Shown in pieces: positions 1 through 64,000 of a stretch of DNA of 64,000 nt. Origin of the DNA: Actinostola sp. cb2023. Taxonomy: Eukaryota; Cnidaria; Anthozoa; Actiniaria; Actinostolidae. The translations under genes and the position numbers were made by a program. Location: the NCBI GenBank assembly GCA_033675265.1, contig JAUJYZ010001432.1:1-64000 (forward strand), given 5' to 3'. How positions within the stretch are numbered: the stretch's first letter is position 1; every line of letters begins with the position of its first letter. The notes beneath the pieces are model-generated. The model saw nothing but the letters and a program-made list of their open reading frames with translations, had not been told where the DNA came from and did not search any database.

Positions 1-2329
1 TTTATATAGTTTGTCACTCATATGTATCGGCGGAAGGACCGCATATCAGTTTCTTGTGAAGTATTTTCGGGAAGTATATTTTCGTTTGAGTTTCTGTGGA
101 ATTCCTCTTGTACATTAGTGTTTCTATTTCATCAATAGTGATAGCAAGTTTGGTGAAAGTTTAAAGGCACCAATAAAGGTCAATTTCGGAACTGAATGCG
201 TATCGTGATTACGTCCGTCTTCGTTAACAGTGTCAAGAATCCTTGTTCTGGACGCACCTGCAGCATAGCGCACGATTATAGGACAGCCCATCACTTCATC
301 TGTACATATTTCAACGATCCTTGTACTCTGTGAAGATTATACTTGTTCAGTTATTTAGACTGATTGTTATTTTTTTATTTTGAAGTAGTTATTTTTGGTT
401 TGAAGTCCAATTAATAATCGTTTTTTATTTAATCGGTCTCGAGAAAAACGTGCATGGCTTCTCTCATGGCGCCCAGCTGCTAAGTATGGTTGATAACGAA
501 TGTATTCAAGCGACAAGTTTAGTACGATGTTAGCCGTTTTACTGTGAAGTATAGAATACTGTTATGTACACAGATTTCTGAGTTCGCTAGACTATCTAGC
601 TCTGGAGGTTCAAAGTTTAGTATGAAAGTAAGCCGAACGTTTAAATGACACCAAACTGACTTCAGCTCGACTTATTATGTTCTCATAAGAAGAACTTTAT
701 ACAAAGTCTATAAATTAAAATATTTGTACTGATGCAACATGTTCTCGACTACTATAGAACTTTTGCTATTGTTTACTTGTAAGACTTGATAGGTCTGATC
801 AAGTTATCTGTCCCTTTCCTCGCTGTTTTGTAGAGCTTGACTTCCGGTTACTTGAGGCACCAAGAATAACAGTGTCGCTTTGACATCAGATCCGGGTAGC
901 ATCGTCGTAATTCGGGCTTTATTTGTCTTATTGACTGTCGTACTGCCAAACGAGAAAATAATCTTTGCAGTTTGCATGAGGCAGCCCTGGAGTTTTCGTT
1001 TTCTTGTATTCACTCCTTATTATGTATTTGGCTACTGATTAGCACGGTTCACCTTGTCTATGATAACAAGCAAATTGAACTGTCTATCAATATCTTAGGT
1101 ACAAATTTATGATTTACATTACCCGGAAATTTACGGGAACAGCTGACGTCCGGTATTAGTTTTCATATCGATCGACATTTCAAATGGCCGCTCAACTACA
1201 CAAGAAGGTATGGGACTTCAAAATGTATTTGAAATTTTGACATTATATACAGAATTTGAATTTTAGGTGCGCGACTTCCAGACGTAAATATAGTCTTTAT
1301 AATCATATTCTGTGGGAACATTTTTGCATCGTTTAATTCTTGTACTGGGACGCAAATGGATCAAACAACAACGAATATTGACAATACATGCCCCTTGTAT
1401 CGAGGCAATAAAAAGTGTAACCTGCATTACTTTCGAGCTTTTAAACCTTTCGATGATTGCATGGATCCATCGGTGCCGTACATCTCCACATTGCTCAACT
1501 CACATAAGTCAAATCCGTCGAAAATTATATGATTTTTCGATGATACAAAAGGCCGCAACCACAATAAAAGCACTATTTCTCGAGGGTCCTGAGCGAAACA
1601 TCTGAGCTGTTCGATGTCTGACATCACCTAAGAAATCACACTCCAAATATAGCAATTTTTCGCCGTTTGATGTCCGGACAGTTTTACAAGAACGTAGTAG
1701 CCTGGTATGTTTATGTCTCCATACCGGCTGTTCCACAGAGGTGAAGGCTTTCCGAAAAAGCGGGAATTCAAACTCATAGTTCATGGGATTGGGTTTCCTG
1801 GTGTTTCTTTTTAAAATTTCGAAGTGCGAGCATAGAGTGATCGTCCTCCGTACTCTGTGCCGAGCGTAAGCAAGCTCTTCAGATAATTAATCATATCTAT
1901 CCATCACAACACAAACCGCTTTGTATTTTCTAACAAACTTAGAGTAGTTTTTGTTTTGATAAATTTGGTTTATATTTTGTAAGAAATTCGAGGAAATTTT
2001 CGGAACTGCCAGTAACCGCTGGTCATAATTAATCGCGGTGAGTAAAATGTCCTCAAATTCTGTAATGCATCAGAAACCGTCCCCTCGATACTTTCACAAG
2101 AGTCTGTGATAGCCTTCCTATGACCTTCTATAACTATCGTTCTTGCGATTTGAACCTTTATTGTTCGCAAACGACAACCATTTTTTAGCGATTTACAAAA
2201 AGATCCTCCCGTAAATCACTGTCAACAACAATGTAAGCATAATTAGGAAACCAAAAAGTCGTTACGCGCAGACTCACCACTGAATGGCCCCCTTTAATTT
2301 CAGCACTTAAAATAAATAACCTTGCGATT
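1..2329. other. no recognisable gene
   Basis: AT-rich sequence with only short open frames of random appearance and no domain, splice pattern or clear repeat that I can support. It may be a further decayed part of the tandem array that follows, but I could not align it by eye. Confidence 0.4.
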
Positions 2330-4439
2330 TAGTGTTGGTGGTCCCGTGTACATCCACAATGTGATTTTCTATTGGAAATCGTTAAAAATCAAAATACAAA
2401 ATTGCTCATATGTTTTAATGCATTTTGCTTATTAAACAATAAATTCAAATTCAAAATTGGCTTACGTTGTTTGTGTATATTCAAAAACTTTGAAGATATT
2501 AAGTTCAAAAAAATCTTTAAAAGCACCAACAAAATTACATAGTTGTAATTCTGAAATCAAACGGAAAACCAAAAAATGAGCTACATTTGGTCGTTAGTAG
2601 TTTTATTTGAACGGATTTCCATGCAGTTTCAAAAGCTTTTTGTCTCTCGCTGTTTTGCGGCTTTTTAGAAGTTTACCCGACAGAATGGGAAGGACACCCT
2701 TAGGGGAAATGGGGTCCAAGAGGCTGTTGGTGGGGTGCAGAGAGGACAATATATTTATATGCCACGGCCCACCGCATGGGATATGGTTTACTGTATTTAA
2801 CCAAGGGTACACCACGTCGGCCACTACTGTACTTTGGGTGGCACGTGCAACATCATCGAGCTTCAGAATAGCCTCCATTAGTCACCAGCCAAACTTACGT
2901 TTGGACTTTCAATGAAAATTTAGAGAACGCGTTTGCTAGCAAAATAATGGAGTGGATTTTCGGAAGTCATGTTCCGTGTCCACCCATCGCACTGTTGATA
3001 GCACAGATATATCATGGAAAAGTTTTATATTGCTAACTTCGGCTGCTCAGAACCATCGGTCCCCAAGAGATTATAACCCCTTTTACGAACACCGAGATAA
3101 AATTCTTCAATCGTAGTATATTTTGCTAGCCCCAGCCGTAAATTAGAGCCACGCACTGAAAATACGGACGTCTGAGGAAGCAAGTTATATACGGATACAG
3201 GTATGACGCTACATCGAGGATAGAATCGTTAGAATGAGAGTTTACTCCCTAGGTAACTACAATTGGAAACTTAGACTTAATACTGTTACCACGGAACCCG
3301 GAGACGCTTGACGGACATTCGACAGCGCAGTGGTTCCACTTTTACGCCGCCCGTAGGTGTGTTCTATCGACCAATGCTAGTCAAATCACTTGACTTGCTA
3401 TTGAATAATTGAGTCATCTGATCCAAATTACTATAGCTACAGTATGATACAGGGAAGTTGTCCTTTGGCTTATATCAAGTATGGAGTGGTAACAATTTGG
3501 CATGATTATGGGGCATAATTGGCGACGAAACAAAGGTGGTAAATTACAACGCGGACACCCGTTGTACGTATGAACCTGACACCCGGTTTAAACGGACAAT
3601 TGTAGTTATTTTCCAAGGCTGGGAATTCATAAAAATTGCCTGATAAAAACATAGTGGGCCCGTATATCCTACGAGACAACGGAATAATTTACGGGCAACG
3701 GACACTTTTCTCGTACCCATATTGACATTGTCTTTACAAAAGTCTAACAGGTTAAAACCATTTACCGTTCTCAAGAAACCGACACGTAACAGGTTGTGTT
3801 AAATTGATACTTCCACAGTCTATAAGTACTGCGAATCAGAGGACCACCAACCCAAAATTCATGACAATAAATTCAGTAGTAGCTGAATTAAGCAAGTAAA
3901 ACTAGCATCATTCGCGAGTGACGTACCCGTGACAATCCGGGTTGAAGAGCGTGGTCCCATGCAGCCTCGTTCCCGTGGTGATCCGTAGTCCACACCGGGT
4001 TTCATTGAACTATTGAAATAGCCGAAACTCTCGTTATCACCGGCCACACTTGATCTCAGGACTCTATCATTTGTTGTCGCCTACATACGCGTTAAGAGAA
4101 TATTATTAATCAGTCCATTGCAGTATTAATTTCTTTGCCGAGCGAGATGATCTAAACCGGCCGGCCCGTATTAGCAGAGGTGTCCGTTAACAATAAGGGG
4201 GGTCTCAAGGCGAGAGTGACTGAGTAGCGAGTAGGCGGTTATACTTGATGGTATACTGTGTATCAAACTATTTTTTGTGAGCAGATGCACCATAGAGATC
4301 AAATGGTGGATTTCAACCTACAAAAGAGTTCTAACACTTCCTGAATCACACTTATCCTGCTGAGAGGCTACTGCAAATCGTTCAACCTTGCTTGGCGCTG
4401 TAAACAGTTCCCTTTTTCAGTCCGTGGGATGAGGGGTTA

Positions 4440-5480
4440 ACCTTGGTTATGAACAGGTAACATATCATTGGTTTGCGGTGGACATATAATATATATTGTC
4501 CCTCTCTTGACCAACAGCTCCTTTTCAGACCCCCTCCCCTAAAAGGGGAGCGCCTTTCCATCTTTTGAAACGTAAAAAACTCTGAAATACAACGATTTTG
4601 TAAATTGACATCACGTTCAAATAAACTAAGAACGACATTAGCGCTCTTTTGTTTTCGTTGTGCTTTCAAGAAGTAGAAACACATATTGGTAAATTTTTTG
4701 ATGCTTTTAAGATATTCTTGAACTTAAGTTCTAAAGTTTGACTAATGACAAAAATTAAGCAAATTTTGGAATTTTGACATTTATTGTTTTAATAATCAAA
4801 TATCTTTAAAAGAGTGAGCAATTTTTGTAATTATGATTTTAGCATTGTCCTATAGTATAGAAAGTAATTTCAAGTGTGGCGTGGTAGTGTTACACGGAAA
4901 CCATTTATTGAATTTCTATTCGGTATGACCTTGAGATTATTTTATTGAAAATGGTTACGAATAGTTACTTAGTTTTCAGAATACTGAACAACATTATAGT
5001 GTATGTGGGCTGTGACAATACCAAAATTTCATCGATTTTTGAGGAGCCAGTATGGTCCGTGGTAACCGACCTCCACAATTGAATTTTTCTATTGGGCATC
5101 TTAAAAACCAAAAATGTACAGAAATTGCTCATTCTCCGGTTATCAGAATTGTCACGATATAATGCAAAACGAACATTGTCAAAGAATTCAAAATTGGCTA
5201 ACTTTTTTGTATGATTCAAGCGTAAGAATTTAAGTTCACATGAGCTGAAACACAACAGAACAGAAGTACCTAATTTTCATTTGTGAACTGGTCCACATAG
5301 CAGCGCGAGAACGGAAAACAAAATATAAATTCCAAAGGAGATGTCCTATTGGCGTATTCTATAATTTCGTCTTGAAGATGATTTTGCATTTAAAGCACTA
5401 AAAATTTTGTTAATTTTGCACTTTTTTTTATACGCTTCAACACGATGTGAAGCTCTCCTTTTTATGTTGGGCTCATGGCC
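4440..5480. repeat. inverted sub-repeat pair of 2.7-kb unit
   Basis: The left arm (about 4440-4900) reads 'attgtccctctcttgacc' followed by CAACAGCTCC. It is the reverse complement of the tail-to-head sequence of the right arm (about 5070-5480), which starts with CCACAATTGAATTTTTCTAT. A spacer of about 150 bases separates them. Arms are diverged. Confidence 0.5.
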
Positions 5481-7189
5481 TGTTTGGGTCGAACTAGCGA
5501 CGCTGTACAATTATTCATAATTCGATAAATACCCACAATGTAATGACATATCAACCAAGCAACACTTTAGGAATTCCCACGACTGTTTGCCTGTTTACAT
5601 AGAAGCAAGTTGATTTGTTTTTGCTAATTCTTAGAGGGGGGGCTGAACACTGAGGATTGGGAAAGGAAAAATTAGCTGTACACTCCTTATAACCGGATCC
5701 GAATAAATCAAGTGTTTTATATTTATCAATGCTATGCTTACATTATCGTGATGATAGCGAAAGGTCCTGATTTAGCCCTTTGCCTTTCGAATAGCCTAAG
5801 CTCTCTTACCGTTATCAACCCGGCGAAAATGAGGAGCCCTGAAGTTAGTTTTGGATACCCATCTAATTATTTATTTAGACATTTAGAATTATTTTATATG
5901 AACTAGTTTTTTATTTTTTATTTTCAAGTTTTTTTTTTTTGTTTTATTACACCCGGGAACAACGAATTCGACAAGCTTTTCAGGAATAGAGGATTGCTAT
6001 ATTAGAGTTTATTATCAACACCCTACGAACCCATAGTGGTACTTTTTCAACCAGCGGACGAGTTACTCACCCTCTACCCAACCGGCATTGAAAAAATCTC
6101 CAATAAAGACAAGTTATGCAATGAATTTTGTTAATTGTGTAAGTTAATCGCCAGCGAATCCTTTTAACGTATCTGGTAAAAGGCGATACAAAGCGATCAA
6201 ATTACGACATTAGGTGTGGCGTTATCTTGAGGAAAATAAAAAATCAACCTGTTTAGACTTCGATGAAAATGCACTTTTATTTGCATATATGAAAAGATAT
6301 CCGTTGGTTCATCCGGGTTGCTCCGTTTTCATCTTATGAAACGGTATAATTGGTTATAGGCATACAGTCTAGTTGTCCGTGTACGGTATAGAACAACCGT
6401 TATAGCGTATTAATGGAAAACGGGTTTTTTATAGGCATTTGTAGTTAAGATTGATGTGAGCTTATCGAAGCCGGGTGGATATTAGGAAACAACAAAAAAT
6501 GGTACGAGATCGATGCACGTGCTAAAACATCTAAAGTATAAGGATAGATCACATTCTTGGGGTTCTGAGGTTGTTATGGTTCATTATGGACAATCGACCA
6601 CCGAATGACCATTTTCCATATAAAATAGCCCGTATGTAAAGACACGGGGTGCCACGACTATATTATTATGAAGAATCCTCCACAACTGTCCTATTAAGTC
6701 TGCCAACGTTCATTGAGGCCGGGGTCCACATTTAATTATGACACGCGGTACACACGCACAGATAATAGTATCGTGCCTACTATATGAGATATGCATAGTA
6801 TTGTTCTTTGTTACAAGGTTGGGAGATACATACGGAGAACGATACATGTACTGGTCTTCCTTTCTGTATCTAGTGGTTAAGAATCTTTGGGGAAAACGAG
6901 CGGTTTCGGGGCCGCAAAACTAGCAAAGTATACACCCCCTCATTTATCAGGCACCAAATAGAGCAGATGGTGACAACGGAAAGACCTTTTTCGAATCCGA
7001 ATTCATTATGTTGCCGCCATATGCTGTACTGTAAGAATCCCTGTTCGAGATCAAACGCGAGGTTGGTGATTAATGGGAGTAACGACTTTAAGATATGTAT
7101 TCGGACGAACATCTGCATTTTGATCACGTTTGTCGATTGTATGGCACGGTGCACACAGAAAGTTCAGATACGGGGAGCGGGGGTATTCC

Positions 7190-8390
7190 TTGGTATGAAC
7201 AAAGTAACATTATATGGGTTGGGGATGGGCATATTAACAGATATTGTCCCTCTCTTGACCAACAGCTTTCCTTTTACCCCTCTCCCTATTTAGCTTCCGG
7301 CCGGTTATGTGAATCTTTAAAATTGCGAAATCACTTTGAGTTTGTCAATAAGCAACCAGTCCTTTTTTGTGTGTTTTTCAACACAATTAAAAAAGATGTA
7401 TTTTATGTGCTTATAAATTTTTAGGTAATGGTGCGCAAGTTTTAATATACAAAATAGGTTTCACGGTTGCATTTTGTGATGTCACTTCAAAAATGGCGGC
7501 ATTTGTCAAAACACAGACCCATTTGTTTTAACTCTTCACTATCTGATTTCCCATAGAAATTCAATTGTGGATTGTGGCAAGCCGAGACCGTGTTTTGTAT
7601 CTATAGAGTTCGCATAATTGCGATACCTGACCATGGCATGCACTTAAGGTATACAAGGGGTTATTTTACAAAAAACGTTGTCTTGTGAATGCTCTTAACC
7701 CAATAGCGCACATCCTGCATTCAACACTAAAAATTCTTGCACCATAACGCTTCAATTTAGGTAGGGCGTAACCACTCCACAATTGAATTTTCCGATTGTA
7801 ACTTACTATAAAAGCCAAAAGTACAACAAATTGCCTCATGTGTATTTTAAGAATTTTGATTTATTAACAAAACTTCAAATCAAAATTCAATAATGCTGAA
7901 AACGAGAGATACGTATCTTTGTATAGATTCACACACCTTTAGACATTAAGTGTTCAAAAACAAGAAAAAGCCCACACAATTTTCCAGTACTTTTTAACTT
8001 TTGTATAAAGCAGAAACGGGGAAACACAAAAGGCCTAACATATGATGATTATATAATTAAATATTTGATGAAACAAAGAATTTCAATGTTACAAAATCTT
8101 ATGCGTAATTTGATAGTATTTCACAGTTTTTTAAGTGTTTCAAAAGCATTGAAGCTGCCCTTTACTGAGGGGGGTCCATAGGAGCCTGATTGAAATCACG
8201 AGAGGACAAATATAGTTGTAGGTATGGACCACCCCACGCAGTAGAATAAGTTTATCTTTTCAACCTCAAGGTACGCACAACGGTCTTCCCCACGAACTGA
8301 AAAGGAAAATTTACATATAAACAAGAAAAAGTGTCAACAATTATTTGCTTAGCAACCAGCCAATGATAATCAGATCGAGGATTAATTTCA
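7190..8390. repeat. inverted sub-repeat pair of 2.7-kb unit
   Basis: The reverse arm at about 7190-7560 again carries 'attgtccctctcttgacc' and CAACAGC. The forward arm starts at about 7770 with CTCCACAATTGAATTTTCC. The spacer near 7670-7700 contains 'aaaaacgttgtcttgtgaat', shared with element X at about 19085 and 47880 in reverse complement. Confidence 0.5.
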
Positions 8391-9904
8391 AGAGAACAAT
8401 ATCATAGATACCGAGTCTTTCTTGTAGCACGAGAGTAAATCACCCACGTATATTTGAAATTATCGGATGACTAATGTCCCCCGATTGGAAACAGGTTTGA
8501 TAGCAACAGTACCATCATCAGTTATAAGCCGTGCCCTACATTCTGCCACTCAGAACAAATCCCAACCTCTCGCGCTTGAGGAGCCACCCCTAGATATGTA
8601 TGGATAACCATAGTACGCATAAAATACGTGAAAACGGACAGAGCCGTGGAGTTTAAGATCGCCCCCACGGCAAAAATTTAATAACTGCAAATGACAAGAA
8701 AATAAACGGAATCTTGCTCGGCTATTTAGACTGGAGACAACAAATGACGAGTCCTGAAGCAAATTGGGTGCTCAATAACGAGAGTTCACTTTCAACATAC
8801 AAAATGGAACCCGGATATATTTTACACCAATCGGACCAGAACCGCAATGTCAAAAAAATTTACCGGGTTGGGGTCAATTTACGTCACTCCGCGATTGGTT
8901 TAATCCATTTGCTATTGGCTACTTGATATTGGTCTTTGAATACACTTGAATCCTCCTTGATCGACATGTCCATATAGCGATCACCTTTACACATTGGCTC
9001 GTTGGTCCCCAAGAGAAAATTCAAGTGTATAACCGGTAAGACGGAGATTCCCACCACTTAAAATACGGGCATACTCATTTGGAGAGGAAAAACTGCTCCG
9101 TTTGTCCCGTATTATCCCGTTTGTACGTATGAAACGGGTGGAATATTTTTAATAGGCATTTGTGTCATAGTGTTCAAGCCGTGACAGAAACATAACATGT
9201 CGTCGTTATAAACGGGTTCCCTATTTAAATTTTAACCGGAATAGTCCCCGTCTAACTTGAGTTATTCACGTAACCGGGTAGAGCTTCCCATGTCACAGTA
9301 TTGACCGTTGCATTGAGCGATATCTAAAGTGTAAATATTCGTAAGTATATATAGTTATAATGCTATAATTTATTCCAATCGGTATATTTACCGAACAGTT
9401 GTATATACAACAACGGGGTAAAACCCAACTATGTATGACTATACCATGTGTCCGGTAAGTAAACCGGGTGTCCTGCAATGTAATAACTGCGTGTCCGTAA
9501 GGCCGGTGTTCCAGTCATCTGTCAGTAGTACTGCCAAGGTCATTTAGCGATTCTGTGTAAATCGTACCACTATAGTATTGCCTATATTGTTCTTTTACAT
9601 ATCAGGCATACATAAGGCGATGACCGGAACGATCTTCCGTTGTCTTGCGACCCAGAATCTTGGGGACCGAGCATATCGGCCCCAAAGCGTGGGTCACACC
9701 CACTCCCATTGTGTTTTCAGGTTCAAAGCGATGGGGAACCACGGAAGTTAGACTCGACAAAATGGGACCCTCCCATGATTTGGTGCAGCCATGGACATAT
9801 GACCATGTATTCAAGAACAGAAGTTTGGCTGACCAAATGGACAAGCTATTATATGGCGATGATGTTCGACCATAAGTTACCTTTCGTGGGAGCGGTGGTA
9901 TCTT

Positions 9905-11110
9905 GGATTAAAAAGTAACATATATTGGTGTGGAGGTGGCATGTAGAAATCAATTGGTCCTCTTTCTTAATTGGACCCAACAGCTCCTTTGACCCTACCC
10001 CTTAAATGGAGCTTCCATCTTCAGTGAAACTCTTTAAACAAAAAGCCCGCTAAATTACAAAGATTTTGTCAATAATCAATTAGACTTCTTTGTTTGGTTT
10101 TTTAAAATTAAAAATGATTTGATTTTTGTGTGCTTTTTTAAGATTTTTGAAACTTAAATTTCTAAGTATTTGTAAGATACAACAATGTTAGCAATATTGA
10201 ACTTTGAATTTATGTTTGTACACTAATCCCCAAATTCTTAACAATACATAAACGAATTTTTGTATTTGAGTTTTAAGATTTCCCAATAGAAAATTCAATT
10301 GTGGAGTTTACACGGACCGTTGTATTTATGATTTCGATCGATATGACTTATTTAGTATAACAGCTATTTCCAAAAACAACGTGTCTTGTGACATACTGAT
10401 ACCGAATAGTGCAATCCGTGCATTCCAGACCAAAATGCATTGTATATCAGTATATTTTTAGGTACGTGTAACACTCCACAATTGAATTTTTTTTTTTTTT
10501 TTTTCTATTTTTTTGTTCTATTGGAAAAATCGTAACCCAAAATCAGCAAAAATTGCTCATCGCGGTTTAATAAATTTCTGATTATTACAACTAAACTTCT
10601 AAATTCAAAAACTGCTACGTTTTTTTACTATTCAAACTTTAGAATCAAGGGTTTTCAAAAATCTTATCAAAAACACACCACAATTACCAATATTTTTAAT
10701 TTTTTAAAGCAAAAAGGAAAAACAAAAACTAATCTAAATTGATTATTATTTATTTGAAACGTGATTTCCAATTTAAAAAATCTATTGCTAATTTGCACTT
10801 TGTTAAGTTTTGAAAAAGATTGAGCTACCTTTATATTATTATTGAGGGCGTCGAACGGAGCTGTTCGGCTCAAGATCCCTCGAGGACAATGTATGATGTT
10901 ATATGCCACCCCACCCATATGATGATTACTTTTAATTTCAAACCAATGGTTAACACCATCTCAGAAAGGAATCTACTGAAAAGACGTTGAAATTATAAGC
11001 AAGTTTCCAGAATATTAGCTTAGGAACCACATGAATAAGTGAAGATTCTGGGGATTTTCAGGGAAATATCATAGAAACTTATTTTGTAGCAGAGAAATCT
11101 ACAGACTTTG
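9905..11110. repeat. inverted sub-repeat pair of 2.7-kb unit
   Basis: The reverse arm (about 9905-10320) ends in CAATAGAAAATTCAATTGTG and the forward arm begins at about 10470 with CTCCACAATTGAATTTTTTT. The spacer at about 10365-10460 is clearly homologous, in reverse complement, to 19022-19105 and 47817-47900 of element X (shared 'accgaatagtgca', 'aaatgcattgtat'). Confidence 0.55.
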
Positions 11111-11885
11111 ATTATGAGTGATATGTCAACAAGAAAAAGAGTTGATAGCACATAACGTAACATCACGTAGGTCGCACCCTAATCTGACACTCAGTCAAAT
11201 TCGAACCTTCGAGGACTTGTCAATAATCTCTCGTACTGTCTAGGTAATCAAATTTAGCCGGAAAGGCCGGTTAAATCCACAGGCCAAAAACTAAATACTA
11301 TTCTTCCAACAAATGATCCATAATTTAGCTCAAAATCATATTTGGTTTCCATTTGGTGGTCTTCGATCTTTATTTAAGGATGTGATTTTTTTATAACCGA
11401 ACGACGTTCAGCGAAACAATACCACACAAGCCAACCGCCTAATTGTCGGACTACGCATCGGGACTGAGACCGCGCAGTGTCCGTATTAGAGGTTTTTGGT
11501 TGAATTTACGTCCACCTCGTGAATTGTGGGTGTAAACATCGGCCTCAACATGACCCTGTGCTCGCGATTGAACTACTCGCTTTCAATGCACCTTTACTGA
11601 CTTAACTTATGATTTTCGAACGTTTCAGGGCACATCGATGTCATAATACGTTTTGAGGAAAGGAATGAAGAGTGTAAACCGCGTGATAACTGATATTTCT
11701 GATCAGACAATTGACAGATGGTGGACATTCTATCCACGAAACTCTGCCTATACGAAACACCTGGCATTACTTCATTCAAATCCTTATAAGTCCGCGACTG
11801 ACTTCGTTCGGGAATGTTCACGTGGACAATATACAAGGTCAAGGTTCAAAGTAGTTATTGAATATGTAAGTACTGTAGTCTAGTC
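11111..11885. other. no recognisable feature
   Basis: I see no gene, clear repeat or structured element here. Confidence 0.35.
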
Positions 11886-13092
11886 CATACGGCGTTTTTA
11901 TCGATATTATTGGGTTCGAGGATATTGGGTTACAATCATTGGTGGGGTTAAATTAACCGCGGGGGACAAGGCATTGGTCCTAATGTAAACCGCGAAGAAG
12001 TAAGTACCGTATTACGGAAGTCTTTGTCCGTGAAGGTCCATGTACGGGGTTTTAGAAAATCTGATTCAGTAGTACCTAAAGTTTCAGGATCATGAGAGGC
12101 GATTGCTAATAGCGACGTAATGATGACGTATAGTGCTTATGTTTTCTTTTACGGGACGCGATTATTTACATCGGTAATCCTCTGTCCATATCTAAAGAAA
12201 GCTATCGACGTGAACAGTCGCCTTCTGTTCATAGGGGTGCCAAAAATATCGTAGTAGGATGTGGGAGTTTAATATTTTCGGCATTCGATAAATCAGCATG
12301 CAGCTTTGCTCCTACTAATAAACCGGCCAAGAGGAAAGTCTCCAGGAAATTCCAAAAATCCAGAATTGGGCGAGTTCGACGACGGCGGAAATTCACCTTA
12401 AGAAACTTTAAGGACATCCGGACATCTCCACGTTAGTTCCTTCGTAGCCGTTTAGTGGACGTCACTAAGCAGTGAGCCTGCATTCAGGAGACTAATCGTC
12501 CACGGCTGAAATAACATTATGGTAGAAGCAAGGAATCTTCTTGACAGAGAGAGGGCGACGACATTTAAGAAGGAATTCGTGCACTTGTAGTGTCTTCCAC
12601 GATAATTGTTCACCAGAGGACGTATCTACGTCCGTCCTTATGGTTTCATAGTCGATTCATGTTACAAACGTTATCGATAAATTAGCTGCTTGGTCCAAAG
12701 AATGTGGAAGAACGCAAATAACATAGGGTCCATGACATTTGTTGTGAAGCTACTGCCTCTTTATGGACACATGTAATTTAATACTATTCAATACACGTGT
12801 TCTTTCATTCAGTCCAAATCGGTCCAGTGAAATCTGTGTATTCTCTTCAAAATAACCAGCGGTGTACTTTACATGACAACCCGTGACAATGACTACCTTT
12901 CAGCAAATCACATTCCCCATTGCTGGGCTGACGGGGAATTCAATTTTTTACAAAGATGTCCCGTAGCCTCTACTTTTATAGGCGTTTCCCCCCCTCGCCT
13001 TAGTCCCCCGCGGTTAATTAACCTCCACCACAGGTAACCCAGTATCTCGGAAAAAAAAAACCAATATCCTCGGATAAAACGCCGTAAGAAGA
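11886..13092. repeat. 1.2-kb element with degenerate inverted ends
   Basis: The arm 11886-11973 (acggcgttttta ... ggatattggg ... ttaaccgcgggggac) is the diverged reverse complement of 12996-13092 (gtcccccgcggttaattaac ... ccaatatcctcgg ... aaacgccgt). The interior shows further weak inverted similarity but no coding potential. I interpret it as a decayed TIR element. Confidence 0.45.
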
Positions 13093-13628
13093 GGCACAGT
13101 AGCTTACGGTCATATGGATCCCGGGAAGTTGTGGTATGATAAAATTAGGAATCAGACACAAAGAAAAACTGGATACCTGACTTTATTTGTAATTTATCGG
13201 ATCTATCAATAAAACTTCATCAACTACAAGTGTCGGGATAACTAGACCAAACCGTCATAATGTTTGAAACGTTAGCTATTTTGCCTTGTATCTTTAGATT
13301 CCGTGACTTAGAGCAGATTTCGTATGACTGGAAAAACACGCGACACAACCACAGGCTAATCCCATCCTCGACGTTTGTGTATTTTGTATTTTCGGGTTTC
13401 CTGTGGCGACTTCTTTGCTTTGCCTTCGAAGGAAATCATGAAGAGTTTGAAAATATGTTCTGAGAGCATCGTTTTTTATATCACTAAAAAAATAAATGTT
13501 TGCAAATAATAGTTAGATACTTTTCCAGCTTTCTGAATGGTTTTGGGGGCATTTTGGGCTGTCTAAAGGTGGTTTTGAGAGCGACTGATTTGGACTTTGT
13601 ATTAGAAAATTACACATGTAATATAAAA

Positions 13629-13659
13629 ACGGCACGGCACGGCACGGCACGGCACGGAT
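13629..13659. repeat. GGCAC pentanucleotide run
   Basis: Short tandem run of GGCAC units in element X copy 1. The equivalent run in copy 2 is at about 42977-43006. Confidence 0.8.
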
Positions 13660-14692
13660 TCATTACAATCTCGGGCAAGGACACGTCACCGAACCGCCGG
13701 GCACAGGCTTCCCACCCTCTTTATCTGTGTTGGGCTTCCTGTTTCTTATTTGATCGGCGTTGGAAAAAATCTAGTCGCATCCAGCATACATTTTTACCCA
13801 CAACTAGTCAATTTCTCGCTCTCTCATTGGTCGATCAACCGTGGTCTATCAGAGTACATACCACGGTAGGACGTTCATCAATCGATCGTATGATGCAAAT
13901 TTTTTTAATCTTGTCAAACGAAAAAACATGTTTTCAGCTACAATATTTTTACAGTGAGTAAGAGTATATACATACCGAGCTGACTATCGTACAAATCACA
14001 TCCACAGTTCATAGCATTAGCAAAAACAAATTTTCCATCAGTTGCAGCGCTTCGATCTCCACAGTTTGTTCTTTCATTCAAGTAAAAACTAGATCTATCG
14101 TTTCGATGCTATTCACGGGAAAAAAAGTTGATTTGTTGACTTTTTGACACTGATGGTATAAATCCATGACTTGAGAAAATCCACAGACCATGAATACTCC
14201 GCTGAAGTGTGCTGTTTACTAACGTTATTTCATATTTTTTCAAGCGACCTCGTGCTTTTCTCCATTGACTGCATTTTCCAGATTTTAGAGTATTTTTCAG
14301 CTTTGTTGACTGTCAAAAAGGCATCTTCAGATTTCACACAATGACCAGGCACAAGGTGAAGCTTTCCCCACTGATAATTAATTCTCTAAGAGTTTCTTTC
14401 AGACTTGAAAACAAAATCTTTCAGATTTTTGAACTGATTTGGGCTGATCCCCGAGACAAGGCTGTTTGCCGATAAAATTGAAAAAACTGATTTGACAAGC
14501 TTGCAAGTAGCATTCAAATGGTTGCTTGTCAAAATCTAACCAATCAAAACGGCAAGATGTTTGTTTTACAAATTCCATCAACCAATGAAAAAGCGAGAAA
14601 ATTATATACCATGATTGCGCGATCTGCAATATGTTTTTGAGCAAAAGTTCGTAGGTAACTTGCGCGATTTATTTTGTTTTTTGTGGTAAAAA

Positions 14693-14876
14693 ACAAATAA
14701 CCGAATAGTTTGTCGTGGTATGTCCTCTGATAGACCACGGTTTGCGCCATCTCGTCGTCATAATTGTTCAGTGGAATCACTCGGTACGCCTCGTGATTCC
14801 ACAGCAATTTTGACGACTCGATGACGCAAACCGTGGTCTATCAGAGGACATACCACGACAAACTATCGGTTATTTG
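14693..14876. repeat. long hairpin in element X copy 1
   Basis: Arms of about 55 bases (acaaataaccg ... gtcgtggtatgtcctctg ... gtttgcg and its reverse complement) flank a short loop. A related half-arm (accgtggtctatcagag) occurs at about 13848. The same hairpin is at 44025-44209 in copy 2. It resembles a MITE fixed inside element X. Confidence 0.7.
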
Positions 14877-15317
14877 TTAAATAGTCAATGACGCTATAAG
14901 CCAATCCTGTGCACCAAAACGAACACGTTATGTCGTCTCTATAATGTGATGCATCTAAAAGTCGGGGGCGGTTTTGAATGTCTCAGGCGGGAGTACGTGC
15001 AGTGCTTTTCATACGTGTTGATCCATGTACAGTCAAAGGACATATATAGCGCGGGAAAACATGCAATGCAATTTCAACACGGCCGCCACGTTCAGTCGAG
15101 TCGAAAAATTGATGAATGGTACCGTCATAAATATCACGCGTAACGGATACTGAACAAAGCTACTACGAAATTCAAGATGATTTGGAGTCAGTTTTTGTAT
15201 GGCGTCCAATCTCCGCCAAAATTCGATCTTTGCATTTGACATTGTACTTTTAGTATTCCGCTTAACTGTGGAATTGTAGATTCAAGTTTTCATTTTGTTC
15301 ACTCTTTTTTCCAATTC

Positions 15318-15816
15318 AACATTGTAGTTTAACGTATTGAACATTGTAGTTTAACGTATTGAACATTGTAGTTTAACGTATTGAACATTGTAGTTTAACG
15401 TATTGAACATTGTAGTTTAACGTATTGAACATTGTAGTTTAACGTATTGAACATTTTAGTTTAACGTATTGAACATTGTAGTTTAACGTATTGAACATTG
15501 TAGTTTAACGTATTGAACATTGTAGTTTAACGTATTGAACATTGTAGTTTAACGTATTGAACATTGTAGTTTAACGTATTGAACATTGTAGTTTAACGTA
15601 TTCAACATTGTAGTTTAACGTATTGAACATTGTAGTTTAACGTATTGAACATTGTAGTTTAACGTATTGAACATTGTAGTTTTAACGTATTGAACATTGT
15701 AGTTTAACGTATTGAACATTGTAGTTTAACGTATTCAACATTTGTAGTTTAACGTATTGAACATTGTAGTTTAACGTATTGAACATTGTAGTTTAACGTA
15801 TTGACATTGTAGTTTA
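15318..15816 (+). repeat. 22-bp tandem satellite, forward array
   Basis: About 22-23 head-to-tail copies of a 22-bp unit containing 'aacattgtagtttaacg' followed by TATTG. Rare variants exist (ttcaac, an extra T). There are no unique spacers between copies. Confidence 0.95.
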
Positions 15817-16109
15817 ATAAATGGACATTCGATGTTGATATTGTACATTTCAACATGCAACTTGCATGTGTTCGATATCCAACCCGCAAAGCAGTCAAAC
15901 GCTTTGAACGTGGGCTCAGTGAACTATCAAAATGCCGCCCTAGGGGGGACTAACAAAGTGATACTACTCTACCATAGACAGTCGTGTTTTGTAGTCTCTA
16001 ACAAAATGGCGGAACTCGATGTTATCCAAGTAAGTCAAAGTATTCCTAACATATTAAAAACGTATAGATTGAACTCAATGAATCCTTTATGAAATTCCTT
16101 CGTGTCAAC

Positions 16110-16764
16110 CAGGGGCGTAGCGTGCATATACGCACGTACGCACGTGCGTACAATTTAAATCCTTAAAATATAAATATTATAAGAAGCACAAAAATATTAA
16201 AAAAATAATAATCTAAGACCAAATCTTAACAGCTGACTCAGTGTAAACTTCCTGGAAACTACTCTCAGAAGGCAGGAAATGCTATTTCAGAGACCATGTA
16301 TTTCAAAAAATTTCGGCGGGGAGCATGCCCCGTTAAATTCCCTATCAGCTCTCGCGTTCGCCGCTCGTCAAAGTTATCTGCAGTGACGTAGTCGTCTCTC
16401 GACCTGTGAAAATCCCGGAGAAAACATGTAGCAGCCTCAGTGAACAGTCTCTCAAACTACAAATAAATAGCAAAAAAACCGGCTTCGCCTATCGGGTTGT
16501 TATATCGCTAATAGACCTCGGTAACAGTATATAAGCTTTATATAAATCCTTTACATAAATCCCAAAAAAAACTGAGTGATAGATGCATTTTACTATGTAT
16601 TTATGTAGCGAGAAAGTCCGCTGGAAAACAAAGAAAATGGTATTTCCAAGACTCTAGATTTCTAAATTTCCAGGGGGGGCATGCCCCCTCACCCCCTAGA
16701 AACTCACGCCTTCGGCGCTCGTTGCTCTGTGCGTACATTGGAAAAAAAGCACGCTACGCCCCTG
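16110..16764 (-). mobile_element. hAT-like non-autonomous element, 655 bp
   Basis: The ends are CAGGGGCGTAGCGTGC and its exact reverse complement, flanked on both sides by TCAAC (16105-16109 and 16765-16769), a 5-bp target duplication. The matching arm of the palindrome lacks the insert, giving an empty-site comparison within the same element. A second family member lies at 58119-58821 in the opposite orientation. Ends starting CAGGG are typical of hAT elements. A 5-bp duplication is shorter than the usual 8 bp, so the subgroup is uncertain. No transposase is encoded. Confidence 0.85.
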
Positions 16765-17548
16765 TCAACGGACATATTTTGCACGATTTAGCATCTTATT
16801 TTAAATCCTGGAATAGGAAATATAGCGCGTATAAATACAAATCGCTCTAATACAAGAAGCTTTAAAATTATAATACCGGCTACACCCGGCGGCTACACCG
16901 TTCATGAACTACCATTTGCAAGCAACCGTTTGGCGTGACATTTTTTGTCGGTTTTTACAAGGCAGCTAAAGAGATCTAAAGACATAAAATATTTGTGGCT
17001 AAAACTCTAAATTTCACACGCCAAACGTCGCCGCCTATTAATAAATTAGCTAACTATAGACATTATAAACTTGTAAAAACCGACAAAAAATGTCACGCTA
17101 AACGGTTGCTTGCAAATGGTAGTTCATGAACGGTGTAGCCGCCGGGTGTAGCCGGTATTATAATTTTAAAGCTTCTTGTATTAGAGCGTATTTATACGCG
17201 GTATTTGTCCTATTCCAGGATTAAAATAAGATGCTAAATCGTGCAAAATATGTCCGTTGACACGAAGGAATTTCATAAAGGATTCATTGAGTTCAATCGA
17301 TACGTTTTTAATATGTTAGGAATACTTTGACTTACTTGGATAACTTCGAGTTCCGCCATTTTGTTAGAGACTACAAAACACGACTGTCTATGGTAGAGTA
17401 GTATCACTTTGTTTAGTCCCCCCTAGGGCGGCATTTTGATAGTTCACTGAGCCCACGTTCACAGCGTTTGACTGCTTTGCGGTTGGATATCAAACACATG
17501 CAAGTTGCATGTTGAAATGTACAATATCAACATCGAATGTCCATTTAT

Positions 17549-18004
17549 TAAACTACAATGTTCAATACGTTAAACTACAATGTTCAATACGTTAAACTAC
17601 AGTGTTCAATACGTTAAACTACAATGTTCAATACGTTAAACTACAATGTTCAATACGTTAAACTACAATGTTCAATACGTTAAACTACAATGTTCAATAC
17701 GTTAAACTAGAATGTTCAATACGTTAAACTAGAATGTTCAATACGTTAAACTACAATGTTCAATACGTTAAACTACAATGTTCAATACGTTAAACTACAA
17801 TGTTCAATACGTTAAACTACAATGTTCAATACGTTAAACTACAATGTTCAATACGTTAAACTACAATGTTCAATACGTTAAACTACAATGTTCAATACGT
17901 TAAACTACAATGTTCAATACGTTAAACTACAATGTTCAATACGTTAAACTACAATGTTCAATACGTTAAAAACTACAATGTTCAATACGTTAAACTACAA
18001 TGTT
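17549..18004 (-). repeat. 22-bp tandem satellite, reverse array
   Basis: About 20-21 copies of the same 22-bp unit as at 15318-15816 but on the opposite strand, forming the other arm of the palindrome. A few units carry a G in place of C (aaactagaatg). Confidence 0.95.
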
Positions 18005-18122
18005 GAATTGGAAAAAAGAGTGAACAAAATGAAAACTTGAATCTACAATTCCACAGATAAGCGGAATACTAAAAGTACAATGTCAAATGCAAAGATCGAA
18101 TTGTGGCGGAGATTGGACGCCA

Positions 18123-18201
18123 TATTTTTGAGCCGTTGATCCTTCATTGTTTATATTATTATTATAGACAATGAAGGATTACTGAACCGACTCAAAAAAT
18201 A
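18123..18201. repeat. small hairpin insertion
   Basis: Arms with 'gatccttcattgt' / 'acaatgaaggat' and 'tttttgagccg' / 'cgactcaaaaa' around an AT loop. It is present in the right arm of the element X palindrome and absent from the left arm, so it is likely a MITE-like insertion older than the copy 1 / copy 2 split (also at about 46912-46990). Confidence 0.65.
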
Positions 18202-18619
18202 CTCCACTGAATCATCTGGAATTTCGTATCAAGACAATACTCTAAGGTAGCATTTATTTCAGTATTTTCAAAACTGAAAAATCCACTTTTAATTTTAGCC
18301 GACCAAATCAGTCAAATCAGCTGGAGTTTTGCCGTGATCATGTGATCTTGTTCAAAATGGTAGTACATTTCGGTGAAACACGGTTGAGACGAAGTCGAAG
18401 TTGGATCGTTCAGAGCATGAAACGAGCAGAAAATATGCCGTTAGTTTTGATTTTTTGATAAAGGTAAGAGTTTGGGAATGTCCCATCATCGTCCTGAGCT
18501 GTGGAGTTTTTTGGAGGAATTGAGGGATTTTGGGGGTAATTAAAAAATGGAGTGGTTGCCGTTGGAGCTAGCGGGCGATCGTAGTTTCCTGCGTGCCTTG
18601 TCACTGTATACCCGGTGTA

Positions 18620-20455
18620 TATCACCCATTCCACGATAAACGAGGCCAATTCGTTTTTGGGGTGTCTTTGAGTTCATGACCGAATATTTTTCATGGAATT
18701 CGCTATTTTCTTTCTTGAATTTGAAGTTCTTATGTAAATCTTTCAATTCAGTCTAAAAAAGGCATTAAGTAAAAGAGTTATCATAGTTTTAAAAATGTTG
18801 CTCCAAACAACGAGTTTGTGGCACTTTTTTAATGTCCACAGTCGATAGCGCAAGCTAAGCGTTGTAAATAGCGTAAATCAACCACAGATAACCATCCTTT
18901 CGTTATATGCTAGACATCAAAAGGCCTTGGCCCCATTATAGCAAGGAAACAACTGCTGATATATTTTAAAATATATCAAAGTATATCAGCAGTTGTTTCC
19001 TCGCTATATTGGAGCTGCTATACTAAATATACTGACATACAATGCATTTCAGTCTTGGAATGCACTATTCGGTATTCAGTATTCACAAGACAACGTTTTT
19101 TGAAATAGCTGTATAACTAAATCTGGATGTCTGGCATAATGGCGCAGAACTGGTCTTGTTGAGCGCGAAAAGTAACATCCGTTACCCAGTGTTACCATAA
19201 CCTCCGTTACTCGACTTTCTGAAATTTTAATTTCTGATGAAAGTTTGTCGGTTTTGAATTAGTAATGAAAGTTCAAAGCCTAGAATGATATTTTAAGTAC
19301 AAACAGTGTCCACTAAGTTGCTCGAGATCGAGGTTGGAGCTAAGCTGTACCGCCGGTCATATTTTTTTCTCTTGTGGTAGAAGCCAGAGAGTATTGTCAA
19401 TCGACGAAACCTCTGTAGAGATGATTAATTGTAAATCTCTACCAGGCATTTTAGGATGGGTCCGTTGTATCCAGAGAGGCTTAAAACTCTGATTTTTGAT
19501 TTATTAAACTGGAAAATCAAGAAAATCAGCAGATGAACGAAACAGTAACCTCCGTTACCAAATGTGTTCTCCGATCTATCTTAGTGCAAATTGCTGTAGT
19601 GATATATATTACTCTCGACAACTTATCAGCTGCATTGTCGGCAGCTAAACATTTATAAACCAAGAACATTGAGTGTCTGGACAAATTGTTATTATTAGCT
19701 TATAATGATACCTAAATGGATGAGCAGCAAGCACGCTAATGCGCATGCCAATGATTGCATATTTTATAGCAGTCAATAGTATTTAATAATTCATCAGAGA
19801 TTGTGAAGAACATAATGATAAATGTTTTATCATGATAATATTGATGGTTATATGATTTTACTAAACATTACCTGCCTCGTAGTAACCTCCGTTACTTGTT
19901 GTAGTTACCAAAATAATATATAATATTTTCCCAACGTTTATTCACAGCATAATTCTGATTATTTCTGACTCAAACTATAATCGTTCAAGGTGAACTCATC
20001 GACAAATATAAAATATATCGTCCCATATAGACGTATTCTACGGTAGAAGTATCCTATACAATATTTATTTTGATATATATATTTGCATATTCTTCATTTA
20101 AAAAAACTGAAAATAGAGAAAAGTATCTTTATTCAGGTATATTTTTGTGTGTTTAGTGTTTTAGCGATATATTTTGCACCACCCGCGCGAGCATATATGA
20201 GTCGTCCAGGCTGTTTTTCATAAAATACAGGAATTTTTTAAGGTTTTATTTCTATTTTATATAATTTTCACGATTGGGAAACAACAGCCTATCGATTATA
20301 CGCTCGCAATTTTTTGCATTAAAATATTTTTGTTACTTTTTTCCCCCCAGATACTCAAATTTGAATAATTTGACTTTTGGAGCACCTATTTTTCTTGAGA
20401 AAATATTCCATAATTTTATACCCTATTGGCCTCGTTTATCGTGGAATGGGTGATA
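18620..20455. repeat. segment bounded by perfect 30-bp inverted repeats
   Basis: The sequence from 18620 (tatcacccattccacg...) to 18649 is the exact reverse complement of 20426-20455 (...cgtggaatgggtgata). The same pair is at 47413-47442 and 49234-49263. The right repeat is the point where similarity between the two element X copies ends, so it is a real terminus. The left one may be the start of a nested element or an internal subterminal repeat. Confidence 0.75.
18936..19009. repeat. internal hairpin of element X copy 1
   Basis: Inverted arms 'caaggaaacaactgctgata' and its near complement flank an AT-rich loop. Copy 2 carries it at about 47738-47806. Confidence 0.7.
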
Positions 20456-20562
20456 TAGTACTCACTGAGGGGGGAAATTAATCAATAAAAACAGCGTCTA
20501 ATGTGGATAAAACTACCTGAAATGACTTACTCTGTAAATAATACAACAAGACACAAAGCCAT

Positions 20563-20568
20563 TTTATT
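20563..20568 (-). promoter_or_regulatory. poly(A) signal AATAAA
   Basis: AATAAA on the minus strand lies about 85 bases downstream of the stop codon of the CmcI-like gene, a typical position for its polyadenylation signal. Confidence 0.5.
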
Positions 20569-20650
20569 GAAATTATTTTTAAATCAAAGTCCTGAAAGTT
20601 TGTACAAGTTGTACTTTATATGCTGGCATAGCTGCGGTGTAAACCAGGCT

Positions 20651-23600
20651 TTACTCCTCTACACGCTTCAAGAATCCATTTACATTTATCGATCCATTGT
20701 ACCTATACAAAGAACAGAAAGAACAGTAATTAACATGACTATAATATCTATTAAAACATTACATAACAGTTGCATTGGTATATTACGCACGCTTTGATCT
20801 ATTGATCGAGGGAGGTGTGTTTGAGTCATCAGTTTCGTACGAGTGGGAAGTAGTTACGAGTACGGATTGTGCCGTGCGGAGACCATGCCGTGTCTAAGCA
20901 GCTGTCTGAAGCGGTTCGTTCGTTCGATCCTTCGTTCGTTCGTTTATCAGCTGAATTGTAAGTTTTCAATACAATTCAATCTGCTTGATACCGAACATGG
21001 TGGTCATGTTTGATTGAATCTCAAACTCATTAATAATTCATGAGGACAAAACCTGTGAAGGCTGCATCTCGTTGTTTCAACCTACACACTTCTCAGTGTT
21101 TTGAAATAACTATTTCTCGTGTTTGATCTACCTTCTCATCCCATTAACAACTTTCATAGAAATTCAAAGCAATAGTTCACCGACTTCAATGCTAACTAGA
21201 CGCTCGTTGCGTGACTCGGAAGAACATGCTTTCCTTGCAATTTTGCGATTTCACAAACTCAGCGAATCATGAATGACAATGACATAGTTTATTTGGTCTC
21301 ATAAATATATCCATACAAATACAAATACCGTATACATAAACTAGACATCGCAGCGTGATTAAACAATGTTTGGCCATGAAGTGTAAAGTATGGGTTTACC
21401 TCGGTATGAAACCTCACAACTGACGTAATTGCTTTTTTCTGCGTGTATCAACTCACTTCGTTCTAAGTTCTAAAGATCTCCAAACCCTTTGCAGTACTAG
21501 TACTGGATTGATAAATCCATAATCTCTATGAATTATTGTGGTTATTTTGAAAATTAGCGATTCAGTAGTCTTACAGTGTTTGTATGTAAGGTTCTTACAC
21601 CGAGGCCATGCCGTAAAAGTCATGAACTATCGCTGCTTCGCTTCTATCGGTATTATAAGCTTACCACAACACAAGTATAACAGCGGTACAAAGTATAGAA
21701 GACATTGACTTCCCTTTGATTTCAATATTGCCTTGGTCGTCGAATACGTGTATTGAATACGTACAAGCACTTCGTTTAGTGACTCGGCACTTTTCGTATA
21801 TCTGAGCCTTCGATTCTCAGCGGCCGGCACAGGGCGCATGCGCATTAGAAGCCAATCTCCGATTTGGGCCTCGTACAGCGACGACAGCCTGCATTTTTAG
21901 AGTCCGGCCATCCACAGGAAGCCCGACTAATTAAGACCACATATCCAATTAAACCTCCTTCACGTATACCGTAGTGACTTTCTTTATTTTGAGCTGCATG
22001 AATTGATTAATGACCTATACGTAGCTAGTCCTTACCCAAAGAAATCCGTGTATCGTTTGTCAACGCGGTATCTCTCTGTATGCTTCTTCATAAACTTGGT
22101 TAGATTGTTCAGTTTTTGTTTTCCCCAACCAGAAGCTATTTCATTTGTATTTGATGGAGCTACAGGATCGGTATCTTCCACTAGGATGTAATCACCGGAT
22201 GCTGTAAACGGGTCGAGGTGGTCCAGTACTCCAAAGGTATTGACATGAGCGTCCTCCAGAACCAACCAGGGATGAGGTAAACTCTGTGAAAAGAAACTGT
22301 TATATACGACATGTATCACCATTTGCCCGGCACCTCTCTCGGCCAGATCAGTTCACTCAGTCCCACTTTGTTAATCAAAATTCCTGTCAGCGTTGACATG
22401 TTCATGGGTTTGTTGATCTTGACACGGATTTCAAACGTTGAGTGGTTTGCAGCGATATTGGATATACGACATTCTTATGATTTACGAATTTACGTGTTGA
22501 CGTTGAACAAGAAGATCGTTTGAATATTGTAGCAATGAAGAACATTTTCCTTATCTCTTCTTCCCTCCCCCCCCCCCCCCCCCCCCCCCCCCCTTTTTCC
22601 ACATCGCCGGTTAGTACGGAATAGTTTACTACAGTTGGTCCGCAAGCTGATCATCTCAGATAAATCAGCTCCTTACTTCTCACCAAAAAGACAGCACCCG
22701 TTCCAATTGTGTATACTAGTAAAACAGCTATGTAGGTCGTATGATTGATTACTTGTAAACTGAATGCTGGATCTTCAACCTGAAGTTTTATTGAAAAACT
22801 TCCAAGCTTTCGCACTAAGGTAAACGTTTAGCCCTCGTGATGGGCGTTTAGCCCGGCCCAACACTTCAGGTTGACATGAAGATACAGCAATTAAGTTATA
22901 TTCTGGTTAATACCTTGAGGAAATCAGCTGGAAATGCTTTCTCCACCTTGTTACAGTCTCCTTCAATAAACGTAAGGTCATCTCTCTTTTCTCGTGCTAG
23001 TGGTGCCAGTAATTCCAGGTCGATATCCATCGAGTATACATGAGTGTTGTAGCCGTACATCTTCATCATGTCAGCCATATACATAGCTGAGCCTCCCGTG
23101 TTGGCACCAAATTCAATGATGGTTCGAGGTTTGATGTCCCACAGCAACTGCTGCAGTATTACGATCGTAAAAGGATCTTTTATCAGTAGTACTCCTTTCC
23201 AACATGTCTTGTACTTTCCTGAAGTTTTACCAAATAAAAAATCAACAAAAGTACATGCGACCACAGCTTAGTGGACGAGGACGTGCAGGAGGAAGACTGA
23301 GGATGTGAGGAGGTGTAGAAACAAAACCAAGTAGAAGAAAGAGCAGCGGGAAAAAGAAATGCACTACATCTTAGTCATGTAACCCACCAAAATACAGATC
23401 TCCCAAATTAATAGTACCGACAAGTTATTTTGAATATTGTAGCAGCGAAGGCTGACCAATCTTATGCGTTACGTTTCTTCTTCTTTTTCTTCGTATTGAA
23501 GAGCTCTTCCGAAAAAAATTCAGATTCAGATTTCAGATTTGATAAAGTAAGGTACTAAACTTGTTTGAACAATGTAACAACACAGAGGCATCTGTTCATT

Positions 23601-23803
23601 TTGTTTTTGAAAGACTTTCTACATGTATTATACGTACCTGGGTAAATTGCTTCCCAATTTTCAGGCGAGAAAGTCGTGTCCTCTGTTCTGTCTTCATATC
23701 GTTCTAGTTCGTGATCTGCTGCAACGGTCTCCTCGGCATTACGATTGTGTACCTCATAGTCTGTATCATCCGGTGGATCGTCGATGCCTTGCGTGGACAT
23801 CAT
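20651..23803 (-). CDS. CmcI-like SAM-dependent methyltransferase/hydroxylase, 4 exons
   Basis: Exons read from the minus strand: 23638-23803, 22914-23218, 22036-22283 and 20651-20702. All junctions are GT-AG and phases match (1, 0, 2), giving 256 residues and a stop. The acceptor of the last exon has a strong pyrimidine tract. The protein fits the cephalosporin hydroxylase / rhamnosyl O-methyltransferase family. A Rossmann SAM-binding loop EFGANTGGSA is at residues 91-100, YSMDID at 117-122, and FIEGD at 139-143. VLEDAHV lies at 165-171, DYILVEDT at 188-195, and a C-terminal FFGYN...NGFLKR completes it. The first 50 residues are acidic and unconserved. Length is normal for the family. Family members are mainly bacterial and include O-methyltransferases; the substrate here is unknown. 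Start chosen as the first Met of the open exon; Met2 is equally possible. Confidence 0.85.
22567..22593 (+). repeat. poly-C tract
   Basis: Uninterrupted run of 27 C inside the intron between exons 2 and 3 of the CmcI-like gene. Confidence 0.95.
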
Positions 23804-23979
23804 TTTGATTACTCCTGGGGACTATAATAATATTGTGCTCCATGTGTCAAATTACACTGTTAAATAATTGACAAAGTCTAGTCTGCACACGCATGCATTC
23901 CTTCATTACCATGCAATTGTGATCAAGGCCATATCCTAGCCTTGGTGGCTTGGCTTGGCGATCCTGGATTGCTTTTGAG

Positions 23980-24239
23980 GCTATTTAATAATAAATGTAA
24001 ATACATTTATATTCGCGCGTCTTTTTTGATGGGTTTCCTGTGGTAGAGCGCGCGCGCGCAATACGTATTATATTGGGCTTCCTGTGTTGCGTAAGGTATA
24101 ATGTTGGGCTCCCTGTGCGCGTCCCGCGCATCCCGCAGTACAGGGGGGGTTGGACACGGTCCGAAAAGCATCATGGTTGTTTTCTTTGACCAATCACATT
24201 ACGCGATTTCACACTTGGCGGGAAGAGGTAAAAGCAAAG
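23980..24239 (+). promoter_or_regulatory. CpG-rich promoter-like segment
   Basis: The segment is locally rich in CpG (runs of GCGCGCGC, CGTCCCGCGCATCCCGC) with a CCAAT box (gaccaatcacatt) about 45 bases before an ATG in good context. It lies between the minus-strand CmcI-like gene and a putative plus-strand first exon, so it could be a bidirectional promoter. A similar string (ggttggacac ... gcatcatgg) occurs in reverse near 33640-33670. Confidence 0.4.
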
Positions 24240-24252
24240 ATGGCGGACGAAG
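24240..24252 (+). CDS. putative first coding exon of a cellular gene
   Basis: AAAG ATG GCG GAC GAA G followed by the consensus donor GTGAGT would encode Met-Ala-Asp-Glu plus one base. The ATG lies just after a CpG-rich CCAAT-containing segment. No continuation exon was identified; the Polinton-like element begins 85 bases into the presumed intron. This is an inference from local signals only. Confidence 0.3.
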
Positions 24253-24331
24253 GTGAGTACGAAATAGCTTTATTTTGTACGTTTTATAACCTCTAAGCTC
24301 CTAATATCTTAGCAGTACAGAGTTTGTGTTG

Positions 24332-24337
24332 CTTTGC
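24332..24337 (+). repeat. target site duplication CTTTGC, left
   Basis: CTTTGC directly precedes the left ITR and recurs directly after the right ITR (29817-29822). Six bases is the known target duplication length of Polintons. Confidence 0.85.
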
Positions 24338-25385
24338 AGTAGATATGAAATGGCGGTTCTGGAACAGGTATGTACCGGTATTATCGGCATTCACACACAA
24401 TACCGGTATAAGCGCAGCTTGTGGTCCCTGGTACAATAATGCACCACCGGAGCAAATCCCCTAGGAGGTGACGTCATGCCGGTGCGGAGCCCGGTGCCAT
24501 TGGAGCCTATTGTTCTAAAATATACCTTTTGTTTACAATCTATTTTTAGTCACCAACTCGAGGATATAATATTATTTTTATTTATTTATAATTATTATTA
24601 TTTTTCTTGTTCTGAAGAAACCTATTGTTTTTGGCTGACTCCATCTTTTGTGTCGTAATTTCCGGTATGGACAGCCTATTGTTTTCTAACAGATCTTTTG
24701 TTTACACACGTGTCTATTTTAGAACGACCGTTCGGTTTTTGGCTGACGTTTTTATTTTCCCAGTTTTTCATTTTTCCGTGAATCAGCAATTCCTGTACCG
24801 CGATGCACCAGAGCGTGTACATCTACAAATAGATAGTTTGAATCATCAATGGTAGAGTTTACAGGACTGAAGCTACCGACTATTAAAAACTATTTTCTAG
24901 ATCACGAAAAAGCTAGAGTTGCTGTCGTTCCCATAACAACACGATACCCTACTTTATCAGTTCTCAACACTTATAGTCTATTGTTTCACAACACTTATAG
25001 TCTATTGTTTCACAACACTCAAATTAATCTGACAAATTTCAAACTCTGCTTTATGACTATGATAAAACAAATAAAATAGCTTTAAAATGCGCTATAAAAG
25101 TTAATAAATTGTTATTATATTATTGTGTGGAAATTCAATTTGTAAAATATAAGACCAAACACGTTCTCAATTCATCAGTTTGTATGACTATCAGTCAAGC
25201 ACCTCTCATTTTATTGATTAAAATTTGAATAGCGCTGATGCAAGACAACATAAACACTGGGTTTTAAAACAATTTTATTTAATGTTTTACATGGTTTTAC
25301 ATTGTTCTTAATACTTCTGCCAGTTAGGTATTGATTTAATCACGGCTCTTAATCGTTCTGAACGTCGAGGAGGTGTCACTACATC
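24338..25385 (+). repeat. left ITR of Polinton-like element
   Basis: Reverse complement of 28768-29816 with only about one mismatch per several hundred bases and small A/T-run differences. It contains a TACCGGTATT / AATACCGGTA pair near the tip, and a short direct repeat of 'acacttatagtctattgt' near 24969. The inner 78 bases include the end of the coding frame at 25308-25846. Confidence 0.9.
25274..25279 (-). promoter_or_regulatory. poly(A) signal AATAAA (minus block)
   Basis: AATAAA on the minus strand about 30 bases after the stop codon at 25308. It lies in the ITR and so is duplicated near 28870 on the plus strand. Confidence 0.5.
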
Positions 25386-25846
25386 GTCGTATTTATGGGC
25401 ATCCCGATAAGGTATCCACTTGATGGGTTTTTCTTTACTTGATGGGGGAGTGGGTGGAAATATGGGTGAACCAGATGGAGTGTTTGGTGTGTTGAACAAG
25501 GAGGTTGGTTGTCCCATTTCTGAATGGGTTCTTATTGGAGTAGAAGGAACCTCAACTGATGTCGATGGTCTCGAAGTAGATGGTATTCTAATTTTAGAGG
25601 TGAGGCGTTGTAACATGGAAGGTGGTTTAGATGTAACAAAACCACTATCACGAGTTAGACTTGTTGAAGGAACATTCTCTGGAGTTGTAAAAGCCGGCAG
25701 ATGACTTTCATCAGCCAACGGTGGTAGGACTGCTTCTTGCCTGGGTCTGACCACCACACTGTTCGGAAGTTGTTGTTCGAGGTGGAGGTAGCGATTAAAC
25801 AATGAAGTGTATTCTTTCACTTTCACCTCTGGAGGAACTGGGGGTC
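25308..25846 (-). CDS. Pro/Ser/Thr-rich tail frame, possible -1 frameshift extension
   Basis: An open frame of about 180 codons lies directly 3' of, and overlapping, the ATPase gene. It has no ATG before well inside the frame; an in-frame GTG at 25824-25826 would be needed for independent initiation. Upstream it stays open through the overlap with the ATPase 3' end. A TTTAAAA heptamer there (25847-25853, minus strand) is in the correct register for -1 slippage into this frame. The product is low complexity, rich in Pro, Ser and Thr (PPTPPSSKEKP, SRPSTSVEVPSTP) with a basic C-terminus (TPPRRSERLRAVIKS). No known domain was recognised. Its last 26 codons lie in the ITR. Splicing onto another exon is the main alternative to frameshifting. 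Confidence 0.6.
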
Positions 25847-26710
25847 TTTTAAAATGTGGTCCATCTGCTCTTCTAGATTCTGCATGGCTTTTAAGACGGG
25901 TGACTGTAAGTACCCTTGACGTTGAAAAAAGTTACCGATGGTCTTCATCGCATCCAATTGACCCCCAGTCTGTGGGGGATCGTTGGGAAGAACATTAGTA
26001 CGCAGTCGACACTCCTCTGGAGTGTTGGGTTTGAGATCAACAAAGAGGTAGCCGTAAGGCCTCTGGACGGCAGCTTCATACTTATGAAGAAACTGATCGG
26101 TCTTGCCAGGGTACATCTGTTTTCCCAACGTTGTTATTTGTAGTTTATCTCTTGGGTTTTTAAACAGAACTAGGTACGCGGCATTCAGACTCAACGTGCG
26201 CATGATTTTGCCTTGAAAGTAGACATTCTGACAGAGGAAAATGACACTGAGGTTTCGGTGATGAGATCCTTTGGTGAATAAATTCATAATTCTTTTGTCG
26301 TTGGAGGTCTCGGCCATTTGGTCGTCAATGACCATCAGATTGTTGACTTTGGGATCAAAATACCAATCCTCGTCCAGGTCGTGAGGGATGCCTTTGACAA
26401 ACTCGATCTCTGGTAGAGTCTGCTGCATTTGCTCATAGGCCGGTTGCCATTGTGAATAGCTCCATACAATACGTTGAGGGGGAGGTTGAATGACTCTACT
26501 TGCGTGTTGAAGTAAGTTCTGAACCCAGACCGTTTTTCCAGACCCAGTCATTCCCGCCACGATAGCCGTGAAGGGGTGGAGTAACTGAAAGGTTGTACAA
26601 GATGAAGCCATCTCTGATTTTGGAGATTTCTGGAATTTGTGTTTGTTATTAATGTGTCTTTTAAGATTATCATTTCTCGAAAATTCTTTACCACACTCTG
26701 GACAATTCAT
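25823..26710 (-). CDS. C2H2 zinc finger fused to FtsK/HerA-type packaging ATPase
   Basis: 295 residues. Residues 3-24 form one C2H2 zinc finger (C3, C6, H19, H24, spacing C-x2-C-x12-H-x4-H). After a short linker comes a P-loop ATPase. Walker A is GMTGSGKT at 53-60. Walker B is LMVIDD at 125-130 with two acidic residues. SVIFLCQN at 155-162 resembles the sensor strand of A32/FtsK-HerA packaging ATPases. Such ATPases pump DNA into capsids in Polintons, adintoviruses and relatives. Here no capsid gene accompanies it. The N-terminal zinc finger is unusual and may aid DNA recognition. Met34, just before the ATPase domain, is an alternative start. The stop overlaps the next frame. The upstream region carries TATA and CCAAT motifs on the minus strand. 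Confidence 0.8.
   Translation of the reverse strand: MNCPECGKEFSRNDNLKRHINNKHKFQKSPKSEMASSCTTFQLLHPFTAIVAGMTGSGKTVWVQNLLQHASRVIQPPPQRIVWSYSQWQPAYEQMQQTLPEIEFVKGIPHDLDEDWYFDPKVNNLMVIDDQMAETSNDKRIMNLFTKGSHHRNLSVIFLCQNVYFQGKIMRTLSLNAAYLVLFKNPRDKLQITTLGKQMYPGKTDQFLHKYEAAVQRPYGYLFVDLKPNTPEECRLRTNVLPNDPPQTGGQLDAMKTIGNFFQRQGYLQSPVLKAMQNLEEQMDHILKDPQFLQR
25847..25853 (-). promoter_or_regulatory. candidate -1 ribosomal slippery heptamer TTTAAAA
   Basis: The ATPase frame reads ATT TTA AAA GAC, so T TTA AAA fits X XXY YYZ in the zero frame, at Lys288, seven codons before the stop. Slippage by one base back enters the downstream frame, which is open from here to 25308. I did not identify a convincing downstream pseudoknot by eye. 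Confidence 0.5.
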
Positions 26711-26762
26711 GTTTACTGCACAGAAGCAATCGGTAGAATGAGTAGAAACAATATATACACTC

Positions 26763-26803
26763 TTTTTTATAGTTTATATTTTCAAAATCGCAATTCTCAT
26801 TGG
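26763..26803 (-). promoter_or_regulatory. TATA and CCAAT boxes for ATPase gene
   Basis: On the minus strand a CCAAT (plus 26799-26803) is followed by ACTATAAAAAAG (plus about 26762-26773), about 55-60 bases before the ATPase ATG. Confidence 0.5.
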
Positions 26804-26810
26804 TAAATAT

Positions 26811-27145
26811 CCTCCTCCTCCTCATTTACTCCTCCTCCTCATTCACTCCTCCTCCTCCTCATTCACTCCTCCTAATTCACTCCTCTTCCTCATTCACTCC
26901 TCCTCCTCCTCATTCACTCCTCCTCCTCATTCACTCCTCCTCCTCCTCATTCACTCCTCCTCCTACTCATTCACTCCTCCTCCTCCTCATTCACTCCTCC
27001 TCATTAACTCCTCCTCCTCCTCCTCACTCCTCCTCCTCCTCCTCCTCCTCCTCCTCCTCCTCCTCCTCCTCCTCCTCCTCCTCCTCCTCCTCCTCCTCCT
27101 CCTCCTCCTCCTCCTCCTCCTCCTCCTCCTCCTCCTCCTCCACAT
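26811..27145 (+). repeat. CTC/TCC microsatellite and CTCCTCATTCA minisatellite
   Basis: Irregular repeats of CTCCTCCTC-ATTCA (26811-27030) pass into a pure TCC run (about 27025-27141). It separates the divergent coding blocks of the Polinton-like element. The long open frames over it (poly-Ser, poly-Gly) are artefacts of the repeat. Confidence 0.95.
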
Positions 27146-27261
27146 TCACTCTTCCTCCTCCTCATTCCCTTCTTTCCCCTCGCTAAACTATCAGATAACT
27201 CAATAAATAGCATAGTGTCTCTAAATAAGGTTCATTTGAATAAGTCTTCCATAGAGACAAC

Positions 27262-27588
27262 ATGAGTCAACTACTATGTCAAAATTTTGGTTATTTGCAT
27301 CATTTAGCACATTGTCCTCCCCACCAAAGAGATTTATTACTGGCCTCCGCTAGTCCAGAACAGGTTCACGTCATTTGTGAAGTGTGTTTGAATTTGTGTA
27401 TGGGCACTCTTCCGGTTACGGTTGGACAAAAAGAAAGACTTAAACCACATGTGGATGTCATACGAGAATTAGCGGACTCCTCAATTCCTTTCAAAACCAA
27501 GAAACGAACTCTAGCTCAACACGGTGGGGGGTTTGTGTCCGATGTCATGTCACCGCTGATGTCAGCTTTGAGCCTGTTTTTACTATAA
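27262..27588 (+). CDS. PX-like small protein with Gly-rich hydrophobic C-terminus
   Basis: 108 residues. The N-terminal half has scattered Cys and His. The middle is basic (KERLKPHVDVIRELAD, FKTKKRTLAQ). The C-terminus is HGGGFVSDVMSPLMSALSLF, a Gly-rich start followed by a short hydrophobic helix. This layout resembles the PX / adenovirus core-protein-like small genes of Polintons and adintoviruses, whose products are basic and end in a similar QxGGF hydrophobic tail. The similarity is recalled from family patterns, not aligned. The next gene starts 57 bases downstream on the same strand. Confidence 0.6.
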   Translation: MSQLLCQNFGYLHHLAHCPPHQRDLLLASASPEQVHVICEVCLNLCMGTLPVTVGQKERLKPHVDVIRELADSSIPFKTKKRTLAQHGGGFVSDVMSPLMSALSLFLL

Positions 27589-27593
27589 ATAAC
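27584..27593 (+). promoter_or_regulatory. TATA-like box overlapping PX-like stop codon
   Basis: ACTATAAATAAC overlaps the TAA stop of the PX-like gene about 55 bases before the next ATG, a plausible TATA box for the 266-residue gene. Confidence 0.35.
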
Positions 27594-27644
27594 GTCATCT
27601 TGAAAGAAAACCTTCATTTTACCTTGACTACCTGAGGAAGCAAC

Positions 27645-28445
27645 ATGAAGAGATCAAGAGTCGATTCTACTAGCTCTGAAGAAAGTTCAGTTTATTCTGA
27701 AAAGAGTTCCTCGGAATTGGACATTTTTGACGATGACGAGATCGAAGAAGTTATGCAGGATCTCTCCCAGAGTACTATCCCGAAAGATAAGGCTCTAGCT
27801 TTTCTTCACAGTCTTGCTGCTTCAAAAAGTATTTTATACTGGAATTCTCATGGTGAGATGACTTATCATCAACGAAGAATTCCCCTAACCAATATAGTAG
27901 AACTTATTGAATATGCCATGTTACCTTACAACCTCGATGTCAGAACCCCGAGAGGACTCAAAACATTCACGAACGGGTTATCGGAAGTCGGAATTGACAA
28001 AACACTTATACGAAACAAGCGCTTGCTGGCAGATCTGGTTGCTAGGCAACCCGAAGAAGAGAATACTGACGATGACAGCGAGAGTGGAGAAGAAGAAACG
28101 GATGAATCTGAGGCAGAAAGCACATCAACAGAATCTGACAGTGGCAAGTCGGAAAGTTCAGAATCGGATGATGAACCTAGGGAGTGTCACGTGTGTCGTG
28201 ACTTCAAACCGTTCTACACAATACCTATAGTACAATGTCCTAGATGTCTGTGGCGAGAAGGCTACTACTGCCGTCAGAATCAACATGTCGAGTGCGATGT
28301 GTGCGCGCATGTGTTCCCAGTGGATGTCAAAACCACAAAAACAACCTTTTGCCGTTGTAGAGACTGCGATGCTGTCCATGAATTGTCGTTAAAATTCAAT
28401 AAACTGAAACTCATTGACGGGGAACAAGAATCTGAAGAAGATTAA
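27645..28445 (+). CDS. acidic protein with C-terminal Cys-rich zinc-binding domain
   Basis: 266 residues. Residues 1-45 are Ser- and acid-rich. Residues 46-130 form a compact region (LYWNSHGEMTYHQRRIPLTN ... LIRNKRLLADLV) of a type I associate with Polinton-linked proteins. Residues 137-178 are a run of Asp/Glu/Ser. Residues 181-241 have ten Cys (181, 184, 198, 201, 209, 217, 220, 236, 238, 241), mostly in CxxC pairs, suggesting two or more zinc sites. No enzyme motif is visible. The acidic stretch plus zinc domain suggests a nucleic-acid or protein-binding role. The function is unknown. Confidence 0.65.
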   Translation: MKRSRVDSTSSEESSVYSEKSSSELDIFDDDEIEEVMQDLSQSTIPKDKALAFLHSLAASKSILYWNSHGEMTYHQRRIPLTNIVELIEYAMLPYNLDVRTPRGLKTFTNGLSEVGIDKTLIRNKRLLADLVARQPEEENTDDDSESGEEETDESEAESTSTESDSGKSESSESDDEPRECHVCRDFKPFYTIPIVQCPRCLWREGYYCRQNQHVECDVCAHVFPVDVKTTKTTFCRCRDCDAVHELSLKFNKLKLIDGEQESEED

Positions 28446-28469
28446 TCCTGTTGAATTTTGCAAACCCCA

Positions 28470-28475
28470 AATAAA
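28470..28475 (+). promoter_or_regulatory. poly(A) signal AATAAA (plus block)
   Basis: AATAAA about 25 bases after the stop of the 266-residue gene. Confidence 0.5.
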
Positions 28476-28767
28476 ACTTTCTAAATCAATTTGAGTGGTG
28501 TGATTTTATAATTATTTAAAGAAATGTTGTGATTTTATAATTGCCTAGTTGTAAATAAATCACATTTTTAAAAAGACTCACGTGTTTGACTCTGGTGTCA
28601 GTTAATTGTCAGTTAGTTATTATTGTTCTGATACACAGACAAATTTACATATGGTCACCTGTTGATACAACAATAGATCACTTATCTAGGGTACCTTTTC
28701 ATTGTTTAAATTAATCTTTGTACAACTTTAAAGAAGGATATGATCGACATAAAAACATTAGGTTGAA

Positions 28768-29816
28768 GATGTAGTGACACCTCCTCGACGTTCAGAACGA
28801 TTAAGAGCCGTGATTAAATCAATACCTAACTGGCAGAAGTATTAAGAACAATGTAAAACCATGTAAAACATTAAATAAAATTGTTTTAAAACCCAGTGTT
28901 TATGTTGTCTTGCATCAGCGCTATTCAAATTTTAATCAATAAAATGAGAGGTGCTTGACTGATAGTCATACAAACTGATGAATTGAGAACGTGTTTGGTC
29001 TTATATTTTACAAATTGAATTTCCACACAATAATATAATAACAATTTATTAACTTTTATAGCGCATTTTAAAGCTATTTTATTTGTTTTATCATAGTCAT
29101 AAAGCAGAGTTTGAAATTTGTCAGATTAATTTGAGTGTTGTGAAACAATAAACTATAAGTGTTGTGAAACAATAGACTATAAGTGTTGAGAACTGATAAA
29201 GTAGGGTATCGTGTTGTTATGGGAACGACAGCAACTCTAGCTTTTTCGTGATCTAGAAAATAGTTTTTAATAGTCGGTAGCTTCAGTCCTGTAAACTCTA
29301 CCATTGATGATTCAAACTATCTATTTGTAGATGTACACGCTCTGGTGCATCGCGGTACAGGAATTGCTGATTCACGGAAAAATGAAAAACTGGGAAAATA
29401 AAAACGTCAGCCAAAAACCGAACGGTCGTTCTAAAATAGACACGTGTGTAAACAAAAGATCTGTTAGAAAACAATAGGCTGTCCATACCGGAAATTACGA
29501 CACAAAAGATGGAGTCAGCCAAAAACAATAGGTTTCTTCAGAACAAGAAAAATAATAATAATTATAAATAAATAAAAAATAATATTATATCCTCGAGTTG
29601 GTGACTAAAAATAGATTGTAAACAAAAGGTATATTTTAGAACAATAGGCTCCAATGGCACCGGGCTCCGCACCGGCATGACGTCACCTCCTAGGGGATTT
29701 GCTCCGGTGGTGCATTATTGTACCAGGGACCACAAGCTGCGCTTATACCGGTATTGTGTGTGAATGCCGATAATACCGGTACATACCTGTTCCAGAACCG
29801 CCATTTCATATCTACT
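28768..29816 (-). repeat. right ITR of Polinton-like element
   Basis: Inverted copy of 24338-25385. At its inner edge (28769-28845) it reproduces on the plus strand the last 25-26 codons and stop of the minus-block tail frame without an upstream gene, then the same poly(A) region. Confidence 0.9.
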
Positions 29817-29822
29817 CTTTGC
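29817..29822 (+). repeat. target site duplication CTTTGC, right
   Basis: Second copy of the 6-bp target site directly after the right ITR. Confidence 0.85.
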
Positions 29823-30110
29823 AAGTGATATGTTGTTTTCGTAGCTTTTTGTTGCTGTTTTGTGTCTGAACGTGTCGATCAAAATCTTCTTTCAGTTCTG
29901 TCTCTTTGCATTTCACCATTTCTGACCTGGTGTAGTTATTTTAAACTTTTTAACTGTCCAGAAAGATCGACAATCTTGATGTTAACACTACAGATAAAAT
30001 GATAAATTTGCTTTGCATTGATGTGATGGCTCCCCATGGCTCCCTTCTACTTTTTGAGATATGAGAAGTTAATTTATGTTGTTTTTGTATTGTTTTCATA
30101 ACAATCCATA
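29823..30110. other. no recognisable feature
   Basis: I see no gene or clear repeat between the Polinton-like element and the LINE-like fragment. Confidence 0.35.
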
Positions 30111-30112
30111 TT

Positions 30113-30296
30113 CAACAGTAAGTTGTTCAACAGCACTACAAAGTATAATTCTGTCAAGAGATCCTTCAAATCTATGGCCACTAGTGACTGGAACTTACTT
30201 TACAATGAAATAAAGAAGGCTTCAACTGTTGGAGCTTTCAAACATCAATATAAATCACTAATATTTACGAATTTGTCCCTAGACAATAGAGTCTGA
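30113..30296 (+). pseudogene. C-terminal scrap of a LINE reverse transcriptase
   Basis: A short frame ends VKRSFKSMATSDWNLL, then about 15 residues, then FKHQYKSLIF and a stop after about 10 more. This resembles the conserved C-terminus of jockey/CR1-like LINE proteins, 'RSF..ta..WNsLp..i..a.s...FK..lk'. No RT core is adjacent. A fragment only. Confidence 0.4.
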
Positions 30297-30402
30297 TTTC
30301 TTTTGTACTGATTACATTGTATTGAAACATCAATACAAATCCAAAATTTCAATAATTATGTCCTGTATAGTCAATAGAGTTACTTGAGTTTATCTGTAAT
30401 AA

Positions 30403-30479
30403 TAGCCTGCGTAGCTTGGCGGTTTTGTCCCTTCCCCCTCCCACTCCCCCTCCTAAAAACCGCCAAGCTACGCAGGCTA
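30403..30479. repeat. short hairpin (TAGCCTGCGTAGCTTGGCGG)
   Basis: Perfect 24-base inverted arms (30403-30426 and 30456-30479) flank a pyrimidine-rich loop. A MITE-like fold; TA at the outer ends would fit a TA target. Confidence 0.7.
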
Positions 30480-30483
30480 CATT

Positions 30484-30690
30484 ATGTGGTTCTAATTGTG
30501 AACAGTTCTAATTGTGAACACTGTTCAGTTAATGTGTACCCTGGGTAGCAGAGACTATTATTTTATCTCTCTCTAAACTCTACGAGAGTGCCTATGGCTC
30601 GAGAGAGAAAAAATGATAGCTTCTGGTAACCAGCGTACACATTAACTGAACAGTGTTCACAATTAGAACCGTTCACAATTAGAACCACAT
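30484..30690. mobile_element. MITE with 56-bp inverted ends
   Basis: 30484-30539 and 30635-30690 are reverse complements with one mismatch. Each arm holds a tandem pair of TTCTAATTGTGAAC. The interior has no coding potential. Confidence 0.75.
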
Positions 30691-30953
30691 ACTGTACTGT
30701 AATAATTCCATTTTGCATTCATGTCTGAAGATTATTTGTAATACCATGATCACCGAGGAAATGGACAAAAATACAGGCTTGAGTTAACCGGCGCAAAGGA
30801 GAATATATTATAGTGTTTTGTGAAAGACTTCTTGATTAGACTGTACTCTGGGGAATGCTAATTCATGCATGTTGCACATCTTTGTTTCATTTACACAATA
30901 AAAGAGTATAAATTAGTTATAGTAAGGAGTACCTGAAGGTAAACAGATCAGAA

Positions 30954-31097
30954 ATGGCGGAAGGTCGGTTTACTTTTGTGAGAGATGACGAAGTAGAGCA
31001 AGTAAGGGAGAATACGGTTCCTCAAAACACTAAAAAGCACATACAGAAAAAGAGGAAAGTGCCAACTAATATAATATTTCATTGTGTGAACAAATAA
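30954..31097 (+). pseudogene. truncated MAEGRF-type protein N-terminus
   Basis: A 47-codon frame begins MAEGRFTFVRDDEVEQVREN, then NTKKHIQKKRKVPTN. The start and the 'NT(K/R)KxxxxxxK' pattern recall the N-terminus of Crypton-derived tyrosine-recombinase-like / QRICH1-like proteins. The rest of such a protein is missing. A possible donor (CAA GTAAGG) lies after codon 16, so it could be a first exon. Low certainty. Confidence 0.35.
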
Positions 31098-31340
31098 CAG
31101 AAATAGCTATAATCAAATATCCTTTGAATTCGACTTTTGTGCATTTCCTTCTATTGCGCATGCGTTAACGATGTTGTGGATATCAAAATACCACTGTATT
31201 GAGCTTCACACATCCCACACGTCTTGAATGCTCGAGTCATCATAAGTAGAGGAGCGATTAAGTACTATTCGGTTTGCTCTTGGGTCCCAATGATTGTGTG
31301 TACACCTGGTGTATATGAGGGACTGACTTGCATCCATCCT

Positions 31341-31558
31341 CATGCATAGTAATGAGGGATATTTAGTCTAAATGTCCCTCATGAATATAATCATGAGGGA
31401 CATTTAGTCTAAATTTCCCTCATGATTGTATTCATGAGGGAGATTTAGTCTAAATTTCCCTCATGATTGTATTCATGAGGGAGATTTAGTCTAAATTTCC
31501 CTCATGATTGTATTCATGAGGGAGATTTAGTCTAAATTTCCCTCATTACTATGCATGA
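31341..31558. repeat. 41-bp tandem array of palindromes
   Basis: Five units with a 41-bp period (starts near 31351, 31392, 31433, 31474, 31515), each a near-perfect palindrome around TTTAGTCTAAA with TCATGAGGGA / TCCCTCATGA shoulders. The whole array is bracketed by CATGCATAGTAATGAGGGA and its complement, so it is also palindromic at the larger scale. Confidence 0.85.
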
Positions 31559-31649
31559 GCGATGCTTGACTTAGAGCTTTCGCGAGGGATGTTCGATGTT
31601 AAATGTCCCTCGTGGAACAATGAAAACCGAGGTGATCATGGTATTATTA

Positions 31650-34160
31650 TAGTAAATTATAGATGAGTAAATTATTATAGTTGGCCCATTGTTATTGTAT
31701 TGTGATTGTTATTGTCAGTTTATCATAATTTGATTCTTTATCATTTTTCCTTTTAGGTATATACGGTAGCTGGATAAATACTATACATTCCTGTCCTTAG
31801 GCTGTGCATGCCAGTTCACTGAAAGACAGTCAAGACCATAAAAAGGACATGACATGACTGATGTATAGATTTGTCACTGAACAAAATGCACTTGTGCTGC
31901 TCACTATTATTCCCATTTTTACTGACATTTAATTTATAACTTAATAAATAGCTATTTATCCATATTGTGGTGTTTATAATATTACATAGTATTCAATTTT
32001 CATTTTATATTCTTGTTTTAATTTATGTACACTCATTTAGTCAAAACTAGCTACATGTAGTTAACCTGCAAATTCTCATTAGTATATATTATATTAGTTG
32101 AATTTTAGTACAATTATTAGTTGTATTTTGTTTTGAATTGATATTTTTTATCATCAATATAACAGGTATGATATAACGCACACTCTGATTGGTTGGTTAG
32201 CATGTGTCTGTAAGCTCACTGACATACACTACGGCTACAGACACACTCACGTCATCACCATAGCGCGCGCTCGCTACGCCTCAAGCAACTCTTATGCTTC
32301 GCTCGTGCTCTCCCAAATTCCTGCGTGCTTCATAACTCGATGGACGCACACTAAGCATTGTCCGACCATTCCTTAAATATTAATGGGCTGCGTGATACAA
32401 AAGTACCTTGTGAATGGCAAAATGTAGCAGTGTGTATGACCATACCCACATGAAAAGCTGCAAACTCCTGATATGAGACACCGTAGCTTGCAGACCAAAA
32501 CACTGTCAATCTCTGGTTAGTAAGAAAGTGAAATGAGCAGAAAATATTGAAAAATTAGCTCAAATGGTTAAAAACAAACACTAAAATTATGAAAAGTAAT
32601 GAGGTCCCTTTAGGTTGACGCAGTCCAATAAATTGTTGTAATTTGGAACATGTAATAAATGACAGCCTGTTGTTGATTTTATTGATGGATTGGGATACAA
32701 GGACTTCATTATATTATTTATACTCTTATTTTGTTATCACTTGTAATTCTTGATCTCTTCCTTTTAGTTGATTGATTTATTGATTCACTTAATTCATTTG
32801 TTCATTTATTTATTAAACTTTGCTTATTTATATTTATTTTCAAGTTACACTATCACAAATTCTAAATGAAATAAACAATGATGTTACTTATAAAAAATTT
32901 CTTCTGGGCATATACTCGATCTGATAAACACAGTCAAATTGTTTTTGACCAGCATTCGTACTTACAGTGTAAGCTGAGACTAAAAAAATAGTCTAACGTC
33001 TTTTTTACGACTGACTGGTCTCGCAAAAATAAAGTTTCATCGAATTTCATAGGTATTTTTCAATCTGTAGTGAATAAATAGTTTCGTATGAACGTAGATA
33101 CTTTTCTGGAATGTCGTTTCAGTTTGATTTGAGAACGTTAATTGTTTTTTCCTCTATAAAACGACGGCCTTTTTCTCATTTTCGTGTGAACATTGTTTAC
33201 ATCTTTGCTTTCGGGCAAAATTACACGAGTTTTCCTACTTGTTAGCGATGTAAAAATCCTACTACTTCTTGTAAAATAGAACTTTCACTAACCTTTAGCA
33301 TTAAAGAATACACTGAATACTGCTAAACTATTGTAAAACTCCGGGTAAATATTTAAAAACTTCGCCAAGCTAACATTTTTCGTCGGATCATGTGTACAGA
33401 AATCATGTCTTTTTGGCGAAATTCCAAGAAAACATTTATATTTCTAGACGATTAGGTTTTATGACAGTACGACAGTGAACCTGGGGAACCATTTAATAAA
33501 TTGAAATATCAGAAATACAACTGATACATCCAAAAAAAAAAATGTTTCGTTTACTGGAGAGACATGTTTACCTTCCACTTTGATGCGTACGCGACGAAGG
33601 CCAAGTGCAAATGAAGACATTTTTGATTTTGACCCATGATGCTTCGCGCGCTGTGTCCAACCCCCCCTGCCGCAGTACATGTGTATATTGAAACAAGGTA
33701 TGAAACTCGGTCACGTGACAAATACGTTTTTGCTCCTAATTTTTGTCAATATGACGTGAAAATTTAATTTTTCTTCGAATAACTAAACTTTACCGTATTC
33801 TCGAAAAACATTATAAGTGTCAGTCATCTAACTTCACCGTACGCTGAGAAACTTTAATTTTGAATTTTGACCTTTTGCGCCTCATCAGGACCGATGTGCG
33901 CCGCATCTAGCTGGTGCACTTTTTCCGTGAAACATTCGGATTTTACCTTCCGGTCCATAGATACGCCATCAGTTTCACACCTTGTTTCACTAGAGAGCTT
34001 CAGATTCGGCTACGAGAGTACGACTACGAGTACGAGTTTTCGCCGTTACGATTAGTGCACATGCGTAAAACCGTGACATTGTCACGCCAGCTTCAAAAAC
34101 TCGTTGTCGTCGTTTCGACTATAATAATAAACTTTCTTGGTCTTCATAAACGACCTGCCT
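31650..34160. other. no gene recognised
   Basis: AT-rich intergenic sequence. Around 32170-32300 a segment rich in CG (tagcgcgcgctcgctacgcc) resembles a TE-derived block, but no ends were found. The open frame near 33459-33680 overlaps the promoter-like string shared with 24145-24175 and shows no domain. Confidence 0.35.
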
Positions 34161-34164
34161 ACAG

Positions 34165-34250
34165 CTACTTCGATTCAGACTGCGATGTGGATATCTTTGC
34201 TGATGATACCACTGTGAGTGTATCCTCTGATTGGACTGAGATTGATAAGC
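34165..34250 (+). pseudogene. LINE reverse transcriptase catalytic-box fragment
   Basis: The frame encodes YFDSDCDVDIFADDTTVSVS followed by DWTEIDKL. The FADD box with a hydrophobic strand before and TT after is typical of LINE-type reverse transcriptase motif C. Flanking RT motifs are absent, so it is a broken remnant. Confidence 0.5.
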
Positions 34251-36499
34251 TTAAAGTGCCTATAACCCCCAGTTTGATGTCAATTTTAATAAAAAGTACT
34301 TGATTTTATAAGATGTTCTGCGAAAAAGATTTTCGATTCTGAGCAATCCTTGATTTGTTATGAATTTTTGAAATATTTATTTTGAGGTCCCACTTGTCTT
34401 TTTGAAGACTGGGTCGAGTGACGTCTACTAGGGAACCACTCGAAAGCGGCTTCCAATTTCACATATGTATACTAGGAATTTTATCCAAAGAACAAGGACT
34501 TTTGCTTCTGAATTTCGAGCATTGAACGACAGAAAAACGATTAGGATCCCTTGAAAAGTAATCCATATCCTTATAATGGCTACTACAGAGCAATTACGAG
34601 TATAAAATATAGTCTTTACGGCCTGCATTATAAACGTGAAACTCAGGTCGGTGAAGTATGTTTACACCCCGCGGGTTCACTATCCAGTACCAGAGGATCC
34701 AGTACTGAAGTCATCGATCAAAAGCAAAAATAATCATGGAAAACAGTCTGGGAAAACAGATAACACGAAGACAATATGTTGTATGAGCAATACAAGTGTC
34801 CATGATACAAGAAAACTAACACATCGGACATATTCATCGTATATTCATCATATCGACATACGGTACGTACAGCTATGCATGTATACATGCATGTACATTA
34901 TGACTCTATATTTATGTGAAGTCCCGTTTGGGTCGAATTCCGTACATGAAACTGTTTTACCTCTACTATATTTCTAAGGGTAACTGAGGATAATTTTTAT
35001 AATTTCTTGTGTACAATCACTTTTTGCACATTTATTTGCCGTATGTCCGTAAACAATAACAATTTTATAATAGTCCAAGTCGGTATTTGGGTCTATTACG
35101 TTGTTAGGCCTACTTCAAACGCCGTACTTTCCAAGAGCCGTTCTTAATTACTTCAAAAGCAGCCGTCTATTATGTATTGTTTGAAATGAGAACTGCTCAT
35201 GATTAGCATGACGTCTGAACTAGGCCTTAGTCTCCCTCGCAGCCGTATTTAGTGTCTGCCTGAGAAGTGTATTGTACTACAGAACCAACAACGGAGAGAT
35301 GACAACTGTGGTTTACAATAAAGATAGAATTAAAAACAGTGAACACATTTATTTGCGATATTTACTTTATATTATCATGTTAAAATATGAAGTATTTTTC
35401 AATAAATTCTATACCCGGTCTATAACAAAAGAACAATTATTACTCTTCTTTTTTGTTTCAGATAAACCCACTGAGTAGAGTGCAAACCATATGTCCGTGA
35501 AACAGTACTAACTAATTAGTACTAAATAGCACTGATGAAACAATAGAAAACAATAGAGATAACACTATTTAGTACTATTTAGTAATAGCACTATTTCACG
35601 GACATATGGTTTGCACTCTATGTCGGTAATAAATAGCGATGTCAGAGAATCCACATACAACAATGCTGAATGCTAGCTATTGGGATCGATGACAAAATTG
35701 TAGATTGAAATACAGCTTGTATGCGTACAGTAACAATTTAATTGTGTGTATTTCGGTGATATAAACCTCACTCCCATGCAGTGTTGATATGCAACCTTTA
35801 TAGGTATAAACATAAAATATGTATTAGATAAAAAGCTTGAGCTTTTATTACGGTTCGGCACAAATCCCACCGTTATCGAGTTTAGGTCTCAGCGGCAGTG
35901 ATTTCGCCGTCCTTTAGCTGGTCGGTCATCGCCTGAGATAGGAATAAATGAAGACCAATACCTTCTTGAAGGTTTGGGTAATTGTTACATCCATAAACCA
36001 TGCATCTAGTTGACTTTTTTACAAGCGATCAATCTAATTTTTGAAGTCCTGTAGCTAGCGTTGTGCCAAAGGGATTCACCCGGCCATCATTTGCATTAAT
36101 AATAATTTGTTCAGCCGTATATATAGGGCTCAAAATGTAGCTTATTATTGACAGTAAGATTATAGAATACTGTGTACTGCTCTATGCCGCAATTAAATTC
36201 AATATGGGCTCCTGATAGACCTGAATAAAGTGAAATCTCTCAGAAGTTCTAGTGATTTTGGGATACGTTCGGTTGTTGTTGTCCCTACTGGACGTCACAA
36301 CCGAGCTCGGCCCAGTCTCCCAACATCATTGATCCCGGGTCTGCAACCGCTCGGAAAAAGCCGTTTTTAACTACTTTCAAAAATTCATAACAAATCAAGG
36401 ATTGCTCGGAATCGAAAATCGTCTTCGCAGAACATCTTATAAAATCAAGTACTTTTTATTGAAATTGACATCAAAATGGGGGTTATAGGCACTTTAAGC
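34249..36499. mobile_element. 2.25-kb unit with 125-bp inverted ends
   Basis: 34249-34373 and 36375-36499 are reverse complements with a few mismatches (shared 'aagcttaaagtgcctata', 'caatccttgatttgttatga'). No transposase is seen between them. It may be a TIR element whose left end abuts the LINE fragment. Confidence 0.6.
35476..35620. mobile_element. 145-bp MITE-like palindrome
   Basis: Perfect 27-base ends (tagagtgcaaacc ... tccgtgaaa) at 35476-35502 and 35594-35620, with internal inverted TTAGTACTAA-type repeats. Confidence 0.7.
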
Positions 36500-36521
36500 A
36501 CAATATGACTGAGAACACCTG

Positions 36522-37686
36522 CTTTCCACGAATTTAGAAATGATCTCCAAACACGAAAATCCACCGTTGAAAATCATCAAAATAATAATAACAAGACGCT
36601 CAATGAGCGTACACTCGGGCTTATGACAAGGACAATGTCAGTTGCGTGAGGAGAGACCTGACAATGACTGACAGTTGCGTGACGAGGGAGACTATGTATA
36701 TACATGTATGTGTCGAGTTCATTTGATTTGCCTTTGACTTTGAGTTCATTTGATTACCTTTTGACTTTGAGTTCAATTGATTTGATTTTGATGAGTTCGT
36801 GTAAAGGCCCGCTCTCTAGCTTCAGATCCCGAAACGTCGAGTTTGGAATCGAGTTCGAGTTCGGGTTCGAGTTATGGTTCGAACGTCGAATAAAACAAGG
36901 ACATCTTCTTCAATACAATATCATTTCTCTGACGTCATGACAATCAGTGACAGTTGAGTGACGAGGGAGACTATGCGTCGGGTGAGTACGTACATGATAC
37001 GTCTGGAGGTTGCATAGGTCAGATGATTCTGATAACGCCCTCACGTTTGTTTTTTTGTTAAATATATTTTAAGCGAGCTTCTAGTCCTTCTACCACTTCT
37101 AGTCATTGAACGATGAACTAGAATCCTGACCTTTTAATAGCTTGAAGATCTACAGTTGCTTTCAAAACTAAGATTCAAATCTACTTGAGTCCTTCCTGTG
37201 TGTCGTTTGTTTTTTTCTTATCTGCTGAGTAATCTTGAAACTCGATACGATTAAATACGTCGCATACTTTCGTCATTCTTTAGCCGAACAAAACTACGAC
37301 TACTACGACTACTACTACTACCGAAAAACGCATTTTATAACTCGGGCTTCCTTCGGAAGGGCCCGAGTAATAATAATAATAATAATAATTTCTTAAAAAC
37401 GCATTAACCGAAGTCTCAATGCAAAACAGTCGTGACCTAAAAAAGTCGGGGACAGAAACGGTAAAAAACTGGGAATGAGTGACAAAATACACCTCACCGG
37501 GCGTAGGGAAGGGTAAAATGTAGTGTCGAATGCGTTCACCCCCTACCCGCTAAGGCGAAACCATTTTAGGTTAAAAAGTCGGTTGAAAGCGGTTGAAAGA
37601 CAATGACACGTCAAGGTCACGCCTGTTTTGATGATTTTCAACGGTGGATTTTCGTGTTTGGAGATCATTTCTAAAGTCGTGGAAAG
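36522..37686. mobile_element. 1.16-kb unit with 61-bp inverted ends
   Basis: 36522-36582 and 37626-37686 are reverse complements with one or two mismatches (ctttccacga ... gatctccaaacacgaaaat ...). The interior has repeats such as 'gtgacgagggagactatg' (36680, 36958) and a short GGGCTTCCTTCGG hairpin near 37343, but no intact gene. Confidence 0.65.
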
Positions 37687-37946
37687 AGGTAGGGTTATGT
37701 TTTGGGGATATTCAGATGTATATATTGTCTATTCAAGCTGTGATGAGTTTCAATTTTGGATGTAAACCTTTTTTGGAGAAATAAACGCTTGAATTTGTGG
37801 CCGTTTGAATTCGTTTTTTCACTCCAGATGTGAAGAATATGAAAAACTAGAAATGTTGTCACTGACTAGAAATTTAATGTGGACGCTTCGGTTGATGCTA
37901 CAACCTTCCTCAGCAGCGATGTTATGACAGGCTATGATAATGTGGA

Positions 37947-39050
37947 TCACTTACACAAACTGTTATATACACAAGGGAAATAAACATGTTCGTTAATTGA
38001 GTTGCATTCACGTATAGAATGCCACGCTTCCAAGAAAAGTCTCTTGCCCCATTGGGATTCACGATCGATGATCCTGGCGTCTTCGAAGTTGAATTGGTGG
38101 CCCGTTTCAATGTGGTTTCAATGTGGTTTCAATGTGGTGTTTGGCTAACAAAGAATTGCGGTCAAGTGAGAACACGGCTTTAATATGTTCTTTGATGCGT
38201 GTTTTTAAGGCGCGTGATGTCTGCCCTATGTAGCACTTCTCACAATCTTTGCATCCAATGCGGTAGATGACATCAGTAGTGGCGTCTCTGTCTCCCCTGT
38301 CCTTGGGTTTCTTGAGTATAGATGAGATAGTGTGTACTGGCTTGTGCACGACTCTTATGTTAAATTTGTTTAAGATCCTGGTTATTTTCTCTGAAATCCC
38401 TTGGATGTACGGAAGTACTACGAAACCCCGCCGTTCATGTTGTTCTTGTTGCGGTAATTGTTGGTTGGACTGTTGTTTACTTGGTCTGTAGTTCTGTAGA
38501 AAATGTGTGGGGTAACCATTTGCATGCAATGCTTTGAAGACGTGCTTTTCCTCTGATGATCTTTCTCTGGGTGTAGAAGGAATATTGTGGGCTCGATAGA
38601 GTAGTGTTTTAGCAACCGCACGTTTGTGTCCTGAATGGTGGTGCGAATTGAAATCTAGATATCGGTCGGTGTGGGTGGGTTTCCTATACACGGCAACCGA
38701 GATGGACCCGTCGCTTTGCCTGGTGGTTTTTGTATCAAGAAAGGTTAAAGCCCCGTCTTTCTCAATCTCCACGGTGAATTGGATGTTAGGGTTGACTGAA
38801 TTCAAATGGGCATGAAATTCATCAACATGCGTTCTAGTTATCCCCACATGGCTGTCGTCGACGTACCTAAACCACCATTTGGGGTGGTGGGGTGCAGTGG
38901 AGAGTGCTACTTCCTCAACATGCTCCATGACTATGTTAGCCAAGATGGCGCTGACCGGTGAGCCCATTGGACAACCAAATATTTGTTGATAGTGGGTGTC
39001 AGTATAATATTTGCACTCTAATACAGTAACGTATACTAAACTATATACAA
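37947..39050 (-). pseudogene. Penelope-like retroelement, 5' truncated, frameshifted
   Basis: The reverse strand encodes the C-terminal half of a Penelope-type reverse transcriptase. Visible parts are a motif-B region with GCPMGSPVSAILANIVMEHV and the motif-C box RYVDDSH, followed by the thumb (YRKPTHTDRYLDF). A GIY-YIG type endonuclease comes next (IYRIGCKDCEKCYIGQTSRA, TRIKEH) with its CxxC pair. Upstream RT motifs are missing and an in-frame TAG lies near 39050, consistent with the usual 5' truncation. At 38106-38140 an 11-bp unit (tttcaatgtgg) is present three times. The extra 22 bases shift the frame and create an early stop; the original C-terminus continues in another frame to a stop at 37947-37949. 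Confidence 0.85.
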
Positions 39051-39613
39051 AAATATTCTAATACAATCTTAGTTTAATCTTCAAATACTATTCAAATATT
39101 ATATCATAATCCAATAAATCGACAGTTATTTTGATTCGTAGCAGCTAGATTTATACATGAATACTGATACAGAAATACAGATCATCACTATACTAAACAC
39201 TAAAGAAACGTAGCGAGTCACTTACTCTTCAAAATGAAATCACAAACGAGTTTCTCCATGTTCTACAAGCTAAGAAGTGTAGATGTACGGATATTCATCA
39301 GTCATCCAAGTTCTCCGTATGATTATTGCGACATATAGCTACTTGCATAATCGTTGTCGGGTTGAAAATCATAAATCATAGAAGCTGAGACCGCAAGGAT
39401 GGATGGGAAATCAGTTCATGAGCCGCATTACATACAGATATATTCAATGTTCTCGTAGTTTTGAAGGTATAATGATGAGCTATTTAACTAAGATCCTACA
39501 AGTCTGGATAAAAAGGTCGAAGATTTGACGGTGTTATATGAGAGTTTTAATTTCCCAGAATTCCTTTTGGTCATAGCTTTCATGATTTTCAACCCGACAG
39601 CGATCGATAATGC
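39051..39613. other. no recognisable feature
   Basis: AT-rich sequence without a supported gene or repeat. Confidence 0.35.
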
Positions 39614-39847
39614 AATACTCCAGTTTCGAGTTGTTTACGCACCGCTGTACTCCTTGACAAAAGACGCGTTTGCTCAGCCTTAGCCTCAATCCAGAGAATA
39701 ACCCGTGGAATTAAAAATGGTTTCAACACTTTTTCGCGTTCTCGTTGGTATTTGTGAATAATTTATACTGAATTGAGGCTAAGGCTGAGCAAATGCGTCT
39801 TTTGTCAAGGAGTACAGCGGTATCTACCAACTCGAAACTGGAGTATT
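39614..39847. mobile_element. 234-bp MITE-like element with 77-bp inverted ends
   Basis: 39614-39690 and 39772-39847 are reverse complements with a few mismatches (aatactccagtttcgagtt ... ctcagccttagcctcaat). Confidence 0.75.
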
Positions 39848-40201
39848 AGCTATAGTTACCCCAATCTTTCAATATATTAAATGTCCACATCGTGCTTGAG
39901 TTTTCTTTGGTGTTCATTATTTCTCTCGTTTTTCAATTTCGTCCGTTCTAACTGGTTTGAAGACACTTTGAGATTTCTGCTCTTCATTTCCACAACAAAT
40001 ACCGGTAATTTCTAGCGTTGCAAGCTTCGCATTTTTAAAAAAGCCTCAAGCTTCGGATATTCATCTTCACTCCACTGAAGTCACACACAACCGTGAACAG
40101 CTTTGCATAAGCGTATGTGCATTTGAAATCAGTATTCCTTTGGGAAAGCAACAGACATGCAGCCAAAGAATACTCTCGTGAGTATGACTATATTCTAAAA
40201 C

Positions 40202-40346
40202 GGTTAGAGAATAAACACTCGTGCTTTATGGAATTTAGAGCGCCGAGCAGCAGATAGAAGGGCCACTCGGCGCTACGCGCCTCGTGGCCTTCTATCTGCT
40301 GCTCGGAGCTCTAAATCCCATAAAGCACTTGCGTTATTCTCTAACC
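40202..40346. mobile_element. 145-bp near-perfect palindrome
   Basis: Arms of about 65 bases (ggttagagaataa ... gccgagcagcagatagaag and complement) meet around CACTCGGCGCTACGCGCCTC. A MITE-like fold. Confidence 0.75.
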
Positions 40347-40600
40347 CTTACTTTAAAAAAAGGCCGGAATGATATGTATTTGCACAGCTACCGACAGGAT
40401 ATGGCAACTGAAGCTTGATATTTTTGCTTGTGATATCCGATCTTTAGCGCTGGTAAATGTGTTGTTTGAATTGGGAGGCCAGAAACGATTTGAAGCTACA
40501 AGTACCGCCAACTGAAAGAATACGCACCACGAGTACGGAATACGGAGTTTTCAGCGTATATATCATTATGAACAATCTGGACTTCCGTTGTCACTTCATT

Positions 40601-40905
40601 TTTGTGGCTACTCCTCTTCTTAGAAGAGAGTAGCCACTATGTCATCGAGTGTGTAAGTCCGTCCGTAAGTCCGTCCGTAAGTGTCCTAAACTTCGGATAG
40701 TGTTCGGAACTAGTCAGGTGATCGAAAATCAGCGACGATGTCGCGACGATGTACCCGATGGTTTATTCGTCTGGTTGTCGACATTTTATCGATTCGGATA
40801 CATTCTTCTCGTGGTGGTTGTCGACATTTTATCGATTCGATAACGTACAAAATACGTCGTGTTGGATTTCCATGTGCTTTTCGCTTCACGCTTCGTTTAG
40901 AAGGG
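40601..40905. repeat. short direct and inverted repeats
   Basis: GTGGCTACTC ... GAGTAGCCAC form a hairpin at about 40606-40640. GTAAGTCCGTCC is tandem at 40652-40676. A 29-base segment with GGTTGTCGACATTTTATCG recurs at about 40774 and 40818. No gene recognised. Confidence 0.55.
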
Positions 40906-41495
40906 TAAGTTTACACTCTCTACTCTACTATGCTATTTTGCACCAGAAACAGGACAAATCTCTCGTGCAAAGTGTCAAGTGTTTGTTCATAAACATGTTT
41001 TCAAGTTGGTTGATGGTTTGCCAGTTGAGATTATTTTCCAGCGGAAATTATATCGATTGTGTTTATGTTTATGTTTGTTCGGCCTTTAAAATAGCTCCAC
41101 AGTCCATGACGATCGACTCTAGTCTGGTCTGTGTAGTGGCTCCATGTAAACTGCCGAGACACAAACAAACACGGCTCTCGTTACTCTTTGTCCCAAAACT
41201 CGCTAAAAGCCGTTCTAATCGCTAAATAAATGACACACAGGACTCAAGTGCATATTCATTTAAAAGCAGTTTTAGATATACAAGATATCAAAAGGACAGG
41301 ATTCTAGAAGTGAATTTACGGCCATATACTGTATTGATCAAATAAGACACAGGAAGCCCAATACACAAACAGAGGGTGGTGACTGGCAAGCCTGTGAAAC
41401 CTGAAAAAATATTTACACACGAGAGATGGGTCTAGTTTCTGGTGCAAAATAGCATTAAATCGTAGTATATTAGAGTGTAAACTTATCTTCAAATT
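40906..41495. repeat. 590-bp unit with inverted ends
   Basis: TAAGTTTACACTCT ... GCTATTTTGCACCAGAAAC (40906-40950) recurs inverted at 41435-41495 with a small length difference. The interior is non-coding as far as I can see. Confidence 0.55.
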
Positions 41496-42531
41496 AGATA
41501 TTCTATTTCAATAGAGTAACGAAGTGTGACGTCACGAAAACAATAATTTTCGCTTTATCAACTTTCGATCCCCGATTTCGAAAGAACATCAATAAAGAAG
41601 CTTACATGCTTGAGAGCAATCGGTTAAATAGCGGCTGAGATATGGCCAGTTGAATATATAGTTTCCCTACACAAATCACTGTAATTTCGGCCTGGATCCG
41701 GACGTCATCACTTCGGTACTCTATTACTAATGATATATCAATGCTGTTCATATCGATTGTTAATAACAACTGTTATTGTTCAATTATTTGTACGCTGTCA
41801 CAATTGTTTTCAATTAAACTTTGTATTAAAATACATTTCTGATTCAGTAAATTAGCATTATATAGAACCAAAGAACAAGTTCCAGCAGATAGTTCAAACA
41901 TACCAGCAACTACACATTGCTTCTACATTCCAAAACCGCAGTACCTACATGTAGTTATAGACTACCTTTTTTGTTAATTTATAGTAGCCACATGCAGTCC
42001 TTGACTGCCTATTTTTGACATTTCTTTAGGGTCTGAAATGCGAGCTATACTAAATCCGTTTGAGAGCGTATCACGCCCCAGAACTCGTACTAGTAGGTAA
42101 TTTATACAGCGGGTTGTTTCGGCCGGTGACTTCGGAGCGCGGACAAAAACCGCTGGATCCTCGAGCATGGAGATCAACACGAACCAACAACTGATAAAAT
42201 ATATACACTGAATAAAGTCACCTTTATTTACATTTATTTTGTGGTCTTTTTACGAGTCATTTGGTGGAATTTTTAGCCATCTGACCCGTCCATGTAGGAT
42301 AAATGACTGATGGCATGGCGTCAGTAGAGCGCGCACTTCAACTATAAAAATTATATTCAAAAACACAACAGAATCCTCAACTTTCTAGCCATTTAGCCAA
42401 TAGAAAACGGCTCTTACTTTCTCTTGTTCTAAATTTTATATTATTAAACAAACAGCGTGAGATGGCTCTCGGTGCATATCTAGCATAACAATGCACCTCT
42501 CGGTGAGGCTTCAAAAGAAGCAAGTCTTAAA
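41496..42531. other. no recognisable feature
   Basis: I found no gene or clear element in this interval. Confidence 0.35.
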
Positions 42532-44024
42532 ACTATCGTGCCTTTAAGGGTCGCGAATTCCTCGCAAGTATCAATAAAACTTCATCAACTACAAGTGCTA
42601 CGGGATAACTAGACCTACCGTCATATTGTGGCTCTTTGCCTTGTATCTTTAGATTCCGTGACTTAGAGCAGATTTCGTATGACTGGAAAAACACGCGACA
42701 CAACCACAGGCTTCCCATCCTCGACGTTTGTGTATTTGTATTTCGGGTTTCCTGTGGCGACTTCTTGCTTTGCTTCGAAGGAAATCATAGAAGAGTTTGA
42801 AAATATGTTCTGAGAGCATCGTTTTTTATATCACTAAAAAATAAATGTTTGCAAATAATAGTTAGATACTTTATCCAGCTTTCTGAATGGTTTTGGGGGC
42901 ATTTTGGGCTGTCTAAAGGTGGTTTTGAGAGCGACTGATTTGGACTTTGTATTAGAAAATTACACATGTAATATAACACGGCACGGCACGGCACGGCACG
43001 GCACGGATTCATTACAAATCTCGGGCAAGGACACGTCACCGAACCGCCGGGCACAGGCTTCCCACCCTCTATATCTGTGTTGGGCTTCCTGTTTCTTATT
43101 TCATCGGCCGTTGGAAAAATCTAGTCGCATCCAACCTTAAATACATTTTTTACCACAACTAGTCAATTTCTCGCTCTCTCATTGGTCGATCAACCGTGGT
43201 CTATCAGAGTACATACCACGGTAGGACGTCATCAATCGATCGTATGATGCAAAATTTTTAATTTTGTCAAACGAAAAACATGTTTTCAGCTACAATTTTT
43301 TACAGTGAGTAAGAGTATATACATACCGAGCTGACTATCGTACAAATCACATCCACAGTTCATAGCATTAGCAAAACAAATTTTCCATCAGTTGCAGCGC
43401 TTCGATCTCCACAGTTTGTTCTTTCATTCAAGTAAAAACTAGATCTATCGTTTCGATGCTATTCACGGGGAAAAAAGTTGATTTGTTGACTTTTTGACAC
43501 TCTGATGGTATAAATCCATGACTTGAGAAAATCCACAGACCATGAATACTCCGCTGAAGTGCTGTTTTCTAACGTTATTTCATATTTTTCAAGCGACCTC
43601 GTGCTTTTCTCCATTGACTGCATTTTCCAGATTTAAGAGTATTTTTCAGCTTTGTTGACTGTCAAAAAGGCATCTTTCAGATTTCACACAAGGTGAAGCT
43701 TTCCCCACTGATAATTAAATCTCTAAGAGTTTCTTTCAGACTTGAAAACAAAATCTTTCAGATTTTGAACTGATTTGGGCTGATCCCCGAGACAAGGCTG
43801 TTTGCCGATAAAATTGAAAACTGATTTGACAAGCTTGCAAGTAGCATTCAAATGGTTGCTTGTCAAAATCTAACCAATCAAAACGGCAAGATGTTTGTTT
43901 ACAAATTCCATCAACCAATGAAAAAGCGAGAAAATTATATACCATGATTGCGCGATCTGCAATATGTTTTTGAGCAAAAGTTCGTAGGTAACTTGCGCGA
44001 TTTATTTTGTTTTTGTGGTAAAAA

Positions 44025-44209
44025 ACAAATAACCGAATAGTTTGTCGTGGTATGTCCTCTGATAGACCACGGTTTGCGCCATCTCGTCGTCATAATTGTT
44101 CAGTGGAATCACTCGGTACGCCTCGTGATTCCACAGCAATTTTGACGACTCGATGACGCAAACCGTGGTCTATCAGAGGACATACCACGACAAACTAGCG
44201 GTTATTTGT
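44025..44209. repeat. long hairpin in element X copy 2
   Basis: Equivalent of 14693-14876 with the same arms and loop. Confidence 0.7.
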
Positions 44210-44688
44210 TAAATAGTCAATGACGCTATAAGCCAATCCTGTGCACCAAAACGAACACGTTATGTAGTCTCTATAATGTGATGCATCTAAAAGTCGGGGG
44301 CGGTTTTGAATGTCTCAGGCGGGAGTGCAGTGCTTTTCATACGTGTTGATCCATGTACAGTCACAGGACATATATATTCGTCATTTTCGAAAATCGCGCA
44401 GTTAGCACGTTCGCCCAGTTAGCGCGGGAAAACATGCAATATTTCAACACGGCCGCCACGTTCACTGAGTCGAGAAAAATTGATGAATGGTACCGTCATA
44501 AATATCACGCGTAACGGATACTGAACAAAGCTACTACGAAATTCAAGATGATTTGGAGTCAGTTTTTGTATGGCGTCCAATCTCCGCCACAATTCGATCT
44601 TTGCATTTGACATTGTACTTTTAGTATTCCGCTTATCTGTGGAATTGGAGATTCAAGTTTTCATTTTGTTCACTCTTTTTTCCAATTC

Positions 44689-45504
44689 AACATTGTAGTT
44701 TAACGTATTGAACATTGTAGTTTAACGTATTGAACATTGTAGTTTAACGTATTGAACATTGTAGTTTAACGTATTGAACATTGTAGTTTAACGTATTGAA
44801 CATTGTAGTTTAACGTATTGAACATTGTAGTTTAACGTATTGAACATTGTAGTTTAACGTAGTTTAACGTATTGAACATTGTAGTTTAACGTATTGAACA
44901 TTGTAGTTTAACGTATTGAACATTGTAGTTTAACGTATTGAACATTGTAGTTTAACGTATTGAACATTGTAGTTTAACGTATTGAACATTTGTAGTTTAA
45001 CGTATTGAACATTGTAGTTTAACGTATTGAACATTGTAGTTTAACGTATTGAACATTGTAGTTTAACGTATTGAACATTGTAGTTTAACGTATTGAACAT
45101 TGTAGTTTAACGTATTGAACATTGTAGTTTAACGTATTGAACATTGTAGTTTAACGTATTGAACATTGTAGTTTAACGTATTGAACATTGTAGTTTAACG
45201 TATTGAACATTGTAGTTTAACGTATTGAACATTGTAGTTTAACGTATTGAACATTGTAGTTTAACGTATTGAACATTGTAGTTTAACGTATTGAACATTG
45301 TAGTTTAACGTATTGAACATTGTAGTTAACGTATTGAACATTGTAGTTTAACGTATTGAACATTGTAGTTTAACGCATTGAACATTGTAGTTTAACGTAT
45401 TGAACATTGTAGTTTAACGTATTGAACATTGTAGTTTAACGTATTGAACATTGTAGTTTAACGTATTGAACATTGTAGTTTAACGTATTGAACATTGTAG
45501 TTTA
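44689..45504 (+). repeat. 22-bp tandem satellite, forward array (expanded)
   Basis: About 37 copies of the 22-bp unit versus about 23 in copy 1. One local duplication of 'gtagtttaac' is visible near 44855. Confidence 0.95.
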
Positions 45505-46313
45505 ATAAATGGACATTCGATGTTGATATTGTACATTTCAACATGCAACTTGCATGTGTTCGATATCCAACCGCAAAGCAGTCAAACGCTTTGAACGTGG
45601 GCTCAGTGAACTATCAAAATGCCGCCCTAGGGGGGACTAACAAAGTGATACTACTCTACCATAGACAGTCGTGTTTTGTAGTCTCTAACAAAATGGCGGA
45701 ACTCGATGTTTTGTCGGTTTTTACAAGGCAGCTAAAGAGATCTAAAGACATAAAATATTTGTGGCTAAAACTCTAAATTTCACACGCCAAACGTCGCCGC
45801 CTATTAATAAATTAGCTAACTATAGACATTATAAACTTGTAAAAACTGACAAAAAATGTCACGCTAAACGGTTGCTTGCAAATGGTAGTTCATGAACGGT
45901 GTAGCCGCCGGGTGTAGCCGGTATTATAATTTTAAAGCTTCTTGTATTAGAGCGTATTTATACGCGGTATTTGTCCTATTCCAGGATTAAAATAAGATAC
46001 TAAATCTTGCAAAATATGTCCGTTGACACGAAGGAATTTCATAAAGGATTCATTGAGTTCAATCGATACGTTTTTAATATGTTAGGAATACTTTGACTTA
46101 CTTGGATAACATCGAGTTCCGCCATTTTGTTAGAGACTACAAAACACGACTGTCTATGGTAGAGTAGTATCACTTTGTTAGTCCCCCCTAGGGCGGCATT
46201 TTGATAGTTCACTGAGCCCACGTTCACAGTGTTTGACTGGTTTTTGGTTGGATATCGAACACATGCAAGTTGCATGTTGAAATGTACAATATCAACATCG
46301 AATGTCCATTTAT

Positions 46314-46791
46314 TAAACTACAATGTTCCATACGTTAAACTACAATGTTCAATACGTTAAACTACAATGTTCAATACGTTAAACTACAATGTTCAATACG
46401 TTAAACTACAATGTTCAATACGTTAAACTAGAATGTTCAATACGTTAAACTACAATGTTCAATACGTTAAACTACAATGTTCAATACGTTAACTGCTACA
46501 ATGTTCAATACGTTAAACTACAATGTTCAATACGTTAAACTACAATGTTCAATACGTTAAACTACAATGTTCAATACGTTAAACTACAATGTTCAATACG
46601 TTAAACTACAATGTTCAATACGTTAAACTACAATGTTCAATACGTTAAACTACAATGTTCAATACGTTAAACTACAATGTTCAATACGTTAAACTACAAT
46701 GTTCAATACGTTAAACTACAATGTTCAATACGTTAAACTACAATGTTCAATACGTTAAACTACAATGTTCAATACGTTAAACTACAATGTT
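46314..46791 (-). repeat. 22-bp tandem satellite, reverse array
   Basis: About 22 copies on the opposite strand, forming the second palindrome arm of copy 2. Confidence 0.95.
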
Positions 46792-47412
46792 GAATTGGAA
46801 AAAAGAGTGAACAAAATGAAAACTTGAATCTACAATTCCACAGATAAGCGGAATACTAAAAGTACAATGTCAAATGCAAAGATCGAATTGTGGCGGAGAT
46901 TGGACGCCATATTTTTGAGCCGTTGATCCTTCATTGTTTATATTATTATTATAGACAATGAAGGATTACTGAACCGACTCAAAAAATACTCCACTGAATC
47001 ATCTGGAATTTCGTATCAAGACAATACTCTAAGGTAGCATTTATTTCAGTATTTTCAAAACTGAAAAATCCACTTTTAATTTTAGCCGACCAAATCAGTC
47101 AAATCAGCTGGAGTTTTGCCGTGATCATGTGATCTTGTTCAAAATGGTAGTACATTTCGGTGAAACACGGTTGAGACGAAGTCGAAGTTGGATCGTTCAG
47201 AGCATGAAACGAGCAGAAAATATGCCGTTAGTTTTGACTACAATTTTTTTGATAAAGGTAAGAGTTTGGGAATGTCCCATCATCGTCCTGAGCTGTGGAG
47301 TTTTTTGGAGGAATTGAGGGATTTTGGGGGTAATTAAAAATGGAGTGGTTGCCGTTGGAGCTAGCGGGCGATCGTAGTTTCCTGCGTGCCTTGTCACTGT
47401 ATACCCGGTGTA

Positions 47413-49263
47413 TATCACCCATTCCACGATAAACGAGGCCAATTCGTTTTTGGGGTGTCTTTGAGTTCCTGACCGAATATTTTTCATGGAATTCGCTATT
47501 TTCTTTCTTGAATTTGAAGTTCTTATGTAAATCTTTCAATTCAGTCTAAAAAAGGCATTAAGTAAAAGAGTTATCATAGTTTTAAAAATGTTGCTCCAAA
47601 CAACGAGTTTGTGGCACTTTTTTAATGTCCACAGTCGATAGCGCAAGCTAAGCGTTGTATGGCGTAAATCAACCACAGATAACCATCCTCTCGTTATCTG
47701 ATGCTAGACATCAAAAGGCCTTGGCCCCATTATAGCAAGGAAACAACTGCTGATATATTTAAAATATATCAAAGTATATCAGCAGTTGTTTCCTCGCTAT
47801 ATTGGAGCTGATATACTAAATATACTGACATACAATGCATTTCAGTCTTGGAATGCACTATTCGGTATTCAGTATTCACAAGACAACGTTTTTTGAAATA
47901 GCTGTATAACTAAATCTGGATGTCTGGCATAATGGCGCAGAACTGGTCTTGTTGAGCGAACTGAGTAACATCCGTTACCCAGTGTTACTATAACCTCCGT
48001 TACTCGACTTTCTGAAATTTTAATTTCTGATGAAAGTTTGCTCGGTTTTGAATTAGTAATGAAAGTTCAAGGCCTAGAATGATATTTTAAGTACAACTGA
48101 ACAGTGTCCACTAAGTTGCTCGAGATCGAGGTTGGAACTAAGCTGTATCCGCCGGCCATATTTTTTCTCTTGTGGTAGAAGCCAGAGAGTATTGTCAATC
48201 GACGAAAACTCTGTAGAGATGATTAATTGTAAATCTCTACCAGGCATTTTAGGATGGGTCCGTTGTATCCAGAGAGGCTTAAAACTCTGATTTTTGATTT
48301 ATTAAACTGGAAAATCAAGAAAATCAGCAGACGGAACGAAACAGTAACCTCCGTTACCAAATGTGTTCTCCGATCTATCTTAGTGCAAATTGCTGTAGTG
48401 ATATATATTACTCTCGACAACTTATCAGCTGCATTGTCGGCAGCTAAACATTTATAAACCAAGAACATTGAGTGTCTGGACAAATTGTTATTATTAGCTT
48501 ATAATGATACCTAAATGGATGAGCAGCAAGCACGCTAATGCTCATGCATGCCAATGATTGCATATTTTATAGCAGTCAATAGTATTTAATAAATCATCAG
48601 AGATCGTGAAGAACATAATGATAAATGTTTTATCATGATTATATTGATGGATATATGATTTTACTAAACATACCTGCCTCGTAGTAACCTCCATTACTTG
48701 TTGTAGTTACCAAAATAATATATAATATTTTCCCAACGTTTATTCACAGCATAATTCTGATTATTTCTGACTCAAACTATAATCGTTCAAGGTGAACTCA
48801 TCGACAAATATATCGTCCCATAGACGTATTCTACGGTAGAAGTATCCTATACAATATTTATTTTGACATATATTTTTGCATATTCTTCATTTAAAAAAAT
48901 TGAAAATAGAGAAAAGTATCTTTATTCAGGTATCTTTTTTTGTGTGTTTACTGTTTTAGCGATATGTTTTGCACCACCCGCGCGAGCAAATATGAGTCGT
49001 CCATTAGTCTGATTTTCATAAAATACAGGAATTTTTTAAGGTTTTATTTCTATTTTATATAATTTTCACGATTGGGAAACAACAGCCTATCGATTATACG
49101 CTCGCAATTTTTTGCATTAAAAGATTACATAATTTTTTTTTCAGATACTCAAATTTGAATAATTTGACTTTTGGAGCACCTAATTTTTATATAGAAAATA
49201 TTCCATGATATTTTTGTCAATTCTTATACCCTATTGGCCTCGTTTATCGTGGAATGGGTGATA
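47413..49263. repeat. segment bounded by perfect 30-bp inverted repeats
   Basis: Counterpart of 18620-20455; the repeats are at 47413-47442 and 49234-49263. Confidence 0.7.
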
Positions 49264-49468
49264 AAAGCACAAGAATACGTATAAGATATCCCTTTTTGTT
49301 TTCTTTTTTTTTTAGATGGTTCTAACTTTTTATTCCACTTGTAAGATTACATTTCTATTAAAAAAACTTTTTACGATATTTTACATTAATTGCAAAGATA
49401 TAAATACTGTATATAAGATAATACTTGATTTCATAGCAGCAGCGAATAAATTGCGTGATCTATTGTAT

Positions 49469-49750
49469 ACACTCAATTGCAGAAACGTTGTAGTATACAT
49501 TTATACAAATATCTAATGAGATACAAGATTTTTAATGAGATACAAAGTGCAAAACATCGCTTATTTTCTTCTAATATATCAGAAACATCAATTTTAGATT
49601 AGTATCGCATCCAACAAGGACAACACAATAATTTCCAGCACTATTTTGTGCTTAAACAGTTGTATTTTAGTATGTTTAACATGTTGCATCTCATTAGATA
49701 TTTGTATATTTTGTATAAATGTATACTACAACGTTTCTGCAATTGAGTGT
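49469..49750. repeat. 282-bp unit with inverted ends
   Basis: ACACTCAATTGCAGAAACG ... ATCTAATGAGAT (49469-49522) is repeated inverted at 49688-49750. AT-rich centre, MITE-like. Confidence 0.65.
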
Positions 49751-49889
49751 ATCACTATAAATATGATGATTTTGAATTATGGGATGTTTTTATTTAATAA
49801 TAATAATTTTCGAGTCCGTTCAAAAGTAAATATCAGCAAAAGTGTAAAGGCTAATTTTGTTCTGTTCCAGATTCTGTGTTTCCCTCTGG

Positions 49890-50145
49890 GATTACTTGCG
49901 GTCCTGTCTGGGTTCATTTGCGGGCCTGGGTTCATTTGCGGTCCTGGGTTCATTTGCGGTCCTGGGTTCATTTGCGATCCAGTATTGGGTTCATTTGCGG
50001 TCGTGGCTGGGTTCATTTGCGATCCAGTATTGGAATCATTTGCAGGCCTGGGTTCATTTGCGATCCAGTCTTGGGATCATTTGCGGTCCTGGGTTCATTT
50101 ACTTTTACTTCATTTGCGACCCTGGGTTCATTTGCGGTCCCGTAC
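49890..50145 (+). repeat. minisatellite (GGGTTCATTTGCGGTCCT)
   Basis: About a dozen imperfect units of 19-25 bases built on GGGTTCATTTGCGG/GATCC. Three frames stay open across it and give repetitive peptides, which I regard as repeat artefacts. Confidence 0.85.
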
Positions 50146-50349
50146 AGTAATCCTGTATAGTAAGGCGCTTTTTTCAAAAATCAAGATGTAATACCCTATC
50201 TAAGACTTTAAAAAGTGAAAATTACGATCCTTGTCAGAATTACAGACCCTATTCAAGACAATTTAGGGTGAAATGTATATCCTATGTATGACCAAAACCA
50301 TACCCTATCGGCCAGCGGCACATACCCGTATAGCAAATATATGTGAGTT

Positions 50350-51045
50350 AAGGAAAAATTGTCAAGGAAAACTTGCTCGTGTAGACGCGGCTTAATGTCA
50401 GTTCCCAATTCAATCATTCCCCTGCCAGGCGGTCTGTACAGTCTAGACTACATCTAGTTGATCAGACGAAAAAATGAAGTTTTCTATGACAAGTTTTGCC
50501 TTGACAATTAAGTTTTATTTGCTCGTCTGTAACGAAAAACTTGTCAAGTTTTTCCTTGTCAAGTGCACTTGTTCAAAAACTGGTATGCTAGCTTTTGAAC
50601 AAGGCAACTTGACGAGCAAAACTTGCTGAATTGCCGCAAAACTTGCTTGTCTATATGGTCAAAATCCTTTCGAGCCCGACAATTTCAGGTAAATTAATAG
50701 GAAATCAATTCCAAATATATTCATTTTGTTGTAATACAACAAGTTGAGAATCAAGGTGATCGAGACTTGAATATTTCGATGTTTAATTCACATCATCTTT
50801 AGCAAAGTGACTGGCTAACACAAGGTGCCTGATGATAAAATACTGAGCCATGAGCTAATTTACAAGACAATGGTCACCAAGGAAAACTTGTCGTAAAGAA
50901 AACTTGTTTATTCGTTTACACGAACAAATAAAGCTTGTCAAGGCACAACTTGTGTCAAAGAAAAAGTGAAACTGTTGTCACGGACACTTGTCATAGAAAA
51001 CTTCCTCGTCTGTTTTCCTTGACAAGTATCTTTGACAGGAAGTAT
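50350..51045. repeat. cluster of ACTTGTCAAGG-type inverted motifs
   Basis: AACTTG, ACTTGTC and their complements occur more than ten times in both orientations, with outer parts (about 50350-50385 and 51000-51035) roughly inverted. Related text recurs at about 63430-63480. Probably a decayed inverted-repeat element. Confidence 0.45.
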
Positions 51046-51075
51046 TCGACACTTGCATCTATTAGGACTATTGAT

Positions 51076-51779
51076 AAGTCTTGAAACTATCGTGCCTCTA
51101 AAGGTCACGAATTCCTCGCAAGTATCAATAAAACTTCATCTACTACAAGTGCTACGGTATAACTATAGACCTACCGTCATATTGTGTCTCTTTCCCTTGT
51201 ACCTGAGGAACGAGGTTGTAATCAATCAATCAATCTTTATTTTGACAGGGTAGCCCATTCAACCGAAGCTGGTATCCAGAGCTAGGGGCCCTGTATAATA
51301 TATCTATATACAAAATATACAATTTCGCTAAATAAATAAAACGTAAGGGCGTAAAGGAAAGAAATTGACTCTTATCAGGCGTACTGATTTTTCAGATCAG
51401 CAAACTGGTTTATTTCTGGTGCAAACAGCCTATAATATATCAAAGAGTTTGTCTGAAAGAACATTTCTGGAAAGTTTCAATGGTATAGGATAAAATCTCA
51501 AAAAGTTATCGGGGATGACATTTATAGACTTTAGTATGGGATTTTGCAGTCATGCGTTAGAAGCCTCGTTTTGATGTTTTTTCAGAATTAAATCGTTCAT
51601 AACTTCGCAGAGATATATGATATATAATTTCGTCATGAAACTTCTACATTATACTTATATAACTATATTCTTTTAGAGGAAAGGGTTAAATCTTGTAATT
51701 AATCATTTTTTAAAAAACGGCTAACATCAAAACGAGGCTTTTAACTATGAGAGCAGACTTCGTATGACTGGAAAAACAC
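51076..51779 (+). mobile_element. third fragment of element X left end, interrupted
   Basis: 51076-51202 matches 42521-42650 and the match resumes at about 51751 (gagcagacttcgtatgactgg). About 540 bases at 51205-51745 are inserted. They start near 'aatcaatcaatcaatcttta' and contain inverted 'gcctcgttttgatg' / 'catcaaaacgaggc' motifs (51562 and 51727). Confidence 0.6.
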
Positions 51780-52055
51780 CTAAAACATCCTAAATCCTAT
51801 ATATTGTTTTGTGTTAATAAAACTGAATTGAATTAAAAATTGAAATCATCACGCTGTCTGGGCACGGCAGGATGAACCAATCATATACCTACCAGTGTGA
51901 TGTCACGGCTCGCTTGAACGAATTTCAATCTATTGGCAGCAAATCAGGTCTTCTTTATGCCGACTATAAAGCGCAATATATTCTTTTTTTTATTGAAACA
52001 TATTTGTTCTCTACAATATTCTGTTCAAATTTACACTACAGTCTCTATATATTTA

Positions 52056-52158
52056 ACAATTATTCGCCGAAGGCGAAGTGATTATCGGAGAATATTCAAC
52101 GAGACGAAGTCGAGGTGAATATTCTCCGATAATCACCAAGCCTCAGGCGAATAATTGT
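52056..52158. mobile_element. 103-bp hairpin MITE
   Basis: ACAATTATTCGCC ... GTGATTATCGGAGAATATTC and the inverse arm flank a short loop. A related half-arm lies near 54096-54115 and 54152. Confidence 0.65.
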
Positions 52159-52498
52159 CTTAGTATAATTACTGAGTTGAACAAGTAAAAATAACAAGAC
52201 AAACAAGGAAACGTGGGAAAATCTTATGAAAAGTATCGGCAATCATTCGCTGTTATGGCTTGAATTCAATGTTTGTTTACGGCCTTTTCAAGAACTTTAA
52301 ACCACGCAGAAAACTATCTAACTGATCAAAGTATGGTCTCACAACTTTATCCTATATTTTGTCGCATATTTGTGTTTATCGGGACAACGTATGTTTTCTT
52401 TCAGTAAGTTTATTTTCTCTTCCGTGAATCCTCGCAGAGGCGGATCGAGGATTTCACAAATGGGGCTGGATAATCATAAAGCTCTTTCAAGGTATATA

Positions 52499-52831
52499 CA
52501 GTCATTTGCAAAAATTCTGGCCGCTACGAAATATCAATATATCAATATATCGGATGCATTATGCCATGACCGTCAGTAGCTATGCAGTGTATATGACCGT
52601 CAGTAGCTATGCAGTGTATATGACCGTCAGTAGCTAAAGCGGGTTAACGCCAGCAAAGTTGGTAGAAATATTTAGTATAATGTTTGTTTTAGTCTTACGT
52701 TTGTTGTTTGTACATTTTGCTTCATTTAATAAGTTAGGAAACTCAAAATAGTATTATTTAATTACCCATAATGCACCCGATATATTGATATATTGATATT
52801 TCGTGGCGGCCAGAATTTTTGCAAATGACTG
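52499..52831. mobile_element. Tc1/mariner-like MITE, 333 bp
   Basis: Inverted ends of about 65 bases starting CAGTCATTTGCAAAAATTCT, flanked by TA on both sides. Between the arms a 27-bp unit (atgaccgtcagtagctatgc...) is tandem 2.6 times at 52566-52637. Confidence 0.8.
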
Positions 52832-52893
52832 TATATTCTCCATCAGAGAGTCGACTGATTATAATATTGTACAGGCCAGGTGTTGATTGATGC

Positions 52894-53090
52894 CAGGAGC
52901 GTAGCTAGACTTTTTTGCTGGTACACAAAAGTGAACCGGGGCTGTAGCAAAGGCCAAACGATGGTGGGGACGCGTAGCGAGCGCCGTAGGCGTGAGGCGC
53001 TAGGGGGGTTTGGGGGCATGCCCCCCCAGAAAATTCTGAAATCCAGAGGCTTGGAAATGCTATTTCCAGCGTTCTCCAAAGAGTTATTTG
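52894..53090 (+). mobile_element. fragment of CAGGGGCGTAGC-type hAT-like family
   Basis: It starts CAGGAGCGTAGCTAGACT and has the family's GC-rich block with GGGGGCATGCCCCCC followed by 'aaatgctatttccagc'. No matching right end or target duplication was found. Confidence 0.5.
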
Positions 53091-53594
53091 TGATCTACGC
53101 GTATCGCTAATTACTTCCTACACTGTATCAGCAAACCAATGCATATTGCAAATAGTATAACACTGGAGAATTTCGATGGCTGAATCGATTCAGACATCCT
53201 TTAATTCGCGAAAGTCCGTAAGAACGCACTATGAATCAGGAGGGGTTAATGGTATCTGTTCTGTGAAATAACTGTTCTTCCAGTACTTTCCTGGGAAATC
53301 TAAAATGATTTTCGCATTTGACTATATTTGTATATTATATGGAACAATGAACTATTATCCCATAAAAATATGAAATATACAGAATATATATTAGGTTATA
53401 TGGATAGGAAATGTTTTTGTTCCTGGGAATTGTTTTATTTTATAAATAGTACCTTATTTAAGTACTTTTTTTTAATGTGTGTGTGTGTTTTTTGGTTAGA
53501 AAATATTCTCTCTCCTGGGAAAAATTTTCTGATATTTTCTCTCCTGGGAATTTTTTTTCTGGGAAGACTTCTGGCTGGGTGAATAGAACAGATG

Positions 53595-53852
53595 TTATTG
53601 TCCCAGGGGACCACTAACCCCTCCTGATGAATCGTGCTCTGCTCTGACCAAAGCTGGTTTCATTTCCATCATATCGCTACGATCGCTCAGGCTAGGATCC
53701 ACGTCCAAAATGTGTTCAGCTGCGATCGCTAGTGTGGTTTCCATATGATCGCTACGATCGCTCAGGCTAGGATCCACGTCCAAAATGTGTTCAGCTGCGA
53801 TCGCTAGTGTGGTTTCCATATGATCGCTGCGAGCGCTGAAAAGAATTGTCAA
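53595..53852 (-). other. open frame over a 75-bp tandem repeat
   Basis: Two full copies of a 75-bp unit (about 53676-53825) encode an in-frame 25-residue repeat containing METTLAIAAEHILDVDPSLS, with a partial third copy. The unit is rich in GATCGC palindromes. It lies within the hAT-like element and no homologous protein was recognised. Coding status is doubtful. Confidence 0.35.
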
Positions 53853-54022
53853 GTTAAAGGGACAATTTTATTATAATAAGGTTAAAAGCAAGTTCACACA
53901 AGTGTTTATATATATAACATCTGAACAACCGGTTTCTCCTAATCCGTGTAATAACGCGAAACATGAACGGGAGCGGTTAGAACACTTACAAAAAAGAGGG
54001 GGGTGGCTAGCCACCCAATCCA

Positions 54023-54039
54023 CCCCCCCCCCCCCCCCC
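54023..54039 (+). repeat. poly-C tract
   Basis: 17 C in a row next to the right end of the hAT-like element. Confidence 0.9.
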
Positions 54040-54176
54040 TGTATCCGCCCCTGCCTCGACGTACCTGCATGGTCGCCATCTTGCCGAAACGCTGAGGTGA
54101 TTATCGAGAAATAGTTCGAAGTTCTCGGCCAATCAGCGCGCTTGATTTTCTGTAATCACCTGTGTAATTATACTAT

Positions 54177-54480
54177 ATATATATATACACCTATTCCAAA
54201 TATCGTTGTCCGGTCCGAAAGCAACAAGCAACAAGCTGACGACCGCAAAGGGCTTTGGGAATCTCCTCATTAATTAATTTATCCGTGGTACTTGAGAAGT
54301 TATCCCTACGAGCGTTGAATAGCAATCATTTGGAACTATTCGGCCATTAGAAAATGCATGTTGTCAAATGTCTATGGATGAATAAATGAATAAGGAGAAA
54401 GTCCCAATGCCCTTTGCGATCGTCAGCGTCGTGCTTGTTGCTTTCGGCGGGGACAACGATTTTTGGAATAGGTGTGTATA
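54177..54480. mobile_element. 300-bp MITE with about 100-bp inverted ends
   Basis: TATACACCTATTCCAAATAT ... GAAAGCAACAAGC ... CGCAAAGGGC on the left is mirrored by a diverged inverse copy at about 54383-54480. Confidence 0.7.
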
Positions 54481-55200
54481 TTTAGTTTCTAGAGGTATAG
54501 GTACACATTATTAATGTGTAAGAATATTTCTACCGAGATAAAAGTAATGCAATAATTTGGAGTGTTGATTAGTGTTGTTGTGTACAAAATAAGGACACGA
54601 TGATTGGGGAACGTGATATGTATTTCGGCCTTGGATTTCGTGGTGAAACTGTCTTCTTTTCCTTTGCTAAGTACTTTTTAATAATCTTTACATACAGAAC
54701 AACATTTTTTATTTTAACAGACATGTTTCGATATGTCATACATCATCTTCAGTGTAGCTAATGAAAAGTACTTATACAAGTATATATATATACTACGGAA
54801 GAACAAAAGAAAGTAGAATAATAAAATAAAGATAATTAGTACTTTTACATTGGTTCTTTATGTCCTTTATGTCAGATATCTCTCATGAAATCGAATGTGC
54901 CTTGGATTCAATACCAATTTAGTTAAGTTTAGTTAGTTTTCAGGGCCACGCCGGACCAATATTTGAAAATTAAAATTATTGCAATTATATTGCTATATGA
55001 CTGAGTTTCGGCAAGTAAGATATATAAGCTTATGTCGAAGTATTATTTATTTTACATGATGAAAAAGAGAGATTTGGATTATATCAAAACAAGAATGAGT
55101 TATAATTGGAAAATCAACTGATCAATCCGAGTTCCCCAAGTAAACTATCTCTTACTAGCTGTATGGGACTATATTTAATTTCCCGGTGCGTTGGTTTTGC
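54481..55200. other. 3' flank of SLC23 gene
   Basis: AT-rich, no gene recognised. A polyadenylation site for the SLC23 gene would be expected here, but I see no single convincing signal. Confidence 0.35.
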
Positions 55201-62317
<7,117 letters not shown>

Positions 62318-64000
62318 CTATAAACCACAATAATTGCTGCAGAGTGACATGTCACAACGTGTGTCCATCCCTGGACAAGGAGTACAATGCGATCCTACTG
62401 CAACATTGCGAGCAACAAATGCAGAGATGAACACACAATGCAATCGTGGATGTTGGCGTGCATGGCTTCACAGAACAGGGTGACGGCGTTAATTAATGAT
62501 ATATGTTGCGAGACAAGATCTTTTCAGAGAAGGCTAAACATGACCTGATGTTCTGTCAAGACCCATATCAGACACGTCAATTAAAGGGCCTATTTTAACT
62601 TTGAAGTGCTCTACCACTATCATAGGTAACCGGTCATGACGCCCCCTTGCCATGACGCCCCATACCATGACGCCCCGAAAGTGCCATGACGCCCCCAGTA
62701 CAGTGAGTCATGACGCCCCATATATGTTGTACTTGTTTATTTTATTCCAAATGATCTTTTTACCAGGAATATTGTCTCTAATAAAAACTTTCACAGTAAT
62801 TTCACACCTCTGGCCGAAGAGGAAAGGTTTTTGATTCTGTTGTTATAATCGATCGATCGATCGAGTCAGGTTTGTGCGGACAGTTGGGCTGAGTTACTGC
62901 TGTATATAACTCTTCCATGGATTACTGGAATACTGTCTCTAAAAACCTTCACGGTAATTTATCTTTCTCGGAAAGATAAGAGGAGGGTTGTGGTTTCTAT
63001 GATCGACGTTATCAGAGAATGCAGCAATCATGACGGCGATTGATGGATTAAAGCCGTCATCATTTAGCCAAAGTTTGTGTGATAGCTGGGCAGGTCATTG
63101 ATTCGGTGGTTTCGATTCTGTATATAACGTTCTCTAATCTTCACAATGTTGGCAAATAAGTTTTTTTAAACTTTTATTCATTTTGTGTAGTCTTTCGTAA
63201 TCGACAACTAAATGTTTGTTTACGGGACGCGTGACTATAGTAGCGTCCCTATAAACAAAGTGATCAGTAGATCTTTGTTCACATCCAATGAGCTACTCCC
63301 ATGGGTACTAACTGATTCTCGCACAAGTGTTGACGTCTGTCATTCAAAGTGACATGTGTGGCGGTCCCTAAATCCCAACAGTAACTGATTTCAATGATAC
63401 TTCTAATAGTTACAGTCGAGCAATTTCTTCAGTAACCAGACGAGCAAATAAAACTTTTTGAATGCAAAACTTGTCATAGATGATGAGTGAACACCGAAGA
63501 AAGTATGAAATTATAATCAATACACCACTTCACTGAGTTCCAAGTGACAGTTGACAAATTGGATGTATATATATAACTTTTATTCATTTTGTGTAGCCTT
63601 TAGCTGCCTTTCGTAATCGATCAACTAAAAGATTGAATGATTGCAGTGGCGTCTGACCAAGCTACGCGATCAAACTCTATTGTCCTATGTTTACAATGCC
63701 CTGAGATGCGAACATTTCTCACTTTCAATCAATCAATCAGACTTTTGTTCTTGGTTAACTGGTTTCGAGACATCGGTCATGGTCGTTTCGAGACACGATT
63801 CGATACATGTTAATATCAAACTGATAACATATAAATAAGAATTTGCGGTGAACTTATAATACTACTTTTGGATCAATTCACAATTCGGCAGATTAATTGA
63901 TTGATACAAGCAAAAGTGTTTTGGTCGATCAAACTTTGCATCGTACGTACGAGACGAGGCCCGGGTCGCTAACAAAGTTGTCTCGAAACAACCAATGACT
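62318..64000. other. SLC23 intron / upstream, no exon recognised
   Basis: The region upstream of the first visible exon. It contains CATGACGCCCC repeated about six times at 62635-62722. A direct repeat of 'aacttttattcattttgtgt' with CTTTCGTAATCGA is near 63170 and 63579. I could not identify an SLC23 N-terminal exon. Confidence 0.4.
62635..62722 (+). repeat. CATGACGCCCC degenerate tandem repeat
   Basis: Six irregularly spaced copies of (C)CATGACGCCCC separated by short unique bits. Confidence 0.8.

What the first reader, a model, noticed from the sequence alone, without database searches (positions are those of the whole stretch)
24338..29816. Complete compact Polinton-like element lacking polymerase, integrase and capsid genes
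Seen: about 1.05-kb near-identical ITRs starting AG, exact 6-bp duplication CTTTGC, only 5.48 kb between, and intact frames for a packaging-type ATPase, a PX-like protein and an acidic zinc protein. Known: autonomous Polintons are 15-20 kb with polB, integrase, protease and capsid genes, and make 6-bp duplications. Inference: a coding, non-autonomous satellite of Polintons/adintoviruses that keeps packaging-type genes, not a simple deletion relic. Such a hitchhiker with its own ATPase could compete for helper capsids.
Basis: partly seen in the sequence, partly recalled or inferred. Interest (0 to 1): 0.88.

Follow-up and report, generated by a model that had tools for sequence, protein, structure and literature searches.

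The report
Compact satellite family of Polinton viruses
The 5.5-kb element is one copy of a recently mobile, protein-coding family of miniature Polintons that lack polymerase, integrase and capsid genes, share their outermost end sequence with full-size Polintons in the same genome, and keep their own packaging-type genes under selection, so they look like hitchhikers on a virus rather than broken leftovers.

Summary
In detail: ITRs of 1051/1052 bp (99.7%), AG..CT ends, an exact 6-bp duplication, 5479 bp. One correction: not every frame is intact. ORF4, continuous with the ATPase in many copies (about 490 aa), is out of frame here.

The held genome (424 Mb) decides the interpretation. The outermost 24 bp occurs 114 times (control 0). 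Among 29 tip-paired elements, 18 carry these genes (16 of them 3.5-7.5 kb), 5 (13-34 kb) carry another Polinton ATPase (40% identical), and 6 (0.6-5.5 kb) showed neither. A tip-sharing full-size element encodes, as separate genes, a PolB-like protein, ATPase, pX, PZ-like protein, protease-like and MCP-like proteins. The compact element holds a rearranged subset: ATPase fused to the PZ N-part, with pX and a PZ-domain/zinc protein on the other strand. So it is not a simple deletion of that helper. dN/dS among copies: ATPase 0.10-0.17, pX 0.15-0.16, zinc protein 0.29-0.32, ORF4 0.22-0.49 (masked).

Best reading: a coding, non-autonomous satellite lineage mobilised by co-resident Polintons through shared tips, with its own packaging module. 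Use of helper enzymes and capsids is inferred. My literature searches found no description.

The parts
24332..24337 (.). left copy of the 6-bp target-site duplication, CTTTGC
24338..25388 (+). left ITR, 1051 bp; holds the 3' end of ORF4
24338..24366 (+). left tip: 29 bp identical to the tip of a full-size Polinton (C527); AGTAGA agrees in 5 of 6 positions with the (AGT)2 end motif of vertebrate Mavericks
25308..25931 (-). ORF4: matches the N-part of the helper's PZ-like protein; continuous with the ATPase in many copies, out of frame with it here
25823..26710 (-). packaging-type ATPase (A32/FtsK-HerA kind) with an N-terminal C2H2 zinc finger, 295 aa
26810..27163 (.). TCC-rich tandem array between the two divergent gene pairs; similarly TCC-rich in L012 and L016, not in L013 and L027
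27262..27588 (+). pX-like protein, 108 aa; 33% identical to the helper's 109-aa homologue
27645..28445 (+). acidic Cys-rich (zinc-type) protein, 266 aa; its N-terminal half resembles the PZ domain of other Polintons
28765..29816 (-). right ITR, 1052 bp
28765..28845 (+). orphan copy of the ORF4 3' end in the right ITR, without an upstream frame
29788..29816 (-). right tip, inverted copy of the left tip
29817..29822 (.). right copy of the 6-bp target-site duplication, CTTTGC

Best explanation
The element belongs to a stable, multi-copy lineage of compact, non-autonomous Polintons. It lacks PolB, integrase, protease and capsid genes but keeps a rearranged ATPase / pX / PZ module that is under purifying selection. 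Most likely cycle: a co-resident full-size Polinton supplies the protein-primed polymerase and integrase, which recognise the shared tip of about 24-29 bp, replicate the element and insert it with a 6-bp duplication; helper capsids receive the satellite DNA, and the satellite's own ATPase, with pX and the PZ-derived proteins, steers packaging toward that DNA. Shown: shared tips, 6-bp duplications, near-identical ITRs within several copies, copy number, a conserved gene arrangement, low dN/dS, and full-size elements with the same tips in the same genome. Inferred: that polymerase, integrase and capsid come from those elements, and that the ATPase gives packaging preference.
For: Shared tips: 114 in the genome, control 0; 29 of 29 bp shared with a full-size element; both the window variant and the two-mismatch variant of the tip occur on full-size and on compact elements. 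Same compact layout: of 52 typed ATPase loci, 45 have the zinc gene within 12 kb, and in all 45 it is divergent from the ATPase. 6-bp duplications in 11 of 12, empty site shown. Selection: dN/dS ATPase 0.103 and 0.168, pX 0.145 and 0.157, zinc protein 0.287 and 0.319. Rearranged relative to the helper, where ATPase, pX and PZ are separate genes on one strand. None of seven helper or third-family proteins (PolB, integrase, protease, MCP-like and others) is found in the element or in the 20 loci L009-L028. No PF03175 polymerase within 25 kb of the 52 typed ATPase loci.
Against: No integrase was seen in the tip-sharing full-size family: its ends could not be fetched and the genome search did not complete. 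Its PolB is called by motifs only (no Pfam hit; weak alignment to a PF03175 polymerase, E 0.012); its MCP by recalled motif. Beyond the outer 24-30 bp helper and compact ITRs are not alike, and 7 of 15 typed loci with the helper-type ATPase have no listed tip within 20 kb. 16 of the 52 typed ATPase loci hold stops and 21 lack a frame of 450 aa; the window copy itself has the ATPase/ORF4 break. Without masking of columns near gaps dN/dS rises to 0.375 (ATPase) and 0.674 (ORF4). 34 of the 92 typed tips are unpaired. No expression, particle or packaging data.
Confidence: 0.65

Rival explanations
1. Deletion relic: a large internal deletion of a full-size Polinton left ITRs and a few dead genes, which move passively like a MITE.
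For: Gene-poor elements with the same tips exist (6 of 29 pairs show none of the typed genes; L010, L018 and L020 match none of the four proteins). 16 of 52 typed ATPase loci hold stops.
Against: Gene order and fusion differ from the helper, proteins are only 33-40% identical to the helper's, the same arrangement recurs in 45 of 52 loci, and dN/dS is low for ATPase and pX.
Confidence: 0.08
2. Antiviral module: the compact element is kept because its ATPase, pX and PZ-like proteins interfere with full-size Polintons to the host's benefit, as proposed for virophages and polinton-like viruses.
For: Divergent copies of helper packaging proteins could act as dominant inhibitors; PMC12220804 (abstract start in the listings) reports that polinton-like viruses may serve as antiviral defence in protists.
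Against: Mobility through shared tips and recent insertions of several sublineages are explained by the element's own spread. Interference and self-packaging are not exclusive.
Confidence: 0.12
3. Split genome: compact and full-size elements are two segments of one virus.
For: Same tips, same genome, both recently mobile.
Against: The full-size element has its own ATPase, pX and PZ-like genes, so the compact one supplies nothing obviously missing except the zinc domain and occasional Fic cargo.
Confidence: 0.05
4. The ATPase/ORF4 break in the window copy is a programmed frameshift and not a mutation.
For: The overlap of the two frames holds a slippery-type motif in the right phase, and the downstream frame is long. 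Frameshift isoforms have been proposed for adintovirus pentons (PMC11071296, passages).
Against: 31 of 52 typed ATPase loci have one frame of at least 450 aa. Codon shuffling puts such a motif in the overlap with P = 0.15. The downstream RNA fold is unremarkable (z -0.79).
Confidence: 0.05

Closest known systems
Polintons/Mavericks (Polintoviricetes) and adintoviruses
   Same: 6-bp duplication, AGT-type tips, long ITRs, packaging ATPase of the A32/FtsK-HerA kind, and homologues of the pX and PZ-like genes of a full-size element in the same genome
   Different: 5.5 kb against 12.7-24.6 kb for intact vertebrate Mavericks (PMC8097293); no PolB, integrase, protease or capsid gene found; ATPase fused to part of PZ; pX on the other strand
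Virophages (Maveriviricetes)
   Same: small DNA element proposed to depend on another virus; Polinton relatives
   Different: virophages encode their own capsid proteins, protease and ATPase (PMC11071308, passage); this element has no capsid gene, and its proposed helper is a Polinton, not a giant virus
Phage packaging pirates (P4-like satellites, PICIs; recalled, not looked up)
   Same: would use a helper's capsid and bring their own packaging factor
   Different: different proteins, eukaryotic host, linear Polinton-type genome; capsid use not shown here
MITEs and other non-autonomous DNA transposons
   Same: share tips with autonomous elements and are presumably mobilised in trans
   Different: this lineage carries a conserved coding module under purifying selection

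Membership tests
Polinton/Maverick, autonomous | 6-bp target-site duplication | tested here: met
   window and 11 of 12 elements examined; empty site
Polinton/Maverick, autonomous | tips of (AGT)2 or (AG)3 type and TIRs of 46-1447 bp (vertebrate range) | tested here: met
   AGTAGA, 5 of 6 positions of (AGT)2; ITR 1051 bp
Polinton/Maverick, autonomous | FtsK/HerA-type packaging ATPase | tested here: met
   Pox_A32 above cut-off; 40% identity to a full-size Polinton's ATPase
Polinton/Maverick, autonomous | protein-primed PolB | tested here: not met
   no Pfam match in 14 frame queries; no tblastn match to two PolB-type proteins
Polinton/Maverick, autonomous | rve integrase | tested here: not met
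Polinton/Maverick, autonomous | major and minor capsid proteins and protease | tested here: not met
   no match to the helper's MCP-like and protease-like proteins and no Pfam match; the minor capsid protein was not searched separately
Polinton/Maverick, autonomous | length 12.7-24.6 kb | tested here: not met
   5479 bp; 16 of 18 gene-bearing paired copies 3.5-7.5 kb
MITE / non-coding non-autonomous element | no coding capacity under selection | tested here: not met
   dN/dS 0.10-0.17 for ATPase and 0.15-0.16 for pX
Satellite of a helper virus | cis-acting ends shared with a co-resident helper | tested here: met
Satellite of a helper virus | helper of the same tips encodes the missing functions | tested here: inconclusive
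   PolB-like, protease-like and MCP-like genes in L059; integrase of that family not seen
Satellite of a helper virus | replication and encapsidation by the helper | not testable with these tools
   needs particles or extrachromosomal DNA
Virophage | own double jelly-roll capsid protein | tested here: not met
   no match to the helper's MCP-like protein; profiles of virophage capsids were not available to me

The most novel reading that the evidence does not exclude
Animal-type Polintons have a long-lived class of capsid-less satellites that carry their own divergent packaging module and parasitise helper virions, a eukaryotic counterpart of phage packaging pirates. The class follows its helpers by matching or exchanging the short terminal recognition motif and sometimes carries cargo such as Fic-domain genes.
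Probability: 0.45. Interest if true: 0.92.

Novelty: new variant of a known kind. Interest (0 to 1): 0.83.

Why it matters
Polintons look like viruses, but Maverick particles have not been observed (PMC8097293, start of abstract). A satellite lineage that discards nearly everything except a packaging-type module, and keeps that module under purifying selection, is indirect evidence that helper Polintons make particles worth stealing. It gives a direct test: compact DNA of about 5.5 kb should turn up inside helper particles.

Tried and rejected
Simple deletion relic: rejected for the family (order, fusion, copy number, dN/dS). Deletion scar at the TCC array: rejected, since copies with and without the array share the layout. 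Programmed frameshift: disfavoured. Single-sequence fold of the ATPase: useless (mean pLDDT 36.1), so no fold search was made. Relatives in IMG/VR: none confirmed by four single-protein queries, three degenerate patterns or a two-row alignment; none in prokaryote contigs by one pattern or in phages by tblastn. PDB by sequence gave zinc-finger chains for the ATPase's finger and nothing convincing for the zinc protein, the pX protein or the helper's PolB-like protein.

Caveats on counts. The genome searches score only part of their candidates: 40 of 125, 133 of 338, 88 of 305, 144 of 178, 136 of 462; counts are lower bounds. One search drew on 32 loci chosen mostly by protein similarity, which lowers dN, and dropped loci with gaps or stops. 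One search used nine ITR-chosen sequences with columns near gaps masked; one search gives the unmasked values (ATPase 0.375, pX 0.157, zinc protein 0.379, ORF4 0.674).

Literature: nine searches, seen as listings. Passages only: PMC4028283, PMC11071308, PMC11071296, PMC10120064, PMC6431247, PMC9004415. PMC8097293: passages and the whole of section 7. Starrett 2021 (PMC8502044) is not held. Repbase and subscription papers were not searched.
Full report
Observation. Arms 24338-25388 and 28765-29816 are inverted copies (99.7%; 2 mismatches and one 1-base gap in 1052 columns), with tips AGTAGATATG/CATATCTACT and flanked by CTTTGC. Inside lie an ATPase with an N-terminal C2H2 finger (Pox_A32 28.3 bits against a cut-off of 22.8), a frame that overlaps it and runs into the left ITR (ORF4), a 108-aa pX-like protein and a 266-aa acidic, Cys-rich protein. 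The longest frame on each side exceeds the longest frame in each of 500 shuffles. Ten frames of at least 70 aa, ORF4 among them, gave no Pfam match at E 0.1.

The genome decides. The window lies in an assembly of 424 Mb. The outer 242 bp of the ITR give 53 matches. The outermost 24 bp, at up to 3 mismatches, give 59 forward and 55 reverse tips, and the reversed pattern gives none. Pairing the 92 printed tips with at most 2 mismatches gives 29 elements: 18 with the window-type ATPase and/or zinc gene (16 of 3.5-7.5 kb; two of 12 and 15 kb, perhaps with insertions), 5 with another ATPase ('B'; 13.2, 15.1, 16.2, 16.3 and 34.1 kb), and 6 with none of the typed genes (0.56-5.5 kb); 34 tips stay unpaired. 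Of 12 paired elements examined at base level 11 have exact 6-bp duplications. One 2-kb element (L010) sits inside ORF4 of another copy; with one duplicate left out its flanks align over 120 bp without a gap to the window element (97.5%), a direct empty-site proof.

Copies repeat the compact arrangement. The ATPase search finds 137 matches with 133 of 338 candidates scored. Of 52 typed loci (at least 200 aa, at least 76% identity; four decayed ones left out) 36 have no stop and 31 have a frame of at least 450 aa. In 45 of the 52 the zinc gene lies within 12 kb, divergent in all 45, at a median distance of 1153 bp. L012, L013, L016, L025 and L027, found through the ITR, repeat the order ORF4-ATPase / pX-zinc. 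In many copies ATPase and ORF4 are one frame; in the window copy and at C551 they are not. The window copy should therefore make a shortened protein unless translation shifts frame, for which I found no good evidence. L016 and L025 also carry a Fic-domain gene, 94% identical to each other, with the core motif.

Selection and age. Pairwise dN/dS (Nei-Gojobori) in loci taken mostly by protein similarity: ATPase 0.103 (23 sequences), pX 0.145 (24), ORF4 0.223 (17), zinc protein 0.287 (14). That sample leans toward low dN. In sequences taken by ITR, with columns near gaps masked: ATPase 0.168 (6), pX 0.157 (7), zinc protein 0.319 (7), ORF4 0.487 (9); unmasked 0.375, 0.157, 0.379 and 0.674. ATPase and pX are constrained, the zinc protein less so, ORF4 weakly or unclearly. 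The two ITRs of one copy are 99.3-99.9% alike in the window copy, L012, L013 and the outer 711 bp of L016, while outer ITRs of different copies are 79-97% alike. Several sublineages thus inserted recently; older copies exist too (L017 96%, L019 85%).

Full-size elements. ATPase B is identical at C449, C302, C527 and C1024 and at least 92% alike at further loci. Eight of 15 typed B loci have a listed tip within 20 kb, five of them between two tips. A 10-kb stretch at C527 (L059; one listed tip) encodes a 583-aa protein with family-B polymerase motifs (read directly; no Pfam hit), the ATPase, a pX homologue (33%, E 2e-14) and a 260-aa PZ-like protein, and on the other strand a Peptidase_C5-like protease (E 9e-4, below its cut-off) and a 341-aa protein that I recognise from memory as MCP-like. 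ATPase, a small gene and a PZ-type gene in a row on one strand, facing a capsid module on the other, is the layout of vertebrate Mavericks (PMC8097293 section 7). Integrase was not seen in this family, because its ends could not be fetched and the genome search did not complete. Another Polinton family in the genome encodes PolB (PF03175, 1664 aa) next to an rve-chromodomain integrase (L060).

What the compact element kept. In L059 ATPase, pX and PZ are three genes on one strand. In the compact element the ATPase runs into a segment that matches the PZ N-part (48% over 25 aa, E 7e-7), and pX sits on the other strand beside the zinc protein. That protein's residues from about 35 to 155 match eight loci at 27-28% identity (E 7e-8 to 1.1e-6); seven of the eight lie just 3' of, and on the same strand as, other Polinton ATPases (positions compared by eye). 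The direct comparison with the L059 PZ is weak (E 0.03). So the element holds the ATPase-pX-PZ block, split and joined anew, and shows no PolB, integrase, protease or MCP: seven helper and third-family proteins find nothing in it or in L009-L028. It is a reorganised lineage, not a simple deletion of the present helper.

ITR growth. The right ITR contains the last 81 bp of ORF4 without an upstream frame, and the inner border of the ITR varies among copies (374 to 1173 bp). The left end seems to have been copied onto the right end more than once, as could happen when linear genomes replicate from their ends (inference).

Mechanism. Helper and compact ITRs share only the outer 24-30 bp (29 of 29 with the window), yet in more than one variant: the window variant and the two-mismatch variant both cap full-size and compact elements. 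Such short matched tips point to recognition by shared proteins, most simply the helper's polymerase/terminal protein and integrase (inference). Why keep an ATPase? A passenger that needed only replication and integration could drop it, as the mini-elements do. Constraint on ATPase and pX suggests that packaging of the satellite's own DNA depends on them (inference).

Known or new. Defining genes of an autonomous Polinton were tested and not met. It is not a virophage (no capsid gene found) and not a MITE (coding and constrained). It would work most like a packaging satellite. No held paper uses six obvious names for such elements, and broader searches listed none. Repbase and subscription papers were not searched, so an unlisted description may exist.

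Noticed in passing
14673-19748 and 44005-48547: A block of about 5 kb present twice at 95-100% identity; each copy holds a long palindromic element bounded by arrays of a 22-bp unit (15314-15817/17548-18008 and 44685-45505/46313-46795).
   Followed up: partly
L016:4474-5223, L025:5854-6651: Fic/DOC-domain gene with the HPFxDGNGR core as cargo between the zinc gene and the right end in two compact elements, 94% identical.
   Followed up: partly
genome C952:310127-321303 (L014, L015): An 11.2-kb element with the same tips and a 6-bp duplication but an 894-aa frame without Pfam match and none of the four window genes; perhaps another kind of passenger.
   Followed up: partly
genome: Polymerase family PF03175 matches on 42 contigs, many in open frames over 1000 aa: other Polinton-type families look recently active here.
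   Followed up: no
genome C206:4925-8998 and C307:6113-13569: Clusters of several tips in the same orientation within a few kb, unlike ordinary insertions.
   Followed up: no
31347-31551: Tandem array of a 41-bp palindromic unit with ATGAGGGA.
   Followed up: no
60337-61127: Hexanucleotide (GAAGGA) array of about 790 bp.
   Followed up: no
24241-24338: Read by eye: a possible short first exon (ATGGCGGACGAAG followed by GTGAGT) just upstream, so the element may lie in the first intron of a host gene. Not tested.
   Followed up: no
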